A stretch of 64,000 nucleotides of DNA, taken from Collinsella sp. AM17-1 (lineage in GTDB: Bacteria; Actinomycetota; Coriobacteriia; Coriobacteriales; Coriobacteriaceae). Location of the stretch: assembly GCF_003470665.1 (NCBI RefSeq), contig NZ_QRJZ01000003.1, positions 1 through 64,000 of the forward strand. Direction: 5' to 3'. Under the pieces are notes generated by a model. It saw nothing but the letters and a program-made list of their open reading frames with translations. It was not told the origin of the DNA and did no database searches. Positions 1 through 64,000 of the stretch are shown here, piece after piece. Each line of letters begins with the position of its first letter. Positions within the stretch are counted from its first letter, which is position 1. The position numbers and the translations under genes are program-made.

Positions 1-357
1 GCCCGCGCCGAGCGCCGCAAGGGCGAGCAGCTTCGCCGCGACGGCGCGCCCGCGCGAGGGGACCGCCGTGAGGTTGGCGAGGCGCCCGGCAGCGCGCTCC
101 TCGTCCACGGCGAGCCCGCAGACGATGGCGGACATGAGCGGCATGAGGGCGCCGAGGAACTGGGCATAGGCGTCCGCGCCCAGCGCCGGGTCCCATCGGG
201 CTACTGAGAAGTACTCGCCGCAGGCAAGACCGGCTGCCAGGCCGCAGACGAGGTGCACCGCCGTGAGCGGGGAGCGTGCCAGGCGCAGGGCCTCGGAGAG
301 CAGGGCCCGCGAGAGAGTCATGCGCGGCGTCGGGTCGGAGAGTCGCGTCACGGCCAT
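1..357 (-). CDS. Lantibiotic-immunity type ABC transporter permease, LanG-like (partial)
   Basis: The reading frame starts at the ATG at 357 and runs off the left edge, so only the first 119 residues are present. They show an N-terminal cytoplasmic stretch, hydrophobic segments, and the motif VDEERAAGRLANL, which matches the glutamate-alanine-glycine signature in permeases of the MutG/EpiG/SpaG type. The start overlaps the stop of the preceding permease (TGATG), so the two are probably translationally coupled. Inferred role: one half of a two-permease exporter that removes a lantibiotic-like peptide from the membrane. Substrate unknown. GC content is visibly higher than in the rest of the window. 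Confidence 0.75.
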   Translation of the reverse strand, partial: MAVTRLSDPTPRMTLSRALLSEALRLARSPLTAVHLVCGLAAGLACGEYFSVARWDPALGADAYAQFLGALMPLMSAIVCGLAVDEERAAGRLANLTAVPSRGRAVAAKLLALAALGAG

Positions 358-1127
358 CACCTCTCCTCGGAGCGCGCGAACCAGGCCGCGCCCGCCGCCG
401 TGAGCGCGGCGAACGCGAGCGCGCAGACCGCAAGGCCCGCCAGCGTGAGCATGCCATCCGCCGCGAGCGCCCCGCCGAGCGCCATGTCCGCCGCGAGTGG
501 CTCGCCGCTCGGCAGCACGGGGATGAAGCTCGTGGGGATGACCATGCTCGCCGACGGCGGAAAGAGCTGCGGCAACGGCACCAACGACCAGGCGAACCCA
601 CCCACGAGCTGCGCGACGAGCGGGCAGAAGATGCCCGCGAGCATGCCGAGCCGCACCGTGAGAAAGAGCCCTGCGGGGATCATCCACGCCGCGGTCACCG
701 TGTTGACGAGCGCGCAGAAGAGCATCGTGAGCGTACCCGCGGCCGTGAGGCCCTGCGAGGAGAACGCCGATCCCGCGAGGTAGATGCCGAAGACCACGAG
801 GTTCGAGAGCGTGCAGAGCGCGAGGCACCAGAGCGCCTTGGCCCACCAGGCGCGCCCGAGCGGGAAGCCCAGGCCCAGAAGCCCCCGCATCCGCGTGCGA
901 GCGTCCGCCCGCGCGACGCACGCCACCACGAGCGAGAGAGACACGGGCAGGAAGAGCGCGTACCAGTAGTTCCACGCACTGAAGATCTGCACGCCCCGGT
1001 AGGGCATCGCGCCGAGCAGCGGCATCGGCAGCGCCATGAGCACGGCCAGGCGAACCGGTGCCGCGTGGCGCGACTTCAGGGCCTCGGCGCGCAGGGCCGC
1101 GAGCAGGCCGCCTTTCTCGCCCGTCAT
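357..1127 (-). CDS. Lantibiotic-immunity type ABC transporter permease, LanE/MutE-like
   Basis: The 256-residue protein has about six hydrophobic segments and begins with a short polar stretch before the first one (AALRAEALKSRHAAPVRLA), as in MutE/EpiE-family permeases. Its start overlaps the stop of the ATPase gene (ATGA) and its stop overlaps the start of the second permease. The gene set ATPase, permease E, permease G is the classical LanFEG immunity layout. It should form the membrane channel with the LanG-like partner. No lantibiotic structural or modification gene is visible here, so this could be stand-alone resistance to a foreign bacteriocin. Confidence 0.8.
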   Translation of the reverse strand: MTGEKGGLLAALRAEALKSRHAAPVRLAVLMALPMPLLGAMPYRGVQIFSAWNYWYALFLPVSLSLVVACVARADARTRMRGLLGLGFPLGRAWWAKALWCLALCTLSNLVVFGIYLAGSAFSSQGLTAAGTLTMLFCALVNTVTAAWMIPAGLFLTVRLGMLAGIFCPLVAQLVGGFAWSLVPLPQLFPPSASMVIPTSFIPVLPSGEPLAADMALGGALAADGMLTLAGLAVCALAFAALTAAGAAWFARSEER

Positions 1128-1852
1128 GCCGCCACCTCCCCGCGCGCTCGTCGCCCTTCCCGGCAGAAGCTCATGAAGAGTTCCTCGAGGTCCTGCCCGG
1201 GCCGAAGCGCATCCTCGTAGGCGAGGCGCCCCTCGCAGATGATGCCGATGGTGTCCGCCATCTGCTGCACCTCGGAGAGGATGTGGCTCGAGACGATCAC
1301 CGTCGTGCCCGCCGCCGCGAAGCCGCGGATCTGGTCGCGCAGCTCCTCGATGCCGATGGGGTCGAGGCCGTTGGTGGGCTCGTCGAGCACGAGCAGGCGT
1401 GGCCGGGCGATCAGCGCCAGCGCGAGCCCCAGGCGCTGCCGCATGCCCATCGAGAAGCGCCCGGCGCGCTTCTTCCCGGTGTCCGCGAGGTCCACGGCGG
1501 CGAGCACCTCATCTATGCGGCTCTCGGGAAGGCCCAGCAGCGTGGTGCGCACGCGCAGGTTCTCGCGCGCGGTGAGGTTGGGGTAGAGCGGCGCCTCCTC
1601 GATGAGGCTGCCGATTGCGTAGAGGTCCTCGCGGCACCAGGCGTGCCCGGCAAAGAGGATCTCCCCGGCCGTCGGCCGCAGCATCCCGCAGATCATCTTG
1701 AGCGTTGTCGACTTGCCGGCGCCGTTGGGACCGAGCAGCCCGTACACCTCGCCCTCGCGGATATGAAGGCTCACATCGGCCACGGCGTCCTGCGCCTGGT
1801 CGCCGCGGCCGAAGCGCTTGGTGAGCCCACGCGTCTCGAGCATGTAACCCAT
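1124..1852 (-). CDS. Lantibiotic-immunity type ABC transporter ATP-binding protein, LanF-like
   Basis: The ATPase subunit (242 aa) has a Walker A motif (GPNGAGKST), the signature FSMGMRQRLGLALAL, where bacitracin/lantibiotic ATPases often have SLGMKQRLG, and Walker B LLVLDEPTNGLDP. I chose the ATG at 1852 because AGAAAGGA lies 8 bases upstream; the open frame extends further but without a ribosome binding site. It is first in the lanFEG operon and probably powers export by the two downstream permeases. The family also contains bacitracin-resistance ATPases (BcrA), so the exact substrate cannot be read from sequence. Confidence 0.85.
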   Translation of the reverse strand: MGYMLETRGLTKRFGRGDQAQDAVADVSLHIREGEVYGLLGPNGAGKSTTLKMICGMLRPTAGEILFAGHAWCREDLYAIGSLIEEAPLYPNLTARENLRVRTTLLGLPESRIDEVLAAVDLADTGKKRAGRFSMGMRQRLGLALALIARPRLLVLDEPTNGLDPIGIEELRDQIRGFAAAGTTVIVSSHILSEVQQMADTIGIICEGRLAYEDALRPGQDLEELFMSFCREGRRARGEVAA

Positions 1853-2248
1853 GGGTTTATCCTTTCTCTTCCGGGAGCGCGGGCCGAGCCACCGTGCCCG
1901 CGCGCCTTGCCTTTCGGGTTCACCATCCATGGTGGGGTGCGTTTCTAACGAAGCCGTAACGGCCGTTGGGCTCTTTTGGCGCCAGCCCTTCTCGACCCGC
2001 ACATCATGATTAATTTGCTTAAGGCAACAACTTTCCCGATCGATGTCATCACCGAATCAAAACGTGTACATCACCCTCCAAAACCGACATTTTTCGGCAT
2101 GTTTGGAGACTGATGTACACGAATGCGAAAATCCCCGCCGCCCAAAAGCGCCCTCCACATGTCTGGACTCTCTATGCTTACGCTGGATAGACATCGCCGG
2201 AACGGGTATAGTATCGAAAGTTTTGTCGTTAACCAGCGGGGGAGTCCT
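1853..2248. other. Intergenic region between the lanFEG operon and the phosphatidyltransferase gene
   Basis: This 396-base stretch separates divergent genes and must contain both promoters. A TATAGT box at about 2205-2210 could be the -10 element for the rightward gene. A large imperfect inverted repeat (2063-2121) is described separately. I see no convincing small gene; the open frames crossing it lack ribosome binding sites. Confidence 0.6.
2063..2121. repeat. Long imperfect hairpin, 20-bp arms
   Basis: The arms 2063-2082 and 2102-2121 pair at 18 of 20 positions, with one two-base internal mismatch. The 19-base centre contains a small second stem (CCGA at 2084 with TCGG at 2094). It lies between divergent transcription units, so it is not an obvious terminator. 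Confidence 0.7.
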
Positions 2249-2965
2249 GTGGGCATCAAAAAGAAGATCAAAAAGAAGATCAAAAAGGAGCTTATCGGCA
2301 CTTCCGATTACCCGTCGAATAAGATCTTTACGATCTCCAATTTCATCACCTTTACGCGCCTGATCCTCACCCTGGTATTTCTGTACCTGTTTGTGACGGA
2401 TAACAACCGCGTCATCGCCATCGTTATCTACGCCGTTGCCGCCTCTACCGACTGGATGGACGGTCAGATCGCCCGCATGACCAAGACGGTCTCGTGGCTC
2501 GGCAAGGTCATGGATCCCATCTGCGACCGTGCGCTGCTGTTCACCGGCGTACTTGGGCTGGTGGTCCGCGGAGAGCTGCCCATCTGGGTCTGCGTGCTCA
2601 TTATTGGCCGCGACATCTATCTGGGCATCGGCACGCTTATCGTTCGTCATTATCACCGTCGCCCCATCGATGTCGTCTTTCCCGGAAAGATTGCCACTGC
2701 ACTGCTCATGACCGGCTTCTCGCTCATGCTGCTCGGGTTCCCCGTTGTTGACGGCCTGCACCTTTTACCTTCATCCCTCACGGCCTTCCCGGGTCTTAAC
2801 GGAAGCTCGGTGCCCCTCGGCATCTTCTTTGTGTATGGCGGTGTGATCTTCTCCATGCTCACCGCTGTCATCTACTCCATTAAGGGCGGAGCGGCCATTA
2901 AACAGGCTCTCGCGCATCCCGAGGACGAGGACATCGACTTTCTGAACCCCGAAATCGAAGACTGA
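2249..2965 (+). CDS. CDP-alcohol phosphatidyltransferase (PgsA2-like)
   Basis: This integral membrane enzyme (238 aa) has the full CDP-alcohol phosphatidyltransferase signature: D-W-M-D-G-x-x-A-R, eight residues, G, three residues, D, three residues, D (DWMDGQIAR through GKVMDPICD). About five hydrophobic segments follow a strongly basic N-terminus rich in KKKIKKK. I chose the GTG at 2249 because GGGGGAG sits five bases upstream. It probably makes phosphatidylglycerophosphate or a related phospholipid at the membrane. A second family member is pgsA at 23170-23808, so one of the two may use another alcohol. It precedes the garA/ftsR-like pair, as pgsA2 lies near garA in mycobacteria. Confidence 0.85.
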   Translation: MGIKKKIKKKIKKELIGTSDYPSNKIFTISNFITFTRLILTLVFLYLFVTDNNRVIAIVIYAVAASTDWMDGQIARMTKTVSWLGKVMDPICDRALLFTGVLGLVVRGELPIWVCVLIIGRDIYLGIGTLIVRHYHRRPIDVVFPGKIATALLMTGFSLMLLGFPVVDGLHLLPSSLTAFPGLNGSSVPLGIFFVYGGVIFSMLTAVIYSIKGGAAIKQALAHPEDEDIDFLNPEIED

Positions 2966-3031
2966 TTCGTTGGGGTATGATTACGTACGGTTCATTATTT
3001 GCGGCACGTCCGCGATAAGTTAGGGGTTGTC

Positions 3032-3466
3032 ATGGACAACATGGTTAACAATATGCCTCAGAATGATAAGACTGCTGACGCTACCTGCGTATTCCGCGTG
3101 CCTTCAAGCGACGTCACCGTTCCCGACCTCATGGCCAACGTGCGCATCACCGCCCCCGTTCTGTCCATCGTCAAGGGTCCGCAGACTGGTGCCGCCTTTG
3201 AACTCGAGGACGACGTGACCACCATCGGCCGCGATCCCGCAAATGGCATCTTCCTCAACGACATGACCGTTTCGCGTAGCCACGCGCGCATTATTCGCGA
3301 GGGCCTCGGCGCTCGCATTGAGGACCTGGGCTCGCTCAATGGCACCTGGGTCGACGGCGCCATTGTCAACGCGGCCCCGCTGCACGATGGTTCTTCCGTC
3401 CAGATCGGTACGTTTACGCTCATCTACCACGAGAGCACGCCGGAGCGCATCGAAACCGGTGAGTAG
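3032..3466 (+). CDS. FHA-domain protein, GarA/OdhI-like
   Basis: The 144-residue protein has an unstructured N-terminus followed by one forkhead-associated domain with the expected phosphothreonine-binding residues (TIGRDPANG, VSRSHARI, GSLNGTWVDG). The N-terminus contains DATCVFR, which lines up with the ETTSVFR motif of mycobacterial GarA and corynebacterial OdhI; the second threonine (Thr18 here), phosphorylated in GarA by PknB-type kinases, is kept. The ATG at 3032 has TAGGGG five bases upstream. By family analogy, phosphorylation would let the FHA domain bind its own tail and switch off binding to 2-oxoglutarate-handling enzymes. The MerR-type gene starts four bases downstream. Confidence 0.85.
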   Translation: MDNMVNNMPQNDKTADATCVFRVPSSDVTVPDLMANVRITAPVLSIVKGPQTGAAFELEDDVTTIGRDPANGIFLNDMTVSRSHARIIREGLGARIEDLGSLNGTWVDGAIVNAAPLHDGSSVQIGTFTLIYHESTPERIETGE

Positions 3467-3469
3467 GGC

Positions 3470-4348
3470 ATGGCCGAACGCAACTATCTGAGTATCGGCC
3501 AAGTCGTCAACCTTCTTCGAGGCGCATACCCCGATCTTTCGAACTCAAAAATTAGATTTCTAGAAGATGAGGGGCTCATTACCCCTCATCGTACGCCTAA
3601 GGGATACCGTCAGTACTCTAAGGAAGACGTTGATCGCCTGGAGGTCATCCTGCACTTGCAGAAGACCCGCTACATGCCGCTCAACGTGATTAAGCAGCGC
3701 TTGGAAAACGCCACGGACCTGTCAACGCTCGCCTACGAGGTGGGCTTGCTGTCCGATGTTCCGCTTAAGACGGAGCCCAAGGAGACCAAACAAAAGCTGC
3801 ATCCCATCGAGACCATTCCCGATATGCTGGGCGTCGAGATCTCGTTTATCCGCTCGCTCGCCGAGAACGACCTCATTCGCATCATCAAGAGTCCGCAGAA
3901 CCGTGAGCTCGTCGATGGTCGCGATTTTCCGATCATCCGCTACTGCTCCGAGCTGTCACGCTTCCATATCGAGCCGCGCAACCTGCGTCAGTACGTGTCT
4001 TCCGCCAACCGCGAATCCTCGATGTTTGAGCAGGTGCTCGTGAGCATGCTCGGCATGGATACCTCCGATGACGAGCGCGACGCCAAGCTCGAGCGTGCGT
4101 TTAAGAAGCTTCACGACCTGACGGAGGGCGTGCACACCGCGCTGCTCAAAAACCGCGTTTTTGAGTCGCTCAACGCCGTGGTCGAGGACGCCGACATCGA
4201 TGCACTCGATGAGGAAATCGCTCGCTCCGAATCCACCAAGGCCAAAAACGAAGAAACTGCCGCACCGGCTTCGCACGAGGATTCTCTCGTAAAGCCGCTC
4301 AAGGTCGTCGCCCCTTCGCAATCCGGCACCGTCACCGCGGGCAAATAA
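3470..4348 (+). CDS. MerR-family transcriptional regulator, FtsR-like
   Basis: The N-terminal winged helix-turn-helix (about residues 4-75) shows the MerR pattern LSIGQVVNLL, then IRFLEDEGLITPHRTPKGYR. A second, more diverged helical module follows around residues 110-175, and the C-terminus is acidic and low in complexity. The 292-residue length and position directly behind a GarA-like FHA gene match FtsR, which regulates the cell-division gene ftsZ in Corynebacterium. Spacing to the FHA gene is only three bases, implying one transcript. The DNA target cannot be read from this window. Confidence 0.8.
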   Translation: MAERNYLSIGQVVNLLRGAYPDLSNSKIRFLEDEGLITPHRTPKGYRQYSKEDVDRLEVILHLQKTRYMPLNVIKQRLENATDLSTLAYEVGLLSDVPLKTEPKETKQKLHPIETIPDMLGVEISFIRSLAENDLIRIIKSPQNRELVDGRDFPIIRYCSELSRFHIEPRNLRQYVSSANRESSMFEQVLVSMLGMDTSDDERDAKLERAFKKLHDLTEGVHTALLKNRVFESLNAVVEDADIDALDEEIARSESTKAKNEETAAPASHEDSLVKPLKVVAPSQSGTVTAGK

Positions 4349-4388
4349 CCGCTGTTGATATTTCGGCAACCCATTGAAAGGTCATGCA

Positions 4389-4919
4389 ATGTACGACTTC
4401 GAATCTCAAATCGTCGACATCCCCGACTATCCCGAGCCCGGAGTCATCTTCAAAGACATCACGCCGCTCTTTGGCAATCCCGAGGCGCTCAAAGCCATGA
4501 CCGATGCCCTCGCCGAGCACTTTGCCGGCATGGGAATCACCAAGGTCGTGGGCCCAGAGGCTCGAGGCTTTATGGTTGGCGTACCGGTGGCTGTAGCCCT
4601 TGGCGCCGGCTTTGTTCCCGCACGTAAACCGGGCAAGCTGCCGCGCGAGACCGTGAGCCAAAGCTATGAGCTCGAATACGGAACGGATTCCATTGAGATC
4701 CATGCCGACGCTATCAGCTCTAAAGATACCGTGTTGATTCTGGATGACTTGGTCGCGACGGGCGGAACCGTCGAGGCAACAGGTAAACTGGTGCGAGATA
4801 TGGGCGCAAAGCTTGTCGGTTACGGTTGTATCCTTGAGCTTGCGTTTCTCAACCCGCGCGAGAAGCTCACGCCGTCTGATGGCGATGTGGAGCTCTTTAG
4901 CCTGGTGACGGTGGACTAG
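4389..4919 (+). CDS. apt: Adenine phosphoribosyltransferase
   Basis: This cytoplasmic purine-salvage enzyme converts adenine and PRPP to AMP. The 176-residue protein has the type I PRTase PRPP loop LILDDLVATGGT near residue 120 and the family opening IPDYPEPGVIFKDITPLF. I chose the ATG at 4389, which has GAAAGG about seven bases upstream; an in-frame TTG at 4374 is less likely. It follows the MerR gene by 40 bases and may share its transcript. Confidence 0.95.
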   Translation: MYDFESQIVDIPDYPEPGVIFKDITPLFGNPEALKAMTDALAEHFAGMGITKVVGPEARGFMVGVPVAVALGAGFVPARKPGKLPRETVSQSYELEYGTDSIEIHADAISSKDTVLILDDLVATGGTVEATGKLVRDMGAKLVGYGCILELAFLNPREKLTPSDGDVELFSLVTVD

Positions 4920-4951
4920 CCGTTACCCTTAGTTACTGGAAAGGAAGCTAC

Positions 4952-6079
4952 ATGCGCACAGCAAACACGCACAAAAACATGGCACGCTGCGCTGCTACGG
5001 CAACCCTCGCTTGTGTTTTGGGCTTGGGCCTCGCGGCTCCTGCCTACGCCGATACCGCATCCGACCTTGCCGCTGCTCGAACGAAGCTCGAGCAGATCGG
5101 TACCCAAACCCAGCAGATTTACGATGAGCTCGCCACGCAGACGCAGGCGCTCGATCAGACTGCTGGCGAGATCACGCAAAAGCAGCAGGAGATCGCTGAC
5201 GGTCAGGCCAAGCTCTCGACCTATGTCGCCGGCGAGTACAAAACTGGCGGTCTGAGCCTGCTTCAGGTTTTGACGGGTGTCGATGATCTGAGCGATATGC
5301 TCAACCGTCTGTTCTACTACGGCAAAGTTTCCGATAAGCAGGCTCAGACCATTCAAGAGGTCAAGGAGCTTAAGCAGCAGCTCACCGATAAGCAGGCCGA
5401 GCAGGAGAAGAACGTCGCCGCCACGCAAAAGAAGGTCGACGAGCTTAATGCTCAGCAGGCTGAAGCCCAGAACGTCGTAAATTCCTTGGATTCGCAGCTG
5501 CAGGCCGAGCTTGCCGCCGAGGCCGAGGCCAATGCCGCGCTGCAGGCCGGCATCAACGCCAGCACCGCCGAGAAGGCCACGGTGAGCAACGAGACTGCCG
5601 GTACGACCGAGAACACCAACAACGGTGGCCAGACCAGCAATAACAACAACCAGGGCGGCAACACTCCGGCTCCTACGCCGGCACCTGCTCCGACGCCGCA
5701 GCCCTCCACGCCTGCTCCGGCTCCGACGCCTTCTGCTCCGAGCCAGTCCGTCGATGGCGGTTCTGTTGTCTCGCGTGCATACAGTAAGCTTGGTTGCGCT
5801 TATTCCTGGGGCGGAATTGGCCCGAACAGCTTCGACTGCTCTGGTTTTGTTAGCTATTGCCTCACTGGTCGCTATTGCCGCCTGGGCACCACGGGTACCT
5901 TTATGGGCTGGACGCGTGTGTCCGATCCGCAGCCCGGTGACGTTGTGGTCAACTCGTACCACACCGGCATTTACATCGGTGGTGGTCAGATGATTCATGC
6001 TTCCGACTACAATACGGGTGTTATCATCAGCTCCGTTGCCGCCGGCATGAACAACAACTATATCTTCGTGCGTTACTAA
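4952..6079 (+). CDS. Secreted NlpC/P60 peptidoglycan endopeptidase with coiled-coil domain
   Basis: The 375-residue precursor has a signal peptide with a likely cut after AYA (about residue 33), a long coiled-coil region (about 35-200) resembling those of RipA/CwlO-type hydrolases, an Asn/Gln-rich then Pro/Ala/Thr-rich linker (about 215-265), and a C-terminal NlpC/P60 domain. The catalytic cysteine is in FDCSGFVSY, and the histidines are in YHTGIYIG and QMIHAS. It should cleave peptide stems of peptidoglycan outside the membrane, probably at division or during growth. The coiled coil may hold it inactive until an FtsX-type partner engages it. A terminator follows. Confidence 0.9.
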   Translation: MRTANTHKNMARCAATATLACVLGLGLAAPAYADTASDLAAARTKLEQIGTQTQQIYDELATQTQALDQTAGEITQKQQEIADGQAKLSTYVAGEYKTGGLSLLQVLTGVDDLSDMLNRLFYYGKVSDKQAQTIQEVKELKQQLTDKQAEQEKNVAATQKKVDELNAQQAEAQNVVNSLDSQLQAELAAEAEANAALQAGINASTAEKATVSNETAGTTENTNNGGQTSNNNNQGGNTPAPTPAPAPTPQPSTPAPAPTPSAPSQSVDGGSVVSRAYSKLGCAYSWGGIGPNSFDCSGFVSYCLTGRYCRLGTTGTFMGWTRVSDPQPGDVVVNSYHTGIYIGGGQMIHASDYNTGVIISSVAAGMNNNYIFVRY

Positions 6080-6103
6080 GTCATCTTACACAGCGTGTGA
6101 ATG

Positions 6104-6140
6104 TGGACCTCGTGGCTTTAAGTCGCGAGGTCCATTCTTT
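6104..6140 (+). terminator. Rho-independent terminator after the NlpC/P60 gene
   Basis: A nine-base-pair stem (TGGACCTCG with CGAGGTCCA, 6104-6134) is followed by TTCTTTATTTTC. Confidence 0.8.
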
Positions 6141-6154
6141 ATTTTCTCTAATCT

Positions 6155-6193
6155 TGTACGGCTATCTAGTATTCAAAACTAGATAGCCGTACA
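6155..6193. promoter_or_regulatory. Perfect 16-bp inverted repeat, operator-like, upstream of degV
   Basis: The arms 6155-6170 and 6178-6193 are perfectly complementary around a 7-base centre. The right arm reaches the expected -35 position of a promoter whose TATAAT lies at 6212-6217. The internal 30 bases (6159-6188) match 26 of 30 with the reverse complement of 7834-7863 upstream of the DUF1836 regulator. It most likely binds that regulator; no T-run follows, so it is not a terminator. Confidence 0.7.
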
Positions 6194-6246
6194 TTCAGTT
6201 TGCAAGATGGCTATAATTGTTGAGGAACAATTAGAAAGGACCCTCT

Positions 6247-7113
6247 ATGAGCTGGGCACTTATCTCCGATTCAAGCTGCAACCTCCGCGATTGGCAACCG
6301 ACCGCGCCCCATACCACCTTTGCATTTGCGCCCCTCAAAATTCGAGTGGGGGAGCGTGAATTCATCGATGACCTTTCACTCGATGTTCATGAGCTCAACT
6401 GCGCTGTTCAGGCGGAGACGAACGCTTCTTCGAGCGCTTGTCCCAGCGTAGGGGAGTGGGCCGAACTCTTCAAATTGGCAGACAAGACCATCTGCATGCC
6501 AATCTCTGAGGGCGTGTCGGGCAGCTACAACGCCGCCGCCACGGCTCGCGATATGGTTCTTGCCGAGGAGCCCGACCGGCAGATTCATCTAGTCAATTCG
6601 CGCGCAGCTGGCGGCAAAATGGACCTCATTTTCTTGCTGTTCGACCGCCATCTTGCAAGCAATCCGGATGTCTCATTCGAGGACGCTTGCGCATACTTCG
6701 ATAGCCTTGAGCAGAACAGCAAAATCCTCTTCAGCTTGTGCAATTACGAAAACCTGGCCAAAGCCGGACGTATCCCTAAGGCAGCCGGCGTCATTGCCAA
6801 TAAGCTCAATATTCGCATTTTGGGCACGGCGAGTGAAGCCGGTAAAATCGAACTCGTCGGACACACGCGTGGCGAAAAGAAGATGCTCAACAAGATCATC
6901 GACACCATGGAAGCCGAAGGTTTTACGGGCGGCGAGGTCGTTATCGACCATGTCGAGAATGAGGCAGGCGCCCAAGCACTTGCCAGCCGAATTGTGGAGC
7001 GCTGGCCAGGCTCCAAGACTATCATCATGCCCTGTAACGGGCTAGATTCATACTATGCCGAAATGCATGGGCTCATTATCGGCTACGGCATGGGCGTGGC
7101 TTCGGGCCAATAA
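6247..7113 (+). CDS. DegV family fatty-acid-binding protein
   Basis: The 288-residue protein has the DegV fold hallmarks: an N-terminal strand with ISDSSCNL, a central PISEGVSGSYNAA lipid-headgroup loop, and NYENLAKAGRIPKAAG. DegV (FakB-type) proteins bind a fatty acid in the cytoplasm and present it to the FakA kinase. No fakA is present here, so a partner would lie elsewhere. The ATG at 6247 has AGAAAGGA nine bases upstream. The gene faces a DUF1836 regulator across a shared terminator, and both have the same operator-like sequence in front, suggesting that regulator controls it. Confidence 0.85.
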   Translation: MSWALISDSSCNLRDWQPTAPHTTFAFAPLKIRVGEREFIDDLSLDVHELNCAVQAETNASSSACPSVGEWAELFKLADKTICMPISEGVSGSYNAAATARDMVLAEEPDRQIHLVNSRAAGGKMDLIFLLFDRHLASNPDVSFEDACAYFDSLEQNSKILFSLCNYENLAKAGRIPKAAGVIANKLNIRILGTASEAGKIELVGHTRGEKKMLNKIIDTMEAEGFTGGEVVIDHVENEAGAQALASRIVERWPGSKTIIMPCNGLDSYYAEMHGLIIGYGMGVASGQ

Positions 7114-7132
7114 CGTCCAACCAAGCAAAAAT

Positions 7133-7178
7133 ACGGGCGGGACAAAGTGGCAGATAGACCTTTGTTCCGCCCGTTTTA
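7133..7178. terminator. Bidirectional terminator between degV and the DUF1836 gene
   Basis: Fifteen-base arms (7133-7147 and 7160-7174) pair with one G-U wobble. A TTTT tract follows on the plus strand, and an AAAAA tract before it serves the minus strand. Confidence 0.85.
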
Positions 7179-7186
7179 TACGTCGG

Positions 7187-7798
7187 CTAGCTATTAAACC
7201 CATTAAACTTTAGATAGCTCATCAGGTACGCTTTCGAAACGAAGGATGAAACCGCACTGCGCACAAGCAGCGACTCACGCGTTACCTGATGCGCCGTATC
7301 GGGAACCGGCGTCTGCTCGACGGAAAACGCCGAACGAATCGATGCCTCGAGCTGATCGACCACATAATCGAAGGCCGTCGGGGCATCGTAGCTCAAACGC
7401 TGAATGTTAAAGAGTGCCTGCACCGCAGCAATAGGTAGCACCTGCTTAAAGATGCAGATAGCGATCAGACGGGCAATCTGCTCGCGGCCATATTGCTTTT
7501 TAACCGGAGCAGGCACCAGGCCGACCTTCACGTAGTTGTTGATCATCGATGGCGTAATGACGGGCTGCTCAACGCAAATGGACAGCGGCTCCATCCACAG
7601 CGCAACATACTCAATAACCTGGTCGCGATAGAGCGTCACATTGGGCAACTGGTCATAGCGCGACAGACTCAACGTATTGAGTTTGCACACGATTTCGGAC
7701 TGAATAAATGCATCGGGCAGCACCGTGGGCTGAATATCCTCAGGCTTAATACTGACCGACGAATCGGACATCGGAATAACGTGTTTAACGTGGTTCAT
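7187..7798 (-). CDS. DUF1836-type MerR-like regulator
   Basis: The 203-residue protein contains a MerR-like helix-turn-helix: PNVTLYRDQVIEYV, then ITPSMINNYVKVGLVPAPVKK and QYGREQIARLIAICIFKQVLPI, which is the pattern of the DUF1836 family (about residues 50-130). I chose the ATG at 7798, preceded by GGAGG at six bases; the open frame extends upstream without a ribosome binding site. Its own upstream region holds a copy of the sequence found before degV, so it probably represses both genes. The effector is unknown; a lipid signal would fit the DegV partner but is a guess. Confidence 0.75.
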   Translation of the reverse strand: MNHVKHVIPMSDSSVSIKPEDIQPTVLPDAFIQSEIVCKLNTLSLSRYDQLPNVTLYRDQVIEYVALWMEPLSICVEQPVITPSMINNYVKVGLVPAPVKKQYGREQIARLIAICIFKQVLPIAAVQALFNIQRLSYDAPTAFDYVVDQLEASIRSAFSVEQTPVPDTAHQVTRESLLVRSAVSSFVSKAYLMSYLKFNGFNS

Positions 7799-7833
7799 AA
7801 AGGTCCTCCGTTCATTTTCTATATTGTATTCTA

Positions 7834-7863
7834 GGTTATCTAGTTTTGCATACCACATAGCCG
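7834..7863. promoter_or_regulatory. Operator-like sequence upstream of the DUF1836 regulator
   Basis: Read on the minus strand, this 30-base segment matches 26 of 30 positions with 6159-6188 in front of degV. On the minus strand a TACAAT -10 box follows about 8 bases downstream, so the site would overlap the -35 region, as it does at degV. Confidence 0.65.
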
Positions 7864-7869
7864 GCAAGT

Positions 7870-7912
7870 AAAAGTGGTTGGACAACACATTGATGCATCG
7901 TCCAACCACTTT
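7870..7912 (-). terminator. Terminator downstream of trxB
   Basis: Thirteen-base arms AAAGTGGTTGGAC (from 7871) and its complement ending at 7912 pair perfectly. TTTTAC follows on the minus strand. Confidence 0.75.
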
Positions 7913-7952
7913 GTTTAAAGATAGCAACCTTACATAAGATATATTATCGTAC

Positions 7953-8891
7953 TTATCCACGGAGAAACGCGTATGCGCTCGTTGCTGCTATGGCTCCGTC
8001 CGAAACAGCGGTCACAACCTGGCGTAAACGTTTGGAACGGATATCGCCAGCGGCAAATAAGCCAGGCGTGCGGGTGGCCATCGATTCGTCGGTCACAATA
8101 CCGCCGTCGGGCGCCAAATCTACCAGATGCTCTACAAGCTCAGTATGGGGCTGCACGCCAGCAAAGACAAAAATGCCAAACGAGCCAGGTTCAAAGGTCT
8201 CAGCATGCGTCTTGCCGCTCGCATTATCCTTGAACGTAATTGTCGTGGGCATCGCTTCACCAGAAAGCTCAACAATACTAGTTTGGTACCTAACTGAAAT
8301 ATTATCCTTAGCTAGGACTTTTTTCACGACGCCCTCGGGCGCACGGAACTGGTCGCGGCGCAAGACGATGGTCACGCTGCTGGCGATTTCTGACAAGAAC
8401 AGGGCTTCCTCGCAGGCGGCATTGCCGCCACCGATGACAAAGACCTGTTTACCGCGAAAGAACATGCCATCGCACGTCGCGCAATACGAAACACCGCGAC
8501 CGCGATACGTATCCTCGCCAACAAAACCAGCAGATCGCGGCGTAGCACCCATGCAAGCGATAACACTCGAGGCCAGCGTATCGCCCATATCATGATGCAC
8601 CGTAAACAGCGCTGTATCGGCATCGTAATCGATACCCGTAACCATGCTCCATGCAACCTGTGCTCCCAGGCCCTCTGCATGTTGCTGAAAACGCTCGCCG
8701 AGTTCGGCGCCACTCAAGAGCGGAATGCCCGGATAGTTCTCGACCTCATTGGTTGTGGCGATCTGCCCTCCCGACATGCCCTGTTCAATCACGGTCGTCG
8801 TTAGGTTGGAGCGCGCAGCGTAAATGGCGGCAGCATAGCCCGCGGGGCCGCCACCGACAATAGCAACATCGATCGGCTGATGGGTAGTCAT
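7953..8891 (-). CDS. trxB: Thioredoxin-disulfide reductase
   Basis: This FAD/NADPH flavoprotein (312 aa) reduces thioredoxin. An FAD-binding GGGPAGYAA lies at residues 13-21, the redox-active CATC at Cys137/Cys140, an NADPH-binding VIGGGNAACEEA follows, and the C-terminal FAD motif GLFAAGDI is present. The ATG at 8891 has AGGAGGTC five bases upstream; the longer open frame is not needed. It is divergent from the glycosyltransferase gene and probably monocistronic. Confidence 0.95.
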   Translation of the reverse strand: MTTHQPIDVAIVGGGPAGYAAAIYAARSNLTTTVIEQGMSGGQIATTNEVENYPGIPLLSGAELGERFQQHAEGLGAQVAWSMVTGIDYDADTALFTVHHDMGDTLASSVIACMGATPRSAGFVGEDTYRGRGVSYCATCDGMFFRGKQVFVIGGGNAACEEALFLSEIASSVTIVLRRDQFRAPEGVVKKVLAKDNISVRYQTSIVELSGEAMPTTITFKDNASGKTHAETFEPGSFGIFVFAGVQPHTELVEHLVDLAPDGGIVTDESMATRTPGLFAAGDIRSKRLRQVVTAVSDGAIAATSAYAFLRG

Positions 8892-9009
8892 GAAGAGACC
8901 TCCTGTCGAAAGATTGGCGTTCTTTGCGCTCATACCCAAATTTACGTGAACGTGACACTCATGCACTACAATGATAAATCCGTGTTACAACGTCGAAGGG
9001 GAGTTATCG

Positions 9010-10311
9010 ATGGATCAGACGCAGACGGGCGACGACGCTCCCCTGCTCACGCACAGCACTCCCCAATCGGAGCAAACCACGCTCTTGGCCCAGCAAAAAC
9101 CTCTCGTGACCATCGTGCACGCCTCCGTCGGCTCAGGCCACAAAGCCGCCGCAAATGCGATTGCGCAGGCATTCGACCTCATCCGCGGCACCAATGGCAT
9201 CCCCGAGGATGTTGAGATTGAAGTGCTAGATATCCTTGATTTTGGACGTATTAAATTCGACGGCAATAAGACCGCGGCATCTTTTACGGGAGCCACGCGC
9301 CCCATCTACGACCTGACCTGGCGATATACGCTTACGGGACATCTTCTTTGGGGTGGAGGCACGGCATGGTCGCGAATTATGTTCCCCGCCTTCAACGAAT
9401 ATATTCGTAGCCGCAGGCCCATAGCCGTGGTCGCAACGCACATCACAGCAGCCAATGTTGCCGTGGGTGCCCGCGTAATTACGGGTATCGATTACCCGGT
9501 CATCTGTGTGCCGACCGATTACGAAGTCGAAGGCTTTTGGCCCCACAAGGACACCGACCTATTCTGCGTGGCCAATGAGTTTATGGCCGAAACGCTGCGC
9601 CCGCGCAAGGTGCCCGAGGCAAATATTCGCATTACCGGCATTCCTATTCGCGCCGGATTCGACACGGATTACGATCGCGAGGAAGAGCTAGCCAAGTTCA
9701 ACCTCCCCACCGACAAGACCGTCGTGCTGGTTATGGCCGGCGCCAGTTTACCTCAACCGTACGTCCGCTTTCGCGCGGCGATGGACCAGACCCTCCCCTT
9801 CCTACGCAGCTTTGAGGACATGCATTTTGTCTTTTTGCCGGGCAAGGATGAGGAATACGCCGACCGCCTCAAGACGCTCTTCGACGCCATGAAGCTCGAA
9901 AACGTCACGGTTCTGGACTACGTGGACGACATGGCGGCCCTCATGCACGGCTGCGACCTGGCAATTCTCAAATCGGGCGGACTCACCGTCACCGAGTGCC
10001 TGTGTGCGCATTTGCCGATGATCCTGCTGGGCAAGTCCTATGGCCAGGAAAAGGCCAACACCACGATGCTCACCGGCATGGGCGCCAGCATGCATGTCAC
10101 CACCGCACGAGAACTCATCGTAACCCTGCGCCATCTGCACGATCATCCCGAGTCACTCAAAGCCCTACTCATCAACGGCGAAGTACTACGCCGCCCCCAC
10201 GCAGCCGAAGACATAGCCATCGCAACCATGGAGCTCATAGGCAAACCCCAAAAGCGCAAAAGAGCCTTCTGCCGCTTCTACTGGGGCGAAAAACCTGCGC
10301 ATATCCGCTAG
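9010..10311 (+). CDS. Processive diacylglycerol glycosyltransferase, UgtP/MGDG-synthase-like
   Basis: The 433-residue protein has the MGDG-synthase N-terminal pattern VTIVHASVGSGHKAAANAIA and a C-terminal GT28-type domain with AILKSGGLTVTECLC and LGKSYGQEKANT. Such enzymes transfer glucose or galactose from a UDP-sugar to diacylglycerol at the inner membrane face, making glycolipids and lipoteichoic-acid anchors. The ATG at 9010 has AAGGGGAG upstream; an in-frame ATG at 8971 has none. It stands alone between trxB and a repeat-rich gap. Confidence 0.85.
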   Translation: MDQTQTGDDAPLLTHSTPQSEQTTLLAQQKPLVTIVHASVGSGHKAAANAIAQAFDLIRGTNGIPEDVEIEVLDILDFGRIKFDGNKTAASFTGATRPIYDLTWRYTLTGHLLWGGGTAWSRIMFPAFNEYIRSRRPIAVVATHITAANVAVGARVITGIDYPVICVPTDYEVEGFWPHKDTDLFCVANEFMAETLRPRKVPEANIRITGIPIRAGFDTDYDREEELAKFNLPTDKTVVLVMAGASLPQPYVRFRAAMDQTLPFLRSFEDMHFVFLPGKDEEYADRLKTLFDAMKLENVTVLDYVDDMAALMHGCDLAILKSGGLTVTECLCAHLPMILLGKSYGQEKANTTMLTGMGASMHVTTARELIVTLRHLHDHPESLKALLINGEVLRRPHAAEDIAIATMELIGKPQKRKRAFCRFYWGEKPAHIR

Positions 10312-10324
10312 CGTCGGACTGTCC

Positions 10325-10422
10325 GCTTGCCTGTGGGGGCCTATATATCATCCCGTGCTCAAACATTCTCACTACGCTGCGAAACTGCGCGCGGGACGAT
10401 ATATAGGCCCCCACAGGCAAGC
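10325..10422. repeat. Hairpin repeat, copy A
   Basis: The arms 10325-10358 and 10389-10422 pair at 32 of 34 positions. The 30-base loop (10359-10388) begins TCAAACATTCTC and ends CTGCGAAACTGC. Both loop ends recur, inverted, in copy B about 200 bases away. Confidence 0.85.
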
Positions 10423-10499
10423 TGCGTTTACGTACTAGCAGCTAAACTAGATTCCCCTCCAGTAGAACCAACAAAGGCGAGACCGGAAAAGATGAATAC

Positions 10500-10563
10500 A
10501 GTTAGCCGACGCGACAAAGAGACTATTCCTTTATCGCGTCGGCTAACTAGAATGTAATTTTTT
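10500..10563 (+). terminator. Strong hairpin with T-rich tail
   Basis: The arms 10500-10519 and 10529-10548 pair at 19 of 20 positions. A run of T at 10557-10563 follows after eight bases. It may terminate transcripts from the glycosyltransferase gene, although it lies nearly 200 bases past its stop. Confidence 0.5.
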
Positions 10564-10597
10564 GTCAAGCGAGTAGCCGCCCGCCCGCCTCTCTCAC

Positions 10598-10664
10598 ATA
10601 TCGTTCCACGCGCAGTTTCGCAGCGAGCGAAGCGAAGCGAGAATGTTTGAGCATGGAATGATAT
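10598..10664. repeat. Hairpin repeat, copy B (inverted)
   Basis: The arms 10598-10611 and 10651-10664 pair at 12 of 14 positions. The 39-base loop, read on the minus strand, starts TCAAACATTCTCG and ends CTGCGAAACTGC like copy A. It carries an extra short GCTTC-type tandem in the middle. Confidence 0.8.
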
Positions 10665-10697
10665 AGGTAAGCCCCGAGCGGGAGGGATACGAGCGCC

Positions 10698-11141
10698 CTA
10701 GGCGACGCCGCTGGAGCCGAAGCCTCCGTTGCCTCGATCGGTTTTGTCTAGTTCTTCTACTTCTATGAGGTTGACCGTGGGGACTTCTTGGATGACGAGT
10801 TGGGCTATGCGGTCGCCTTTGTTGATTTGGATGTCGTTGGTGGGATCCAGGTTGATGAGGATAACCTTGAGCTCTCCTCGGTAGTGGGCGTCAATGAGAC
10901 CCGGCGTATTGACTATAGACAGGCCCTGCTTGATGGCCAAGCCGCTGCGGGGCTGGACGAAGCCGGCGTAGCCGTCAGGCAGGGCGATGGCCAGCCCAGT
11001 AGAGACCAGACGGCGTTCGAAGGGCTTCAGGACGCAATCCTCGTTGGAGCGCAAATCCAAGCCGGCATCGGTGGGATGGGCGTATTTGGGAAGCTCGACG
11101 GTGGGGTCGAGACGCTTTATGTTGACGGTAATGTTGGGCAT
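10698..11141 (-). CDS. dut: dUTP diphosphatase
   Basis: The trimeric dUTPase (147 aa) has its conserved motifs in order: [34 protein letters not shown] and the C-terminal [10 protein letters not shown] arm that closes over the active site. It hydrolyses dUTP to dUMP, preventing uracil incorporation and feeding dTMP synthesis. It starts four bases after the nrdR stop, so the two nucleotide-metabolism genes form an operon. Confidence 0.95.
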
Positions 11142-11145
11142 GGAA

Positions 11146-11589
11146 TCACCTTAGCTTGTCGAGCTCTTGCAGAAACTCATCGACGTCTTTGAAATCACGG
11201 TAGACCGAGGCAAAGCGAATGTACGCTACCTTGTCGATCTTGGCCAAGCGCTTGAGCACCATGTCACCCAACTCATGGGACGTGACGGCCGTCAGCGTGC
11301 GTGAACGCAGCTCGACCTCGATGTCGTCGATAATCTCATTGAGCTTCTTAGTGTCGATATCACGCTTGATGGTGGCGCGCATCAAGCCGACGAGCAGCTT
11401 ATTGCGATCGAACCGCTGCTTAGTTCCGTCCGACTTAATGACCTCGATTGGGTCTTCACATCGCTCGAACGTTGTAAAGCGGTAGTTACACGAGCAACAT
11501 TCGCGACGGCGCTTAATGGTGTTATTTGACTCCTGCATACGGGAATCAACGACGCGGGTATGTGCCTTGCCGCATTTGGGACAGCGCAT
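11146..11589 (-). CDS. nrdR: Transcriptional repressor NrdR
   Basis: The 147-residue repressor of ribonucleotide reductase genes has an N-terminal zinc ribbon (MRCPKCGK then ECCSCNYRF) and an ATP-cone domain ([20 protein letters not shown]) that senses ATP/dATP. GGAGG lies just upstream of the ATG at 11589. It is co-transcribed with dut. I see no ribonucleotide reductase in this window. Confidence 0.95.
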
Positions 11590-11640
11590 GGAACCTCCTC
11601 TTAAACGATAACAAGGGTACCATGCGCAGCGCGATAATGA

Positions 11641-12093
11641 TTACGAACGAGCAGGAACCTTAAGATGCGCACCGGCGGCGAGCGAACCATGCTCCAGATG
11701 ATTGACGTTACGGATCATGTCGGAAGTCTCTTGCGTGGAAAGGCCTTCGATTGGATATTCCTCGGCAAGCGACCAAAGAGAATCACCAGGCTGAACGCGA
11801 ATGGTCTCGTAGGTAACGTTGGAAGCGGACTCGGCATACGCGGCATGACGAGCGCTGAAGACCGACGTAGCGAGGACAAAAAAGAGCGTGAGCGCAACGG
11901 CGACGGCAACAATCGTCGAGACCTTCAGGGCAGCGGGAGTCGGCGCGGCAACAGCATACTGAGTACGAGCAGACTTTACGGGCAAAGGTTGATAACCGGA
12001 ACGGCCACCCTTGACAACAGTAAAAGCGGGCGCGGCAGGCGTCTCGAGCTTAAGGGCGAGGTTTCCCTGGACCATATTCGTTGCGTTCATCAT
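11641..12093 (-). CDS. LysM-domain membrane protein, YneA-like SOS division inhibitor
   Basis: The 150-residue protein has a basic cytoplasmic N-terminus, one transmembrane segment (about residues 57-76) and a C-terminal LysM domain (YETIRVQPGDSLWSLAEEYP). It is divergent from lexA and shares three LexA boxes, the same arrangement as yneA-lexA in Bacillus, where YneA halts division during the SOS response. Either of two adjacent ATGs (12093 or 12090) may start; AGGAG precedes both, with the second better spaced. Function is inferred from context and domain layout; sequence similarity to YneA itself is probably low. Confidence 0.75.
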   Translation of the reverse strand: MMNATNMVQGNLALKLETPAAPAFTVVKGGRSGYQPLPVKSARTQYAVAAPTPAALKVSTIVAVAVALTLFFVLATSVFSARHAAYAESASNVTYETIRVQPGDSLWSLAEEYPIEGLSTQETSDMIRNVNHLEHGSLAAGAHLKVPARS

Positions 12094-12160
12094 GTTCTCC
12101 TCTCGCGTGTTTTGCTGAGAACAGTTTTATCAAGCCGCGCGGACAAAAATGTCTGGCGCG

Positions 12161-12230
12161 AGAACGAATGTTCGGTTATTATTATCTTCGAACAGTTGTT
12201 CCTGTCAAGCAAAATTCGAACATTTGTTTG
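12161..12230. promoter_or_regulatory. Three LexA (SOS) boxes in the yneA-like/lexA divergent promoter
   Basis: GAACGAATGTTC (12162-12173), GAACAGTTGTTC (12190-12201) and CGAACATTTGTTTG (12217-12230) match the Gram-positive LexA consensus. Their GAAC half-sites start at 12162, 12190 and 12218, exactly 28 bases apart. They should allow joint repression of both genes. Confidence 0.9.
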
Positions 12231-12253
12231 ACATGGGTAGAGAGGATGCCCTG

Positions 12254-12898
12254 ATGGCTCGCAAAATTACCAAGCGTCAGCAGCAAATTTACGACTTCAT
12301 CAAGGAATATCAGCAGGAGAAGGGTTATCCGCCCAGCGTGCGCGAGATGGCTTCTGCCGTGGGCCTTTCCTCCCCCAGCACCGTGCACGCTCATCTCTCT
12401 GCCCTGGAGGCGCGCGGGCTACTCAAGCGCGATGCCACCAAACCGCGTGCCCTGGAACTCTTTAACGAAGACGGTTCCTCTGTCTCAATTTCTAAATCTG
12501 ACGAGCCCACCGCACCTCGCGGGACGGTCTCGCTACCGCTCGTTGGTCGCGTCGCGGCTGGGATCCCCATTCTGGCCGAGCAGAATATCGAAGACACTTT
12601 TACTATCCCGACCGAAATCGCCACCGATCAGGGTTCCTTTATCCTTGAGGTACATGGGAGCTCAATGATCAATGTCGGCATCTTCAATGGCGATTACATC
12701 ATCGTCCGTGAACAAAAGAGTGCCATGAACGGCGAAATTGTCGTGGCCATGATTGATGGTTCAGCGACCGTCAAGACGTTCTACAAGGAGCAGGGACGCG
12801 TACGCCTGCAGCCCGAGAACGACACCATGGAACCTATCTATGCAACGAATCCCGTTATCCTGGGCAAAGTCGTCGGCTTGATGCGCCGGTTCTCGTAA
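12254..12898 (+). CDS. lexA: SOS repressor LexA
   Basis: The 214-residue repressor has an N-terminal winged helix (KITKRQQQIYDFI through SSPSTVHAHLSALEARGLL), the self-cleavage site Ala102-Gly103, catalytic Ser137 in HGSSM and Lys174 in TVKTFYK. RecA filaments (recA lies at 21221-22369) would trigger self-cleavage. The ATG at 12254 is preceded by AGAGGAT at seven bases; the longer open frame would run through the operators. Its stop overlaps the next start (TAATG). Confidence 0.97.
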   Translation: MARKITKRQQQIYDFIKEYQQEKGYPPSVREMASAVGLSSPSTVHAHLSALEARGLLKRDATKPRALELFNEDGSSVSISKSDEPTAPRGTVSLPLVGRVAAGIPILAEQNIEDTFTIPTEIATDQGSFILEVHGSSMINVGIFNGDYIIVREQKSAMNGEIVVAMIDGSATVKTFYKEQGRVRLQPENDTMEPIYATNPVILGKVVGLMRRFS

Positions 12899-13602
12899 TG
12901 CAAAAACGCATAACCATCTTTGATACCGTCCGCGGGTTTACGATGATTTCTATGGCAGGTTTTCACGCTTGCTATGATCTCGCCTACCTGTACGGCTGGG
13001 ATATGCCCTGGTTTACCCAGTCAGTCTTTCAAGACATCTGGCGCGCCAGCATCAGCTGGGTATTTTTGTTTATCGCGGGTTGGATGTGCACGCTCTCACG
13101 CAACAATGCTAAACGAGCGGCCAAGTACGCTGCCGCAGCTTTGGTCGTCTGGATCGCAACAACGGTCGTATCGGTCGACGATTCAGTGAACTTTGGCATC
13201 ATTTATTGCATGGCGGCGTGCACCGCGGTGGTTGCACTCACCCGTCCGCTACTCCAAAAATTACCGGGCTCGTGGGGCATCGCGGCGTGCCTTGTTCTTT
13301 TTGCCCTAACCTGGGGCATTCCAAAAGCGGTCTACCCACTCCCCTACCTGGCATGGCTAGGATTTCCGGGCCCGGGTTTTGTTTCGGGAGACTACTATCC
13401 GCTCATTCCGTTTGTCTTTATGTACCTTACCGGCTATTTTGCTGCCCAGGTAGCACAAGCATCAAGCCTCGAAGCGCCCGAATGGGCATACGCCAATCCC
13501 ATCCCGGCGCTCACAGTCCTTGGTCGGCATGCCTTACCGTTCTACCTGCTCCATCAGCCTGTCATTCTAGGCGTACTAGAAATCGTTTATTCCGTACGAT
13601 AG
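12898..13602 (+). CDS. DUF1624/HGSNAT-like membrane acyltransferase domain protein
   Basis: This polytopic membrane protein (234 aa, about seven hydrophobic segments) begins with RITIFDTVRGFTMISMAGFHACYDL, the pattern of the DUF1624 (heparan-alpha-glucosaminide acetyltransferase catalytic-like) family. It probably transfers an acyl group to an envelope sugar, but no substrate is known. Its start overlaps the lexA stop by one base, so it should be translated with lexA and may be SOS-induced. Its 3' end overlaps the convergent hflX end by 16 bases. Confidence 0.75.
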   Translation: MQKRITIFDTVRGFTMISMAGFHACYDLAYLYGWDMPWFTQSVFQDIWRASISWVFLFIAGWMCTLSRNNAKRAAKYAAAALVVWIATTVVSVDDSVNFGIIYCMAACTAVVALTRPLLQKLPGSWGIAACLVLFALTWGIPKAVYPLPYLAWLGFPGPGFVSGDYYPLIPFVFMYLTGYFAAQVAQASSLEAPEWAYANPIPALTVLGRHALPFYLLHQPVILGVLEIVYSVR

Positions 13603-14876
13603 CGCTCGAGACGCGGCGCGATTCGGGCCGGCAACTTCGCCACAATGCGAACGCCGTTCTCGAGATATTCTTCATGCAGAAGGGTTCCCTGCTCATGCAC
13701 CAGCGTGATGAGGGCGCCCTCACGATACGGGATATCAGCGGAGAGCAGCACATCGGTGGCAGCCGCCTCACGAGCAATACGGTCGACGAGATCGTCGAGT
13801 CCCTCGCCCGTTTGGGCCGAGAACAGCACGGCCTCGGGATAGCGACGACGGAAACTTAATCGATCAACGCTATCGAGAAGATCGATTTTATTGAATACGG
13901 TCAGCGTTAGGCGCTCTCCGGCACCGATCTCATCAAGCACGCGGTCGACAGCCTCCAGCTGCCGTTCATAGTCCTCGTCAGACGCATCTACGACTTTGAG
14001 AATTAGATCGGCACCCAAAACCTCGGACAGCGTCGATTTAAAGGCATCGACAAGACCATGCGGCAGCTTTTGAATAAAGCCGACGGTATCGGTGATCGTC
14101 ATGCCGCGACCGCCGGGCAGGCGATACGAACGCGTCGTCGGGTCGAGCGTAGCAAACAGCTTGTCCTGCGAAAGTACAGTAGAGCCGGTCAGACGATTGA
14201 GCAACGTCGATTTACCGGCATTGGTATAACCGGCTAACGCGACGCGAAACGCCGGAGACTCAATGCGGCTCTTGGACTGGACATCGCGACGCTGTTCAAC
14301 CTGCTTGAGCTCACTACGAAGCGCAGCGATCTTATTACGAATGAGGCGACGGTCGACCTCGAGCTGGCTTTCACCCTGACCAAAGCGTGAGCCGATGCCG
14401 CCGCGCGTCTGCTCCTTGGCAAGATGGCTCCACATGCCGCGCAGACGAGGCAACAGATACTGAAGCTGTGCCAGCTGAACCTGTAGGCGTCCCTCACGCG
14501 TCTGAGCATGCAGGCCAAAGATATCCAGGATCAGTGCTGTACGATCGATAATCTTTACCGGCTCGCCCACGGCTTTCTCCAAATAGGACTGCTGCGAGGG
14601 CGACAGGTCGTCATCAAAAATAACGACATCGGCATCTAAGCGATGCACCAGGCCGCACAGCTCTTCAACCTTACCGGAACCGATAAACGATTTAGGATAC
14701 GGCTTTACCAAACGCTGCGACAAGCGTGCCACGCACTGGGCACCAGCCGTGTGGGCAAGACGTTCCAGCTCATCAAGCGAGCGATCGAGCGGCCATGCAT
14801 TGTCGCGCCACTCAACACCAACTAAAATGGCACGCTCGGGCTCGGGCGCCGTGGGAACAAGGGGGAAACGGGCCAT
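13587..14876 (-). CDS. hflX: GTPase HflX
   Basis: The 429-residue ribosome-associated GTPase has an N-terminal HflX domain (VEWRDNAWPLDRSLDELERLA), a coiled coil (about residues 155-205), and a G domain with G1 GYTNAGKSTLLNRL, G3 DTVGFIQKLP and G4 FNKIDL. HflX splits stalled ribosomes under stress. It starts on the last base of miaA. It belongs to a miaB-miaA-hflX run that is also seen in Bacillus-like gene orders. Confidence 0.95.
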   Translation of the reverse strand: MARFPLVPTAPEPERAILVGVEWRDNAWPLDRSLDELERLAHTAGAQCVARLSQRLVKPYPKSFIGSGKVEELCGLVHRLDADVVIFDDDLSPSQQSYLEKAVGEPVKIIDRTALILDIFGLHAQTREGRLQVQLAQLQYLLPRLRGMWSHLAKEQTRGGIGSRFGQGESQLEVDRRLIRNKIAALRSELKQVEQRRDVQSKSRIESPAFRVALAGYTNAGKSTLLNRLTGSTVLSQDKLFATLDPTTRSYRLPGGRGMTITDTVGFIQKLPHGLVDAFKSTLSEVLGADLILKVVDASDEDYERQLEAVDRVLDEIGAGERLTLTVFNKIDLLDSVDRLSFRRRYPEAVLFSAQTGEGLDDLVDRIAREAAATDVLLSADIPYREGALITLVHEQGTLLHEEYLENGVRIVAKLPARIAPRLERYRTE

Positions 14877-15814
14877 TAGGCAGCCTCAATACGATGCAGA
14901 ATATCCTCAACGACCTCATCGATCGTACATTCATCCATATCAAACCACACGATACGGTCATCGCGCTTAAACCACGAAAGCTGACGCTTGGCATAACGAC
15001 GCGAACGCATCTTAATGAGTTCGCGAGCCTCATCCATGCTTATCACGCCATTGAAAGCATCGATGATCTCTTTGTAGCCAATTGCCTGCATCGACGTCAG
15101 GGCATCTCCCAGCCCCTGGTCCATAAGACCGCGGACCTCATCGACAAGACCCTGCTCAAACATCAGATCGACGCGCAGGTTAATGCGCTCGTAGAGCACC
15201 TCGCGATTACGCGTCAGACCAAACCATAGAGCACGATAATGCTCGCGTGGAACACTAAACTGACTTTTTTGCTGTGCATAGGAGACACCATCATCGTGCA
15301 TTTCGAGCGCACGAATCACACGGCGCACGTTATGGGGATGAATAACAGCAGCAGATTCTGGGTCACGCTCGGCAAGCAGCGCGTGCAGCGCTTCCTCGCC
15401 TATGCGCTCGGCGAGTTCCTGATACCCCGCGCGACGATCGTCCTCAAGCTCGCCCGAGGGAAAATCCATCTCATCCAGGGCGGCCTTGAGATACAGCCCC
15501 GTACCTCCGCAAAAAACCGGCAGGCAACCCAAACCAAGGAGACGTTCAACATGCGCGCGAGCGTCATCCTGATAAAGTGCAGCAGAATATGCCACACCCG
15601 GCTCAACAATGTCGACGAGACGCAACGGCGCCGTACACTCATCGGGCGCCATCTTTGCAGTACCGATGTCCATGCCGCGATAGATTTGCATCGCATCGCA
15701 CGACAGCACTTCGGACGAAAGACAAGCTGCCAAACGGTCGGCAACATCGCTCTTACCAACCGCCGTCGGACCGACGATCGCAACGGCGGAAAGACCTGCC
15801 CCGGGAGAAACCAT
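14876..15814 (-). CDS. miaA: tRNA dimethylallyltransferase
   Basis: The 312-residue enzyme adds a dimethylallyl group to A37 of tRNAs reading UNN codons. The P-loop GPTAVGKSDVA, DAMQIYRGMDIGTAK and FCGGTGLYLKAALD are typical of MiaA. It follows miaB with a one-base overlap, which supplies the next step (methylthiolation) on the same nucleotide. Confidence 0.96.
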   Translation of the reverse strand: MVSPGAGLSAVAIVGPTAVGKSDVADRLAACLSSEVLSCDAMQIYRGMDIGTAKMAPDECTAPLRLVDIVEPGVAYSAALYQDDARAHVERLLGLGCLPVFCGGTGLYLKAALDEMDFPSGELEDDRRAGYQELAERIGEEALHALLAERDPESAAVIHPHNVRRVIRALEMHDDGVSYAQQKSQFSVPREHYRALWFGLTRNREVLYERINLRVDLMFEQGLVDEVRGLMDQGLGDALTSMQAIGYKEIIDAFNGVISMDEARELIKMRSRRYAKRQLSWFKRDDRIVWFDMDECTIDEVVEDILHRIEAA

Positions 15815-17190
15815 TAGCGCGGCTCGCCCACAACGGAGCCGGACAAATACCAGGTCTTGGCAACGTCAACGTCAACATCAACGATCTTGCCAACAAGCTG
15901 ATCGATGCTGTAGCCCTCGGGGATGGGCGCATGCACGGTCTGATTCTTGGGACTCTTACCCAGCAGGACCGCGTCGTTCTTTTTACTCGTTCCCTCAATG
16001 AGCGCCGGCACCACAGTATGGAGCTCACCCTGGTTATACTCGTGTGCCGTGGTCTCGATAACCTTAACCAGGCGGTTGAAACGCTCGAGAATAACCTCAT
16101 GCGGCGTAGGATCGTCAATCTCGGCGGCCGGGGTACCGGCGCGCTTGGAATAGATGAAGGTATAGGCCTGAGCATAGCGGACCGTCTCGGCAAGTGAGAG
16201 CGTCTGCTCAAAGTCTTCTTCATTCTCGCCCGGAAAGCCAACGATAATGTCAGTCGAGAGCGCGATATCGGGCATGCGGTTGCGAATGCGATCGACCAGG
16301 CCCAGATAGTCCTCGCGTGTATAACGGCGATTCATCTCTTTGAGGATCCGCGTCGAACCTGACTGGACGGCCAAGTGCAGCTGCGGCATAACGGCAGGCG
16401 TCTCGGCCATGGCGTCGATGGTCTCGGGCAACAGATCCTTGGGATGCGAAGACGTAAAGAAGATACGCTCCACACCCGTATCGCCCACGGCGCGCAGCAA
16501 ATCGGCAAAACGCGGCTTGCCAAACAGATCGCGACCATATGAGTTAACGTTTTGGCCCAAAAGTGTGATCTCGCGCACGCCCTGGCGCACCAGACCGGTC
16601 ACCTCGTCGACAATCTCCTCGAAGGGGCGGCTCTTTTCGCGACCGCGTACGTACGGCACGATGCAGTAGGTGCAGAAATTATTGCAGCCCGTCATGATGG
16701 GCACCCAAGCGTGATACTGGGTCTCGCGATGCCACGGCATGCTCATGGCATCCGTATCCTCATGCTCATTGGTACGGATATGACGCTTACCATCAAGGAA
16801 CGCCTCGGCAATGAGCTCGGCCACATGTGCGATGGAATGCGTGCCAAAAATGACATTGACATTATCGACGTTGGTGAGCAGGACCTCGCCATCGCGCTGC
16901 GCGATACAGCCACCCACGGCAACCACGCGCTTGCCCGAAGGCGAAGGCGGCAGGCTTTTGCAGGAATTGCACTGACCGTACAGGCGAGTATCGGCGGCCT
17001 CGCGCACGCAGCATGTCATGAAGACAACAATATCGGCATGCTCGGGATCGAGCGCCATGAGGCAACCATACGAATCGAGCAGACCGCTCACGCGCTCGGA
17101 GTCGTGCTGATTCATCTGGCAGCCAAAGGTGCGGATAAAGTAGGTTTTACCGGCAAGAATATCGCGTACGGAACGCTGGTCCATGTGCAT
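15814..17190 (-). CDS. miaB: tRNA-2-methylthio-N6-dimethylallyladenosine synthase
   Basis: The 458-residue methylthiotransferase has an N-terminal UPF0004 domain with cluster cysteines (TFGCQMN, TCCVRE), a radical SAM motif CNNFCTYC (about residue 170) and a C-terminal TRAM domain. It converts i6A37 to ms2i6A37 in tRNA. Two starts are possible, ATG at 17190 or at 17184; AGGACT precedes both. RimO and MtaB paralogues also lie in this window; the i6A37 assignment rests on sequence pattern and the adjacent miaA. Confidence 0.95.
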   Translation of the reverse strand: MHMDQRSVRDILAGKTYFIRTFGCQMNQHDSERVSGLLDSYGCLMALDPEHADIVVFMTCCVREAADTRLYGQCNSCKSLPPSPSGKRVVAVGGCIAQRDGEVLLTNVDNVNVIFGTHSIAHVAELIAEAFLDGKRHIRTNEHEDTDAMSMPWHRETQYHAWVPIMTGCNNFCTYCIVPYVRGREKSRPFEEIVDEVTGLVRQGVREITLLGQNVNSYGRDLFGKPRFADLLRAVGDTGVERIFFTSSHPKDLLPETIDAMAETPAVMPQLHLAVQSGSTRILKEMNRRYTREDYLGLVDRIRNRMPDIALSTDIIVGFPGENEEDFEQTLSLAETVRYAQAYTFIYSKRAGTPAAEIDDPTPHEVILERFNRLVKVIETTAHEYNQGELHTVVPALIEGTSKKNDAVLLGKSPKNQTVHAPIPEGYSIDQLVGKIVDVDVDVAKTWYLSGSVVGEPR

Positions 17191-17229
17191 AAGTCCTAAC
17201 GATGGGGGGCGAATCGAGGCAAGCAGAAG

Positions 17230-17547
17230 CTATGCCACAGGCTTAACATCATCAATGACGACGTTATCCATAGCAGCTCGATTGATCTGGTGAACGTAGA
17301 TAGAAAGGCGGATGGCTGTGCGCGACTCCCCATTAATGAGGATGTCGGAGAACACAGGCGCGCAGGAAATATCAAAACCGGTTGGAATCAAAAAACCGCG
17401 CGCGATAGCCACGGCCTTAATGGCCTGGTTGACAGCACCGGCACCGACACACTGGATGTTGACGGGTACACCATCCTTGACCATGCCGGCGATGGCGCCG
17501 GCAACGGACGCGGGCGATGATTTGCTTGATACCTTCAGGCAATCCAT
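17230..17547 (-). CDS. spoVS: Stage V sporulation protein S (SpoVS) family
   Basis: The 105-residue protein starts with DCLKVSSKSSPASVAGAIAG and continues VNIQCVGAGAVNQAIKAVAIARG, the hallmarks of SpoVS, an Alba-like small nucleic-acid-binding fold. It is longer at the C-terminus than the 86-residue Bacillus protein. AGGAG lies seven bases before the ATG at 17547. SpoVS occurs in many non-sporulating bacteria; its position near rny matches Bacillus. Its role here is unknown. Confidence 0.93.
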   Translation of the reverse strand: MDCLKVSSKSSPASVAGAIAGMVKDGVPVNIQCVGAGAVNQAIKAVAIARGFLIPTGFDISCAPVFSDILINGESRTAIRLSIYVHQINRAAMDNVVIDDVKPVA

Positions 17548-17621
17548 GAAGAAACTCCTGCGTTTAAAAGTACGTTTTAACTGCAATAACTTTATCGTAC
17601 CGAGTGGACTCGGTAAAGGCA

Positions 17622-18707
17622 CTATTCCTCTTTGGCAAGATCGAAGGTCACGGTGATTCGATCACGCGAAACGCGAATCTTTGGGTCGCCGCAAAGGTTG
17701 AGATAGTACCGGGCGGCAAGGTCATTAAAGTCGCGCTCCACAGCACGCGAAAACTGTGCCATGTCATCCTTGGCAATACGTAGCCCGCGACGATCCTTCG
17801 CGAGATCGACAGGAGCCGGCGCATGCGAGGACGAATCACGTTCGCGCAGCAGACGCGCGGTCACACCGCGAACGGGCTTAATCTGCCCTGCCAAAATGCG
17901 ATGTGCCGTGCGCTCGGACATCTCAAGACCCAAACCCGAGCAGATACGGATAAAGTCCTCGGCATCGGAGGCAAGGCCTAGACGATCAACAACCGGAAGC
18001 TCGCTCTCGTCATCAATAAACAGGAGACGAGACGTATCGAGCCGACTTGACGCCTGAGCATAAAGGGTCGCGGCAATCTCAGACGGAGAACCAAGATAGA
18101 CATCGCAACCACGCAGCTCCTCGAGCGCAAACTCACAGGCAGCGCGAATAATATTATGCGGACCGCGAGCACAGACATAACGTCCGTCCTCATCCTTGAC
18201 GGCCTGGGGCCAGCTGGACTGATCGGCACGCTCACTAAGGCGGTCGGCCGCAACGCTCACCTTAAAGGCTGAACCAAGATCGACGCCGGACGTGACCACA
18301 CGGGCCTCGTCGGTGTTCTGCTTGATTGAAAACAATGCCATACCACGACCGTGAACGCCCCAACGGTCCATCTTCATGCTCTCGAGCTTGGAGGTAACGC
18401 GGGCATCGAAGATTCGCTCTTGCATATCCTGCGGAACGCCCGAACCGTTATCCAGAAAGACAAGCGTGCGGACGCCATCTTCCTTGGTCGTGGCGAGATA
18501 GACCTTGTCGGCGCCAGCATCGCGAGCATTACGGAGCATTTCGATGACGATATCCTCGACATGTTGAATGTCGTGCTTTGCCTGGCGCCGCTCGGCCTCC
18601 GAAACGCGGAGGCGGACATACCCCTCGCCAAGGTTCTCCTCGACGCGAAGGTTGCCCTCCCCCGACATCGACGCGATAAATGAGATGAGCTCGTTCGCGT
18701 CGCTCAT
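17622..18707 (-). CDS. GHKL-superfamily ATPase of unknown function
   Basis: The 361-residue protein has a Bergerat ATP-binding fold near its N-terminus: N-box EDIVIEMLRNARDAGA (about residues 51-66), G1 FLDNGSGVP (about 89-97) and G2 GVHGRGMALFSI (about 117-128). There is no histidine-kinase phosphoacceptor domain or transmembrane segment, so it is closer to MutL/Hsp90/MORC-type ATPases. The C-terminal half has no domain I recognise. It begins one base after rny ends and lies just upstream of spoVS, suggesting a link to RNA or nucleoid functions, but no role is established. Confidence 0.7.
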   Translation of the reverse strand: MSDANELISFIASMSGEGNLRVEENLGEGYVRLRVSEAERRQAKHDIQHVEDIVIEMLRNARDAGADKVYLATTKEDGVRTLVFLDNGSGVPQDMQERIFDARVTSKLESMKMDRWGVHGRGMALFSIKQNTDEARVVTSGVDLGSAFKVSVAADRLSERADQSSWPQAVKDEDGRYVCARGPHNIIRAACEFALEELRGCDVYLGSPSEIAATLYAQASSRLDTSRLLFIDDESELPVVDRLGLASDAEDFIRICSGLGLEMSERTAHRILAGQIKPVRGVTARLLRERDSSSHAPAPVDLAKDRRGLRIAKDDMAQFSRAVERDFNDLAARYYLNLCGDPKIRVSRDRITVTFDLAKEE

Positions 18708-18708
18708 A

Positions 18709-20259
18709 TTATTTAGCGATATCGACAGCGCGGCTCTCGCGAATCACGACGACGCGCACCTGACCGGGATACTCCATCTCTTCCTCGATCTGATGGGCGA
18801 TATCGTGAGCCAGGACCGTGGACTGGGCATCGGAGATCTTGTCCGGCTGAACCATGACGTGGACCTCGCGACCGGCCTGCATGGCATAGGTACGCTCGAC
18901 GCCGTCATGGGAGTTGGCGATCTCCTCGAGCTTCTCAAGACGCTTGATGTAGTTCTCGGCAGACTCGCGACGGGCGCCGGGGCGAGAAGCGGAGACGGCA
19001 TCGGCGGCCTGTACCAGGACATCGAGTACCGTGTTGGGGTCGACATCGGCATGGTGAGCCTCGATAGCATGAACGATAACGGGCTTCTCGCCATAACGGC
19101 GAGCAAGCTCGGCGCCGATGACGGCATGCGGGCCCTCGACGTCGTGGTCGATTGCCTTGCCCAGGTCGTGCAGCAGGCCGGCGCGTTTGGCAGTCACAAC
19201 GTCCAGGCCAAGCTCGGAAGCCATCACGCCGCACAGGTCAGAGACCTCGAGGGAGTGCTGAAGCACGTTCTGACCAAACGAGGTACGGTAGCGCAGGGCA
19301 CCAAGGGTCTTGACGATCTCGGGGTGCAGGTCGTGAATGCCGGTATCGAAGGCAGCCTGCTCGCCAGCCTCGCGCACGCGCTGCTGAACCAGGTCGGCAG
19401 CCTTGTGATACATCTCCTCGATGCGGGCGGGGTGAATGCGGCCGTCGGCGATGAGGTTCTCGAGGGCAACACGGGCGGTCTCACGACGGACCGGGTCGAA
19501 GCTCGAAAGAACGACGGTCTCGGGCGTGTCGTCGATCACGAGGTTGACGCCGGAAACCTGCTCGAACGTACGGATGTTGCGACCCTCGCGACCGATGATA
19601 CGGCCCTTGAGGTCATCAGAGGGAATGTGCACGGAGGTAACGGTGACCTCGGCAGTGTGGTCGGCAGCGCAGCGCTGAATCGCCAGGGACAGAATCTCCT
19701 GGGCGGTCTTGTGGCACTCGGCGCGAACCTGCTGCTCGGACTCGCGAATGATCGTGGCAGCCTCGTGGGTGACCTCGCCACGAACCTTATCGAGGAGCTC
19801 CTTGTGGGCGTCCTCGCGGGTAAGGTCGGCGATACGCTCGAGCTCGGAGGTCTGCTTTGCGCAGAGCTCCTCGAGCTCTCGGGAGCGCTTCTCGACCTGA
19901 CCGGCCTGACTGGACAGCTGATGCTCGCGCTTGTCGAGAGCGTCGTTACGGCGATCGAGGGATTCCTCGCGCTGCATCACGCGGTTCTCGAGCGTACGAA
20001 TCTCGCTCTTACGCTGCTTGTCCTCGGCCTCGGCGGCCTGCTTGTTCTTGATGATCTCCTCTTTAGCCTCGAGCAGAGCCTCTTTTTTGAGGGTCTCGGC
20101 CTGACGCTTAGCATCACCGATCAGGGACTCAGCCTGTGCGTGTGCCGACTGAATCTTTTCGTCGGCCTCGTGAAGACTACCCTGCTTGGCGGTGCGCATG
20201 TAGGCAATGGCGGCGACGGCACCCAAAACGATGCCAACGAGCGCTGCAATGATAGGCAT
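18709..20259 (-). CDS. rny: Ribonuclease Y
   Basis: The 516-residue membrane-anchored endoribonuclease starts mRNA decay. It has an N-terminal transmembrane helix (residues 3-20), a long charged coiled coil (about 30-190), a KH domain with [12 protein letters not shown], and an HD domain ([21 protein letters not shown]). I chose the ATG at 20259, with AAGGAG five bases upstream, over a GTG at 20265. A consensus promoter lies about 170 bases upstream, with a terminator-like hairpin between. The GHKL ATPase gene follows directly. Confidence 0.96.
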
Positions 20260-20294
20260 GCTCACTCCTTTTTATGGATTCGTTACACAACAAA

Positions 20295-20320
20295 GCGAAC
20301 CGTCCTTACGAACGGCTCGC
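20295..20320 (-). terminator. Terminator-like hairpin in the rny leader
   Basis: The arms GCGAACCGT (20295) and ACGGCTCGC (to 20320) pair with one mismatch around an 8-base loop. On the minus strand TTTGTTGT follows. Because a promoter sits upstream of it (20426-20454), it could attenuate rny; it could also simply end recX transcripts. Confidence 0.5.
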
Positions 20321-20425
20321 GACATTTGAGTAATATGGGCGCAGCTTATGCGGGTCGGATACAGATAAACATATAAACAAACTCATCACAGATGAGCACA
20401 TATCACAAAGCAAATGACAATGTTT

Positions 20426-20454
20426 ATCGTACGTTGAACCACAACAACTGTCAA
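20426..20454 (-). promoter_or_regulatory. Predicted rny promoter
   Basis: On the minus strand a perfect TTGACA (20454-20449) is followed after 17 bases by TACGAT (20431-20426). The predicted 5' leader is about 160 bases. Confidence 0.65.
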
Positions 20455-20516
20455 ATAAATGGCCCCAGCACGGCGGCTAAAACGCGGTGAACGGCAGGGC
20501 CACAAAACGCATACGC

Positions 20517-21209
20517 CTAAAGCGCACATTCCTCACATTCGGCATCGAGACGTGCCTTAACGGCATCGGCGGCGATGTGATACGAAAAGCCCTTGCCCAT
20601 CAAAAACCGAACCAGTTTTTCGAATCCGCGCGTCTCTGGAACACGCCGCTTAACGAGCAGGGCTGACGCACGCGCCAAATCGTCTTCGACGGCAAAATAA
20701 TCCTCGGGATAACCGGGAATGTCATCGAGCACGACATGACGGCGCTTGAGCTCGGTCTCGATTTTACGCTGTCCCCAACCACGCCGCTTGCGTTCCTCGA
20801 TAAAGTACGAGCAAAATCGGTTCTCGTCTAAAAAGCGATACTCGGTGGCACGCTCGACGGCGAAATCGATCGCGGGCTGGTGAAAGCCGTAGCGAGCCAG
20901 CTTGTCACGGACCTCACCCGTCGCATGGTCGCGGCGCGATAACATCTCAGTCACCATGGTAAGTGCACATTTACGCTCGATGAGCTGCACCGCCTCACAA
21001 AAGTTATCCCAATCACAGGGAAGATCGGGGCGGTTTTTGACATACAGGCGCGCGACCCGCACGGGAATCCAAATGGACCGCTCAAAACCGCCCTCAAGCT
21101 CACAATCGATATGTGCGCAAGGCTTTTTGGACGCATACCCGCTCGAGAACGAGGAGGCCGCCTTCTTATCGGGAAAGACGACCGTGGCCTCGGTCACCGT
21201 ATACGACAT
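20517..21209 (-). CDS. recX: Regulatory protein RecX
   Basis: The 230-residue protein contains the three-helix RecX repeats (MVTEMLSRRDHATGEVRDKLARYGF, then ENRFCSYFIEERKRRGWGQRKIETELKRRHV, here shortened in sense), which bind RecA filaments and limit their activity. The N-terminal 70 residues are a family-variable extension. It follows recA by 11 bases and has no clear ribosome binding site, so low-level translation coupled to recA is likely. Confidence 0.88.
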   Translation of the reverse strand: MSYTVTEATVVFPDKKAASSFSSGYASKKPCAHIDCELEGGFERSIWIPVRVARLYVKNRPDLPCDWDNFCEAVQLIERKCALTMVTEMLSRRDHATGEVRDKLARYGFHQPAIDFAVERATEYRFLDENRFCSYFIEERKRRGWGQRKIETELKRRHVVLDDIPGYPEDYFAVEDDLARASALLVKRRVPETRGFEKLVRFLMGKGFSYHIAADAVKARLDAECEECAL

Positions 21210-21220
21210 GAGCGTAACCG

Positions 21221-22369
21221 CTACTCGTCGTCATCATCGAGCATGGCGGAACCATCGATGGCGTAAAGCTCGTCAAACTCCTCAGGCGCAGGCTGATCGG
21301 TCAGCTCTACCTCGGACGGAGCATCGTCATCAAACTCAAGCCCGCAGGCAAGACGGACCTTATGCTCAATCTCGTCGGCGCAATCGGGGTGTTCGCGCAG
21401 GAACGCCTTGGCGGCCTCGCGACCGTTGCCGAGCTTGTCCTCGCCATAGGCAAACCAGGAGCCCATCTTCTTGCAGATGCCGCACTCGACAGCCATGTCC
21501 AGAATCGAGCCCTCCTTAGAGATGCCCGTACCGTACATAATGTCGAACTCAGCAGAACGGAACGGAGCTGCCACCTTGTTCTTAACGACCTTAGCGCGCA
21601 CGCGGTTACCGATAACCTCGTCCTTAAGCTTAATGCTATCGATACGGCGAATGTCGATACGCACCGAAGAGAAGAATTTAAGGGCGCGGCCGCCCGTCGT
21701 GGTCTCGGGGTTGCCGAACATGACGCCGATCTTCTCACGCAGCTGGTTAATGAAGATGCACGTCGTGTTGGACTTAGACAGCGAGCCGGCGAGCTTGCGG
21801 AGCGCTTGGCTCATCAGGCGAGCCTGAAGACCGACCGTAGTGTCGCCGATTTCTCCCTCGATCTCGGCACGCGGGGTCAGCGCGGCGACGGAGTCAACAA
21901 CGATGGCATCGATGGCGCCGGAACGCACGAGCATGTCAACAATCTCGAGCGCCTGCTCGCCCGTATCGGGCTGAGAAATGAGCACCTCGTCGATATCCAC
22001 GCCGATACGCGCGGCATACGTGGGATCGAGCGCATGCTCGGCATCGATAAATGCCACAACGCCACCCATTGCCTGGGCCTCGGCCAGGATCTCGAGCGAA
22101 AGCGTCGTCTTACCGGAGGACTCAGGACCGTAAATCTCGACGATACGGCCACGCGGCACGCCGCCGATACCCAGCGCGGCATCGAGTGCCAGAGCGCCCG
22201 TAGGGATGGCCTCGACCTCGAGCTCGGGGCCACCGTCGCCGTACCTCATGATGGAACCCTGGCCGAATTTCTTCTCGATCTCGGCCTTGGTGGTGGCGAT
22301 CATCTCATCGCGCTCTTTACCCGTCGTGCGAGCATGAACGGTACGTACGGGACCTGAATTCTTGGCCAT
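21221..22369 (-). CDS. recA: Recombinase RecA
   Basis: The 382-residue recombinase has Walker [10 protein letters not shown], Walker B VVDSVAAL and the typical acidic C-terminal tail ending DDDDE. It forms filaments on single-stranded DNA, drives homologous recombination and stimulates LexA cleavage. The ATG at 22369 has GAGGAGGG six bases upstream. Its promoter contains a LexA box in the spacer, and a phased repeat lies further upstream. Confidence 0.98.
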
Positions 22370-22399
22370 GAATAGCCCTCCTCTTAACAACCTGCATCG

Positions 22400-22428
22400 A
22401 TAATAAACGAACGGCTGTTCGTGGTCAA
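22400..22428 (-). promoter_or_regulatory. recA promoter with embedded LexA box
   Basis: On the minus strand TTGACC (22428-22423), a 17-base spacer and TATTAT (22405-22400) form a near-consensus promoter. The spacer contains the LexA box CGAACAGCCGTTCG (22421-22408), so bound LexA would block RNA polymerase. Confidence 0.88.
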
Positions 22429-22459
22429 CCGTTCAGATAAATCATATGCAGCCGACCTT

Positions 22460-22520
22460 TCCAAAACCCAACCAAAAGCCGACCAAACACTGACCAAATG
22501 CTTGACCATAAAGGGCCAAA
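22460..22520 (-). promoter_or_regulatory. Helically phased CCAAA repeats upstream of the recA promoter
   Basis: On the plus strand, TCCAAA, ACCAAA, ACCAAA, ACCAAA and ACCATA begin at 22460, 22471, 22482, 22493 and 22505, about one DNA turn apart, and GCCAAA follows at 22515. They begin about 30 bases upstream of the recA -35 box. The 18 bases 22470-22487 match 51259-51276 upstream of comEA at 16 positions. Confidence 0.6.
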
Positions 22521-22595
22521 TAAGAACAAGGCAGGCAAAAATACACCTATGAACAGCACAAACGCTAAATTCTTCTGAGGTCCCCATCTCCACAA

Positions 22596-22619
22596 TTAAG
22601 GGGCCCGGAGGCCCCTTAA
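22596..22619 (-). terminator. Terminator after cinA
   Basis: Perfect 10-base arms (TTAAGGGGCC and GGCCCCTTAA) surround the loop CGGA. It lies 7 bases beyond the cinA stop on the minus strand. Confidence 0.7.
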
Positions 22620-22626
22620 AACACGT

Positions 22627-23163
22627 CTATTCCATAGAATCGAGCACGCAGACAATGCGACCCAATGCCTCCGTGACCGCATGGGCACGAACACACGAAC
22701 GATCGCCCTCATAGTGGCAGCGCACAGAGTCCACGATCGGCACTCCCCCATCGGCCGAGCGATACGCCCAGCCAATATAAAAAGTGCCAGCCGGATCGTC
22801 CTCGGTCCCTCCACCCGGGCCGGCATAGCCAGTCGCGCTCACGGCAATATCGCTCTGATACAGCTCCAGCGAACCGGCAGCCATCTCGCGCGCCGTCTGG
22901 TGCGACACGGCGCTAAACCGATCGAGCGTCTCCTGCTCAACACCCAGAACACGATGCTTGATCTCATCGCAATAGGTCACCGCACCGCCGCGCAGCACCG
23001 CCGAGGCGCCCGAGATATCGGCAATCGTCGAGGCGATCATACCCGCCGTCAGCGACTCAGCCGTAGAAACCGTCACGCCCCGAGCGCTCGCGCGCTCGAC
23101 AATATCGCGCGCCAGCTCCTCGTTATGTGCGGAAATCTGCTCAAAAGAGTCCGCCATACCCAC
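22627..23163 (-). CDS. CinA C-terminal domain protein (nicotinamide-nucleotide amidase, PncC-like)
   Basis: The 178-residue protein consists of the CinA C-terminal amidohydrolase domain alone (TVSTAESLTAGMIASTIADISGAS abbreviated: the serine/glutamate motif near residue 33, then VSATGYAGPGG). It recycles nicotinamide mononucleotide to nicotinate mononucleotide. The N-terminal molybdopterin-binding domain of full CinA is absent, although the pgsA-cinA-recA order is kept. The start may be GTG at 23163 or ATG at 23157; I kept the first. Confidence 0.88.
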   Translation of the reverse strand: MGMADSFEQISAHNEELARDIVERASARGVTVSTAESLTAGMIASTIADISGASAVLRGGAVTYCDEIKHRVLGVEQETLDRFSAVSHQTAREMAAGSLELYQSDIAVSATGYAGPGGGTEDDPAGTFYIGWAYRSADGGVPIVDSVRCHYEGDRSCVRAHAVTEALGRIVCVLDSME

Positions 23164-23169
23164 CAGGAC

Positions 23170-23808
23170 CTAGACCGAAAAGACGATCTTGCGGCAGTTC
23201 CAGAAGTACTGGGCGCCCGAGATAACGGTCAAGACAACGGCAACGGCATACAGGAAGCGCGACACCGAGTAGATGCCGAGCGTCAGCGCCACCGGGCCAA
23301 GGTGCAAGCCGGCCATCGCAAAAACGCACAGGTAACCGCAGATGGAGACCATCGTGGTCGCCGTCTTGTACTTGCCTAGCTTGTCGGCGGCAACGACCAC
23401 ACCGGCCGCACTCGCGACCATGCGTAGGGCGCTCACCAGCAGCTCACGGAACAGGATGATGAACACCGACCACACGGTTACGAAGCCAAAATCCAAGAAC
23501 AGCAGCAGGGCCGAGAACACGAGCAGCTTATCGGCGATGGGGTCCAAGAACTTGCCGAAGTCGGTGATCTCGTTGCGCGAGCGCGCCAGATAACCGTCAA
23601 CCTTATCGGTGCACGACAGGATCACATACAGAATGAAGGCAGCGGCGGCGAGCGGGCCGTCGAAGGTGCTCCAATTCGTACCGGCAACACTCGTGTGAGA
23701 CAGCGCCGAAACGATCATGAACACCGGGATAAAGACGATGCGAACGCACGTCACGATGTTGGCGGGCGTCCAAACACTCGTCAGTTCCTTATTGCTCTCG
23801 TTAGCCAC
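23170..23808 (-). CDS. pgsA: CDP-diacylglycerol--glycerol-3-phosphate 3-phosphatidyltransferase
   Basis: The 212-residue membrane enzyme has the CDP-alcohol phosphatidyltransferase signature as DKVDGYLARSRNEITDFG followed by FLDPIADKLL, and opens TPANIVTCVRIVFIPVF, typical of PgsA. It makes phosphatidylglycerophosphate. It follows rimO and precedes cinA-recA, the usual Firmicutes order. This is the better candidate for housekeeping PgsA than the paralogue at 2249-2965. Confidence 0.92.
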   Translation of the reverse strand: MANESNKELTSVWTPANIVTCVRIVFIPVFMIVSALSHTSVAGTNWSTFDGPLAAAAFILYVILSCTDKVDGYLARSRNEITDFGKFLDPIADKLLVFSALLLFLDFGFVTVWSVFIILFRELLVSALRMVASAAGVVVAADKLGKYKTATTMVSICGYLCVFAMAGLHLGPVALTLGIYSVSRFLYAVAVVLTVISGAQYFWNCRKIVFSV

Positions 23809-23817
23809 GACGCTCTC

Positions 23818-25167
23818 CTACTCCACAACATGACCGATAAGCTCATAGCAGAAGCTATCGGTAAACTCGACGGTCAGAATATCGCCCACGGACGCCTCGC
23901 TGGCGTCCAAGTGAACCGCGCCATCGGAATCGGGCGCCTGGAACCAGGCATGGCCGATCAGCTCGGCGCCATCCTCGGTCTCTTCGATACCGTCGACAAT
24001 CACCTGGGCGCGCTCGCCCACATGTGCGGCGGTGGCGGCAAAACCGAGCGACTCAGCCAGATCCATAGCCTCCTGGGCGCGCTCGAGCTTAACCTCCTCA
24101 TCGACCTGGCCCTCCATCTTGGCGGCCAGGCTGCCCTCCTCCTGCGAGTAGGCAAAGACGCTCGTGTAGTCAAAGCCGACGGTGTCCATAAAGTCGATAA
24201 GGTCGCGGAACTCGTCGTCGGTCTCGGTCGGGAAGCCGACCATGGCCGTGGAACGAATCACGATGCCGGGGATACGCTCACGCAGATCGCGGAACAGGTC
24301 CCCGAGCTCCTGGCGCGAACCGGAACGGCGCATAGCCTTGAGGATGCGCGCGTCGCAGTGCTGCACGGGGATATCGATATAGGGCAGCACCTCGGGGGTA
24401 TCGCGAATCGTCTCGATAAGCTCGTCGGTCATGCCCTCGGGCTGCAGGTAGAGCACACGGACCCAGACGTTGTGCGGGCGCACGGCCTCGGCGACGGCGC
24501 GCAACAGCTGCGCCAGATTGCGCGGCGAGCCCTCGGCGACGTCCTCGTCGGCAAAGTCGGTGCCCCAGATGCCCGTGTCCTGGCCGATCAGCACGATCTC
24601 TCGCACGCCACCGGCAACCAAGTCGCGCACCTCGGAAATAATGCTCTCGGCATTGCGCGAGTGATAACGACCGCGGATATACGGGATCATGCAGAAGCTG
24701 CAGAAGCGGTTGCAGCCATCGGAAATCTTGACATAAGCAACGGCACCCTCGACGGTACGCTTGACCTGCGGGATATAGGCTGCGATCTCACGCTCGACAC
24801 CCAGCACGCCATCGATGACCGCCACGATGCCGTCCTCCTCGTCGGCCTTCACAAAGGCCGCGACCTCGGGCAGCTCGTCAGGCAGGTCGTCGCCATAGCG
24901 CGACGGCACACAGCCGCACATGACGATGGGGCAAGAACGAACGCCGTCCTGAACCTCGTTGGCGAGCTCGAGCGTGGTCTCGATGCTCTCGGACGTTGCA
25001 GAGGCGAGGAACGAGCATGTATTGACGATGGCGATATCGGCATCCTGTGGGTCGAATGCCTCCTCGTAGCCCGCGGCGGTCAAAAGAGAACGCATGCGGT
25101 CGGTGTCAACCTCGTTCTTAGCGCACCCGAGGGTAATGTAGAGCACGGAGCCCAGCGGTGTATCCAT
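23818..25167 (-). CDS. rimO: Ribosomal protein S12 methylthiotransferase RimO
   Basis: The 449-residue radical SAM enzyme methylthiolates an aspartate of ribosomal protein S12. It has the UPF0004 domain start LYITLGCAKNEVDTDRM, the second cluster motif CNRFCSFC (near residue 155) and a C-terminal TRAM domain. GCAKNEVD is typical of RimO rather than MiaB. GAAAGGA lies 12 bases before the ATG at 25167, a slightly long spacing. Confidence 0.94.
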   Translation of the reverse strand: MDTPLGSVLYITLGCAKNEVDTDRMRSLLTAAGYEEAFDPQDADIAIVNTCSFLASATSESIETTLELANEVQDGVRSCPIVMCGCVPSRYGDDLPDELPEVAAFVKADEEDGIVAVIDGVLGVEREIAAYIPQVKRTVEGAVAYVKISDGCNRFCSFCMIPYIRGRYHSRNAESIISEVRDLVAGGVREIVLIGQDTGIWGTDFADEDVAEGSPRNLAQLLRAVAEAVRPHNVWVRVLYLQPEGMTDELIETIRDTPEVLPYIDIPVQHCDARILKAMRRSGSRQELGDLFRDLRERIPGIVIRSTAMVGFPTETDDEFRDLIDFMDTVGFDYTSVFAYSQEEGSLAAKMEGQVDEEVKLERAQEAMDLAESLGFAATAAHVGERAQVIVDGIEETEDGAELIGHAWFQAPDSDGAVHLDASEASVGDILTVEFTDSFCYELIGHVVE

Positions 25168-25194
25168 GTTGAAGAGCGGTCCTTTCGAATGATA

Positions 25195-25692
25195 TTAGCG
25201 GTAGTTGGTGAACTGCAGCGGCTGGCCGTAGTCCTGGTCGCGCAGGAACTGGATCACGGTCTGCAACGCGTCCTTCGAAGCAGAGGAAACACGCAGCTTG
25301 TCGGCCTCGATGGTCACCTTGACCTTGAGCTTTTGGTCCTTGATGTCCTTGTTGATCTTCTTGGCGGTCGCCTGGTCGATACCCTCGACGATATGGCCGA
25401 GCACGCGCACGGTGCCGCCCGATGCCGCCTGCGGAGCATCCCACGAGACAGCCTTGAGGTCGATGCCGCGCTTGATGAGCTTGGAGCTCAGGACATCGAT
25501 GATCTGCTTGGAGACAAAGTCGGCCGGGGCGTTGATCGTAAAGAGCTTGTCGCCCTTCGAAAGCTCAATCGTGGCGCCGGAATCCTTCAGGTCATAGCGC
25601 TGGGAAATCTCGCGCGTGGTCTGCTGGAAGGCGTTGTCGACCTCTTGCATGTTGACCTCGGACACGACGTCGAAACTGGAATCTTTAGCCAT
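25195..25692 (-). CDS. YajQ family nucleotide-binding protein
   Basis: The 165-residue protein has the YajQ/UPF0234 pattern: SSFDVVSEVNMQEVDNAFQQ, REISQRYDLKDSGA and VRVSSASKDALQTVIQFLRDQ. Members have two ferredoxin-like domains, and some bind cyclic-di-GMP or RNA. The ATG at 25692 is preceded by GGAAAC-type purines. It lies between the RodZ-like gene and rimO, probably in one transcript. Confidence 0.92.
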   Translation of the reverse strand: MAKDSSFDVVSEVNMQEVDNAFQQTTREISQRYDLKDSGATIELSKGDKLFTINAPADFVSKQIIDVLSSKLIKRGIDLKAVSWDAPQAASGGTVRVLGHIVEGIDQATAKKINKDIKDQKLKVKVTIEADKLRVSSASKDALQTVIQFLRDQDYGQPLQFTNYR

Positions 25693-25718
25693 GATGTTTC
25701 CTTTCGCGTACGAGCGAC

Positions 25719-27230
25719 TTAGTAGCTATCGTACGAATAGTCGGTAGAATCGGTGGGCGTCTGACCATCAGTTGCGGTATCGGCGCCATCCGTGGACTGG
25801 GCATCGGTGCCGTCGGTGGTATCGGTACCATCGGTGGTGTCGGTACCATCAGAACTTTCACCATTCTCGGAATCAGTCGTCTCCTTCTTGGGAACGGTAA
25901 TCGTCACACGCGCCACGCCCGAGGTCTTGGTATCGTAACGGACCTTTTCACCGTTTTTGGTAACGGTGACATCGGAGGGCTTGGACGTGGTGATCTCGAT
26001 CGAGGACTCGGGCGTGTACTCCTGCTCAAAGGGGCCAGTCGCCTGAGCGCCATAGACCGACTTGCCGTCGACCTTGACCTCAATCCACGCGGTCTTTCCC
26101 TTGGCAACGGAGACTTTGACCTTCGTGACCTCGTTCACTTCCTTCTTGGCCGTCGTCTTGGTAGCGTCCGAATCGGTCGACTCATCCGTCGCCTCATCGG
26201 CGTCTTCGTCCTCGTCGACCGTTTCGGTCTTCTTAGAAGACTTCTTGGTCGTCGTCTTGGTAGCAGTGGGCGTCTCGGGCGTGGTCTCGGGCGTCGAAGA
26301 TGCGCAGCCGCGCAGAAGTACCACGATGAGCACGATCAGCAGCAGCGCCACGGCACCAATGCCAGCGTAGACGATACGCGGATCGAGCCCGTTGTTTTGA
26401 GGAGTTCGAGATCCGCCGCGTCCACGACTGGAACTGCTGCGGCCGCCTCCCTGAGGCATACGACCACGATTGCTATCGGGACGACCACGATAGCCACCCT
26501 GGCCCTGAAGGCTGCGCTGACCCGAGCGGGGCGCAAGTTCACCGCGGCCTTGATAGCCACGCTGGCCCGAACGCGGAGCCGAAGGGCGCTGGCCATACGG
26601 CTGAGACTGAGAGCGAAGACGCGGCGTCACCTGCGTGGTATCGGCATCCGCATAGCCGCCGCGAGAGCGTCCCGTAGAGGCACCACGGTAACCGCGATCG
26701 GAATAGCCGCCGTCGCCGTAGCCGGCACGAGGGTCACGCGCCACGCCGCGGGCAGCGGGAAGTGCACGGTCCTCGGGCATCGGCGTACTGCGGAACCGGT
26801 CACGCTGTGAGCGAATCTCTTCGCCCGAACCCGTCTCGGTAATATAACCGGCCTGCTGAGGACGCTGTCCATAGCGAGTCGAACGACCGCCCTGAACCAT
26901 CAGGAAGCGCCCGTTATCGACAGAGGAACGCGAATTGACGTAGCCGGCGGCGTCCTGGAAACGACCGCCCTGCTGCGACGTCTCGCGTTCGTATGCCATC
27001 AGTTCGTCAAAGTAGGCATTGACGACCTCGCGCGGATTGAGGCCCAAAAAACGAGCATAGCTCGAAATCATGCCCTGCGCATAGCCGCGCGGCGGCATCG
27101 AAGCAAAGTTACCGGTCTCGAAAAACTCGATGATCTGCGGCCTGATTTTGATGGTGTTGGCGACCTGCTGAATGGAAAGGCCCATTCGGCGACGCTGCTC
27201 GAGCAGCATGTCACCAAAGCGTGCAGCCAT
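25719..27230 (-). CDS. RodZ-like cell-shape protein with HTH, transmembrane and DUF4115-type domains
   Basis: The 503-residue protein starts with a RodZ-type Xre helix-turn-helix (LLEQRRRMGLSIQQVANTIKI, IIEFFETGNFASMPPRGYAQGMI), then an Arg/Gly/Gln-rich disordered stretch (about 125-285), a single transmembrane helix (about 292-314), an acidic Thr/Lys linker and an extracellular beta domain (KVSVAKGKTAWIEVKVDGKS). The tail has Thr-Asp-Gly tandem repeats. RodZ ties the MreB cytoskeleton to the wall machinery. Here it overlaps the ftsK stop by one base, so division or shape roles are plausible. Confidence 0.85.
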   Translation of the reverse strand: MAARFGDMLLEQRRRMGLSIQQVANTIKIRPQIIEFFETGNFASMPPRGYAQGMISSYARFLGLNPREVVNAYFDELMAYERETSQQGGRFQDAAGYVNSRSSVDNGRFLMVQGGRSTRYGQRPQQAGYITETGSGEEIRSQRDRFRSTPMPEDRALPAARGVARDPRAGYGDGGYSDRGYRGASTGRSRGGYADADTTQVTPRLRSQSQPYGQRPSAPRSGQRGYQGRGELAPRSGQRSLQGQGGYRGRPDSNRGRMPQGGGRSSSSRGRGGSRTPQNNGLDPRIVYAGIGAVALLLIVLIVVLLRGCASSTPETTPETPTATKTTTKKSSKKTETVDEDEDADEATDESTDSDATKTTAKKEVNEVTKVKVSVAKGKTAWIEVKVDGKSVYGAQATGPFEQEYTPESSIEITTSKPSDVTVTKNGEKVRYDTKTSGVARVTITVPKKETTDSENGESSDGTDTTDGTDTTDGTDAQSTDGADTATDGQTPTDSTDYSYDSY

Positions 27231-30007
27231 CAGAATCCTCCAAACTCACGATCTTCACGTGCCATCTCGGCGTCGACAGATTCCAGCGCGGCAAGCCCCT
27301 CCTCGTCCAACAGGACCTCGCGCGGCTTGGAACCGTCGGGCGGGCCGACGACACCCTTTTCTTCCAGCATGTCCATAATACGCCCGGCACGCGCATAGCC
27401 AACCTTCAGGCGGCGTTGCAGGCCAGATGTGGAGCCCAGCTGCGATTCCACCACAATATGGGCGGCTTCCCAAATGAGCGGATCATCGTCTTGCGGCTCG
27501 GCGACTCCGGTGCGGACAATGCCGCCGCCACCAGCCATGGACATGGAAGCGGGCGCCACGGCGGACAGAATCTCCTCGTGGTAGTCGGGCTCGCTCTGCG
27601 ACTTGACGAACTCGACAATCTCGTTGATTTCGTCGTCCGAGACAAAGCAGCCCTGGATACGGCGGGGCTTGCCCCAGTCGACCTTGGAGAACAGCATGTC
27701 GCCCAAACCGGTGAGCTTCTCGGCACCCATCTGGTCGATGATGACGCGCGAGTCGATGCCCGTGGCGACGTTAAAGGCGATGCGGTTGGTGATGTTGGCC
27801 TTGATAAGGCCCGTCACCACGTTGGAGCTGGGGCGCTGCGTGGCAACGATAAGGTGAATACCGGCGGCACGGCCCAGCTGTGCAATACGCACGATCGAGG
27901 CCTCGACATCCTTACCGGCGACCATCATCAGGTCAGAGAGCTCGTCAATGATAATGACCAGGTAGGGCATCTTTTGCGGCGGGTTGTCGTAATGCTCAAA
28001 CTCGCCGGCGGCCTGCTTTTCGTTATAGGTCGAAATCTTACGGACGTTGAGGCGTTCGAATACCTTCAGGCGGCGCTCCATTTCGGACACGGCCCACTGC
28101 AGGGCGCTCGCGGCCTGCTTGGGCTCGGTCACCACGGGCACATAGAGATGCGGCAGACCGTTATAGCCCGCAAGCTCGACGCGCTTGGGGTCGACCATGA
28201 TCAGGCGAACGTCCTCGGGAAGGGCGCGCATGAGCAAGGTCGTGATGATGGAATTGATCATCACCGACTTACCAGAACCGGTCGTACCGGCGATCAACAG
28301 GTGAGGCATCTTGGCGAGGTCGGCGACGACCGGCGTGCCCTCGGCGTCGCGGCCGATGGCAAGCTCGAGCGGACCGCCCTTCACATAGGGCAGCACGTCG
28401 CCCAGATTGACGTTCTGGCGCTTGCGGTTGGGAATCTCGATGCCCACGAGCGAGGTGCCGGGGATCGGGGCAAAGATACGAACCGACTGGGCGGCGAGCG
28501 AAAGCGCAATATCGTCCTCGAGGCTCGAAATCTTGCTCACGCGCTCGCCCTCGCCAGGTTGCAGCTTAAAGGTCGTCACCGTGGGGCCGGCGATCCAGCC
28601 GACCACGCGGGCACTGCGGCCAAACTCAAGCAAGGTGGATTGCAGTGACTCAGCGGTCTGCTCCAGCTCCTTATCCGAAGACGCGGCAGAAGCCGACTGC
28701 GGGTTGGCATGTAGGATTTCGAGCGGCGGAAGCTTGAGGCCATCCTCTTCTTCGCCCTCGTTATCTGCGGCGCCGCCGTCCGCTCCCCCATCACGAGCCG
28801 CAGCCGATTCGACAGCACTCGTGGCAGGCGCATCGGCAACCTTGGGATGCTTTAAGAAGTCGGGAATCTGAGGTGCGGCCGAAACAGGGTTCACGGCAAA
28901 CGGCGGCTCGGACTCGTCAACCTTGTCCGGATCGTCCTCCATCGAAAGCTGTCCAGTGACTTGCCCGTGCTTGGCGTGGCGACGCGGCAGCAAGGTCGTC
29001 TTGGCGGTCTCGAGCGGAGCCTCGTCGTCCTCGTCGTCACCCTCGGTGAGCTCAATCTCGCTATCGGACCAAGACGGGTCGGGCTCGCTTGTGTTGAGCT
29101 TGGGCGCAGCCTTGCCCTTCTTGGCATGGCGGCGCGGCAGCAGCGTGGTCTTGGCGCGCTCGGCTTCAACCGACTCGGATACGTCGACAAATGGGTCATC
29201 GTCCTCGTCGTCATCCAAAACCGGGTCGACATCGCCACCCATGACCGTGGTCAACGCGGCGTCAGTCCCCTTCTGGCGCAGAATGCTCAGGTGCGGACGA
29301 GCGACGCCGGGAACAGACAGGGCCTCTTCATCGCCCCACGGGCTCGCATTGACATCGGCACGTCGACGCTCGGCAAAATCGGCAGCGCGATCGCGTGCGG
29401 AGCGCAAAACGCCACCCACCGAAAAGCCGATAATGACCAAACCAACGACGACAAGCCCCAGCAAGACAACCATGGCGATAGGTTTACCCAGGGCGTTTTG
29501 CAAGGCACTTGCGATAAAGGCGCCAATGTAGCCGCCCGACACGGAAAGGTTCTGCGGCGTGAACATAAGGTCGCACGAGTCGCTCGTACCCGGCACCATC
29601 AGCGAAAGAATAGAGACGACGGCGATAAAGACCACGGCGCCGCCCGCAACAGAGCGCACGTTGAGCGGCGAGTCCTCGCCTAAAAAGAGCGTGGCGGCAA
29701 ACAGCAAAATGACGATCGGCAGCACGTAGGCACCCAGACCAAAGCCCAGGTGGTAGAAACCGGCAACCGCAGCCGTAACGGGTGCGGTCGCTGGCGAAAT
29801 CACGGCAATGAAGGACGCAATCGCCAAAACGGCAATGACAACGCCGGCGATATCGCGGTTGGCCGAAGGCTCGACCAGGGGCTCAAAATCGTCGAACTCG
29901 ACCTCGTGGCCCTTATTGGCACGAAGATGGGAACCGGCACCCTTAGCAGATGCCGGTTGGTTGTTGGCTTTATTGCCTTTGGCGTTTTGTGCAGATCCGC
30001 GCGCCAA
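27230..30007 (-). CDS. ftsK: DNA translocase FtsK/SpoIIIE
   Basis: The 925-residue motor has an N-terminal membrane region of four or five helices (about 50-200), a long acidic linker (about 205-420) and a C-terminal RecA-like motor with Walker A AGTTGSGKSVM and Walker B YLVIIIDELSDLMM, ending in a winged-helix gamma domain (STSGLQRRLKVGYARAGRIMDMLE). It pumps chromosomal DNA through the closing septum. The linker carries two copies of AKTTLLPRRHAK. It sits between rnj and the RodZ-like gene. Confidence 0.96.
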   Translation of the reverse strand: MARGSAQNAKGNKANNQPASAKGAGSHLRANKGHEVEFDDFEPLVEPSANRDIAGVVIAVLAIASFIAVISPATAPVTAAVAGFYHLGFGLGAYVLPIVILLFAATLFLGEDSPLNVRSVAGGAVVFIAVVSILSLMVPGTSDSCDLMFTPQNLSVSGGYIGAFIASALQNALGKPIAMVVLLGLVVVGLVIIGFSVGGVLRSARDRAADFAERRRADVNASPWGDEEALSVPGVARPHLSILRQKGTDAALTTVMGGDVDPVLDDDEDDDPFVDVSESVEAERAKTTLLPRRHAKKGKAAPKLNTSEPDPSWSDSEIELTEGDDEDDEAPLETAKTTLLPRRHAKHGQVTGQLSMEDDPDKVDESEPPFAVNPVSAAPQIPDFLKHPKVADAPATSAVESAAARDGGADGGAADNEGEEEDGLKLPPLEILHANPQSASAASSDKELEQTAESLQSTLLEFGRSARVVGWIAGPTVTTFKLQPGEGERVSKISSLEDDIALSLAAQSVRIFAPIPGTSLVGIEIPNRKRQNVNLGDVLPYVKGGPLELAIGRDAEGTPVVADLAKMPHLLIAGTTGSGKSVMINSIITTLLMRALPEDVRLIMVDPKRVELAGYNGLPHLYVPVVTEPKQAASALQWAVSEMERRLKVFERLNVRKISTYNEKQAAGEFEHYDNPPQKMPYLVIIIDELSDLMMVAGKDVEASIVRIAQLGRAAGIHLIVATQRPSSNVVTGLIKANITNRIAFNVATGIDSRVIIDQMGAEKLTGLGDMLFSKVDWGKPRRIQGCFVSDDEINEIVEFVKSQSEPDYHEEILSAVAPASMSMAGGGGIVRTGVAEPQDDDPLIWEAAHIVVESQLGSTSGLQRRLKVGYARAGRIMDMLEEKGVVGPPDGSKPREVLLDEEGLAALESVDAEMAREDREFGGF
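28970..29155 (-). repeat. ftsK: Internal duplication in the FtsK linker
   Basis: The same 12-residue peptide AKTTLLPRRHAK is encoded at 28970-29005 and 29120-29155, within otherwise acidic linker sequence. Both copies are preceded by acidic residues and followed by K/H-G. Confidence 0.9.
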
Positions 30008-30008
30008 A

Positions 30009-31679
30009 CTAAACCTCCATGACGACCGGGATGATCATCGGACGAGTGCGCGTACGGCTCCAGATAAAGTTAGAGAGCGAGTCGCGCACGGCCTTGCGAA
30101 TGGCATCGGAACCGCTGCTCGTAAAGCTGAACTTGCCCTTCTCGATCGTCTTCATGATGGACGCCGAGGCGTCCTCGGAGAACTGGTCGTCGATGGCAAA
30201 GGAGACGCCGCGGCCCGAGAACTCGATGGCCTCGATCTTCTTGTGCTTGAGCGAAACGATAGCGACAGCCGTGACCATACCGTCGTTGGCAAGCTTCTGA
30301 CGATCGCGCAGAACGATGGGGTCGGTATCGCCGATACGCAGTCCGTCGACGTAGACGACGCCAGACTCGACGGGCGTACCGCGCTTAACGATACCGCCGC
30401 GCATCTCGAGCGTATCTCCGTTGTCGAGGATAAAGATATGATCGTCCTTGAGGCCCATCTTACGAGCAAGCTGGGCATGGGCGCGCAGATGCACGGCCTC
30501 GCCGTGGACCGGCATAAAGTACGTAGGCTTGGCCATGGCCATCAGGAGCTTGAGCTCCTCCTGGCTACCGTGACCCGAGACGTGAACAAGGGCGCGGTTC
30601 TTATCCCACACGTCGCAGCCAAGCTTGGCGAGACTGTTGACGACCTGCTGAACGGCCTTCTCGTTACCGGGGACCGGCGTTGCCGAGAGGATGACGGTAT
30701 CGCCCTCGTGGATGGAGAGCGTCTTGTGCTCGCCGTTGGCCATGCGCGAAAGGGCCGACAGAGGCTCGCCCTGCGAACCAGTGCACATGACGACGATCTT
30801 GTCGTCGGGCAGGTTATCAATATCGAAAGCATCGAGGATATCGGCATCATCGATGTTGAGATAACCGAGCTCGCGCGCCACGCGGGTGTTGGTGAGCATG
30901 GAACGTCCGGTCACGACGACCTTACGGCCGCACTTGCGGGCGGCGTCGCAAATCTGCTGCAGACGATGGATGTGGCTCGAGAACGACGCGACGAACACGC
31001 GGCCCGGAGCATTCTTAATGGCATGCAGCAGATTAGGGCCAACCTCGGCCTCGGACTTGGTAAAACCGGGGACCGTGGCGTTGGTGGAGTCGGACAGCAG
31101 CAGGTCGATGCCCTGCTTGGCAAAGCGGCTGATAGCGGCATAGTCGGGCGTGACGCCGTCGATGGGCGTCTGGTCGAGCTTAAAGTCGCCGGTGTGCATA
31201 ACGGTGCCCTGGTTGGTGCGGATAAACACGCCCAGAGCGCCCGGGATGGAGTGCGTCATCGAGAAGAAGTCGAGCGAGATGCCACCCAAATTGACGTGGC
31301 TACCGCCCTTGACCTCACGGAACTTGGGTGCGCGGATGCGGAACTCAGAGAGCTTGCCCTCGATAAAGCCGAGCGTCAGCTTGCTCGAGAAGATGGGCAC
31401 CTTGTTGTTGAGGTCCTGCAGCAGGTACGGAAGCGAACCGGTGTGGTCCTCGTGGCCGTGGGTGACGATGATGCCGCGAAGCTTTTCCTCGTTCTCCAGA
31501 ACGTAGGTGTAATCCGGAAGCACCAGGTCGATACCGGGCTGCGAGTCATCGGGGAACATGAGGCCAGCATCGACGAGCACCATGTCGTCGCCGCACTCGA
31601 AGACCGTCATGTTCTTGCCGATGCCATCAAGGCCGCCGAGCGGGATGATCTTCAAGGGAGATGATTTTTTAGCTGCCAT
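30009..31679 (-). CDS. rnj: Ribonuclease J
   Basis: The 556-residue protein is a metallo-beta-lactamase/beta-CASP nuclease with the zinc motif VTHGHEDHTGSLPY (about residue 80), CTGSQGEPLSAL and a C-terminal dimerisation domain. RNase J has 5'-to-3' exonuclease and endonuclease activity in mRNA decay and rRNA maturation. I chose the ATG at 31679 (MAAKKSSP), with GAAAGGA about 13 bases upstream; the open frame extends further without support. It lies one base before ftsK. Confidence 0.95.
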   Translation of the reverse strand: MAAKKSSPLKIIPLGGLDGIGKNMTVFECGDDMVLVDAGLMFPDDSQPGIDLVLPDYTYVLENEEKLRGIIVTHGHEDHTGSLPYLLQDLNNKVPIFSSKLTLGFIEGKLSEFRIRAPKFREVKGGSHVNLGGISLDFFSMTHSIPGALGVFIRTNQGTVMHTGDFKLDQTPIDGVTPDYAAISRFAKQGIDLLLSDSTNATVPGFTKSEAEVGPNLLHAIKNAPGRVFVASFSSHIHRLQQICDAARKCGRKVVVTGRSMLTNTRVARELGYLNIDDADILDAFDIDNLPDDKIVVMCTGSQGEPLSALSRMANGEHKTLSIHEGDTVILSATPVPGNEKAVQQVVNSLAKLGCDVWDKNRALVHVSGHGSQEELKLLMAMAKPTYFMPVHGEAVHLRAHAQLARKMGLKDDHIFILDNGDTLEMRGGIVKRGTPVESGVVYVDGLRIGDTDPIVLRDRQKLANDGMVTAVAIVSLKHKKIEAIEFSGRGVSFAIDDQFSEDASASIMKTIEKGKFSFTSSGSDAIRKAVRDSLSNFIWSRTRTRPMIIPVVMEV

Positions 31680-31867
31680 AGGTGAGTGTTGTTTCCTTTC
31701 TTCGAAACGGGTCTGAAACAACCGACGGGGCGCTTCTGGCAAACCGACCGTCGGGAACGTACAAACATGCATCACGGAGTCGACACATTAACCACAGTAT
31801 GATACCCATTTGCACAACAACAGACCACCCATGCATCAAAGCCCCATCTGAACCTGTGTATCCCGCC

Positions 31868-32002
31868 GGTTCCCCGCGAGGGCGGGCACGGATGAAGTTT
31901 CCTGCTCTACAGTCCTGCTCACGACGGAGGCCACATTAAGTGGCCTCCTGTTCGTGCGGAACTCGCGATAAACTTCATCCGTGCCCGCCCTCGCGGGGAA
32001 CC
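31868..32002. repeat. Nested-hairpin element, copy 1
   Basis: Perfect 33-base arms (31868-31900 and 31970-32002) flank a 69-base core (31901-31969). The core has its own hairpin with a nine-base stem around ATTAA. The innermost nine arm bases (ATGAAGTTT/AAACTTCAT) and the core recur in copy 2. Confidence 0.92.
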
Positions 32003-32126
32003 TACCAAAAAGGGACAGGTTTATTTTGGTTGGTTTTATCTGGGGATATGCCGCTGCGTCTGACTATAGATCTGAAATTTGACTACTGATTAGACTGTCC
32101 AACTAAATAGCGAGTGGCACTAACAA

Positions 32127-32275
32127 GCCCTTTTGCTTGTGCCCGGGAGGGACGCATATGAAGTTTATCGCGAGTTCCGCACGCAAAGGAAAGCACTTAA
32201 TGTGCTTTCCGTCTTGCGCAGGACTGTAGAGCAGGAAACTTCATATGCGGCCCTCCCGGGCGCAAGCAAAAGGGC
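32127..32275. repeat. Nested-hairpin element, copy 2 (inverted)
   Basis: The 40-base arms (32127-32166 and 32236-32275) pair with two mismatches around a 69-base core (32167-32235). Read on the minus strand the core matches copy 1 at 59 of 69 positions. The outer arm sequences are unrelated to copy 1. The right arm runs into the pnp terminator. Confidence 0.92.
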
Positions 32276-32298
32276 GACCCCTGTCCGGAGTCGCCCTT
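32270..32298 (-). terminator. Terminator after pnp
   Basis: The arms AAGGGCGAC and GTCGCCCTT pair perfectly around an 11-base loop. TTTT follows on the minus strand. Its distal arm overlaps the end of hairpin element copy 2. Confidence 0.85.
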
Positions 32299-32321
32299 GT
32301 TGAGCTGCTTATGTGCGGCTG

Positions 32322-34568
32322 TTACTCGGCGTCGTGGTGACGACGGGGCTTGCGGCCTCCGTTGTCGCCGGGACGGCGCGGACGGTCGCTGCGCTCGGAG
32401 CGCTCGCGACGCGGACGCTCACGGCGCTGGAAGTGCTCGCCGTCGCCCTCGGAGGCACCCTCGGCGCGAGCCGGGGCCTCAGGCTTGTCGAGACGATCGA
32501 GCGAGATCTTGCCGCGATCGTCGACCTCGATGACGACGACCTTGACCTCGTCGCCCACGTTGAGGACGTCCTCGACCTTCTCCACACGACCCTTGGCGAC
32601 GCGGGAGATGTGCAGCAGGCCGTCCTTACCGGGCAGCAGGTTCACGAAGGCACCGAACGGCTGGATGGAGACAACACGACCGGCGTACTCCTCGCCCGGC
32701 TCGGGAACCTTGATAATGAGCTTGATGCGCTCGACGGCCTGATCGACGGATTCGCCGGTGCCGCCGACAAAGACGGTGCCGTCCTCCTGGATGTCGACCG
32801 AAGCGCCGGTCTCGTCCTGGATGCCGCGGATGACCTTGCCGCCAGAACCGATGACGTCACGGATCTTATCGGTCGGAACCTGGATGGAGACGATGCGCGG
32901 AGCGGTGCTGCGCGTGGTATGACGCGGCTCGGGGATCACATCGAGCATCTTCTGCAGGATGAAGGCGCGACCCTCCTTGGCCTGCTGCAGGGCGCGGGCC
33001 AGGATGTCGAAGGTAAGACCGGTGGCCTTGTTGTCCATCTGCAGGGCGGTGATGCCCTCGGTGGTGCCGGTGACCTTAAAGTCCATGTCGCCCAGGAAGT
33101 CCTCGAGACCCTGGATGTCGGACAGGACCACGGTCTTGCCCTCCTCCTGGATCAGACCCATGGCGATACCGGAGACGGGGCGCTTAATGGGCACGCCGCC
33201 GTCCATAAGGGCGAGCGTGGAGCCGCAGGTCGAAGCCATCGAAGAGGAGCCGTTGGACTCCATGACCTCGGAGACCACACGGATAGCGTAGGGGAACTCG
33301 TTCTCGTCGGGGAGCACCGGAAGCAGGGCGCGCTCGGCAAGGTTGCCGTGACCGATCTCGCGGCGCTTGGGGCTGCCCATGCGGCCGGTCTCGCCGGTGC
33401 AAAACGGCGGGAAGTTGTAGTGGTGCATATAGCGCTTGCCCTCGGTGGGCTCGATGGTATCCAGACGCTGGCCCTCGTTAAGCATGCCGAGCGACAGGAC
33501 GGAGAGCACCTGAGTCTGGCCACGCTGGAACAGGCCGGAGCCGTGAACGAGCGGCAGGTAGTTGTCCTTCACCATGATGGGACGGATCTCGTCGGCGGCA
33601 CGGCCGTCGACACGCTCGCCGGTCTCGACGACCATGGTGCGCATGGCCTTCTTCTCGAGCTTCTTAAGCGCCACGGGGATCTCGCGCTCCCAGGCGGCCT
33701 GCTCCTCGTCGGTGAACTCAGCGCGGATGGACTCCTTCAGAGCCTCGACCTTGCCGATGCGGGAAAGCTTGTCGGCGTCGCGCAGGGCAGCGGCCATCTC
33801 GTCGTAGTGGGCGAAGATGCGCTCCTGGACCTCCTCGACGGGCTGGTCGAGCGGGTACTCCTTCTTGACGATAGCGCCGTTGACCTGCTCCCACTCGGCG
33901 ACGAACTCGTCTTGGGCCTGGCAGAAGGCAGCGAGGGCCTCCTGGCCAAACTTCATAGCGGCGAGCATGTCGTCCTCGGAGATCTCCTCGGCGCCAGCCT
34001 CGACCATCGAGATGAAGTCGGCAGAGCCGCCCAGCTCAAGGTCCAGATCGGAGTTCTCGCGCTCCTCATAGGTGGGGTTGACGATAAACTCGCCGGTCTC
34101 CACGTTGCGGCCGATGCGCACGCAGGCAAGCGGGCCCTCGAAGGGCACGCCGCCGAGCGTCATGGCCAGCGAAGCACCCATGACGTTGATGACGTCGAAG
34201 GGGTTGACCTGGTCGGCGACGAGCGAGGTGGCGACGATGTGCACCTCGTTGCGGAAGCCGTCCGGGAAGCTCGGGCGAATCGGGCGGTCGATCATGCGGG
34301 CCGTGAGCGTGGCCTTCTCGCTGGGACGGCCCTCGCGCTTGAGGTAGCCACCCGGGATACGGCCGGCAGCGTACATCTTCTCGTTGAAGTCGACGGTCAG
34401 CGGGAAGAAGTCGTAATTCTTGCGCTCCTTGGAGACGACCACGGTGTCGAGCATCGTGGTGTCGCCCTGCTTGACCAGGCAAGCGCCGGTGGCCTGCTTG
34501 GCAAGCTCGCCGGACTCGAAGGTGTAGGTCTTGCCGTACAGCTCAAAGGTCTTGGATACGAGTGTCAT
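32322..34568 (-). CDS. pnp: Polyribonucleotide nucleotidyltransferase
   Basis: The 748-residue exoribonuclease has two RNase PH domains, the central helical domain, a KH domain (VIGSGGKVIRGIQDETGAS) and an S1 domain (GEEYAGRVVSIQPFGAFVNLLPG). It ends in a long Arg/Asp-rich tail (about 35 residues) that may bind RNA. It degrades RNA 3'-to-5' using phosphate. The ATG at 34568 follows AAAGGAG. A GC hairpin just upstream (34578-34602) could take part in autoregulation, as known for pnp in other bacteria. Confidence 0.97.
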   Translation of the reverse strand: MTLVSKTFELYGKTYTFESGELAKQATGACLVKQGDTTMLDTVVVSKERKNYDFFPLTVDFNEKMYAAGRIPGGYLKREGRPSEKATLTARMIDRPIRPSFPDGFRNEVHIVATSLVADQVNPFDVINVMGASLAMTLGGVPFEGPLACVRIGRNVETGEFIVNPTYEERENSDLDLELGGSADFISMVEAGAEEISEDDMLAAMKFGQEALAAFCQAQDEFVAEWEQVNGAIVKKEYPLDQPVEEVQERIFAHYDEMAAALRDADKLSRIGKVEALKESIRAEFTDEEQAAWEREIPVALKKLEKKAMRTMVVETGERVDGRAADEIRPIMVKDNYLPLVHGSGLFQRGQTQVLSVLSLGMLNEGQRLDTIEPTEGKRYMHHYNFPPFCTGETGRMGSPKRREIGHGNLAERALLPVLPDENEFPYAIRVVSEVMESNGSSSMASTCGSTLALMDGGVPIKRPVSGIAMGLIQEEGKTVVLSDIQGLEDFLGDMDFKVTGTTEGITALQMDNKATGLTFDILARALQQAKEGRAFILQKMLDVIPEPRHTTRSTAPRIVSIQVPTDKIRDVIGSGGKVIRGIQDETGASVDIQEDGTVFVGGTGESVDQAVERIKLIIKVPEPGEEYAGRVVSIQPFGAFVNLLPGKDGLLHISRVAKGRVEKVEDVLNVGDEVKVVVIEVDDRGKISLDRLDKPEAPARAEGASEGDGEHFQRRERPRRERSERSDRPRRPGDNGGRKPRRHHDAE

Positions 34569-34577
34569 TGTTCTCCT

Positions 34578-34602
34578 TTACCCCACAGGCCCCTTGCCTG
34601 CG
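34578..34602 (-). promoter_or_regulatory. Stem-loop in the pnp leader
   Basis: On the minus strand CCCGCAGGC pairs with GCCTGTGGG (one G-U). It ends immediately before the pnp ribosome binding site. Confidence 0.5.
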
Positions 34603-34674
34603 GGCTTCTCATGTGACGCGGGCCCCCTGCCCCCGCCACGCTTCAGAGCGTGATTGTTCACGCCCTTACACAAA

Positions 34675-34703
34675 AAGAGCGCCCCGCTGCGCAGGACGCT
34701 CTT
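34675..34703 (-). terminator. Terminator between rpsO and pnp
   Basis: The arms AAGAGCG (34675) and CGCTCTT (to 34703) pair. TTTTTGTG follows on the minus strand. It should partly uncouple pnp from rpsO. Confidence 0.75.
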
Positions 34704-34719
34704 AGCATGTACAAATCCG

Positions 34720-34998
34720 TTACTGGATGTTGTCGCGGATGCCCAGAGCCTTGATGAGCTCACGGTACTCGACGATGTCGTTCTTCTTGATGTAGGAGAG
34801 AAGACGACGACGACGGCCAACGAGCATGAGCAGGCCACGACGGGTGTGGAAGTCCTTCTGGTGGGACTTCATGTGCTCGGTCAGCTCCTTGATGCGCTCG
34901 GACAGGATGGCGACCTGAACCTTGGGGTTACCGGTATCGACCGGGGAGTTACCGAACTGGGCGGTCAGCTCCGCCTTGCGCTCTTTGGAAACAGTCAT
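34720..34998 (-). CDS. rpsO: 30S ribosomal protein S15
   Basis: The 92-residue protein shows S15 motifs: GNSPVDTGNPKVQVAILSERI, TEHMKSHQKDFHTRRGLL and RRRLLSYIKK. It binds 16S rRNA in the central domain. The ATG at 34998 follows GAAAGGTG. It precedes pnp, a widely conserved pairing. Confidence 0.97.
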   Translation of the reverse strand: MTVSKERKAELTAQFGNSPVDTGNPKVQVAILSERIKELTEHMKSHQKDFHTRRGLLMLVGRRRRLLSYIKKNDIVEYRELIKALGIRDNIQ

Positions 34999-35136
34999 TG
35001 TTTCACCTTTCGTTTCGCGTCGCCCGTGGGCGACTCTATTCGCCTCGGACTGGGAAGCCGCCGGTGGAGCGAACATCCAAGTTCGAGGTACCAACAGGTC
35101 GGTATGTTACCACAAGCGGCGCGCGCCTGCGTATCA

Positions 35137-35886
35137 TCACCGACCCAACATGAATTCCATCGCACGGAGCCGCTGATCGGTGTGCGTGGCGGCCCAAACA
35201 TGCGAAAGCCCCAGCAAAAAAGCAGCCGTATGCGGATCGATTCGCTCGGCCATGAGCTCATCGAACGTCATGGACATCAGAGCGCGCAGCCATGCGACCT
35301 CGCCGGTCGACACCAGCTCGGCACCCGGAATGCTCGACGCGCATGACCCGCACAGAAGCCCGCCGGCTTGGGCCGAGAAATACGAGAGCAAGGGATCGCC
35401 GCACGAGACGCATGCCGAGAAATCGGGTCGGTAGCCAACGTGCGACAGCAGCTTAAAGACAAAAGCCGCCACGAGCAGGTCCATATGTGCCGAGTCGAGC
35501 CCGCCGCCGATAAGCGTGAGCGCCCGCTGCGTGATGGCAAAGGTAAATGGATCCTCGGCATCCTCGAACGAGCACACACGCGCGACCTCGGCAATCGCGC
35601 TGGCGGCACAGGTCGTCTCGTAGTCAGGAGCGGCACCGAGCGGCGCCTCCATAAGCTCCGCCTGAGAAACCACGTCGAGCGAGCGACCATGCGCCAACAG
35701 CATATCAACGGTGCAGAAGAGCTCGCAGCGGGCCGCAAGGCGACCGCCAGGCTTACGTGCGCCCTTAGCCACGGCACGCACCTGCCGCCCCCGTTCGTCG
35801 AGCATCGTCAAGATCAGGTCGGTTTCCTTGAGCTTCGTCTTGTCGAGGACGAGCACCTTTGTGCGATATGTGCGAGAGCCTGCCAT
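35137..35886 (-). CDS. recO: DNA repair protein RecO
   Basis: The 249-residue protein has an N-terminal OB fold (YRTKVLVLDKTKLKETDLILTMLDERGRQVRAVAKGARK) split here by eye into beta strands, and a C-terminal helical domain with zinc-type cysteines (CVSCGDP, CGSC). It helps load RecA onto SSB-coated DNA. It begins 12 bases after era ends and continues the era-recO order seen in Bacillus. Confidence 0.93.
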   Translation of the reverse strand: MAGSRTYRTKVLVLDKTKLKETDLILTMLDERGRQVRAVAKGARKPGGRLAARCELFCTVDMLLAHGRSLDVVSQAELMEAPLGAAPDYETTCAASAIAEVARVCSFEDAEDPFTFAITQRALTLIGGGLDSAHMDLLVAAFVFKLLSHVGYRPDFSACVSCGDPLLSYFSAQAGGLLCGSCASSIPGAELVSTGEVAWLRALMSMTFDELMAERIDPHTAAFLLGLSHVWAATHTDQRLRAMEFMLGR

Positions 35887-35898
35887 GAACGCCGGGGC

Positions 35899-36969
35899 TT
35901 AATCTTCAGCATTGTAGCCAAAGCGGCGGATCTGCGCCTCGTCATCGCGCCAGCCGGCCTTGACCTTCACGTCGAGCTCCAAAAAGACCTGAGTGCCAAA
36001 GATGCGCTCAAGGTCACGACGGGCATCGATACCGATATGCTTGATCATCTCGCCGCCCTTGCCGATGATGATGCCCTTCTGCCCCTCACGCTCGACGTAA
36101 ATCGTGGCGTGCACGCGCAGGACCTTCTTAGTCTGCTCGAGCGCGTCACAGATGACGCCCACGGAGTGAGGGATCTCGTCGCGGGTGCGACGCAGGACCT
36201 TCTCGCGCACAAACTCGGCCACGAGGGTCTCGTCGGACGCGTCGGTGCCCATGTCCTCGGGGAACCAGCGCGGGCCCTCGGGCAAAAAGCGAGCGACGGT
36301 CTCGATAAACGCATCGACGTTGAAGTTCTTGACCGACGACGTCACGATCTCGTCGTCGTATTCCATAAACTCGTGAGCGGCCTTGAGCTGCTCCATAACC
36401 TGGGCGGGATCGGCCTCGTCGGCCTTCGTGAGCACAAGGACCTTTTTGGAACGGGCGCTCTTGACGCGCTCGGCAACCCAGGCGTCTCCCCTGCCGATGG
36501 GTTTGGTGGCGTCGATCAGAAACGCGACGACATCGACATCGTTCAGTTCGAACAACGCGCTCTTGTTGAGCTCGGAGCCCAAGCCGTCCTTGGGCTTGTG
36601 GATACCCGGCGTGTCAACGAAGACCAGCTGGTAACCGGGGCGGTTGACCACGGCGCGCATACGGCGGCGGGTCGTCTGGGCCACCGGAGAGGTGATGGCG
36701 ACCTTCTTGCCGTAACAGGCGTTGAGCAGCGTGGACTTGCCGGCGTTGGGGCGACCGACCAGGGCCACAAAGCCGCTACGGAAACCGGGTTCCACGTCGC
36801 CAAAGCCCGCGAGGCTCTCATCCTCGTCGCACAGGGCATCGAGTTCCTCGTCGCTCATACCCTCAAACGGGTCGAACTCCTCGACCTCGTCAAACGAATC
36901 GGCACCTTCAGCCTCGTCCAGGACCTCGTCATCCAAAACTTCATCGGTAGGCTGCATATTGTCGGACAT
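35899..36969 (-). CDS. era: GTPase Era with acidic N-terminal extension
   Basis: Era matures 16S rRNA and assists 30S assembly. The 356-residue protein has a G domain (G1 GRPNAGKSTLLNA, G3 DTPGIHKPKDGLG, G4 LTKAD) and a C-terminal KH domain (IIIGKGGEMIKHIG). The first 60 or so residues are almost all acidic and absent from typical 300-residue Era proteins. AGAAAGGGA precedes the ATG at 36969, so the extension is probably real. It follows dgkA and ybeY in the usual order. Confidence 0.95.
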   Translation of the reverse strand: MSDNMQPTDEVLDDEVLDEAEGADSFDEVEEFDPFEGMSDEELDALCDEDESLAGFGDVEPGFRSGFVALVGRPNAGKSTLLNACYGKKVAITSPVAQTTRRRMRAVVNRPGYQLVFVDTPGIHKPKDGLGSELNKSALFELNDVDVVAFLIDATKPIGRGDAWVAERVKSARSKKVLVLTKADEADPAQVMEQLKAAHEFMEYDDEIVTSSVKNFNVDAFIETVARFLPEGPRWFPEDMGTDASDETLVAEFVREKVLRRTRDEIPHSVGVICDALEQTKKVLRVHATIYVEREGQKGIIIGKGGEMIKHIGIDARRDLERIFGTQVFLELDVKVKAGWRDDEAQIRRFGYNAED

Positions 36970-36981
36970 GGGAATCCCTTT

Positions 36982-37359
36982 CTAAATAAAGTCGAGCGCG
37001 TGGGCAAAGACAAGCAAGCCCACGATCGCGGCGGTAATGGAAAGAACGTATACAGAGGCAGCGGCGATATCCTTCGCGCGCTTGGCCAACGGATGCAGCT
37101 CCTGGGTCGCCAGGTCGACAATCGCCTCCATGGCGGTATTGCACAACTCGCCGTGAATCACCAGGCCGCAGCAGATGATGACCGTAGCCCACTCGGCAAT
37201 ATCGAGCCCCACGATGCAGCCGGCAATGACGGTGCACACGCCCGCCACGAGCATGACCTTGATATTGCGCTCGGTCTTGACGGCGGTGACGAAGCCCTCC
37301 ATCGCGTATGAGAACGACTTTAAAAAGGACGGATGGTCCTTGTTCGATCCGGGAATCAT
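36982..37359 (-). CDS. dgkA: Diacylglycerol/undecaprenol kinase family protein
   Basis: This small membrane kinase (125 aa) has three hydrophobic segments and the family motif ELCNTAMEAIVDLATQELHPLAKRAKDIAAASV. Gram-positive members phosphorylate undecaprenol to the lipid carrier used in wall synthesis. It lies 9 bases after ybeY and before era, as in Bacillus. Confidence 0.92.
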   Translation of the reverse strand: MIPGSNKDHPSFLKSFSYAMEGFVTAVKTERNIKVMLVAGVCTVIAGCIVGLDIAEWATVIICCGLVIHGELCNTAMEAIVDLATQELHPLAKRAKDIAAASVYVLSITAAIVGLLVFAHALDFI

Positions 37360-37368
37360 AAATGGCTC

Positions 37369-37878
37369 CTAGTCGTGGGCATGATTGGTTATGGGGCCGA
37401 CGTGGACGAGTTTGGGGTCCTCGCCGCGCTCAAGCGCGAGGTCGCGCAGGATGGCATCCTCGCGCGCCTCCATGACCTCGGCCTCATCGTCCTCGATGTG
37501 GTCGTAGCCCAGCAGGTGCAGCATTCCGTGCACGAGCATCAGTCGGCACTCATCGGCGGGGCTGTTGCCAAAGCCGGGGGCCTGGCGGGCAATAACCTGC
37601 GGGGCCAGGATAATATCGCCGAGCTCGAGCGTCTCGTCGGCGGGAATGTCCTCGTCAAAGGCCGAGTCACATTCAAACGAGAGCACGTCGGTCGTGCGAT
37701 CGATGCCGCGCCACTCGTGGTTGAGCTCGTGCATCTCGTCCTCATCGACATACGAAAGGGAAATCTCGACCTCACGCTCAACACCCTCGGCGGCAAGCAC
37801 AACTGAGCAGATGTGCTCCACCTCCTGGGCATCGAGCAGCGTATCGAGCTCGGCATCGTTGCTGATCAATACACTCAA
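37369..37878 (-). CDS. ybeY: Endoribonuclease YbeY
   Basis: The 169-residue metalloprotein has the zinc motif LVHGMLHLLGYDH (three histidines) near residue 125. It takes part in 16S rRNA 3'-end maturation and ribosome quality control. Its ATG overlaps the phoH stop by four bases (ATGA). Confidence 0.95.
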   Translation of the reverse strand: MSVLISNDAELDTLLDAQEVEHICSVVLAAEGVEREVEISLSYVDEDEMHELNHEWRGIDRTTDVLSFECDSAFDEDIPADETLELGDIILAPQVIARQAPGFGNSPADECRLMLVHGMLHLLGYDHIEDDEAEVMEAREDAILRDLALERGEDPKLVHVGPITNHAHD

Positions 37879-38861
37879 CGGGACTCCTTTCGATCGTGTG
37901 CGCGCTGCTCACGCGCATCGTCGTATGCATCATAGGCCTCAACAATACGGCCCACCAGGGCATGGCGCACCACATCGGCGCGCTCCAGGTGAGAAAACGC
38001 CACATCGTCGACGCGACCCAGAATCCTTTCGGCATCGGCAAGACCGCCGCGACGACCCACCAGGTCACGCTGGCTCAGGTCGCCGGTAATCACAAACTTG
38101 GAATTAAAACCTAGACGCGTCAGGAACATCTTCATCTGCTCGGGCGTCGTGTTTTGCGCCTCATCGAGCACCACAAAGGCATCACTCAGCGTTCGACCGC
38201 GCATGTAGGCGAGCGGCGCGATCTCGATCACGCCACGCTCCATAAGCTCATCGGTGCGTTCGCGATCCATCATGTCAAAGAGGGCATCATAGAGCGGGCG
38301 CATATACGGGTCGATCTTTTCCTCGAGGGTACCGGGCAAAAAGCCCAGGTTCTCCCCCGCCTCGACAACCGGGCGCGTCAGGATCAGGCGGCCCACCTCA
38401 TGGCGCTTGAGCGCGGCAACGGCGAGCGCCATGGCCAGATAGGTTTTACCGGTACCGGCGGGACCGAGGCCAAACGTGATGGTGGAAGAGCGGATGGCAT
38501 CCACATAGCGCTTTTGACCGAGCGTCTTGGGGCGGATAACGCGACCGCGGTACGATAGCAGCACATCATCGCGAAGCGATGTGGCCTCATGCTCGCCGTC
38601 GCGCAAGACGGCCAGGCAACGCGAGACATCGTCGGAAGAAAGGGTACGGCCGGCCGCCGCCTCGCGAAAAGCATGTTCGAAAAAGCGCGCCACGAGCTCG
38701 ACCTCGTCCGGGTCACCGCTCACGGCGATGCTATCGCCACGGGCGACCACATGGGCGCGAACCAAGCTCTCGAGCGCACGAAGGACGCCGTCGCCGGCGC
38801 CCAAAACGCGCGAGGGATCAATCCCCTCGGGAACGGTAAGTCTAATCTTCGAGGCTTCCAT
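37875..38861 (-). CDS. PhoH-like ATPase
   Basis: The 328-residue protein has a PhoH domain with Walker A GPAGTGKTYLAMALAV and VVLDEAQNTTPEQMKMFLTR. PhoH-family proteins next to ybeY (YbeZ) are thought to act with it on RNA. I chose the ATG at 38861, which follows GGGAGG closely, giving a 20-base overlap with the end of mtaB. The longer open frame reaching 38981 reads inside mtaB and is unlikely. Confidence 0.92.
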   Translation of the reverse strand: MEASKIRLTVPEGIDPSRVLGAGDGVLRALESLVRAHVVARGDSIAVSGDPDEVELVARFFEHAFREAAAGRTLSSDDVSRCLAVLRDGEHEATSLRDDVLLSYRGRVIRPKTLGQKRYVDAIRSSTITFGLGPAGTGKTYLAMALAVAALKRHEVGRLILTRPVVEAGENLGFLPGTLEEKIDPYMRPLYDALFDMMDRERTDELMERGVIEIAPLAYMRGRTLSDAFVVLDEAQNTTPEQMKMFLTRLGFNSKFVITGDLSQRDLVGRRGGLADAERILGRVDDVAFSHLERADVVRHALVGRIVEAYDAYDDAREQRAHDRKESR

Positions 38862-40134
38862 GAACCTCCCTGCGTGCATGGACCAAGCCGGAATCATCGA
38901 CTCCGATGATAGCAACATCGAGCAGGCACGGGGCTGTGAGTCCACAGGTATCATCAAGACGGGCATGATGGAACGAGCCAAGCGTCAAATTATCACCGTA
39001 CTCAAGCACGGCGCGCTCGACGGTACCCACGCGACGGCGGGCATCGGCAACCGCGAGCTCCTGAGCCGCCGCGCGCATGCGACGGCTGCGCTCGGCCATG
39101 ACCTCAGGCGGTACCTGGTCGGGCATGTCGGCGGCGAGGGTGCCGGGGCGCTTGCTATAGCGAAACACGTGCATGCGCGAAAAGCCCACGCGACGGCACA
39201 GCGCCAGCGACTCCTCGAACTCCTCGTCCGTCTCGCCAGGAAAACCGACGATAACGTCGCACGAAAGTGCGGCCTGTGGCAGGTTCGCACGGATCATGCG
39301 CACCGTATCCTCAAAGGCCTCGGCACTATAGGGACGGCCCATGCGATGCAGCGTCGCCGTGCAGCCAGACTGCACGGGCAGGTGCAAAAACGGGGCGATA
39401 CGCTGCGGATAGCGCGCCATAACCTTAAGCAGGCGCTCAGAGATATCCATGGGCTCGACCGAGGAAATGCGCACATGCGCAATAGTCGTGCGCTCCATAA
39501 TGGCCTCGAGCAGCTCATCGATTTCGACATGCTCGTCGGTCGCGCTCTTGCCGTCATAGGCACCCAGATTCACGCCGGTCAACACGACCTCGGGCACGCC
39601 GGCCTCCTGGGCCTCGCGAACTTGCTCGAGCACGGACTCGACGGGCACGGAGCGCTCGGGGCCGCGTGCCTTCCACACAATGCAATAGGTGCAGCGATGG
39701 TTGCAGCCGTCCTGAATCTTCACGCCCAGGCGAGAGCGACCGAGCGCATCGACAACCTCGCCATCACTGCAGGCGGGAACGCTATCGGACTCAACGCCCA
39801 ACACCTCGCAGACACGTTCGGCGACATCGATCTTGGACGGCTCGGCGACCACGCGGTCGGATAGCTCCAGCAGCTCCTCGGGATGCAGGTTGACCACGCA
39901 GCCGGTCACGACCACATAGGGCTCGTTTTGATGGGCCAGCGCATGGCGGACGGCCTTACGGGTCTTGGCCTCGGCCTCGCCCGTAACGGCACAGGTGTTA
40001 ATGACGATCAAGTCGGCATCCTGGGGCTCCACAAAAGCAAAGCCCAGGCGCATAAGATCGGCAGTGATACGGTCAGACTCAACCCGGTTGACACGGCAGC
40101 CGAGGTTGACGACGGAAATATGGGGTGCGAGCAC
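38842..40134 (-). CDS. mtaB: tRNA (N6-threonylcarbamoyladenosine(37)-C2)-methylthiotransferase
   Basis: The 430-residue radical SAM methylthiotransferase starts ISVVNLGCRVNRVESDRI and has the SAM cluster motif CNHRCTYC near residue 143. These features place it in the MtaB (YqeV) branch, which makes ms2t6A37 in tRNAs reading ANN codons. It lies 9 bases from dnaJ. In Bacillus mtaB also follows dnaJ, after prmA and rsmE, which are missing here. Confidence 0.93.
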   Translation of the reverse strand: MLAPHISVVNLGCRVNRVESDRITADLMRLGFAFVEPQDADLIVINTCAVTGEAEAKTRKAVRHALAHQNEPYVVVTGCVVNLHPEELLELSDRVVAEPSKIDVAERVCEVLGVESDSVPACSDGEVVDALGRSRLGVKIQDGCNHRCTYCIVWKARGPERSVPVESVLEQVREAQEAGVPEVVLTGVNLGAYDGKSATDEHVEIDELLEAIMERTTIAHVRISSVEPMDISERLLKVMARYPQRIAPFLHLPVQSGCTATLHRMGRPYSAEAFEDTVRMIRANLPQAALSCDVIVGFPGETDEEFEESLALCRRVGFSRMHVFRYSKRPGTLAADMPDQVPPEVMAERSRRMRAAAQELAVADARRRVGTVERAVLEYGDNLTLGSFHHARLDDTCGLTAPCLLDVAIIGVDDSGLVHARREVHGSLED

Positions 40135-40143
40135 GCGGGCTCC

Positions 40144-41292
40144 TTAATCGAGGATATCGTCGAGGGCACTCTTGATACGGTCGGTCACCGACTTCTTACC
40201 GGAAGCGACGTCATCGCCCATCTCATCGGCAAAAGCACGGAGCAGCTCGCGCTGCTTATTGGAAAGATTGGTGGGAACGACCACGCGCAGTTGCACGATC
40301 AGGCGGCCACGCGAACCGCCACCGCCAATGCGCGGCATGCCGTAATTATTGACGCTCACGGTGTCGCCGTACTGGGCGCCGGCGGGAACCGTCACCTTAA
40401 CGACCTCGTCGGGCATAATGCCCTCGACCTCGATCTCGCAGCCGAGCGCAGCCTGTGCAATCGAGATATCGCTCACCAGGTACAAGTCGTCACCGTTGCG
40501 CTTAAAGCGCTCATGGTCGGCAACGCGCACGTTGACAATCAAGTCGCCCGAAGGCTCGCCGCGAAGGCCGGCCTCGCCAAAGCCGCTCACACGCAGCTGT
40601 CGACCGGTCGAAACGCCGGCGGGAATATCGATGTCGATCTTTTCATGCGAAGGCGTGCGACCCTGACCGTCGCAGGTCTCGCAGGGATGGTCGATAACCG
40701 TACCCTCGCCATGGCAGTCGGGGCAAGGCGAGGAAGACTGAACCTGGCCCAGGAACGAACGCTGAACCGTCGTGACGTAGCCCGTACCGTGGCAGCGGCC
40801 GCACTGCTTTTCCTGTGCGCCCTCTGCCCTACCGGTGCCATTGCAGTCCTCGCAAGGAGCAAGGCGGTCATAGCTGATAGTCTTTTTGCAGCCGAGCGCC
40901 GCCTCCTCGAGCGTCACCGAAAGCGAGATGGCCATGTCACGACCGCGACGACGCTCGCGACGGCCGCGGGCACCACCGCCGGCGCCGCCGCCAAAGAACG
41001 ACGAGAAAAGGTCGTCCATGCCCATGCCGCCAAAGATGTCGTTAATGTCGACATAGCCAGAGCCACCGGGGCCGTCAGGAGAGCCAAAGCGATCGTAGTT
41101 TGCACGCTTCTGCTCATCGGAAAGAACGGAATATGCCTCGTTGAGCTCTTTGAACTTGGCCTCGGCCTCGGGGTCGTCCGAAACGTCCGGGTGTACGGTA
41201 CGGGCCTTCTTTAGAAACGCGCGCTTAATCGTCCGCGCGTCGGCATCCTTTTCGACGCCAAGTACCTCGTAGTAATCCCTATTTTCCGACAC
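40144..41292 (-). CDS. dnaJ: Chaperone DnaJ
   Basis: The 382-residue type I J-protein has a J domain with HPDV, a glycine-rich linker, four zinc motifs (CEDCNGTG, CGRCHGTG, CPDCHGEG, CETCDGQG) and the two C-terminal client-binding domains. It delivers clients to DnaK. I chose the GTG at 41292 (VSENRDYYEVLG), with AAGGA seven bases upstream. The hrcA-grpE-dnaK genes that usually precede it are absent; a second J-protein gene stands there instead. Confidence 0.95.
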   Translation of the reverse strand: MSENRDYYEVLGVEKDADARTIKRAFLKKARTVHPDVSDDPEAEAKFKELNEAYSVLSDEQKRANYDRFGSPDGPGGSGYVDINDIFGGMGMDDLFSSFFGGGAGGGARGRRERRRGRDMAISLSVTLEEAALGCKKTISYDRLAPCEDCNGTGRAEGAQEKQCGRCHGTGYVTTVQRSFLGQVQSSSPCPDCHGEGTVIDHPCETCDGQGRTPSHEKIDIDIPAGVSTGRQLRVSGFGEAGLRGEPSGDLIVNVRVADHERFKRNGDDLYLVSDISIAQAALGCEIEVEGIMPDEVVKVTVPAGAQYGDTVSVNNYGMPRIGGGGSRGRLIVQLRVVVPTNLSNKQRELLRAFADEMGDDVASGKKSVTDRIKSALDDILD

Positions 41293-41373
41293 GACCGAAT
41301 CCTTCCGACTTTCATTATTGTCACAGTGCGTCCTATACCCAAGCTGGGGCGGCCGCAAACAGAGGGTTTGATG

Positions 41374-42477
41374 TTAGTACATTCCGTACGGCGAAAGCAT
41401 GGCACGCTGCGAGCAGCTCGCAAACCAAACCGACACGAGTGCAAACATAAATCCGTTGGCAAAACCGTTGGCAAACTGCATCGCGCCGCGTTTCCACCAC
41501 AGCAGGCTGCGATGAAGCACGCCGTCCGAGAGCACCATGAACAGGCCCATGGCAAACGGAATAAAGCACATCATGGCAAAGGCCGAGAACACGCCCGAGA
41601 TGGCCGACAGCACCAAAAACGGCGCCACGATGCCCATCAGGTAAAAACCGGTACGGGCCTTGCCTTCCAGGCGCTCGGCCTCGACATGGGCACGGCCGAC
41701 CAGGTCGCCGCCCGCGGCACCGTTGGTGCCGGCGTGACCCATGCCGCCAATACGAACCTCGTCGCCATCGTGCGTGCCGGCAGGAAACTCAATCGTCTGC
41801 TCGGAGGTCACGCGGGTTCGACCGCTGCCACCGCAATCGGGACAGGGGTCGGCGACGACCTTACCGGAACCGCCGCACTCGGGGCAGACCGACTGGAACG
41901 TGCCGGCGCCAAACAGGAAGGACAGGTCGACATCGATGTGGCCGCGACCGCCGCAGCTCGGGCAGGTATGCGCATGCTCGGACGAGACGGAGCCCGAGCC
42001 GCCACAGTGACCACAGGTATCAAAACGCGTATAGCGGACGGTCTTACGGGCACCGCCCTTGGCCTCCTTGGCGTCGAGCTTGATGTCGACGACCACGTTG
42101 GCGCCGTTCTCGGGATTGTAGGCAGCCTGCCCACGACGCTGCTGGCCCCAGGCGCCACCAAAGGGGAAGCCGCCCTCAAAGGGATTGCCATAACCCGTGC
42201 TGCCGGCGTAGCCGCCACCATAGGGCGAAGCCGTAGGAGCACCGGCAAAGGGATTGCCCGAGCGCATGGCGTCATAGCGAGCACGCTTCTGCTCGTCCGA
42301 AAGCACGGCGTAGGCCTCGGAAACCTCTTTGAACTTTTCCTCGGCATCCGGCTCTTTATTGACGTCCGGATGGAGCTTGCGGGCCTTTTGCTGGAAAGCC
42401 TTTTGTATATCACGCGAGGTGGCGTCCTTGGAGACGCCCAGGATCTCGTAGTAATCTTTTTCGTTCATCGTCGCCAT
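41374..42477 (-). CDS. DnaJ-like protein with C-terminal transmembrane region
   Basis: The 367-residue protein has an N-terminal J domain with HPDV (about residues 7-70), a Gly/Pro/Tyr-rich linker, a central domain with four zinc motifs ([32 protein letters not shown]), and then, where DnaJ has its second client-binding domain, about three hydrophobic helices (roughly residues 276-355). It would tether a J domain to the membrane with the J domain in the cytoplasm. GGAGG precedes the ATG at 42477. It lies beside dnaJ and may have arisen by duplication. Its clients are unknown. Confidence 0.85.
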
Positions 42478-42535
42478 GCGCGGCAACCTCCTGCTCACAG
42501 CAGCGTATATAATGCGGTCATTCTACCCGAGCGGC

Positions 42536-43768
42536 CTAAGCTAGACCCCAAAACAGCTCGAACAGCACATTTCCATCGAGCCAACCCAAGTGGGTGGGAG
42601 CCAGACGGGCGCGAGTGCGACCTTCGATAACATCTTTCGATGTAACGCGCCCCGCATGCCCTTTAGCATCATCGGACACCCAGGAGGCAAGGCCCAACTC
42701 GAGCGCGCGGTCGCAAGCCGCCGCCAGCTCGTCCTCGGGGATAATGTTTGCCGAGCGAACCAACAGGTCAGACCCAACGCCGCGCGTCATGCGACAGGCG
42801 AGCATCAAATCCTCGGCTGCTGCCTCGCGCTGCGACAGACACTCGGCATCAAACGTCGTCGCAGCATCGTCGCGCTGTACCAGACGCACGCGATACGCGT
42901 CGCCTCGAGCAAGTGCGCCGCAAAACAGCCCGGCCAAGCGAGCGAAGTCCCCAGCATCGAGCATGCCGGCGGCAGAGCGGCCCAGACCCAGGTAACCCTG
43001 TCCGGTCCAGTAGGCAATGTTATGGGCGCATTCATGGCCGTCGAGCGCGTAGCTCGCCACCTCATACGGGTGATAGCCGGCGGCACCCAGGAGCTCGCGC
43101 GCCACGTCCATGCAGGCGGCCTGAAAATCCTCGTCGGGCTCGAGCGACTCGTCACGGCACGCCATGCGATAGAGGGGCGTCCCCACCTCGAGCGTGAGCG
43201 GGTAAACCGACACATGATGCGGAACCGCCGCCAGCACGCCCTCGAGCGTACGCTTCCAACTCGCTGCGGTCTGCCCGGGAAGTCCGCACATAAGGTCGCA
43301 CGACACGTCAAGCCCAGCGTCCTTGACCGTCGCGATGGCGGCGAGCGCCCGATCGGCATCGTGAATGCGGCCGATGGCGGTAAGTTCGGTGTTATCGAGC
43401 GTTTGCACGCCCAGAGAAACGCGTGTGACACCAACCTTGGCAAGCGCAGTAGCAAGCTCGGCGGTCAGCGACTCGGGATTGGCCTCGCAGGTAAACTCAA
43501 CGGGGGCGCACCACGCACGAATACGCCGCGCCAGCTCCACCAGGCGCTCCCCCGCCAGCGACGGCGTGCCGCCGCCAACATAGACGGTGCGGATCTGGTC
43601 GAGGGCCCCAGCCTTGCCAAAAGCATCGAGACGCGCGAACAACTGCTCAAAATAGGAATCGAGCGCGGCATCCAAATCACACGAAGCAAAGCTGCGCGAG
43701 TCGAAGTCGCAGTAGCGGCACTTTTGGGCACAGAACGGCACGTGCACGTACAGCGCGGTAACGGCCAC
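42536..43768 (-). CDS. hemW: Radical SAM heme chaperone HemW
   Basis: The 410-residue protein opens LYVHVPFCAQKCRYCDFDS, with the CxxxCxxC cluster motif, and contains HNIAYW, the HNxxYW motif that separates HemW from true coproporphyrinogen oxidase HemN. HemW inserts heme into respiratory proteins. It lies 2 bases after dus in the lepA-dus-hemW run. Confidence 0.9.
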   Translation of the reverse strand: MAVTALYVHVPFCAQKCRYCDFDSRSFASCDLDAALDSYFEQLFARLDAFGKAGALDQIRTVYVGGGTPSLAGERLVELARRIRAWCAPVEFTCEANPESLTAELATALAKVGVTRVSLGVQTLDNTELTAIGRIHDADRALAAIATVKDAGLDVSCDLMCGLPGQTAASWKRTLEGVLAAVPHHVSVYPLTLEVGTPLYRMACRDESLEPDEDFQAACMDVARELLGAAGYHPYEVASYALDGHECAHNIAYWTGQGYLGLGRSAAGMLDAGDFARLAGLFCGALARGDAYRVRLVQRDDAATTFDAECLSQREAAAEDLMLACRMTRGVGSDLLVRSANIIPEDELAAACDRALELGLASWVSDDAKGHAGRVTSKDVIEGRTRARLAPTHLGWLDGNVLFELFWGLA

Positions 43769-43770
43769 CC

Positions 43771-44814
43771 TTAAGCCTCCAGCGGATGAGGGGGCACCGA
43801 TTCGCCGGCGGCAAGGGCAGCCTCGCAGGCCACCACATCATGCTCGATCTCATCGACCAGCGCCATAAACTCCTCATACGTGGAGCAGCGCACCACATGG
43901 GCACGCCAAGCGGCGGCATGGGGCATGCCTTTTAAGTACCAGCTTGCGTACGTACGGGCACGCGACATGAGCGGCAGGAGCTCATGCGTCAGCGTTAGGT
44001 GCTCACGCAGGGCGTCCAGGCGCTCGACAGAGCTGCGCGCCGGCACCGGTGTGCCATCGAGCGCAAGAGCGCGAGCATCGCCAAACACCCACGGGTTCCC
44101 GTAGATGCCGCGCGCGATAAACACCGCGCTGGCACCCGAGTTTCGCAGATGCACCGCGGCATCCTCGGCGGTGAACACATCACCCGAACCGATCACGGGA
44201 ATCTCAACGGCATCTGCAACCTCATCGACGACCGACCAGTCGGCCTGGCCCGTGTAGAGCTGCGTGGCGCAACGACCATGCACGGCGACTGCGGCAGCCC
44301 CTGCGCCCTCAAGCATCTGGGCAAACGTCGCGGCATTACGGTCCTCAGCATAAAAGCCCTTGCGGATCTTGACGGTCACGGGCACGTGCGCCGCGCCCAC
44401 CGTGGCCTCGACGATCTTCTCCGCCAGGTCGGGCGTGCGCATAAGCGCCGAACCCTCGCCCTTGGTAACGACCTTGCGGGCGGGGCATGCCATATTGATG
44501 TCGATGAGCGACAGGCGATCGCCAACGCGCTCCTCGACGGCGGCGACGGCGCTCGCAAACTGATCGGGCTTGGAGCCAAAGAGCTGCACGCAAATCTTCT
44601 GTTCCTCGTCGGCCGGCAGCACCAGGCGCCACGTTTTGTTGCTGGCATAGGCAAGGCCTGCCACGCTCACCATCTCGCTGTAGGCAAGGTTGGCACCGCG
44701 GCGGCGGCACATAATGCGGTAGGCGGGGTCGGTCACGCCCGCCATGGGAGCCATAAGGAACGGCTGCTCGGCATAGGCACCCAGCAGCCGCTTGCTGTAT
44801 TCAGAAAGCGCCAT
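43771..44814 (-). CDS. dus: tRNA-dihydrouridine synthase
   Basis: The 347-residue FMN enzyme reduces uridines in the tRNA D-loop. It begins FLMAPMAGVTDPAYR, has the catalytic-cysteine region NMACPARKVVTKGEGSAL and GSGDVFTAEDA. It resembles DusB. Lying between lepA and hemW, it is an insertion relative to the Bacillus order. Confidence 0.93.
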   Translation of the reverse strand: MALSEYSKRLLGAYAEQPFLMAPMAGVTDPAYRIMCRRRGANLAYSEMVSVAGLAYASNKTWRLVLPADEEQKICVQLFGSKPDQFASAVAAVEERVGDRLSLIDINMACPARKVVTKGEGSALMRTPDLAEKIVEATVGAAHVPVTVKIRKGFYAEDRNAATFAQMLEGAGAAAVAVHGRCATQLYTGQADWSVVDEVADAVEIPVIGSGDVFTAEDAAVHLRNSGASAVFIARGIYGNPWVFGDARALALDGTPVPARSSVERLDALREHLTLTHELLPLMSRARTYASWYLKGMPHAAAWRAHVVRCSTYEEFMALVDEIEHDVVACEAALAAGESVPPHPLEA

Positions 44815-44818
44815 GGAC

Positions 44819-46630
44819 CTACTCGTCCACCTTGAGGATCGCCATAAACGCCTCCTGCGGGACCTCGACCGAGCCGATGGCCTTCATGCGCTTCTTGCCC
44901 TCTTTCTGCTTCTCGAGCAGTTTGCGCTTACGCGAGATATCGCCGCCGTAGCACTTGGCAAGAACGTCCTTGCGACGCGCCTTGACGGTGGAACGGGCGA
45001 TGATCTTGTTGCCGATAGCACCCTGGATGGGCACCTCGAACAGCTGACGCGGGATGATCTCCTTGAGCTTGTCGCACAGGCCACGGGCCAGGCCATATGC
45101 CTTGTCCTTATGGACGATAAACGAAAGCGCGTCCACCTCGTCGCCCGAAAGCAAAATATCGAGCTTCACGAGCTCGGAGGGACGGTACTCGTTGAACTCG
45201 TAGTCGAGCGAGGCATAACCCTTGGTGCGGCTCTTGAGCTGATCGAAGAAGTCCAAGATGAGCTCGGCGAGCGGCATATCAAAGCGCATCTCGACCGATT
45301 TACTCGTCAGGTGGATCATGTCGGTCGTGACGCCGCGGTGCTCGATGGCGAGCTGCATGACGGCACCCGTGTACTCAGGCGGGCAGATGATCTTTGCCTT
45401 GAGGTAGGGTTCCTCGATACGTTCGATGCGCGTGGCCTCGGGAAGGTCCTGCGGACTGCGGACATCGATCATTTCGCCGTCGGTCTTGTAGACGTGATAG
45501 TCAACCGAGGGACTCGTGGCAATGAGGTCCAGGTTGAACTCGCGCTCCAGGCGTTCCTTGACGACTTCCATGTGCAGCAGGCCCAGGAAGCCCACGCGGA
45601 AGCCAAAGCCGAGCGCCACCGAGGTCTCGGGCTCCCACACCAACGACGGGTCGTTGACGTGCAGCTTATCGAGGGCGTCACGCAGGTTCTCGTAGTCCTT
45701 GTTGTCGATCGGGAACAGGCCCGTATAGACCATGGGCTTGGCCTCGCGATAACCGGGAAGCGGCTCGGGGCAGGGGTTCGACGCCCACGTAAGGGTATCG
45801 CCCACGCGAACGGCCTCGGGGTCCTTCAAGCCCGTAACCACATATCCGACCTCGCCGACCGTCAGCGCATCGACCGGGGTCTCGGCAGGACGCTTGACGC
45901 CCACGCCGTCGACCAAAAAGTCGCCCTTGGCCTGCATCATAAGCAGGGTATCGCCCTTTTTGATGGAACCATCGAAGACGCGCACCGTAGCCACCACACC
46001 GCGATACTCGTCAAAGTACGAATCCAAAATGAGCGCTTTGAGCGGAGCGTTTGCATCGCCCTTAGGCGGCGAAATCAAAAAGACGATGGACTCCAGCAGA
46101 TCGTGAATGCCCTCGCCGGTCTTGCCCGAGACGCACACGGCATCATCGGCGGGAATCGCCAGGTCGTCCTCGATCTCGGTCTTAACCTCGTCGGGATGGG
46201 CCGAGGGCAGGTCGATCTTGTTGATAGCGGGCACAATGTCCAGATTGGCGTTCATGGCGAGCGTCGCGTTGGAGACGGTCTGTGCCTCGACACCCTGAGT
46301 GGCGTCGACGACGAGCACCGCGCCCTCACAAGCGGCCAGCGAACGCGAGACCTCGTAGGTAAAGTCTACATGGCCCGGCGTATCGATGAGGTTGAACTGA
46401 TACGTCTCGCCGTCGTCGGCGTCATAGGACACGCGGACGGCGTTGGACTTGATCGTGATGCCGCGCTCGCGCTCGATATCCATGGTGTCGAGCAGCTGCG
46501 ACTCCATGTCGCGTTCGTCGACGGTATGGGTGAGCTCGAGGATGCGGTCACTGATCGTGGACTTGCCATGGTCGATGTGCGCAACGATCGAGAAGTTGCG
46601 GATGTGGGAAATGTCAATTGAAGTATTCAT
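44819..46630 (-). CDS. lepA: Translation elongation factor 4 (LepA)
   Basis: The 603-residue translational GTPase has G1 AHIDHGKST, the LepA-specific C-terminal domain ([24 protein letters not shown], abbreviated) and lacks EF-G domain IV. It acts on stalled or initiating ribosomes. The start at 46630 has no Shine-Dalgarno sequence; instead TAAGAT lies seven bases upstream, which suggests a leaderless transcript. An rpsT terminator lies 29 bases before it. Confidence 0.96.
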
Positions 46631-46658
46631 GCGGACTATCTTACCCGAGCGGTACAAA

Positions 46659-46692
46659 AAATGGAGCCTGTTCCATAAAACAGGCTCCATTT
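46659..46692 (-). terminator. Terminator after rpsT
   Basis: The arms AAATGGAGCCTGTT and AACAGGCTCCATTT pair perfectly around a 6-base loop. A run of six T follows on the minus strand. Confidence 0.9.
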
Positions 46693-46726
46693 ATGCGCGT
46701 AATCTGTGTGGTGTGAAATTTACAAC

Positions 46727-46993
46727 TTAGGCGTTGATGCTGTTCACGAGCTTGGCAAGACCGGACTTGCGGTTGGAAGCCTGGTTCTTGTGGATAACAT
46801 GCTTGGCGGCAGCCATGTCGAGACGCTTCGTGACGGTCTTGAGGGCAGCCTGGGCCTTTTCAGCATCGCCCTCGGCGACGGCGGACTGGACGTGCTTGGT
46901 CAGCGTCTTGAGCTCGGACTTGACAGCCTTGTTACGCATGCGAGCTGCCTCATTGGTGCGGATACGCTTCTTCTGAGACTTGATGTTTGCCAC
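46727..46993 (-). CDS. rpsT: 30S ribosomal protein S20
   Basis: The 88-residue basic protein shows S20 motifs: [29 protein letters not shown] and [17 protein letters not shown] chose the GTG at 46993, with GAAAGGA nine bases upstream. It lies between holA and lepA, as in Bacillus. Confidence 0.95.
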
Positions 46994-47126
46994 TTCTGGA
47001 GTTCCTTTCGAGTTCCTTGCAAAAAATGTATGACACCTCTGAGACACGGTGAGGTCATGCAAGCGCCTACTATAGCACGCTCCCTCACAAAGGGATAGAA
47101 CGAATTTGTCAAATAGGCAGGTATCA

Positions 47127-48089
47127 TCACGATTTTCTCAAGATGTTCGTAATCCAGAGCAAAAGCGCAGTCTGAGAATCGGCCGAACCCTTGAGTGCGA
47201 GCTCCACATCGACCGCACCCTCGAGCGCTGCGACGAGCTCTGCCATCGAAAAGCGACGTGCCCAGGTCAGGTGATTCTTGACCTGCCAGGACTGGAGCTT
47301 GAGCGTTGCGGCCAGCTCACGACCCTGTCCGCGCGCATCGAGCGCCTTGGCAACGATAAGCTCGCGGATGCGGCCGCACAGCAATGTGTAAGTCCACACG
47401 TAGCTCTTGGCGGGCAGTAGATTGAAGAGCTCGAGCGAGCGTCGCATGTCACGGGCCGAGACCGCATTGAGAAAGTCCCAGGGTTGAACCTCGGCCGTAC
47501 GTACAATCCAGCGCTCAACGTCGGCAAGCTCAATCTGGGGCGCCTCGACCATCTGGGCAAGCTTAGCCAAGTCGTTATCGAGCATGCGAGTGTTTTCACC
47601 CGAACGCGAGACGAGTTCCTCGGCGGCCGCCGTCGAGATCGACTTGCCGTGCTGCGTCGCCATCTGCTGCACACGGCGCGGTAGCTCCCAGCGCTTGGTG
47701 CCGGAGCAATCGATCACCGCCTTCTTGTCGATCTTGGCGATCGCCTTATACAGGCGCGTATTCTTGGCAAGTGAGTCGGCGATGATGAGGCAGACCGTTG
47801 TTGGGCTGGGACCCGCCAGATACCCAACGAGCGGCTCCGAGACCGCCTTGGCGAGCTTTGAGCAGCCATCGAGGATTACCAGACGAAACTCGCTGCCCAT
47901 CGGAAAGGTGTTAAGCGATCCGATAATGGACTCGATATCGGGGTCCTTGGTCATGTCTCGCTCGTCGAGGTTGAACTCGACCATACCCGATTTTTCCAGA
48001 CGCGCTTTCATACGCGAGACGGCGTGGTCGCGCTTAACTCCGTCGGTACCGACGATCAGATATGCCGGCAGCAAACCGGTTTCGGACAT
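47127..48089 (-). CDS. holA: DNA polymerase III delta subunit
   Basis: The 320-residue clamp-loader subunit has the HolA pattern: [36 protein letters not shown] and a helical C-terminus. It opens the sliding clamp. I chose the ATG at 48089 (MSETGLL), which has GGGAGGGGAG just upstream. It follows comEC, as in Firmicutes. Confidence 0.9.
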
Positions 48090-48167
48090 TGCGCTCCCCT
48101 CCCGCAGGCCTTCGTATTCGTTCCGTGCCATTTTAGCCCAGGGGCCCACCACACGCCAACGACGTCG

Positions 48168-50471
48168 TCACGGTCGCTGGCGTCGCATCGCAAAGCCATT
48201 CGCAGTCGGTGTGACGGTAATGTCGCCGTGTTCGATGGTACACGCGAACACACCACCCGCTTCCTTAACGGCATCGATGCAGGCATCGGACGGATGGCCG
48301 TATCGATTCCCCTCACCGGCGCTTGAGAGGGAAAGCTCGGGCTTCAGGACGTCCAGCAACTCGCCATCGACTGAAACCTTGGAGCCGTGATGCCCAAGTT
48401 TAAGGACATCGATATCCCCCACCTCCTGCACGAATTCCCGCTCTTGGTCGAGCTCGGCATCACCGGTGAGAAGTATTCGCAGGCCCTTGCCTTCCTGAAC
48501 ATAAGAGAGCAGCAGGACAAGCGAGTCCTCATTTCCCTCGCCATCCACGGACTCGAATGGCCACATCACGCGAGCGCAAAATGAGCCGATGTCGACCGTA
48601 TCCCCACGGCGCACCTGCCGATACTCCACGCCAGGTCGGTTCAATACCTCGGCAGGAGCATCCTCCAGCGCATCCGCCGCCACGGCAATCGTTCCGACCG
48701 AAAACTGTTCGAGCACGGCAGGCAGACCACCCCAGTGGTCCTCATCCCAATGCGTCACAAAAACGGCATCGATATGGTGCACGTTATTGCGAACCAACGC
48801 CGCAACCACACGCTCGTCGAGCCCGCAGTCGACGAGAGCTACTGCGCCGCCTTGGCGGATAAGAATCGCATCGGCCTGGCCCACATCGAGCACCGTCACC
48901 GAAGGCGGAGCGAATCGATCCCAATAGACGTACGGAATCGCAGCCAAGAGCATCAGGCATGCAAGCCCCACCGCCATAGGACGTGCACGGGGACGCGGCC
49001 ACCAGACCAGCAGAACCGCCAGCAAACACGGCGCTAGGTAAATCCACATGCTATCGGGCGGCACGCTCACGGATGCACCCGGCATGGCGGCAAACAGCTG
49101 CTCGAAGAACAGCGCGCAACGGGCGGCAATCATGGGCACAACGAGCGCCCAAGTCCGCAACGGTCCCACAAGCGAAAAGGGAGCCAGAACGATCGACACA
49201 GCGAGCAGTACGCTCACCACCGGACCGATGACCGCATTTGCCAACGGAGCAATGAGCGAGAATGTACCGAAGGTAGGAATGGTGATGGGAAGTGTCGCCA
49301 GTTGCGAGCATAGCGTGACGGAAAGCATGCTGGCAAAGCCCGATGGCACGCCCAGCTCACCCAAAGCGTAGGTCGCATAGGGGCAAAAGCACAGAATGGC
49401 TAAGACGCTGGCACATGATAGCTGAAAGCCCATCTCGAACAGCACCGTCGGCCGCAGTAGCACAAAGATGGACATGGTTGCGAAGAGCGCCGAAAGGCCG
49501 TGCCGGCGACGCCCCGCGCCGTTTACGACAAGCGTCGCGAACACCATGCAGCACGCGCGCACGGCCGAGGGAGACGCGCCCGTAAATGCAGCGTAGCCCA
49601 CAAGCGTTATCGCCAATATCGCCCGCTGAAGACCACGTGAGCACCGAGTCTTTTGCAATACGCCCTCGATTACAAACCCCACGATAGCCAAATGGCTGCC
49701 CGAGACGGCGATAAGATGTGCCGTTCCCGTCACAGAAAACCAGTCGCCCGCCGGCTGGGCGCGCAGCTCGGCCGAACGACCGCAGACGACACCGGCTATG
49801 AGCGCACGCGCCGGGTCGGTCGCGGGCGCGATGGACGCAAGCAGCCCATTTCGCAGCCGAAGCAGCGGCCCCGGAGAACCCTCATCGACCGACACAATCC
49901 GAACGGCTTTAACCTTACGCACCTCGCCTCGGAGCACGCGCGATCGTCCATATGCATCGTTCTCAAAACGCGAAACGCGACCGATAACACGCACGTGCGC
50001 CCCGACCTTGAGCTCACGATCACACGATAGGCGAACCGTTGCCAAGTTCTTACCGTCCGCGCGTGCCTCACAGGTATAGGAATACACGTCGTCGTTTATG
50101 GATGGATCACCCTGCACGACAAACTCGAGGCCGCTTGCCGCTCGACCGTCGAGCGCCTTCGAGGCGCTGAGCACACCCACAGCCCACCACGCCGAGACGA
50201 CCGCTCCCGCCACGAGACCGGCGGACGCGGCATACAGCCACCGCTTCAAAGGAGCAAGCCGCGCACAAGAGTGAGCCAGCACAACGAAAACCGCTGCCGC
50301 AACGGGAATGGCCCATAGCGGCCCGACCGCCGTCGCCCGCTCCCTCAGCAGCGCATCAGCGGCTATGCTGAGCACCAAGGCGCAGCTCACGCACATGCCG
50401 GCACACAGGGCCATCGTCCACGGAATCAGGGGCCGCGGAGGCATCACGTGCTCTCGCTCGGTCGCACTCAT
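48168..50471 (-). CDS. comEC: DNA internalization competence protein ComEC/Rec2
   Basis: The 767-residue membrane protein has an N-terminal hydrophobic region, an extracellular OB-like region, a competence domain of several helices (GDWFSVTGTAHLIAVSGSHLAIVG) and a C-terminal metallo-beta-lactamase domain (VTHWDEDHWGGLPAV). It forms the channel for single-stranded DNA uptake. Its ATG overlaps the comEA stop by four bases (ATGA). The length agrees with full ComEC. Confidence 0.94.
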   Translation of the reverse strand: MSATEREHVMPPRPLIPWTMALCAGMCVSCALVLSIAADALLRERATAVGPLWAIPVAAAVFVVLAHSCARLAPLKRWLYAASAGLVAGAVVSAWWAVGVLSASKALDGRAASGLEFVVQGDPSINDDVYSYTCEARADGKNLATVRLSCDRELKVGAHVRVIGRVSRFENDAYGRSRVLRGEVRKVKAVRIVSVDEGSPGPLLRLRNGLLASIAPATDPARALIAGVVCGRSAELRAQPAGDWFSVTGTAHLIAVSGSHLAIVGFVIEGVLQKTRCSRGLQRAILAITLVGYAAFTGASPSAVRACCMVFATLVVNGAGRRRHGLSALFATMSIFVLLRPTVLFEMGFQLSCASVLAILCFCPYATYALGELGVPSGFASMLSVTLCSQLATLPITIPTFGTFSLIAPLANAVIGPVVSVLLAVSIVLAPFSLVGPLRTWALVVPMIAARCALFFEQLFAAMPGASVSVPPDSMWIYLAPCLLAVLLVWWPRPRARPMAVGLACLMLLAAIPYVYWDRFAPPSVTVLDVGQADAILIRQGGAVALVDCGLDERVVAALVRNNVHHIDAVFVTHWDEDHWGGLPAVLEQFSVGTIAVAADALEDAPAEVLNRPGVEYRQVRRGDTVDIGSFCARVMWPFESVDGEGNEDSLVLLLSYVQEGKGLRILLTGDAELDQEREFVQEVGDIDVLKLGHHGSKVSVDGELLDVLKPELSLSSAGEGNRYGHPSDACIDAVKEAGGVFACTIEHGDITVTPTANGFAMRRQRP

Positions 50472-51181
50472 ACGCAGATGCAATCTTTGATTTTGGCAAG
50501 CTTCTTCTCGCCGATTCCCGACACGCGCATCAGATCGTCAACCGAAGCAAAAGCACCGTTCTTTGTCCGCTCATCGATAATCGACTGTGCCATTGAGGGA
50601 CCGATTCCCGAGAGCGTCTGCAGCTCTGCCGAGCTTGCCGTATTAATGTTTACTAGGCCTGTTGCGCCACCGACGCCTGATGATGCGGAAGTCCCACCAT
50701 CAACACCGGCTTCCGCAATGGACGCCTGCTGCTCCCCTACCGTTGGAACGTGAATTTTTTGTCCATCAGTGACCTTGGATGCACGATTAAGCCCCGTAAC
50801 GTCTGCTTCGGGCGCCAGCCCGCCGGCGGCATCAATCGCCTGAGCCACCCGCGCCCCGTCTTTGAGGCGATATACACCGGGTGACACCACGGCGCCATCA
50901 ACATCGACATAGACCTCTGCCGCGGCAGACGCCTTAGGCGAAGAGCCTTCGGATGTCTTTCCGCTCGAAGCATCGCCGGATCCCGGCTCCACTAACGTGC
51001 CCGAACCATCAGTGCGCTCAAACGACACACCGCCGGCACCGCCGCCAAGGTTCGCCATCGCCAGTCCACTCGCCATCGCAATGACGACCAGTATCGCCAT
51101 CACCACTGCCTTATGACCGAGCAGTTTGCCCGCCCAGCGGTCCATCTTTTTGACTCGTTCGTGTTGTTCGCGCTGCGCCAT
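50468..51181 (-). CDS. comEA: Competence protein ComEA, DNA receptor
   Basis: The 237-residue protein has a short cytoplasmic N-terminus, one transmembrane helix (about 25-45), a polar linker, an SLBB domain (VYVDVDGAVVSPGVYRLKDG) and a C-terminal double helix-hairpin-helix (NINTASSAELQTLSGIG, RVSGIGEKKLAKI). It binds double-stranded DNA at the cell surface. GGGAGG lies seven bases before the ATG at 51181. comEB is not between it and comEC. Confidence 0.93.
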   Translation of the reverse strand: MAQREQHERVKKMDRWAGKLLGHKAVVMAILVVIAMASGLAMANLGGGAGGVSFERTDGSGTLVEPGSGDASSGKTSEGSSPKASAAAEVYVDVDGAVVSPGVYRLKDGARVAQAIDAAGGLAPEADVTGLNRASKVTDGQKIHVPTVGEQQASIAEAGVDGGTSASSGVGGATGLVNINTASSAELQTLSGIGPSMAQSIIDERTKNGAFASVDDLMRVSGIGEKKLAKIKDCICV

Positions 51182-51258
51182 AGCAAAACCTCCCAACACC
51201 ATCGTGTCAGGAAAGGAGCTCCACAACAGCCACGCCCCAAAACCGGTTTTTGCGGTCA

Positions 51259-51276
51259 AACCAAATACCGACCAAA
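51259..51276 (-). promoter_or_regulatory. recA-like CCAAA repeats upstream of comEA
   Basis: AACCAAATACCGACCAAA matches the recA-upstream segment 22470-22487 at 16 of 18 positions. The two ACCAAA repeats are 11 bases apart. The motif has the same orientation relative to the gene as at recA and lies 78-95 bases before the comEA start. Confidence 0.55.
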
Positions 51277-51354
51277 ACCTTGCACAAATCTGTCCATTTA
51301 TTCAGGCACACGTCAGCAAATGAACGCTTAGCCGCAAAATGCCCAGATAGCAAA

Positions 51355-51384
51355 AGACCGACGATGCAGGCGCATCGTCGGTCT
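51355..51384 (-). terminator. Terminator after thiI or comEA-side boundary
   Basis: The arms AGACCGACGATGC and GCATCGTCGGTCT pair perfectly around a 4-base loop. On the minus strand TTTTGC follows; the thiI stop lies 11 bases before it. Confidence 0.85.
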
Positions 51385-51394
51385 ATGCACAAAT

Positions 51395-52639
51395 TTACTC
51401 GTAATCTTGGTAAATCTCACGCGGAGCAAGCTCCGAATGTTTGCGTTTTAAGGTCTTAGGGGCCTTATACGTGTTGCTCTCGAAGTCGATGTACTCGGTC
51501 TGCTTGAGCAGGCGCTCGATCATCTCCTCATGATCGAACAACTCCCAGGCCTCATGCACGGCATCAAGTTTAGCGTGCGTCTCGGGTCGGCGCGGCATAA
51601 ACAGCGTGCAACAGTCGGGAGCGGCCTCAGTCGAGATATCGAACGTACCGATCTCCTCAGCACGCGCGATGATCTCCTGCTTGTCCGAACCGATGAGAGG
51701 ACGGAACACGGGGATCTTCACGGCCTCGTTGACGGCCATGATGTTCTCAAGCGTTTGGGAGGCAACCTGCCCAAGCGATTCGCCCGTAACGATGGCCTTG
51801 GCGCCCTCGATGTGCGCAATGCGCTCGGCAACCGAATACATAATGCGACGATACATGATAACGCGCAGGTTGCTGGGGCAGGTGACCGAAATCTCACGCT
51901 GGCAGTCGCCAAACGGCACCACGTACAGGCGGCCGATCTGGACACCCGGCTCAAGCGCACGGATGATATCCTGCACCAAATACTCACTCGTATCGGGCGT
52001 CTGCGGACGACCGGAGAAATGTACCGGCACGCAAACCGCGCCGCGGCGCGCGAGCATCCAAGTCGCCACCGGAGAATCGATACCCGAGGACAGCAGCGTC
52101 ACGACCTTGCCGGCAGAACCCACCGGCAGACCGCCCACGCCGCGCTCGGAGCGTGCGTACACGTAAACGCTACCCTGGACCACCAGTACGTGCACCATTG
52201 CATCGGGGTCGTGCATTTGAACCTTTTTATCGGGGAAGGCCTCACACAGTACCTCGCCCACCTGACGATTGATATCGATCGAGGTGAGCTCATAGTCAGT
52301 ATTGGAGCGCTTGGCGTGCACCTTAAACGAATCGAAGGAACCAAACTCGCGCAGCGCCTTCACGGCGGCGGCGCAGTACTCCTGCGGGTCGCGGTTGGTG
52401 TGATACGCCAAAGACACACGGGCAACGCCGGGAACGGTGCGAATGACACGCGCCGCCTCGTCGGCCTGATGTTCGTTAAAGGTCACGAGGATATAACCGG
52501 AAATTCGAGACACGGCGTTCACGGAAAAGGCGGCCAAGGCCGCCTTGATGTTATCCATGAGGATATGCTCAAAATGTGCGCGGTTCTTGCCCTTCAGTCC
52601 AACCTCGTGATAGTGGACCAGGCAGACGCGAGCTGCCAT
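51395..52639 (-). CDS. thiI: tRNA 4-thiouridine synthase ThiI
   Basis: The 414-residue enzyme has an N-terminal THUMP domain and a PP-loop (LLSSGIDSPVATW), and sulfur-handling cysteines in APDCCTLFMP. It makes s4U8 in tRNA. The C-terminal rhodanese domain of the E. coli enzyme is absent, as in many Gram-positive forms. It begins right after the rpoZ stop. Confidence 0.94.
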   Translation of the reverse strand: MAARVCLVHYHEVGLKGKNRAHFEHILMDNIKAALAAFSVNAVSRISGYILVTFNEHQADEAARVIRTVPGVARVSLAYHTNRDPQEYCAAAVKALREFGSFDSFKVHAKRSNTDYELTSIDINRQVGEVLCEAFPDKKVQMHDPDAMVHVLVVQGSVYVYARSERGVGGLPVGSAGKVVTLLSSGIDSPVATWMLARRGAVCVPVHFSGRPQTPDTSEYLVQDIIRALEPGVQIGRLYVVPFGDCQREISVTCPSNLRVIMYRRIMYSVAERIAHIEGAKAIVTGESLGQVASQTLENIMAVNEAVKIPVFRPLIGSDKQEIIARAEEIGTFDISTEAAPDCCTLFMPRRPETHAKLDAVHEAWELFDHEEMIERLLKQTEYIDFESNTYKAPKTLKRKHSELAPREIYQDYE

Positions 52640-52921
52640 TTAGGCTTCAGCAACCTTGTGGCCGAGCGCCTTCTCGTAACGGGCCTCGTCGTAAGAGATG
52701 TCGCCGTCGACAATCTCGTCCATAGCCATCGAGATGGTATCGGCACCGGAAAGCCCGATGGTGATGTCATCGACATCCTGGACGGCAAGCACGCGGTTGT
52801 GCTGGCCACGCAGCATGCTATTGATGTCGCAGGCGCGCTTGGAGGCAAGCGAAGCGAGCAGGAAGCGGTTGTGATCGGTCTTCTCCAGAAGATCGTCAAT
52901 GCAAGGCTTTACAACGGACAC
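52640..52921 (-). CDS. rpoZ: RNA polymerase omega subunit
   Basis: The 93-residue subunit has DDLLEKTDHNRFLLASLASKRA near its N-terminus, the omega signature. It stabilises the beta-prime subunit. It lies five bases after gmk in the conserved mihF-gmk-rpoZ order. Confidence 0.93.
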   Translation of the reverse strand: MSVVKPCIDDLLEKTDHNRFLLASLASKRACDINSMLRGQHNRVLAVQDVDDITIGLSGADTISMAMDEIVDGDISYDEARYEKALGHKVAEA

Positions 52922-52926
52922 GGACC

Positions 52927-53496
52927 TCAGATCCTTTCATGCATATCGAGAACGCGAACGAGCTCATCGGTCGCGCGGTCGAGATCGTCATTCACCACGA
53001 CGTCGTCGTAGCGGTCGGCAAGGGCAAGCTCATCGGCGGCGTTTGCCATACGCAGCTCAATCGTCTCGGGCGTCTCGGTACCGCGACCGACTAGACGCTC
53101 GCGGAGCACCTCAAGCGAAGGCGGCTTGATAAAGATCAGCACGGCCTCGGGGAAACGCTCCTTCACCTGCAGGGCGCCCTGGACATCGATCTCCAAAATC
53201 AGAGACGAGCCCGAGGCGAGCTTGGATGTGACCTCGCTCACCAACGTGCCGTAGCAGTTACCGTGGACCTCGGCCCACTCAACAAACTCACCGTTTGCCA
53301 CGCGGCGGTCGAACTCCTCGCGCGTCAGAAAAAAGTAGTTGACGCCGTCGACCTCACCTTTGCGTGGTGCTCGCGTGGTAGCCGAAACCGTCAGGCCCAG
53401 GTTCGAGCGGCGCTCGCGCACACGAGTGACGAGCGTACCCTTGCCTGCGCCTGACGGTCCAGAAATCACAAAGAGCTTGGAATCCTGAGCGCTCAC
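52927..53496 (-). CDS. gmk: Guanylate kinase
   Basis: The 189-residue kinase converts GMP to GDP. The P-loop GPSGAGKGTLV is near residue 13, followed by SATTRAPRKGEVDGVNYFFL. Its start abuts the mihF stop. Confidence 0.96.
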   Translation of the reverse strand: MSAQDSKLFVISGPSGAGKGTLVTRVRERRSNLGLTVSATTRAPRKGEVDGVNYFFLTREEFDRRVANGEFVEWAEVHGNCYGTLVSEVTSKLASGSSLILEIDVQGALQVKERFPEAVLIFIKPPSLEVLRERLVGRGTETPETIELRMANAADELALADRYDDVVVNDDLDRATDELVRVLDMHERI

Positions 53497-53805
53497 TTAT
53501 TTGGTCAGCTGCTCGAGGAGCTGCTCGCGCTGACGGACGCCGAGGCCCTGGACGCGACGGGTAGCGGAGATACCGAGCTCCTCCATGATCTTGGCGGCCT
53601 TGGCCTTGCCATAACCGGGGAGAGACTCGATGAGGGTGGAAACCTTCATGCGGGAAGCGATGGGGTCATCGGAGTTGAGCACGGACTCGAGGGACTTCTC
53701 GCCCTTCTTGATCTGCTCGCGAAGCTCAGCGCGGGCGTGACGTGCGGCAGCAGCCTTCTCAAGAGCCTGCTTGCGCTGCTCGTCGGTAAGCTGAGGGAGT
53801 GCCAT
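53497..53805 (-). CDS. mihF: Integration host factor, actinobacterial type (mIHF)
   Basis: The 102-residue protein has the mIHF pattern: LTDEQRKQALEKAAAARHARAEL abbreviated, IKKGEKSLESVL and a C-terminal helix-two-turn-helix (LIESLPGYGKAKAAKIMEEL). It binds DNA and shapes the nucleoid, and is unrelated to the HU-like IHF of proteobacteria. GGAGG lies five bases before the ATG at 53805. It sits between pyrF and gmk, as in other Actinobacteria. Confidence 0.92.
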   Translation of the reverse strand: MALPQLTDEQRKQALEKAAAARHARAELREQIKKGEKSLESVLNSDDPIASRMKVSTLIESLPGYGKAKAAKIMEELGISATRRVQGLGVRQREQLLEQLTK

Positions 53806-53941
53806 TCGTACCTCCAAATAGTTGGGTTATATCTGATTCAATAATTGGCATTTTAGCACGTAGAACGCACAAAAAGCCTAATCGCGGCTCCATAGGTTAG
53901 ACGATACCCGCAAAAAGTGCAATATACTGCGCCCAAAGTTA

Positions 53942-53999
53942 AGCCCCTGACCTGCGATTCCACACAAAGGATGGGAAAGTTTACGCAGGCACAGGGGCT
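53942..53999 (-). terminator. Large stem-loop after the pyr operon
   Basis: The arms (53942-53956 and 53984-53999) form an outer AGCCCCTG/CAGGGGCT stem and an inner CCTGCG/CGCAGG stem around a 27-base loop. On the minus strand TTAACTTT follows, so termination is plausible though the T-tract is weak. Confidence 0.5.
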
Positions 54000-54044
54000 A
54001 TTTTGTGCTAATGAGACCCAAAAGTGGTGACTTAGGGGAATCTT

Positions 54045-54761
54045 TTACGCGACGTTTTCGACCAGCTCGGCGACGATGGCGTCAAAGGCGGCAACCGGAT
54101 CGTCGGCACCGGTGATGGGACGGCCCACCACAATGTGGCTTGCGCCACGCTCGATAGCCTGGGAAGGCGTCGCCACGCGGGACTGGTCACCAAGGGCGGC
54201 ACCCACCGGACGCACACCCGGAGTCACGATCAGGGCATCAGGACCCAGCAGCTCACGCATGTCGTGAGCCTCCATCGGTGAGCACACGATGCCATCGATG
54301 CCATTGGCCTGAGCAAGCTTTGCCAAGCGGGCGGCCTCCTCGGCCACGGGAGACTCGACGCCGATCTCGCTCAAGGCATCCTGATTCATGCTCGTGAGCA
54401 CGGTGATGGCGACGAGCTTGGCACGGTCCTCACGCGCCTCCTCGGCACCCTCGTGGCAGGCAGCGAGCATAGCACCCGAGCCCAGGCCGTGGACCGAAAG
54501 CAGGTCGGCACCGGCAAGCGAGGCCGAGCGGGCAGCGCCGCGCACCTGATGCGGAATGTCATGGAACTTAAGGTCGAGGAAGACCTTAAAGCCAAGGTCC
54601 TTAAAGGTCTTGACGATCTGGGGACCCTCAGCGTAATAGAGCGTCATGCCGACCTTGAGCCAGGCGGCATGGCCCGAAAGCTCGTGGGCGAGCTCGAGCG
54701 CGCGCTCACGGTCGCAGTCGAGGGCGACGATAACACGGTCGCGGGCATCATTCTCTAGCAT
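54045..54761 (-). CDS. pyrF: Orotidine-5'-phosphate decarboxylase
   Basis: The 238-residue TIM-barrel enzyme makes UMP. It has VIVALDCDRERALEL and the catalytic core FLDLKFHDIPHQV. Its ATG overlaps the end of pyrD by seven bases. It is last in the pyr operon. Confidence 0.95.
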   Translation of the reverse strand: MLENDARDRVIVALDCDRERALELAHELSGHAAWLKVGMTLYYAEGPQIVKTFKDLGFKVFLDLKFHDIPHQVRGAARSASLAGADLLSVHGLGSGAMLAACHEGAEEAREDRAKLVAITVLTSMNQDALSEIGVESPVAEEAARLAKLAQANGIDGIVCSPMEAHDMRELLGPDALIVTPGVRPVGAALGDQSRVATPSQAIERGASHIVVGRPITGADDPVAAFDAIVAELVENVA

Positions 54762-55663
54762 TCGAAAGCACCCACCAGCTCGTTGATGTCCTTTACGCCC
54801 TGGGACTCGGCCCAGGCCTCGAGCTCATGCGCGATCTTAAGCGAAGCGCACGGATCGACGAAGTTGGCCATGCCGACCGACACGCAGGTGGCGCCGGCCA
54901 GGATAAACTCAGCCGCATCCTCGCCAGTCATGACACCGCCGACACCGTTGATGGGGATATCGACGGCCTGGGCAACCTCCCAGACCATGCGCACGGCGAT
55001 GTGGTGGCACAGCGGGCCCGAAAGGCCGCCCTTGGGCTTGGCCACGCGGGACTTGCGGGTATGGACGTCGATGGCCATGCCTTGGATGGAGTTAATGACC
55101 GAAAGGCCGTCGGCTCCCGCGGCCTCGAGGGCCTTGGCGATCTCGGCGACGTTGACCGGCGCCATCTTCACGAACAGCGGCTTATCGGTCACCTTGCGGC
55201 AAGCAGCCATAACGGAAGAGGCGCCCTCGGGCGTGGAGCCCATGGCGGCACCGCCGGCGGCGATATTAGGGCAGCTCACGTTGATCTCGTAGCCGGCAGC
55301 CCAGGGGCACAGCTCGACATACATCTCGAGTGCGCGGACAAACTCGTCAACGGAGTGACCGGCAACCTGACAGATGACCTGGCAGCCGTCCTTGGACAGC
55401 TGTTCGAGCCACGGACCGGACTCGCGGGCAAAGGCGGCCACGCCGGGGTTCTGAAGACCCACGGAGTTGATCATACCGCCGGGAATCTCGGCCATGCGGG
55501 GCGCGGGATTGCCGGGCCAGGGCTCGGCAGCGCAACCCTTGGTGGTGATGGCGCCCAGCTGGGAAACATCAAAGAAGTTCTGGAACTGCCAACCGTAGCC
55601 AAAGGTACCGGCTGCGGTGTTAATGGGGTTCTGCATCTTGACGCCGCCGAAATCGACGGCCAT
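54755..55663 (-). CDS. pyrD: Dihydroorotate dehydrogenase class 1B catalytic subunit
   Basis: The 302-residue FMN enzyme oxidises dihydroorotate to orotate. It has NPINTAAGTFGYG, the region ending NVSCPNIAAGG with the catalytic cysteine, and GVGGVMTGEDAAEFILAGA. I chose the ATG at 55663; GTGs at 55669 and 55678 are alternatives. Partner PyrK lies directly upstream, marking the NAD-linked class 1B type. Confidence 0.94.
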   Translation of the reverse strand: MAVDFGGVKMQNPINTAAGTFGYGWQFQNFFDVSQLGAITTKGCAAEPWPGNPAPRMAEIPGGMINSVGLQNPGVAAFARESGPWLEQLSKDGCQVICQVAGHSVDEFVRALEMYVELCPWAAGYEINVSCPNIAAGGAAMGSTPEGASSVMAACRKVTDKPLFVKMAPVNVAEIAKALEAAGADGLSVINSIQGMAIDVHTRKSRVAKPKGGLSGPLCHHIAVRMVWEVAQAVDIPINGVGGVMTGEDAAEFILAGATCVSVGMANFVDPCASLKIAHELEAWAESQGVKDINELVGAFEC

Positions 55664-55677
55664 GTTCACGGTACCCA

Positions 55678-56469
55678 CTAGAAGACCACCACCTTGGAAG
55701 CATCGAACACGGGGCCGCACATACAAGCACCCTTCATACCGTCGACCGTCTCGACATTGCAGGTGTTGCAGGCGCCAAAGCCACAGCTCATCATGCGCTC
55801 GAGCGACACCTCGCAGTACACACCGGCCTCGGCGGCAGCGGCGGCGACCTTCTTCATCATGACGGCGGGGCCGCAGCTGGCGACGTAGTCGTAGCCGCCC
55901 TCTCCAAGCAGCTCGGCTGCCGGATCGGTGCAAAAACCGTGCGTGCCGAGCGAACCGTCGTCGGTGCACACGTTAACCGTGGCGCCCAGCGCACGGAACT
56001 CATCGACACCCACGGCCTTGGAAGCGGTGCCAAAGCCCAGGCACACGTCCACATCAACACCCTGCTCGGCAAGCATGCCGGCAAGACACAGCACAGGCGG
56101 AACGCCGATGCCACCGGCGACGAGCAGTGCCTTCCTGGTGCCCTCGGGTACCATCCAGCCACGGCCACCGGGGCCCAACAGGTTAGAGGTGGAGCCAGGG
56201 CCCATCTGGGACAAACGGCGGGTATCGTCGCCCACGACGGCGTACCACAGCTCGACGGTGCCGGCCTCGGCGTCGGCGCGGTAGAAACTCAAGGGCACAC
56301 GAAGCAGAGAAGACGCATCGCCGGGGACGGCGATGTTCACAAACTGACCGGGCTTGAGCGCACTTGCAAGCTTGGGGGCCGAGATAACGAGCGAGAAGAT
56401 GCCGTCGGCGATCTCCCGGTTCGAGACGACCTCGAAGTCGTGCATGCGTGCAGTGGAAGGTGTGGGCAT
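55678..56469 (-). CDS. pyrK: Dihydroorotate dehydrogenase electron-transfer subunit
   Basis: The 263-residue subunit has an FAD domain (VPLSFYRAD), an NAD domain (LLVAGGIGVPPVLCLAGML) and a C-terminal [2Fe-2S] site (CGFGACNTC then CMCG). It passes electrons from PyrD to NAD. GGAG lies five bases before the ATG at 56469. Confidence 0.95.
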   Translation of the reverse strand: MPTPSTARMHDFEVVSNREIADGIFSLVISAPKLASALKPGQFVNIAVPGDASSLLRVPLSFYRADAEAGTVELWYAVVGDDTRRLSQMGPGSTSNLLGPGGRGWMVPEGTRKALLVAGGIGVPPVLCLAGMLAEQGVDVDVCLGFGTASKAVGVDEFRALGATVNVCTDDGSLGTHGFCTDPAAELLGEGGYDYVASCGPAVMMKKVAAAAAEAGVYCEVSLERMMSCGFGACNTCNVETVDGMKGACMCGPVFDASKVVVF

Positions 56470-56561
56470 AGACGCTCCAATCCCCCATGCGGTTGCATGG
56501 TCTAAACGAACAGAAAGCGCGGCACCGCAAGGGCGCCGCGCACAAAAGCGATAAGGCTATG

Positions 56562-57851
56562 CTAGCAGATGCAGCCGTCGGCGAGCGTCTGCTTGCCACC
56601 GACAAATACATCGGTGGCACGACCGGTGAGCGTGCGGCCGGCAAAACCGGAGTTCTCGGCGCGCGACTCGTAACCGTCCTCGCCAACCGTCCAGGTTGCG
56701 GAGGGGTCGAACACGGTCAGGTCGGCGACAGAGCCCGCCTTGACCTGAACCTGATCGAGGCCCAGAATCTCACGCGGCTTGATGGCCATGAGCTCGACCA
56801 TGCGGCTCACGCTCATCTTGCCCGTGTTGACCAGCTCAGTGAGCACGAGCGACAGCGAAGTCTCGAGGCCAATCATTCCAAAGGGCGCGAGCTCGAACTC
56901 GCGGGCCTTCTCCCACGGGGTGTGGGGAGCGTGGTCGGTAACGATAGCGTCGACGGTACCGTCGATGACACCCTGACGGATGGCCTCGGCATCCTCGTCG
57001 GTGCGCAGCGGCGGATTGACCTTGAGCGAGGTGTTGTAGGTCTCGTCCAGGTCGTTCTCGGTCAGGAACATGTGGTGCGGGGTGGCCTCGCAGGTCACCT
57101 GGACACCGGCAGCCTTACCGGCACGCACGAGCTCCAGGCCATGAGCGGTGGAGATGTGCTGGATGTGCAGCTTGGCACCGGTCAGCTTGGCAATCTCGAT
57201 GTCGCGGGCAATCTGAAGCTCCTCGCCGGCGGCCGGCCAACCCTCGAGGGCCAGACGGGTCGAGACCTTGCCCTCGTTGATCTGGCCGTGGCCGACCAGA
57301 TCCTCGTCCTGGCAGTGGCTCATAAAGACCTTGCCGAACATCTTGCCGTAGTCCATGCAGCGACGGAGCATGCCCGCGCCCTGCACGCCGCGACCATCGT
57401 CGGTGAAGGCGACGGCGCCGTGGGCGACCATATCGCCCATCTCGGACATGGCCTCGCCCTTAAGACCGCGGGTCATGGCGCCCGACGGATAGACGCGGCA
57501 GTGGCCGACCTCGGCAGCGCGGGACTTGACGAACTCCACGACGGTGCCGTTATCGGTGACGGGATCGGTGTTGGGCATGGCGCACACGCCGGTGAAGCCG
57601 CCCTTAGCAGCAGCGCGGGTGCCGCTCTCGATGTCCTCTTTGACCTCGTAGCCAGGCTCGCGCAGATGCACGTGCATATCCACCAGGCCGGGGACGAGAT
57701 ACTTGCCGGAAAGGTCGCGGACCTCGGCTCCCTCGGCGGCGAGGTTCTCGCCGACCTCGGCGATCTTGTCACCGTCGATCAGGACGTCGACGACACCGTC
57801 AAGCTCGACGGACGGATCGACGACGTGGGCATTCTTAAGAAGCAAGGCCAT
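56562..57851 (-). CDS. pyrC: Dihydroorotase
   Basis: The 429-residue amidohydrolase has the metal motif DMHVHLREPG near residue 60 and GVCAMPNTDP. It closes carbamoyl aspartate to dihydroorotate. GGAGG lies eight bases before the ATG at 57851; the longer open frame reads inside pyrB. The overlap with pyrB is 17 bases. Confidence 0.95.
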   Translation of the reverse strand: MALLLKNAHVVDPSVELDGVVDVLIDGDKIAEVGENLAAEGAEVRDLSGKYLVPGLVDMHVHLREPGYEVKEDIESGTRAAAKGGFTGVCAMPNTDPVTDNGTVVEFVKSRAAEVGHCRVYPSGAMTRGLKGEAMSEMGDMVAHGAVAFTDDGRGVQGAGMLRRCMDYGKMFGKVFMSHCQDEDLVGHGQINEGKVSTRLALEGWPAAGEELQIARDIEIAKLTGAKLHIQHISTAHGLELVRAGKAAGVQVTCEATPHHMFLTENDLDETYNTSLKVNPPLRTDEDAEAIRQGVIDGTVDAIVTDHAPHTPWEKAREFELAPFGMIGLETSLSLVLTELVNTGKMSVSRMVELMAIKPREILGLDQVQVKAGSVADLTVFDPSATWTVGEDGYESRAENSGFAGRTLTGRATDVFVGGKQTLADGCIC

Positions 57852-58779
57852 TATCGGCACCTCCAAGCAGCAGATACAGGATAGCCATACGCACGCAGAT
57901 ACCGGCGTAGACCTGCTCCAGGATGACGGAGCGTTGCGGGTGGTCGGCCATATAGGAGTCGAACTCAACGCCGCGGTTGATGGGGCCCGGGTGGCAGATA
58001 ATCGCATCGGGCTTCATGAGCTTCTCGCGGTCCTTGGTCAGACCGAAGAGCTTGTGGTACTCACGAATCGTGGGGAACGGTGCGCCCTCGAGGCGCTCCT
58101 GCTGCACGCGCAACATGTAGACGACGTCCAGCTCGGGCAGGACGGAATCGAGGTCGCTCGTCACGTGGTCGCAGCCCAGGACCTCGGGCGCCGGCGGCAG
58201 CAGCGTGCCGGGGGCGACGGCGTAGGTCTCGCAGTCCATGATCTTAAGTGCGGGGATCAGCGAGCCGCACACGCGGGAGTGCGCGATATCGCCGACGACG
58301 GCGACCTTCAGACCGTGGAAGTCACCCTTGTGCTCCCAGATGGTGTACAGGTCGAGCAGGGCCTGCGTGGGGTGGTTGTGCTTGCCGTCGCCGGCGCAGA
58401 TGACGCTCGCGGGCGAGTTCTGCGTGACGATGTAGGGAGCACCGGCGTGCTTATCGCGAACGACGATGCAGTCGATCTTGTAGGCGTTGAGGGTCTCGAC
58501 GGTGTCGACGAGGCTCTCGCCCTTGACCGTGGAGGTCGAGGAGCCGCCAAAGTTGAGGCTGTCGGCCGAAAGACGCTTCTCGGCGAGTTCGAAGGAGCTG
58601 CGGGTGCGCGTCGAGGGCTCGTTGAACATGTTGACGATGGTCTTGCCCTTGAGCGTGGGGACCTTCTTGATCGCACGCTCGTTGACCTCAGAGAACGCCT
58701 TGGCGGTCTCGAGGATGAGCTTGATGTCCTCTTCGGAGTACTCGGTAATGTCGATCAGGTGCTTATGGTTGAACGCCAC
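57835..58779 (-). CDS. pyrB: Aspartate carbamoyltransferase catalytic subunit
   Basis: The 314-residue enzyme has the carbamoyl-phosphate motif NEPSTRTRSSFE and HPTQALLDLYTI. It forms carbamoyl aspartate, the first committed pyrimidine step. I chose the GTG at 58779; a GTG at 58791 is in frame but adjoins GGGAG too closely. No regulatory subunit pyrI is present. Confidence 0.93.
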   Translation of the reverse strand: MAFNHKHLIDITEYSEEDIKLILETAKAFSEVNERAIKKVPTLKGKTIVNMFNEPSTRTRSSFELAEKRLSADSLNFGGSSTSTVKGESLVDTVETLNAYKIDCIVVRDKHAGAPYIVTQNSPASVICAGDGKHNHPTQALLDLYTIWEHKGDFHGLKVAVVGDIAHSRVCGSLIPALKIMDCETYAVAPGTLLPPAPEVLGCDHVTSDLDSVLPELDVVYMLRVQQERLEGAPFPTIREYHKLFGLTKDREKLMKPDAIICHPGPINRGVEFDSYMADHPQRSVILEQVYAGICVRMAILYLLLGGADNGLAS

Positions 58780-58783
58780 GGTA

Positions 58784-59819
<1,036 letters not shown>

Positions 59820-60008
59820 ATGTCCAAAGTTTGCGAAGTTTGCGGTAAGCACCCCGTTGCCGGTCGCTCCATCAGCCACTCTCACCGCGTCACCAACCGT
59901 AAGTTCCGCCCCAACATCCAGCGCGTTTACGTCGTCGTCGATGGTCACCGTCGCAAGATGAACGTTTGCTCCACCTGCCTCAAGTCCGGCAAGGTTGCGC
60001 GCTCCTAA
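59820..60008 (+). CDS. rpmB: 50S ribosomal protein L28
   Basis: The 62-residue protein reads SKVCEVCGKHPVAGRSISHS, with a zinc-type CxxC at each end (CEVC, CSTC). This is the zinc-binding L28 form. AAGGAGGG lies before the ATG at 59820. It is monocistronic, with a terminator downstream. Confidence 0.96.
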   Translation: MSKVCEVCGKHPVAGRSISHSHRVTNRKFRPNIQRVYVVVDGHRRKMNVCSTCLKSGKVARS

Positions 60009-60076
60009 ATAAGGTCTTACCAACAAGTACCTCGGACTCTCCGGGTCAAAGACCTCGCGTTCATATAGAACTTACC

Positions 60077-60109
60077 AAAGGCGTCCTCTCTTGTGGAGGA
60101 CGCCTTTTT
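60077..60109 (+). terminator. Terminator after rpmB
   Basis: Twelve-base arms (60077-60088 and 60096-60107) pair perfectly around a 7-base loop and end in TTTTT. Confidence 0.92.
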
Positions 60110-60125
60110 GCACTCATTGGGGACG

Positions 60126-60176
60126 CACTCATTGGGGACAGACTTACATGAGTGCTTTCATGCATTGGGAACAGAC
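60126..60176. repeat. REP sequence, left of the REP transposase
   Basis: The 51-base unit starts CACTCATTGGGGACAGACTT and contains a CACTCAT/ATGAGTG stem. It matches the reverse complement of 61117-61167 at 46 of 51 positions. A truncated extra unit (CACTCATTGGGGAC) lies at 60111-60124. Confidence 0.88.
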
Positions 60177-60209
60177 GTAACGCATGCCGGCAGCGGTTCG
60201 GCCCCTGCC

Positions 60210-60986
60210 TCACGCCGCCTCGTTCCAGCCTGCGGTGGCCTTGGTTACGCTTGTGGCGCCGATACCGGTGATACGGGCAATTTGCTTGACCGTGAGATGC
60301 GCCCGCCTGAGCCTCAGCAGACACGCATCACGTTCGGGGTGAGGCAGGGCCTTGAGCAGCGCAGGATCAATGCTCGGCAGGGCCTCGCGTGCGACGGTAA
60401 GGGCATCCTCGTCGGGAATCCGTCGACGCGGAAGAATCTCAACTGACCAGATCCGCCCGGCAACTTCCTTAAGATGCTCGCAATAGCGACGAGACCCCCC
60501 GACAATATCGAGCATAGGGGCCGCATCGCAGATGTCAAAGGGATCGTAGCCCAGCTGGTATGCCCTAAAGCTTGACCAGCGGTATGCTTCAAGTGAGTCG
60601 ATCGCCCCTTTCACAGGATTGAGATGGATATAATCGAGTAGCTGCACCGCCTGTGTGTCAGACTCAACCGCAACACGCGAATAGCGATTGTCAAACAGGT
60701 GGCCCGTTCTCCCCGTTTTCCCGTTGAAATATTTAGCGTACGCCATCAGAGCACACTGCATCGCCCTTGAAAGGTTGTCATATGGGTCATCAACCATCAA
60801 ATGGAAGTGATTGTCCATAAGGCACCAAGCCAACACCGCCACTTTATGGCGTGCAAACCTGTCCGAGATATCCGATAAGAAACGATAGCGGTCGGAGTCA
60901 TCTTCAAAAATAATCTGTTTGGAATTGCCGCGGTCATAGACGTGGTAATAGCCGGTGAGCGAAACGGCGCGGGCGCATCGGGGCAT
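60210..60986 (-). CDS. REP-associated tyrosine transposase (RAYT)
   Basis: The 258-residue Y1 transposase (TnpA_REP family) has the HUH metal motif DNHFHLMV (about residue 61), a catalytic tyrosine in MAYAKYFNGKTGRTGHLFDNRY, and a C-terminal helix-turn-helix (LTVKQIARITGIGATSVTKA). I chose the ATG at 60986 with AAAGGAG just upstream. It is flanked by inverted REPs, as RAYT genes usually are. Such enzymes cut REP single strands; the element appears intact. Confidence 0.92.
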   Translation of the reverse strand: MPRCARAVSLTGYYHVYDRGNSKQIIFEDDSDRYRFLSDISDRFARHKVAVLAWCLMDNHFHLMVDDPYDNLSRAMQCALMAYAKYFNGKTGRTGHLFDNRYSRVAVESDTQAVQLLDYIHLNPVKGAIDSLEAYRWSSFRAYQLGYDPFDICDAAPMLDIVGGSRRYCEHLKEVAGRIWSVEILPRRRIPDEDALTVAREALPSIDPALLKALPHPERDACLLRLRRAHLTVKQIARITGIGATSVTKATAGWNEAA

Positions 60987-61116
60987 AATCTCTCCTTTCA
61001 AAACTGTACAGGCAACACCTAAAAGGAGAGAAGCAACGCGAAATGCTGAGCCTGTGACCTATTTATATACAATGAACGACAAAAACATGCCCAAAACGAC
61101 AAAATGACAAATCGAT

Positions 61117-61167
61117 GTCTGTCCCAAATGAGTGAAAGCACTCATATAAGTCTGTCCCCAATGAGTG
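61117..61167. repeat. REP sequence, right of the REP transposase (inverted)
   Basis: The reverse complement matches the left REP 60126-60176 at 46 of 51 positions. With the left unit it brackets an approximately 1.04-kb segment carrying only the transposase. Confidence 0.88.
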
Positions 61168-61202
61168 GGGCGATGCGGCAAACGAAAAGTTAAAAGTTAT
61201 AG

Positions 61203-61234
61203 TTGAAACGTTTCAATTTATTGAAGCGTTTTAG
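61203..61234 (+). promoter_or_regulatory. Paired LacI/CcpA-type operators upstream of adhE
   Basis: TTGAAACGTTTCAA (61203-61216) is a perfect 14-base palindrome, and TTGAAGCGTTTTAG (61221-61234) matches it at 11 positions. The centres are 18 bases apart. Both lie about 100 bases before adhE. Confidence 0.7.
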
Positions 61235-61325
61235 TGTGCCTTTTACGGGAATCTTACCGTTTACCGAATTATTTCTTGCTATCATGCAAGACGTAGGGTA
61301 AATCTCCGATCGCAAGGAGACACAA

Positions 61326-63974
61326 ATGGTGAAAAAGTCACCGGAAAACACTACTCCCGCAATTGTGGACAACGTAGAGGCGCTTGAGGCTAAGCTCGCT
61401 CAGATGCGAGAGGCCCAGGCGCTTTTTGCTACGTACACGCAGGAGCAGGTCGACAAGATCTTCTATGAGGCCGCCATGGCCGCCAACAAGGCTCGTATCC
61501 CGTTGGCGAAGATGGCCATCGAGGAGACCGGCCGCGGCGTTCTTGAGGACAAGGTCATCAAGAACCACTACGCCGCAGAGTACATCTACAACGCTTACAA
61601 GAACACCAAGACCTGTGGCGTTCTGGAGCGCGACGAGGCCTACGGCATCACCAAGATCGCCGAGCCCATCGGCATCGTGGGCGCCGTCATCCCGACGACC
61701 AACCCCACCTCCACCGCGATCTTCAAGACGCTGATCAGCCTGAAGACCCGCAACGCCATCATCATCTCCCCGCACCCGGCTGCCGCCAAGTGCACCATCG
61801 CCGCCGCCAAGCTCGTGCTTGACGCCGCCGTCAAGGCCGGCGCCCCCGAGGGCATCATCGGCTGGGTCGATGTCCCCTCCATCGAGCTGACCAACATGGT
61901 CATGCGCGACGTCGACATCATCCTCGCCACCGGTGGCCCGGGCATGGTCAAGGCCGCCTACTCCTCGGGCAAGCCCGCCCTGGGCGTTGGCGCCGGTAAC
62001 ACCCCGGTCGTCATCGACGACACCGCCGACGTGCTGCTCGCCGTCAACTCCATCATCCACTCCAAGACCTTCGACAACGGCATGATCTGCGCTTCCGAGC
62101 AGTCCGTGACCGTCATCGACACCATCTATGACCAGGTTAAGGCCGAGTTCCAGAAGCGCGGCTGCTACTTCGTCAAGCAGGGTGCCGAGATGGAGGCCCT
62201 GCGTGCCGCCATGTTCAAGAACGGCGCCCTCGATCACCGCATTCCCGGCATGGCTGCCGCCAAGATCGCCGAGCTCGCCGGCATCGAGGTTCCCGCCAAG
62301 ACCAAGATCCTGATCGCCGAGGTCACCTCCACCGACCCCGCCAAGGAAGAGTTCTCCCACGAGAAGCTCTCCCCGGTCCTGGCCATGTATCACGCCAAGG
62401 ACTTCCAGGAGGCCGTCGACAAGGCCGAGCACCTGGTGCTCGCCGGTGGCCCGGGCCACACCGCCTCTCTGTACGTGCACCCCGCCCAGGCCGAGAAGAT
62501 CAGCCTGTTCGAGCACGTCATGAAGGCCTGCCGTATCGTCATCAACACCCCGTCTTCGCACGGCGGCATCGGTGACCTGTACAACTTTGGCATGAAGCCG
62601 TCTCTGACCCTGGGCTGCGGCTCCTGGGGCGGCAACTCCGTCTCCGAGAACGTTGGGGTGAAGCACTTGATCAACGTTAAGACTGTGGCCGAGCGCCGTG
62701 AGAACATGCTGTGGTTCCGCGCTCCCGAGAAGGTCTACTTCAAGAAGGGTTCCACGCCCGTCGCCCTCGACGAGCTGGGCAACGTCATGGGCAAGAAGCG
62801 CGCCTTCATCGTCACCGACCAGTTCCTCTTCAAGAATGGCAACACCCGCGCCATCGAGGCCAAGCTCGACGAGATGGGCATCGCCCACGACTGCTTCTAC
62901 GACGTCGAGCCCGATCCGTCGCTGCAGTGCGCACGTCGTGGTGCCAAGCAGATGGCTCTCTTTGAGCCGGACGTCATCATCGCCGTCGGCGGTGGCTCCG
63001 CTATGGACGCCGGCAAGATCATGTGGATGATGTACGAGCACCCCGAGTGCAAGTTTGAGGACATGGCCATGGACTTCATGGACATCCGCAAGCGTATCTT
63101 CACCTTCCCCGAGATGGGCAAGAAGGCCTACTTCGTCGCCGTCCCGACCTCCTCGGGTACCGGCTCCGAGTGCACGCCGTTCGCCATCATCACGGACAAG
63201 GAGACCGGCATCAAGTGGCCGCTCGCCGACTACGCGCTGCTCCCCAACATGGCTATCGTCGACGCCGACAACTGCATGACCGCCCCGCGCGGCCTGACCG
63301 CCGCCTCCGGCATCGACGTCATGACCCACGCCATCGAGTCCTACGTCTCCATCATGGCTTCCGACTACACCAAGGGCCTCTCCGAGCGCGCTGCTAAGCT
63401 CGTCTTTGAGAACCTGCCCTCCAGCTTCACGAACGGCGCCAAGGACCCGCACGCCCGCGAGGAGATGCACAACGCCTCCTGCATGGCCGGTATGGCCTTC
63501 GCCAACGCCTTCCTGGGCCTCAACCACTCCATGGCCCACAAGCTCGGCGCTTTCCATCACCTGCCCCACGGCATCGCCAACGCCGTCATCCTGACCCGCG
63601 TTATGCGCTACAACGCCGCCGAGGCTCCCGTCAAGATGGGTACCTTCTCTCAGTATCCTTACCCCAACGCGCTGCACAACTACGCCGAGATGGCCAAGTA
63701 CTGCGGCATCGAGGGCAAGGACGACAAGGAGGTCTTCGAGAACTTCATCACGAAGCTCGAGGAGCTCAAGGACTTCATCGGCGTCAAGAAGACCATAGCC
63801 GACTACGGTGTCGACGAGCAGTACTTCCTCGACACCCTCGACGAGATGACCGAGCAGGCATTCAACGACCAGTGCACCGGCGCTAACCCGCGCTACCCGC
63901 TCATGAGCGAGATCAAGGAGCTCTATCTGGACGCCTACTACGGCCGCGAGCCTCAGGATTACGCCGTCTGCTAG
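61326..63974 (+). CDS. adhE: Bifunctional acetaldehyde/alcohol dehydrogenase
   Basis: The 882-residue fermentation enzyme has an N-terminal aldehyde dehydrogenase with the catalytic cysteine Cys255 in NGMICASEQSV, and a C-terminal iron-dependent alcohol dehydrogenase (GGGSAMDAGKIMW, then NASCMAGMAFANAFLGLNHS abridged, with iron-ligand histidines). It reduces acetyl-CoA to ethanol in two steps and regenerates NAD. AAGGAGACACAA leads to the ATG at 61326. Codon use is strongly biased to C-ending codons, in keeping with high expression. Confidence 0.97.
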   Translation: MVKKSPENTTPAIVDNVEALEAKLAQMREAQALFATYTQEQVDKIFYEAAMAANKARIPLAKMAIEETGRGVLEDKVIKNHYAAEYIYNAYKNTKTCGVLERDEAYGITKIAEPIGIVGAVIPTTNPTSTAIFKTLISLKTRNAIIISPHPAAAKCTIAAAKLVLDAAVKAGAPEGIIGWVDVPSIELTNMVMRDVDIILATGGPGMVKAAYSSGKPALGVGAGNTPVVIDDTADVLLAVNSIIHSKTFDNGMICASEQSVTVIDTIYDQVKAEFQKRGCYFVKQGAEMEALRAAMFKNGALDHRIPGMAAAKIAELAGIEVPAKTKILIAEVTSTDPAKEEFSHEKLSPVLAMYHAKDFQEAVDKAEHLVLAGGPGHTASLYVHPAQAEKISLFEHVMKACRIVINTPSSHGGIGDLYNFGMKPSLTLGCGSWGGNSVSENVGVKHLINVKTVAERRENMLWFRAPEKVYFKKGSTPVALDELGNVMGKKRAFIVTDQFLFKNGNTRAIEAKLDEMGIAHDCFYDVEPDPSLQCARRGAKQMALFEPDVIIAVGGGSAMDAGKIMWMMYEHPECKFEDMAMDFMDIRKRIFTFPEMGKKAYFVAVPTSSGTGSECTPFAIITDKETGIKWPLADYALLPNMAIVDADNCMTAPRGLTAASGIDVMTHAIESYVSIMASDYTKGLSERAAKLVFENLPSSFTNGAKDPHAREEMHNASCMAGMAFANAFLGLNHSMAHKLGAFHHLPHGIANAVILTRVMRYNAAEAPVKMGTFSQYPYPNALHNYAEMAKYCGIEGKDDKEVFENFITKLEELKDFIGVKKTIADYGVDEQYFLDTLDEMTEQAFNDQCTGANPRYPLMSEIKELYLDAYYGREPQDYAVC

Positions 63975-64000
63975 TTCTAGCACGGTTTTTAACGGCGGGG

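What the first reader, a model, noticed from the sequence alone, without database searches (positions are those of the whole stretch)
31868..32275. Two nested-hairpin elements with a conserved core whose stem changes are compensatory
Copies 31868-32002 and 32127-32275 face each other. Each has a 69-base core inside long complementary arms. The cores agree at 59 of 69 positions. Eight of the ten differences form four paired changes: three consecutive base pairs in the inner stem around ATTAA (G-C to A-T, G-C to A-T, C-G to G-C) and one in the flanking helix. The arms beyond the shared ATGAAGTTT differ completely between copies yet stay self-complementary. Covariation points to selection on a folded structure (RNA or extruded DNA), in a family not obvious from known elements.
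Basis: seen in the sequence. Interest (0 to 1): 0.75.

Follow-up and report, generated by a model that had tools for sequence, protein, structure and literature searches.

The report
Gene-edge hairpin repeats of Coriobacteriia
The two hairpins belong to a family of long DNA/RNA hairpins, absent from the public RNA-family library, that sit beside genes in many gut bacteria of one class; they share a small conserved core inside arms whose sequence keeps changing while the two sides stay matched, and what they do is not yet known.

Summary
The two copies lie between pnp and rnj of a Collinsella aerofaciens-like genome and belong to a large family: 25-31 distinct strong places in each of three related genomes, matches in 40 of 43 Collinsella genomes, and recognisable members in other Coriobacteriia families and in one family outside the class. 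Anatomy: near-perfect, site-specific arms (median 30 bp); a conserved module GCGAGTTCCGCA...AGGACTG...GAGC; a variable apical stem. All 26 arm pairs counted show double changes. Elements are polar: the AGGACTG end lies within 35 nt of a gene edge at 40 of 72 distinct sites, the other end at 8 of 63. And sites are mostly inherited while arms are rewritten in step, with matched length changes and core-less hairpins, so arm covariation probably reflects DNA arm-to-arm copying at least in part and does not by itself prove an RNA. Best reading: a vertically maintained folded-strand element at transcript boundaries; RNA against single-stranded DNA is undecided. No Rfam match; my literature searches found no description.

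The parts
31868..32002 (-). Element 1 (135 nt); strand given is the one reading GCGAGTTCCGCACG...AGGACTG (model strand R1). AGGACTG end (31868 side) faces rnj, 188 nt from its start
   Evidence: 138.4 bits, E 1.4e-29
31868..31900 (.). Arm of element 1, AGGACTG side (33 of 33 paired)
31901..31969 (-). 69-nt core of element 1: conserved module, 9-bp apical stem, loop TTAAT
31970..32002 (.). Arm of element 1, GTTCC side
32127..32275 (+). Element 2 (149 nt), R1 strand +; AGGACTG end (32275 side) faces the pnp stop, 46 nt away
   Evidence: 128.8 bits, E 2.2e-27
32127..32166 (.). Arm of element 2, GTTCC side (38 of 40 paired)
32167..32235 (+). 69-nt core of element 2
32236..32275 (.). Arm of element 2, AGGACTG side; its outer end overlaps the 3' half and T-run of the pnp terminator-like hairpin, with the inverted copy at 32127-32139
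32270..32298 (-). Intrinsic-terminator-like hairpin after pnp (AAGGGCGACTCC..GGGGTCGCCCTTTT), context
32322..34568 (-). pnp (polyribonucleotide nucleotidyltransferase), upstream gene
   Evidence: named by the annotated orthologous region
30009..31679 (-). rnj (ribonuclease J), downstream gene; start taken from the annotated orthologue

Best explanation
This is a dispersed, mostly vertically inherited family of intergenic hairpin elements. SHOWN: a conserved two-loop core module sits inside site-specific, near-perfect arms; the element has a direction, its AGGACTG end tending to lie against a gene's stop codon (mostly) or start codon; sites persist while both arms, the apical stem and sometimes the orientation change together. 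INFERRED: (1) a folded strand, the GTTCC...AGGACTG strand, is what a cell factor recognises through the core, while the arms only have to be double-stranded; (2) it acts as a boundary hairpin in transcripts (3' or 5' untranslated regions or outgoing antisense transcripts), stabilising, processing or ending RNA at gene edges; (3) arms are renewed by template switching or arm-to-arm copying in DNA, perhaps after recombination inside the core has joined two different arms. Steps 1 and 3 are better supported than step 2.
For: Family and anatomy: 35-row alignment, invariant TTCCGCACG and CAGGAC, double changes at 26 of 26 arm pairs, 399 double-change cells against 128.7 in shuffles and 79-159 in slid registers. 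Folded strand: the pair at columns 40/88 is U-G in 35 of 35 rows on this strand (A-C on the other). Range. Polarity: AGGACTG end closer to a gene at 47 of 62 distinct sites with genes called on both sides (p 5.8e-5), within 35 nt at 40 of 72 (32 stop, 8 start) against 8 of 63; 10 of 10 close pairs in three genomes have GTTCC ends facing each other, though these are largely the same few sites. Position kept, arms changed: 13 orthologous sites, 19 comparisons, median identity flank 0.92, arm 0.76, core 0.98; 33- against 44-bp arms. valS leader: G045, taken as C. bouchesdurhonensis because its contig length equals that of NZ_LT699739.1, has the element at the same place with unrelated arms. Hybrid arms at three loci (L072, L073, L078), with reduced model scores. 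Template switching is described as making and maintaining hairpins (PMC8794818, abstract and outline seen).
Against: No expression data. The mRNA carries opposite strands of the element at stop-adjacent and start-adjacent genes, which a simple mRNA-acting RNA does not explain. An excess of G-U over A-C in start-adjacent arms (17:2 in 24 elements against 25:21 in 55, p 0.009) vanished after collapsing to distinct sites (6:2 in 11 against 16:12 in 35, p 0.44). The element can be lost: 7 of 22 genomes read at valS have a core-less hairpin, and 3 of 43 Collinsella genomes have no match. Match counts (both strands) range from 1-8 in some Collinsella to 41-54 in others, as for mobile DNA. Three elements upstream of rplC, rpsL and rplJ do not follow the usual polarity to the gene ending nearby. 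The ORF caller is home-made, trained on Collinsella genes, and gene starts are approximate.
Confidence: 0.42

Rival explanations
1. A non-autonomous mobile or formerly mobile single-strand DNA hairpin, working like REP/REPIN elements or attC sites: an unidentified enzyme recognises the folded GTTCC strand, cores spread or convert between loci, and elements survive at gene edges because that is where they do least harm.
For: High and lineage-specific copy number; strand-specific core; face-to-face pairs; apical CACTTAATGTG in 26 of 28 G001 copies although the valS copy of G045 has GGCGCCGGTGGCGCC, suggesting copying between loci; variable gene content between or beside paired elements.
Against: Over about 480 kb of G024 compared with G040 I saw changed, lost, inverted or hybrid elements and one extra element in G040 next to a different gene segment, but no clean new insertion. 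No target duplication at the one core-less site. Y1 transposase (PF01797) is absent from element-bearing G047, G006 and G119 and present in G014 and G016, which have 1 and 3 element matches. No match in phages; the 11 viral-contig pattern hits show no complementary arms by eye.
Confidence: 0.3
2. Mostly mutational by-product: palindromes near gene ends are kept perfect by replication template switching, and the core is a passenger with no present function.
For: Arms change in both halves together and faster than flanks; core-less hairpins keep the arms, 3 of 7 perfectly.
Against: Core shared across families and into another class, median core identity 0.98 where arms are 0.76, and polarity towards genes are not expected of a passenger.
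Confidence: 0.13
3. Transcription terminators: each element ends transcription leaving a gene.
For: Many sit just after a stop codon, with little room for another terminator.
Against: No T-run: 5 of 250 flanks (125 elements) have 6 or more T in the 10 nt after an arm; pnp has its own T-run hairpin before element 2; a minority lie just before start codons.
Confidence: 0.12

Closest known systems
REP / BIME / REPIN elements with RAYT (PMC3733652, abstract and passages seen; PMC8266576, search listing only)
   Same: Dispersed extragenic imperfect palindromes, tens of copies per genome; strand polarity and inverted pairs as recalled for REPs
   Different: 20-40 bp with a GTAG or CGTC tag at one end; here 110-150 nt, the conserved part is inside and the feet are free; no consistent Y1 transposase
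Small mobile repeats (SMR-A) and palindrome-associated elements (PATE) of Haloquadratum (PMC3119063, passages seen)
   Same: Short repeats of about 110 bp associated with or inserted in palindromes, no target duplication, up to 54 copies
   Different: SMR-A have prominent inverted terminal repeats and target IS605-type palindromes; here the terminal arms are not conserved; I did not search for an IS605-type host element at each site
Integron attC sites (recalled)
   Same: Variable hairpins recognised as a folded single strand through a few conserved features
   Different: attC keeps its outer core sites; here the outer arms vary and the centre is conserved
Collinsella-1 RNA, RF01700 (PMC2864571, table passage seen)
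   Same: Candidate structured RNA listed for Actinobacteria / human gut
   Different: No Rfam model matched the elements at its cut-off
Candidate structured RNAs of human microbiomes, e.g. HMP2_254 of Collinsella (PMC8040213, one passage seen)
   Same: Computed candidates in Collinsella; HMP2_254 is 51 bp, directly upstream of ribosomal protein L7/L12
   Different: Its sequence and the paper's supplementary lists were not seen, so I cannot exclude that pieces of this family are among those candidates

Membership tests
Any Rfam 15 family, incl. Collinsella-1 | Match to the curated covariance model | tested here: not met
   0 matches at gathering score in the window; over window 31800-32330 only CcsR1, 17.6 bits against a cut-off of 65.3; over 16 loci of other genomes 4 matches, none at its cut-off
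REP/REPIN-RAYT | Conserved GTAG or CGTC tag at one end of the hairpin | tested here: not met
   Outer arms are different sequence in the 35 aligned copies; no separate tag search was made
REP/REPIN-RAYT | Associated Y1 (RAYT) transposase | tested here: not met
   PF01797 absent in 13 of 30 genomes searched, including element-bearing G047, G006 and G119; other HUH enzymes not tested
MITE | Conserved terminal inverted repeats | tested here: not met
   All 26 arm pairs vary between copies
MITE | Target-site duplication at an empty site | tested here: inconclusive
   The one core-less site keeps the hairpin stem, shows no duplication and looks like core loss
Intrinsic terminator | G+C hairpin followed by a U-tract | tested here: not met
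   5 of 250 flanks with 6 or more T in 10 nt
Integron attC | Conserved outer core sites and an integron integrase | tested here: inconclusive
   Outer arms vary; integrase not searched
Structured RNA | Covariation beyond what related DNA palindromes give | tested here: inconclusive
   Strong pair covariation but coordinated arm changes point to DNA copying; G-U/A-C strand asymmetry not significant by site
Structured RNA | Transcription of the folded strand | not testable with these tools
   No RNA-seq available

The most novel reading that the evidence does not exclude
A new class of folded-strand genetic element in which only an internal core is the heritable signal: the core is copied between loci and recognised by an unknown Coriobacteriia factor, while the double-stranded arms are continually re-invented by template switching and stay perfect, giving gene-edge hairpins that mark transcript or recombination boundaries in a whole bacterial class.
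Probability: 0.25. Interest if true: 0.85.

Novelty: new variant of a known kind. Interest (0 to 1): 0.62.

Why it matters
It inverts the usual design of bacterial palindromic repeats (fixed ends, free middle). It gives a natural system, with many alleles at fixed sites in one species complex, for measuring how hairpin arms are rewritten in step, a long-standing puzzle in RNA evolution, and it warns that covariation in long bacterial hairpins is not by itself proof of an RNA. If a factor binds the core it would be a widespread, unstudied layer of gene-boundary biology in human gut bacteria (Collinsella and its relatives), beside genes such as pnp/rnj, valS, ptsH and rho.

Tried and rejected
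Viral carriage: none of 11 pattern hits in viral contigs shows complementary arms, judged by eye; no match in phages at E 1e-5; the only plasmid record matched is a C. aerofaciens replicon that carries recA and rpoB/rpoC, so probably chromosomal.

RAYT-driven REPIN family: not supported by the PF01797 distribution.

Founder transposase next to the single copies of three distant genomes: the neighbours are yebC/ruvC, rho and an ABC-transporter permease by my reading of the translations; other distant copies were not checked this way.

Cargo: two hypothetical genes between paired elements gave no Pfam hit above cut-off. Of six proteins around the G040 pair, two passed a cut-off (a sulfatase-domain protein left of the pair, and a fibronectin type III domain in a protein of the segment shared with G024); the proteins of the extra segment had none. 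No mobilising enzyme recognised.

RNA-strand test by wobble pairs: significant over 24 and 55 elements, not after collapse to 11 and 35 sites; dropped. An earlier count whose scoring favoured G-U was replaced.

Fold-back insertion (one arm ancestral, one copied): suggested by the pnp terminator overlap; the valS site argues for core loss rather than insertion, so left open.

Rows dropped: 4 of 129 elements inside a called ORF; sites with under 60 nt of flank and sides without a called gene are not in the counts.

The model R1 also scores other long hairpins, e.g. the opposite strand of each window copy, and match counts count both strands; cap the candidates scored and their lists are cut. The 25-31 distinct places per genome (E below 1e-13) were counted by hand. 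For genomes outside Collinsella I rely on the 30 loci read (30 of 30 show the core by eye, and one search found it by a pattern allowing one substitution per half) and, where 52 of 396 genomes match and the read-backwards control gives 0-3 per genome.

No R-scape was run (not available). Literature searches: (core string) hit 13 papers, none on such an element by title and start of abstract, none opened.

Full report
OBSERVATION. Element 1 (31868-32002) has 33 of 33 paired arm positions, element 2 (32127-32275) 38 of 40; the 69-nt cores agree at 59 of 69, with three consecutive compensated inner-stem pairs, a fourth compensated pair in a shifted register and two unpaired changes. All four strands fold 13-15 standard deviations below shuffles. 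They lie in the pnp-rnj intergenic region, both genes on the minus strand. No Rfam family matches at gathering score, none convincingly at relaxed threshold.

FAMILY. The window's own assembly is not held. In the nearest genome G001, 28 of 29 BLAST matches to the 87-nt centre are real by inspection. A covariance model from 35 copies has matches in 40 of 43 Collinsella genomes. Counting each hairpin once at E below 1e-13, one search gives 31, 28 and 25 places in G040, G008 and G024. In a draw of 296 class genomes 148 have a match; because the model also rewards other long hairpins, I read 30 loci from 20 genomes outside Collinsella, and 30 of 30 show the core with a few substitutions at most. 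An exact-pattern search of 396 phylum genomes matches 52: many Coriobacteriia (43 places in G089, 27 in G001, 0 in the read-backwards control for both) and, outside the class, two genomes of one family, G329 (6 places, control 1) and G315 (1 place, control 0), whose loci have the full anatomy. Other listed hits outside the class show no obvious inner stem by eye and were not tested further.

ANATOMY. Consensus on the model strand: [arm] GCGA GTTC CGCA-[apical stem, variable]-GA GGAC TG-N(2-4)-GAGC [arm], with variants. GTTC and GGAC form a 4-bp helix with an invariant U-G pair (35 of 35). The flanking GA...GA resembles a tandem sheared G-A or kink-turn-like motif (my inference, recalled motif, not modelled). 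Arms in 121 non-redundant elements have a median of 30 bp, 18-58; every one of the 26 aligned arm pairs shows double changes, and 399 double-change cells compare with 128.7 in shuffles. Real arms (median 29 bp, 87 elements) against swapped halves (median 4 over 1717) rule out chance.

POLARITY. With a home-made codon-usage ORF caller, 197 element records collapsed to 74 distinct sites: the AGGACTG end is nearer a gene at 47 of 62 sites with genes called on both sides (p 5.8e-5), and within 35 nt at 40 of 72 (32 stop codons, 8 start codons), against 8 of 63 for the GTTCC end. In three genomes 10 of 10 close pairs have GTTCC ends facing each other, largely the same few sites. In three distant genomes the arm starts 4-8 nt from the stop codon of yebC, rho and an ABC permease gene (names are my reading of the translations). 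Exceptions: elements upstream of rplC, rpsL and rplJ. Because mRNA carries opposite strands at stop- and start-adjacent genes, the polarity is a property of the DNA arrangement.

EVOLUTION. About 480 kb of G024 compared with G040, plus an annotated C. aerofaciens replicon, show most sites shared. Over 13 sites (19 comparisons) median identity is 0.92 for flanks, 0.98 for cores and 0.76 for arms, and in nearly all comparisons each arm still pairs with its partner. Examples: three arm alleles at murB; 33- against 44-bp arms at the tsaD site; opposite orientation of the core before ptsH. Exceptions: G040 has a half element, a hybrid element and one extra element beside a different gene segment. 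At pnp-rnj three loci carry left and right arms of different alleles: recombinants or assembly chimeras. Such coordinated change fits DNA template switching, described as creating and maintaining hairpins (PMC8794818, abstract and outline seen).

MECHANISM. Two processes seem needed: a mutational one that keeps arms matched, and selection (or spread) that keeps the core and its orientation to genes. I favour a folded GTTCC strand acting at transcript boundaries, but the RNA-strand test by wobble pairs failed after correction for non-independence and there are no expression data. A REPIN- or attC-like DNA element is the main rival; against it stand the absence of clean new insertions in the compared regions, of a target duplication at the one core-less site, and of a consistent Y1 transposase.

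KNOWN KINDS. REP/REPIN, MITE, SMR-A/PATE, attC, terminators and Collinsella-1 RNA were compared; the defining features that I could test failed for REP, MITE ends, terminators and Rfam. Papers: passages of PMC3733652, PMC3119063, PMC2864571 and PMC8040213 (its candidate lists were not seen). Searches that found no description of the family; most subscription papers are not in that library.

VERDICT. Interpretation: a family of dispersed structured elements not in Rfam, with an unusual constant-core, free-arm design and gene-edge polarity. Function is inferred, not shown.

Noticed in passing
L071 8700-9830 (C. aerofaciens D40t1): A frame of about 209 aa, an acetyltransferase-like protein by my reading, sits between the paired pnp/rnj elements where the other aligned strains have only spacer.
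   Followed up: partly
G024/G008 manA-uvrD (L242 12689-15038) against G040 (L226 362-483): Two hypothetical genes flanked by facing elements in two strains; in the third the genes are absent and one element with mismatched arms remains.
   Followed up: partly
L072, L073, L078: Elements at pnp/rnj whose left and right arms belong to different alleles: recombinants or assembly chimeras.
   Followed up: no
L070, L077, L080, L082, L083: Five contigs end inside the rnj-side element, so assemblies tend to break at these hairpins.
   Followed up: no
NZ_OY725717.1: 899,693-bp record called 'plasmid 6' carries recA, rpoB, rpoC and ribosomal protein genes, so it is probably a piece of the chromosome.
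   Followed up: partly
window 32236-32298: The outer arm of element 2 overlaps the pnp terminator-like hairpin, so two hairpins compete for the same bases, and the far arm carries the inverted copy.
   Followed up: partly
NZ_OY725717.1 519704, 537730, 552317: Single elements upstream of rplC, rpsL and rplJ do not follow the usual orientation to the gene that ends nearby.
   Followed up: no
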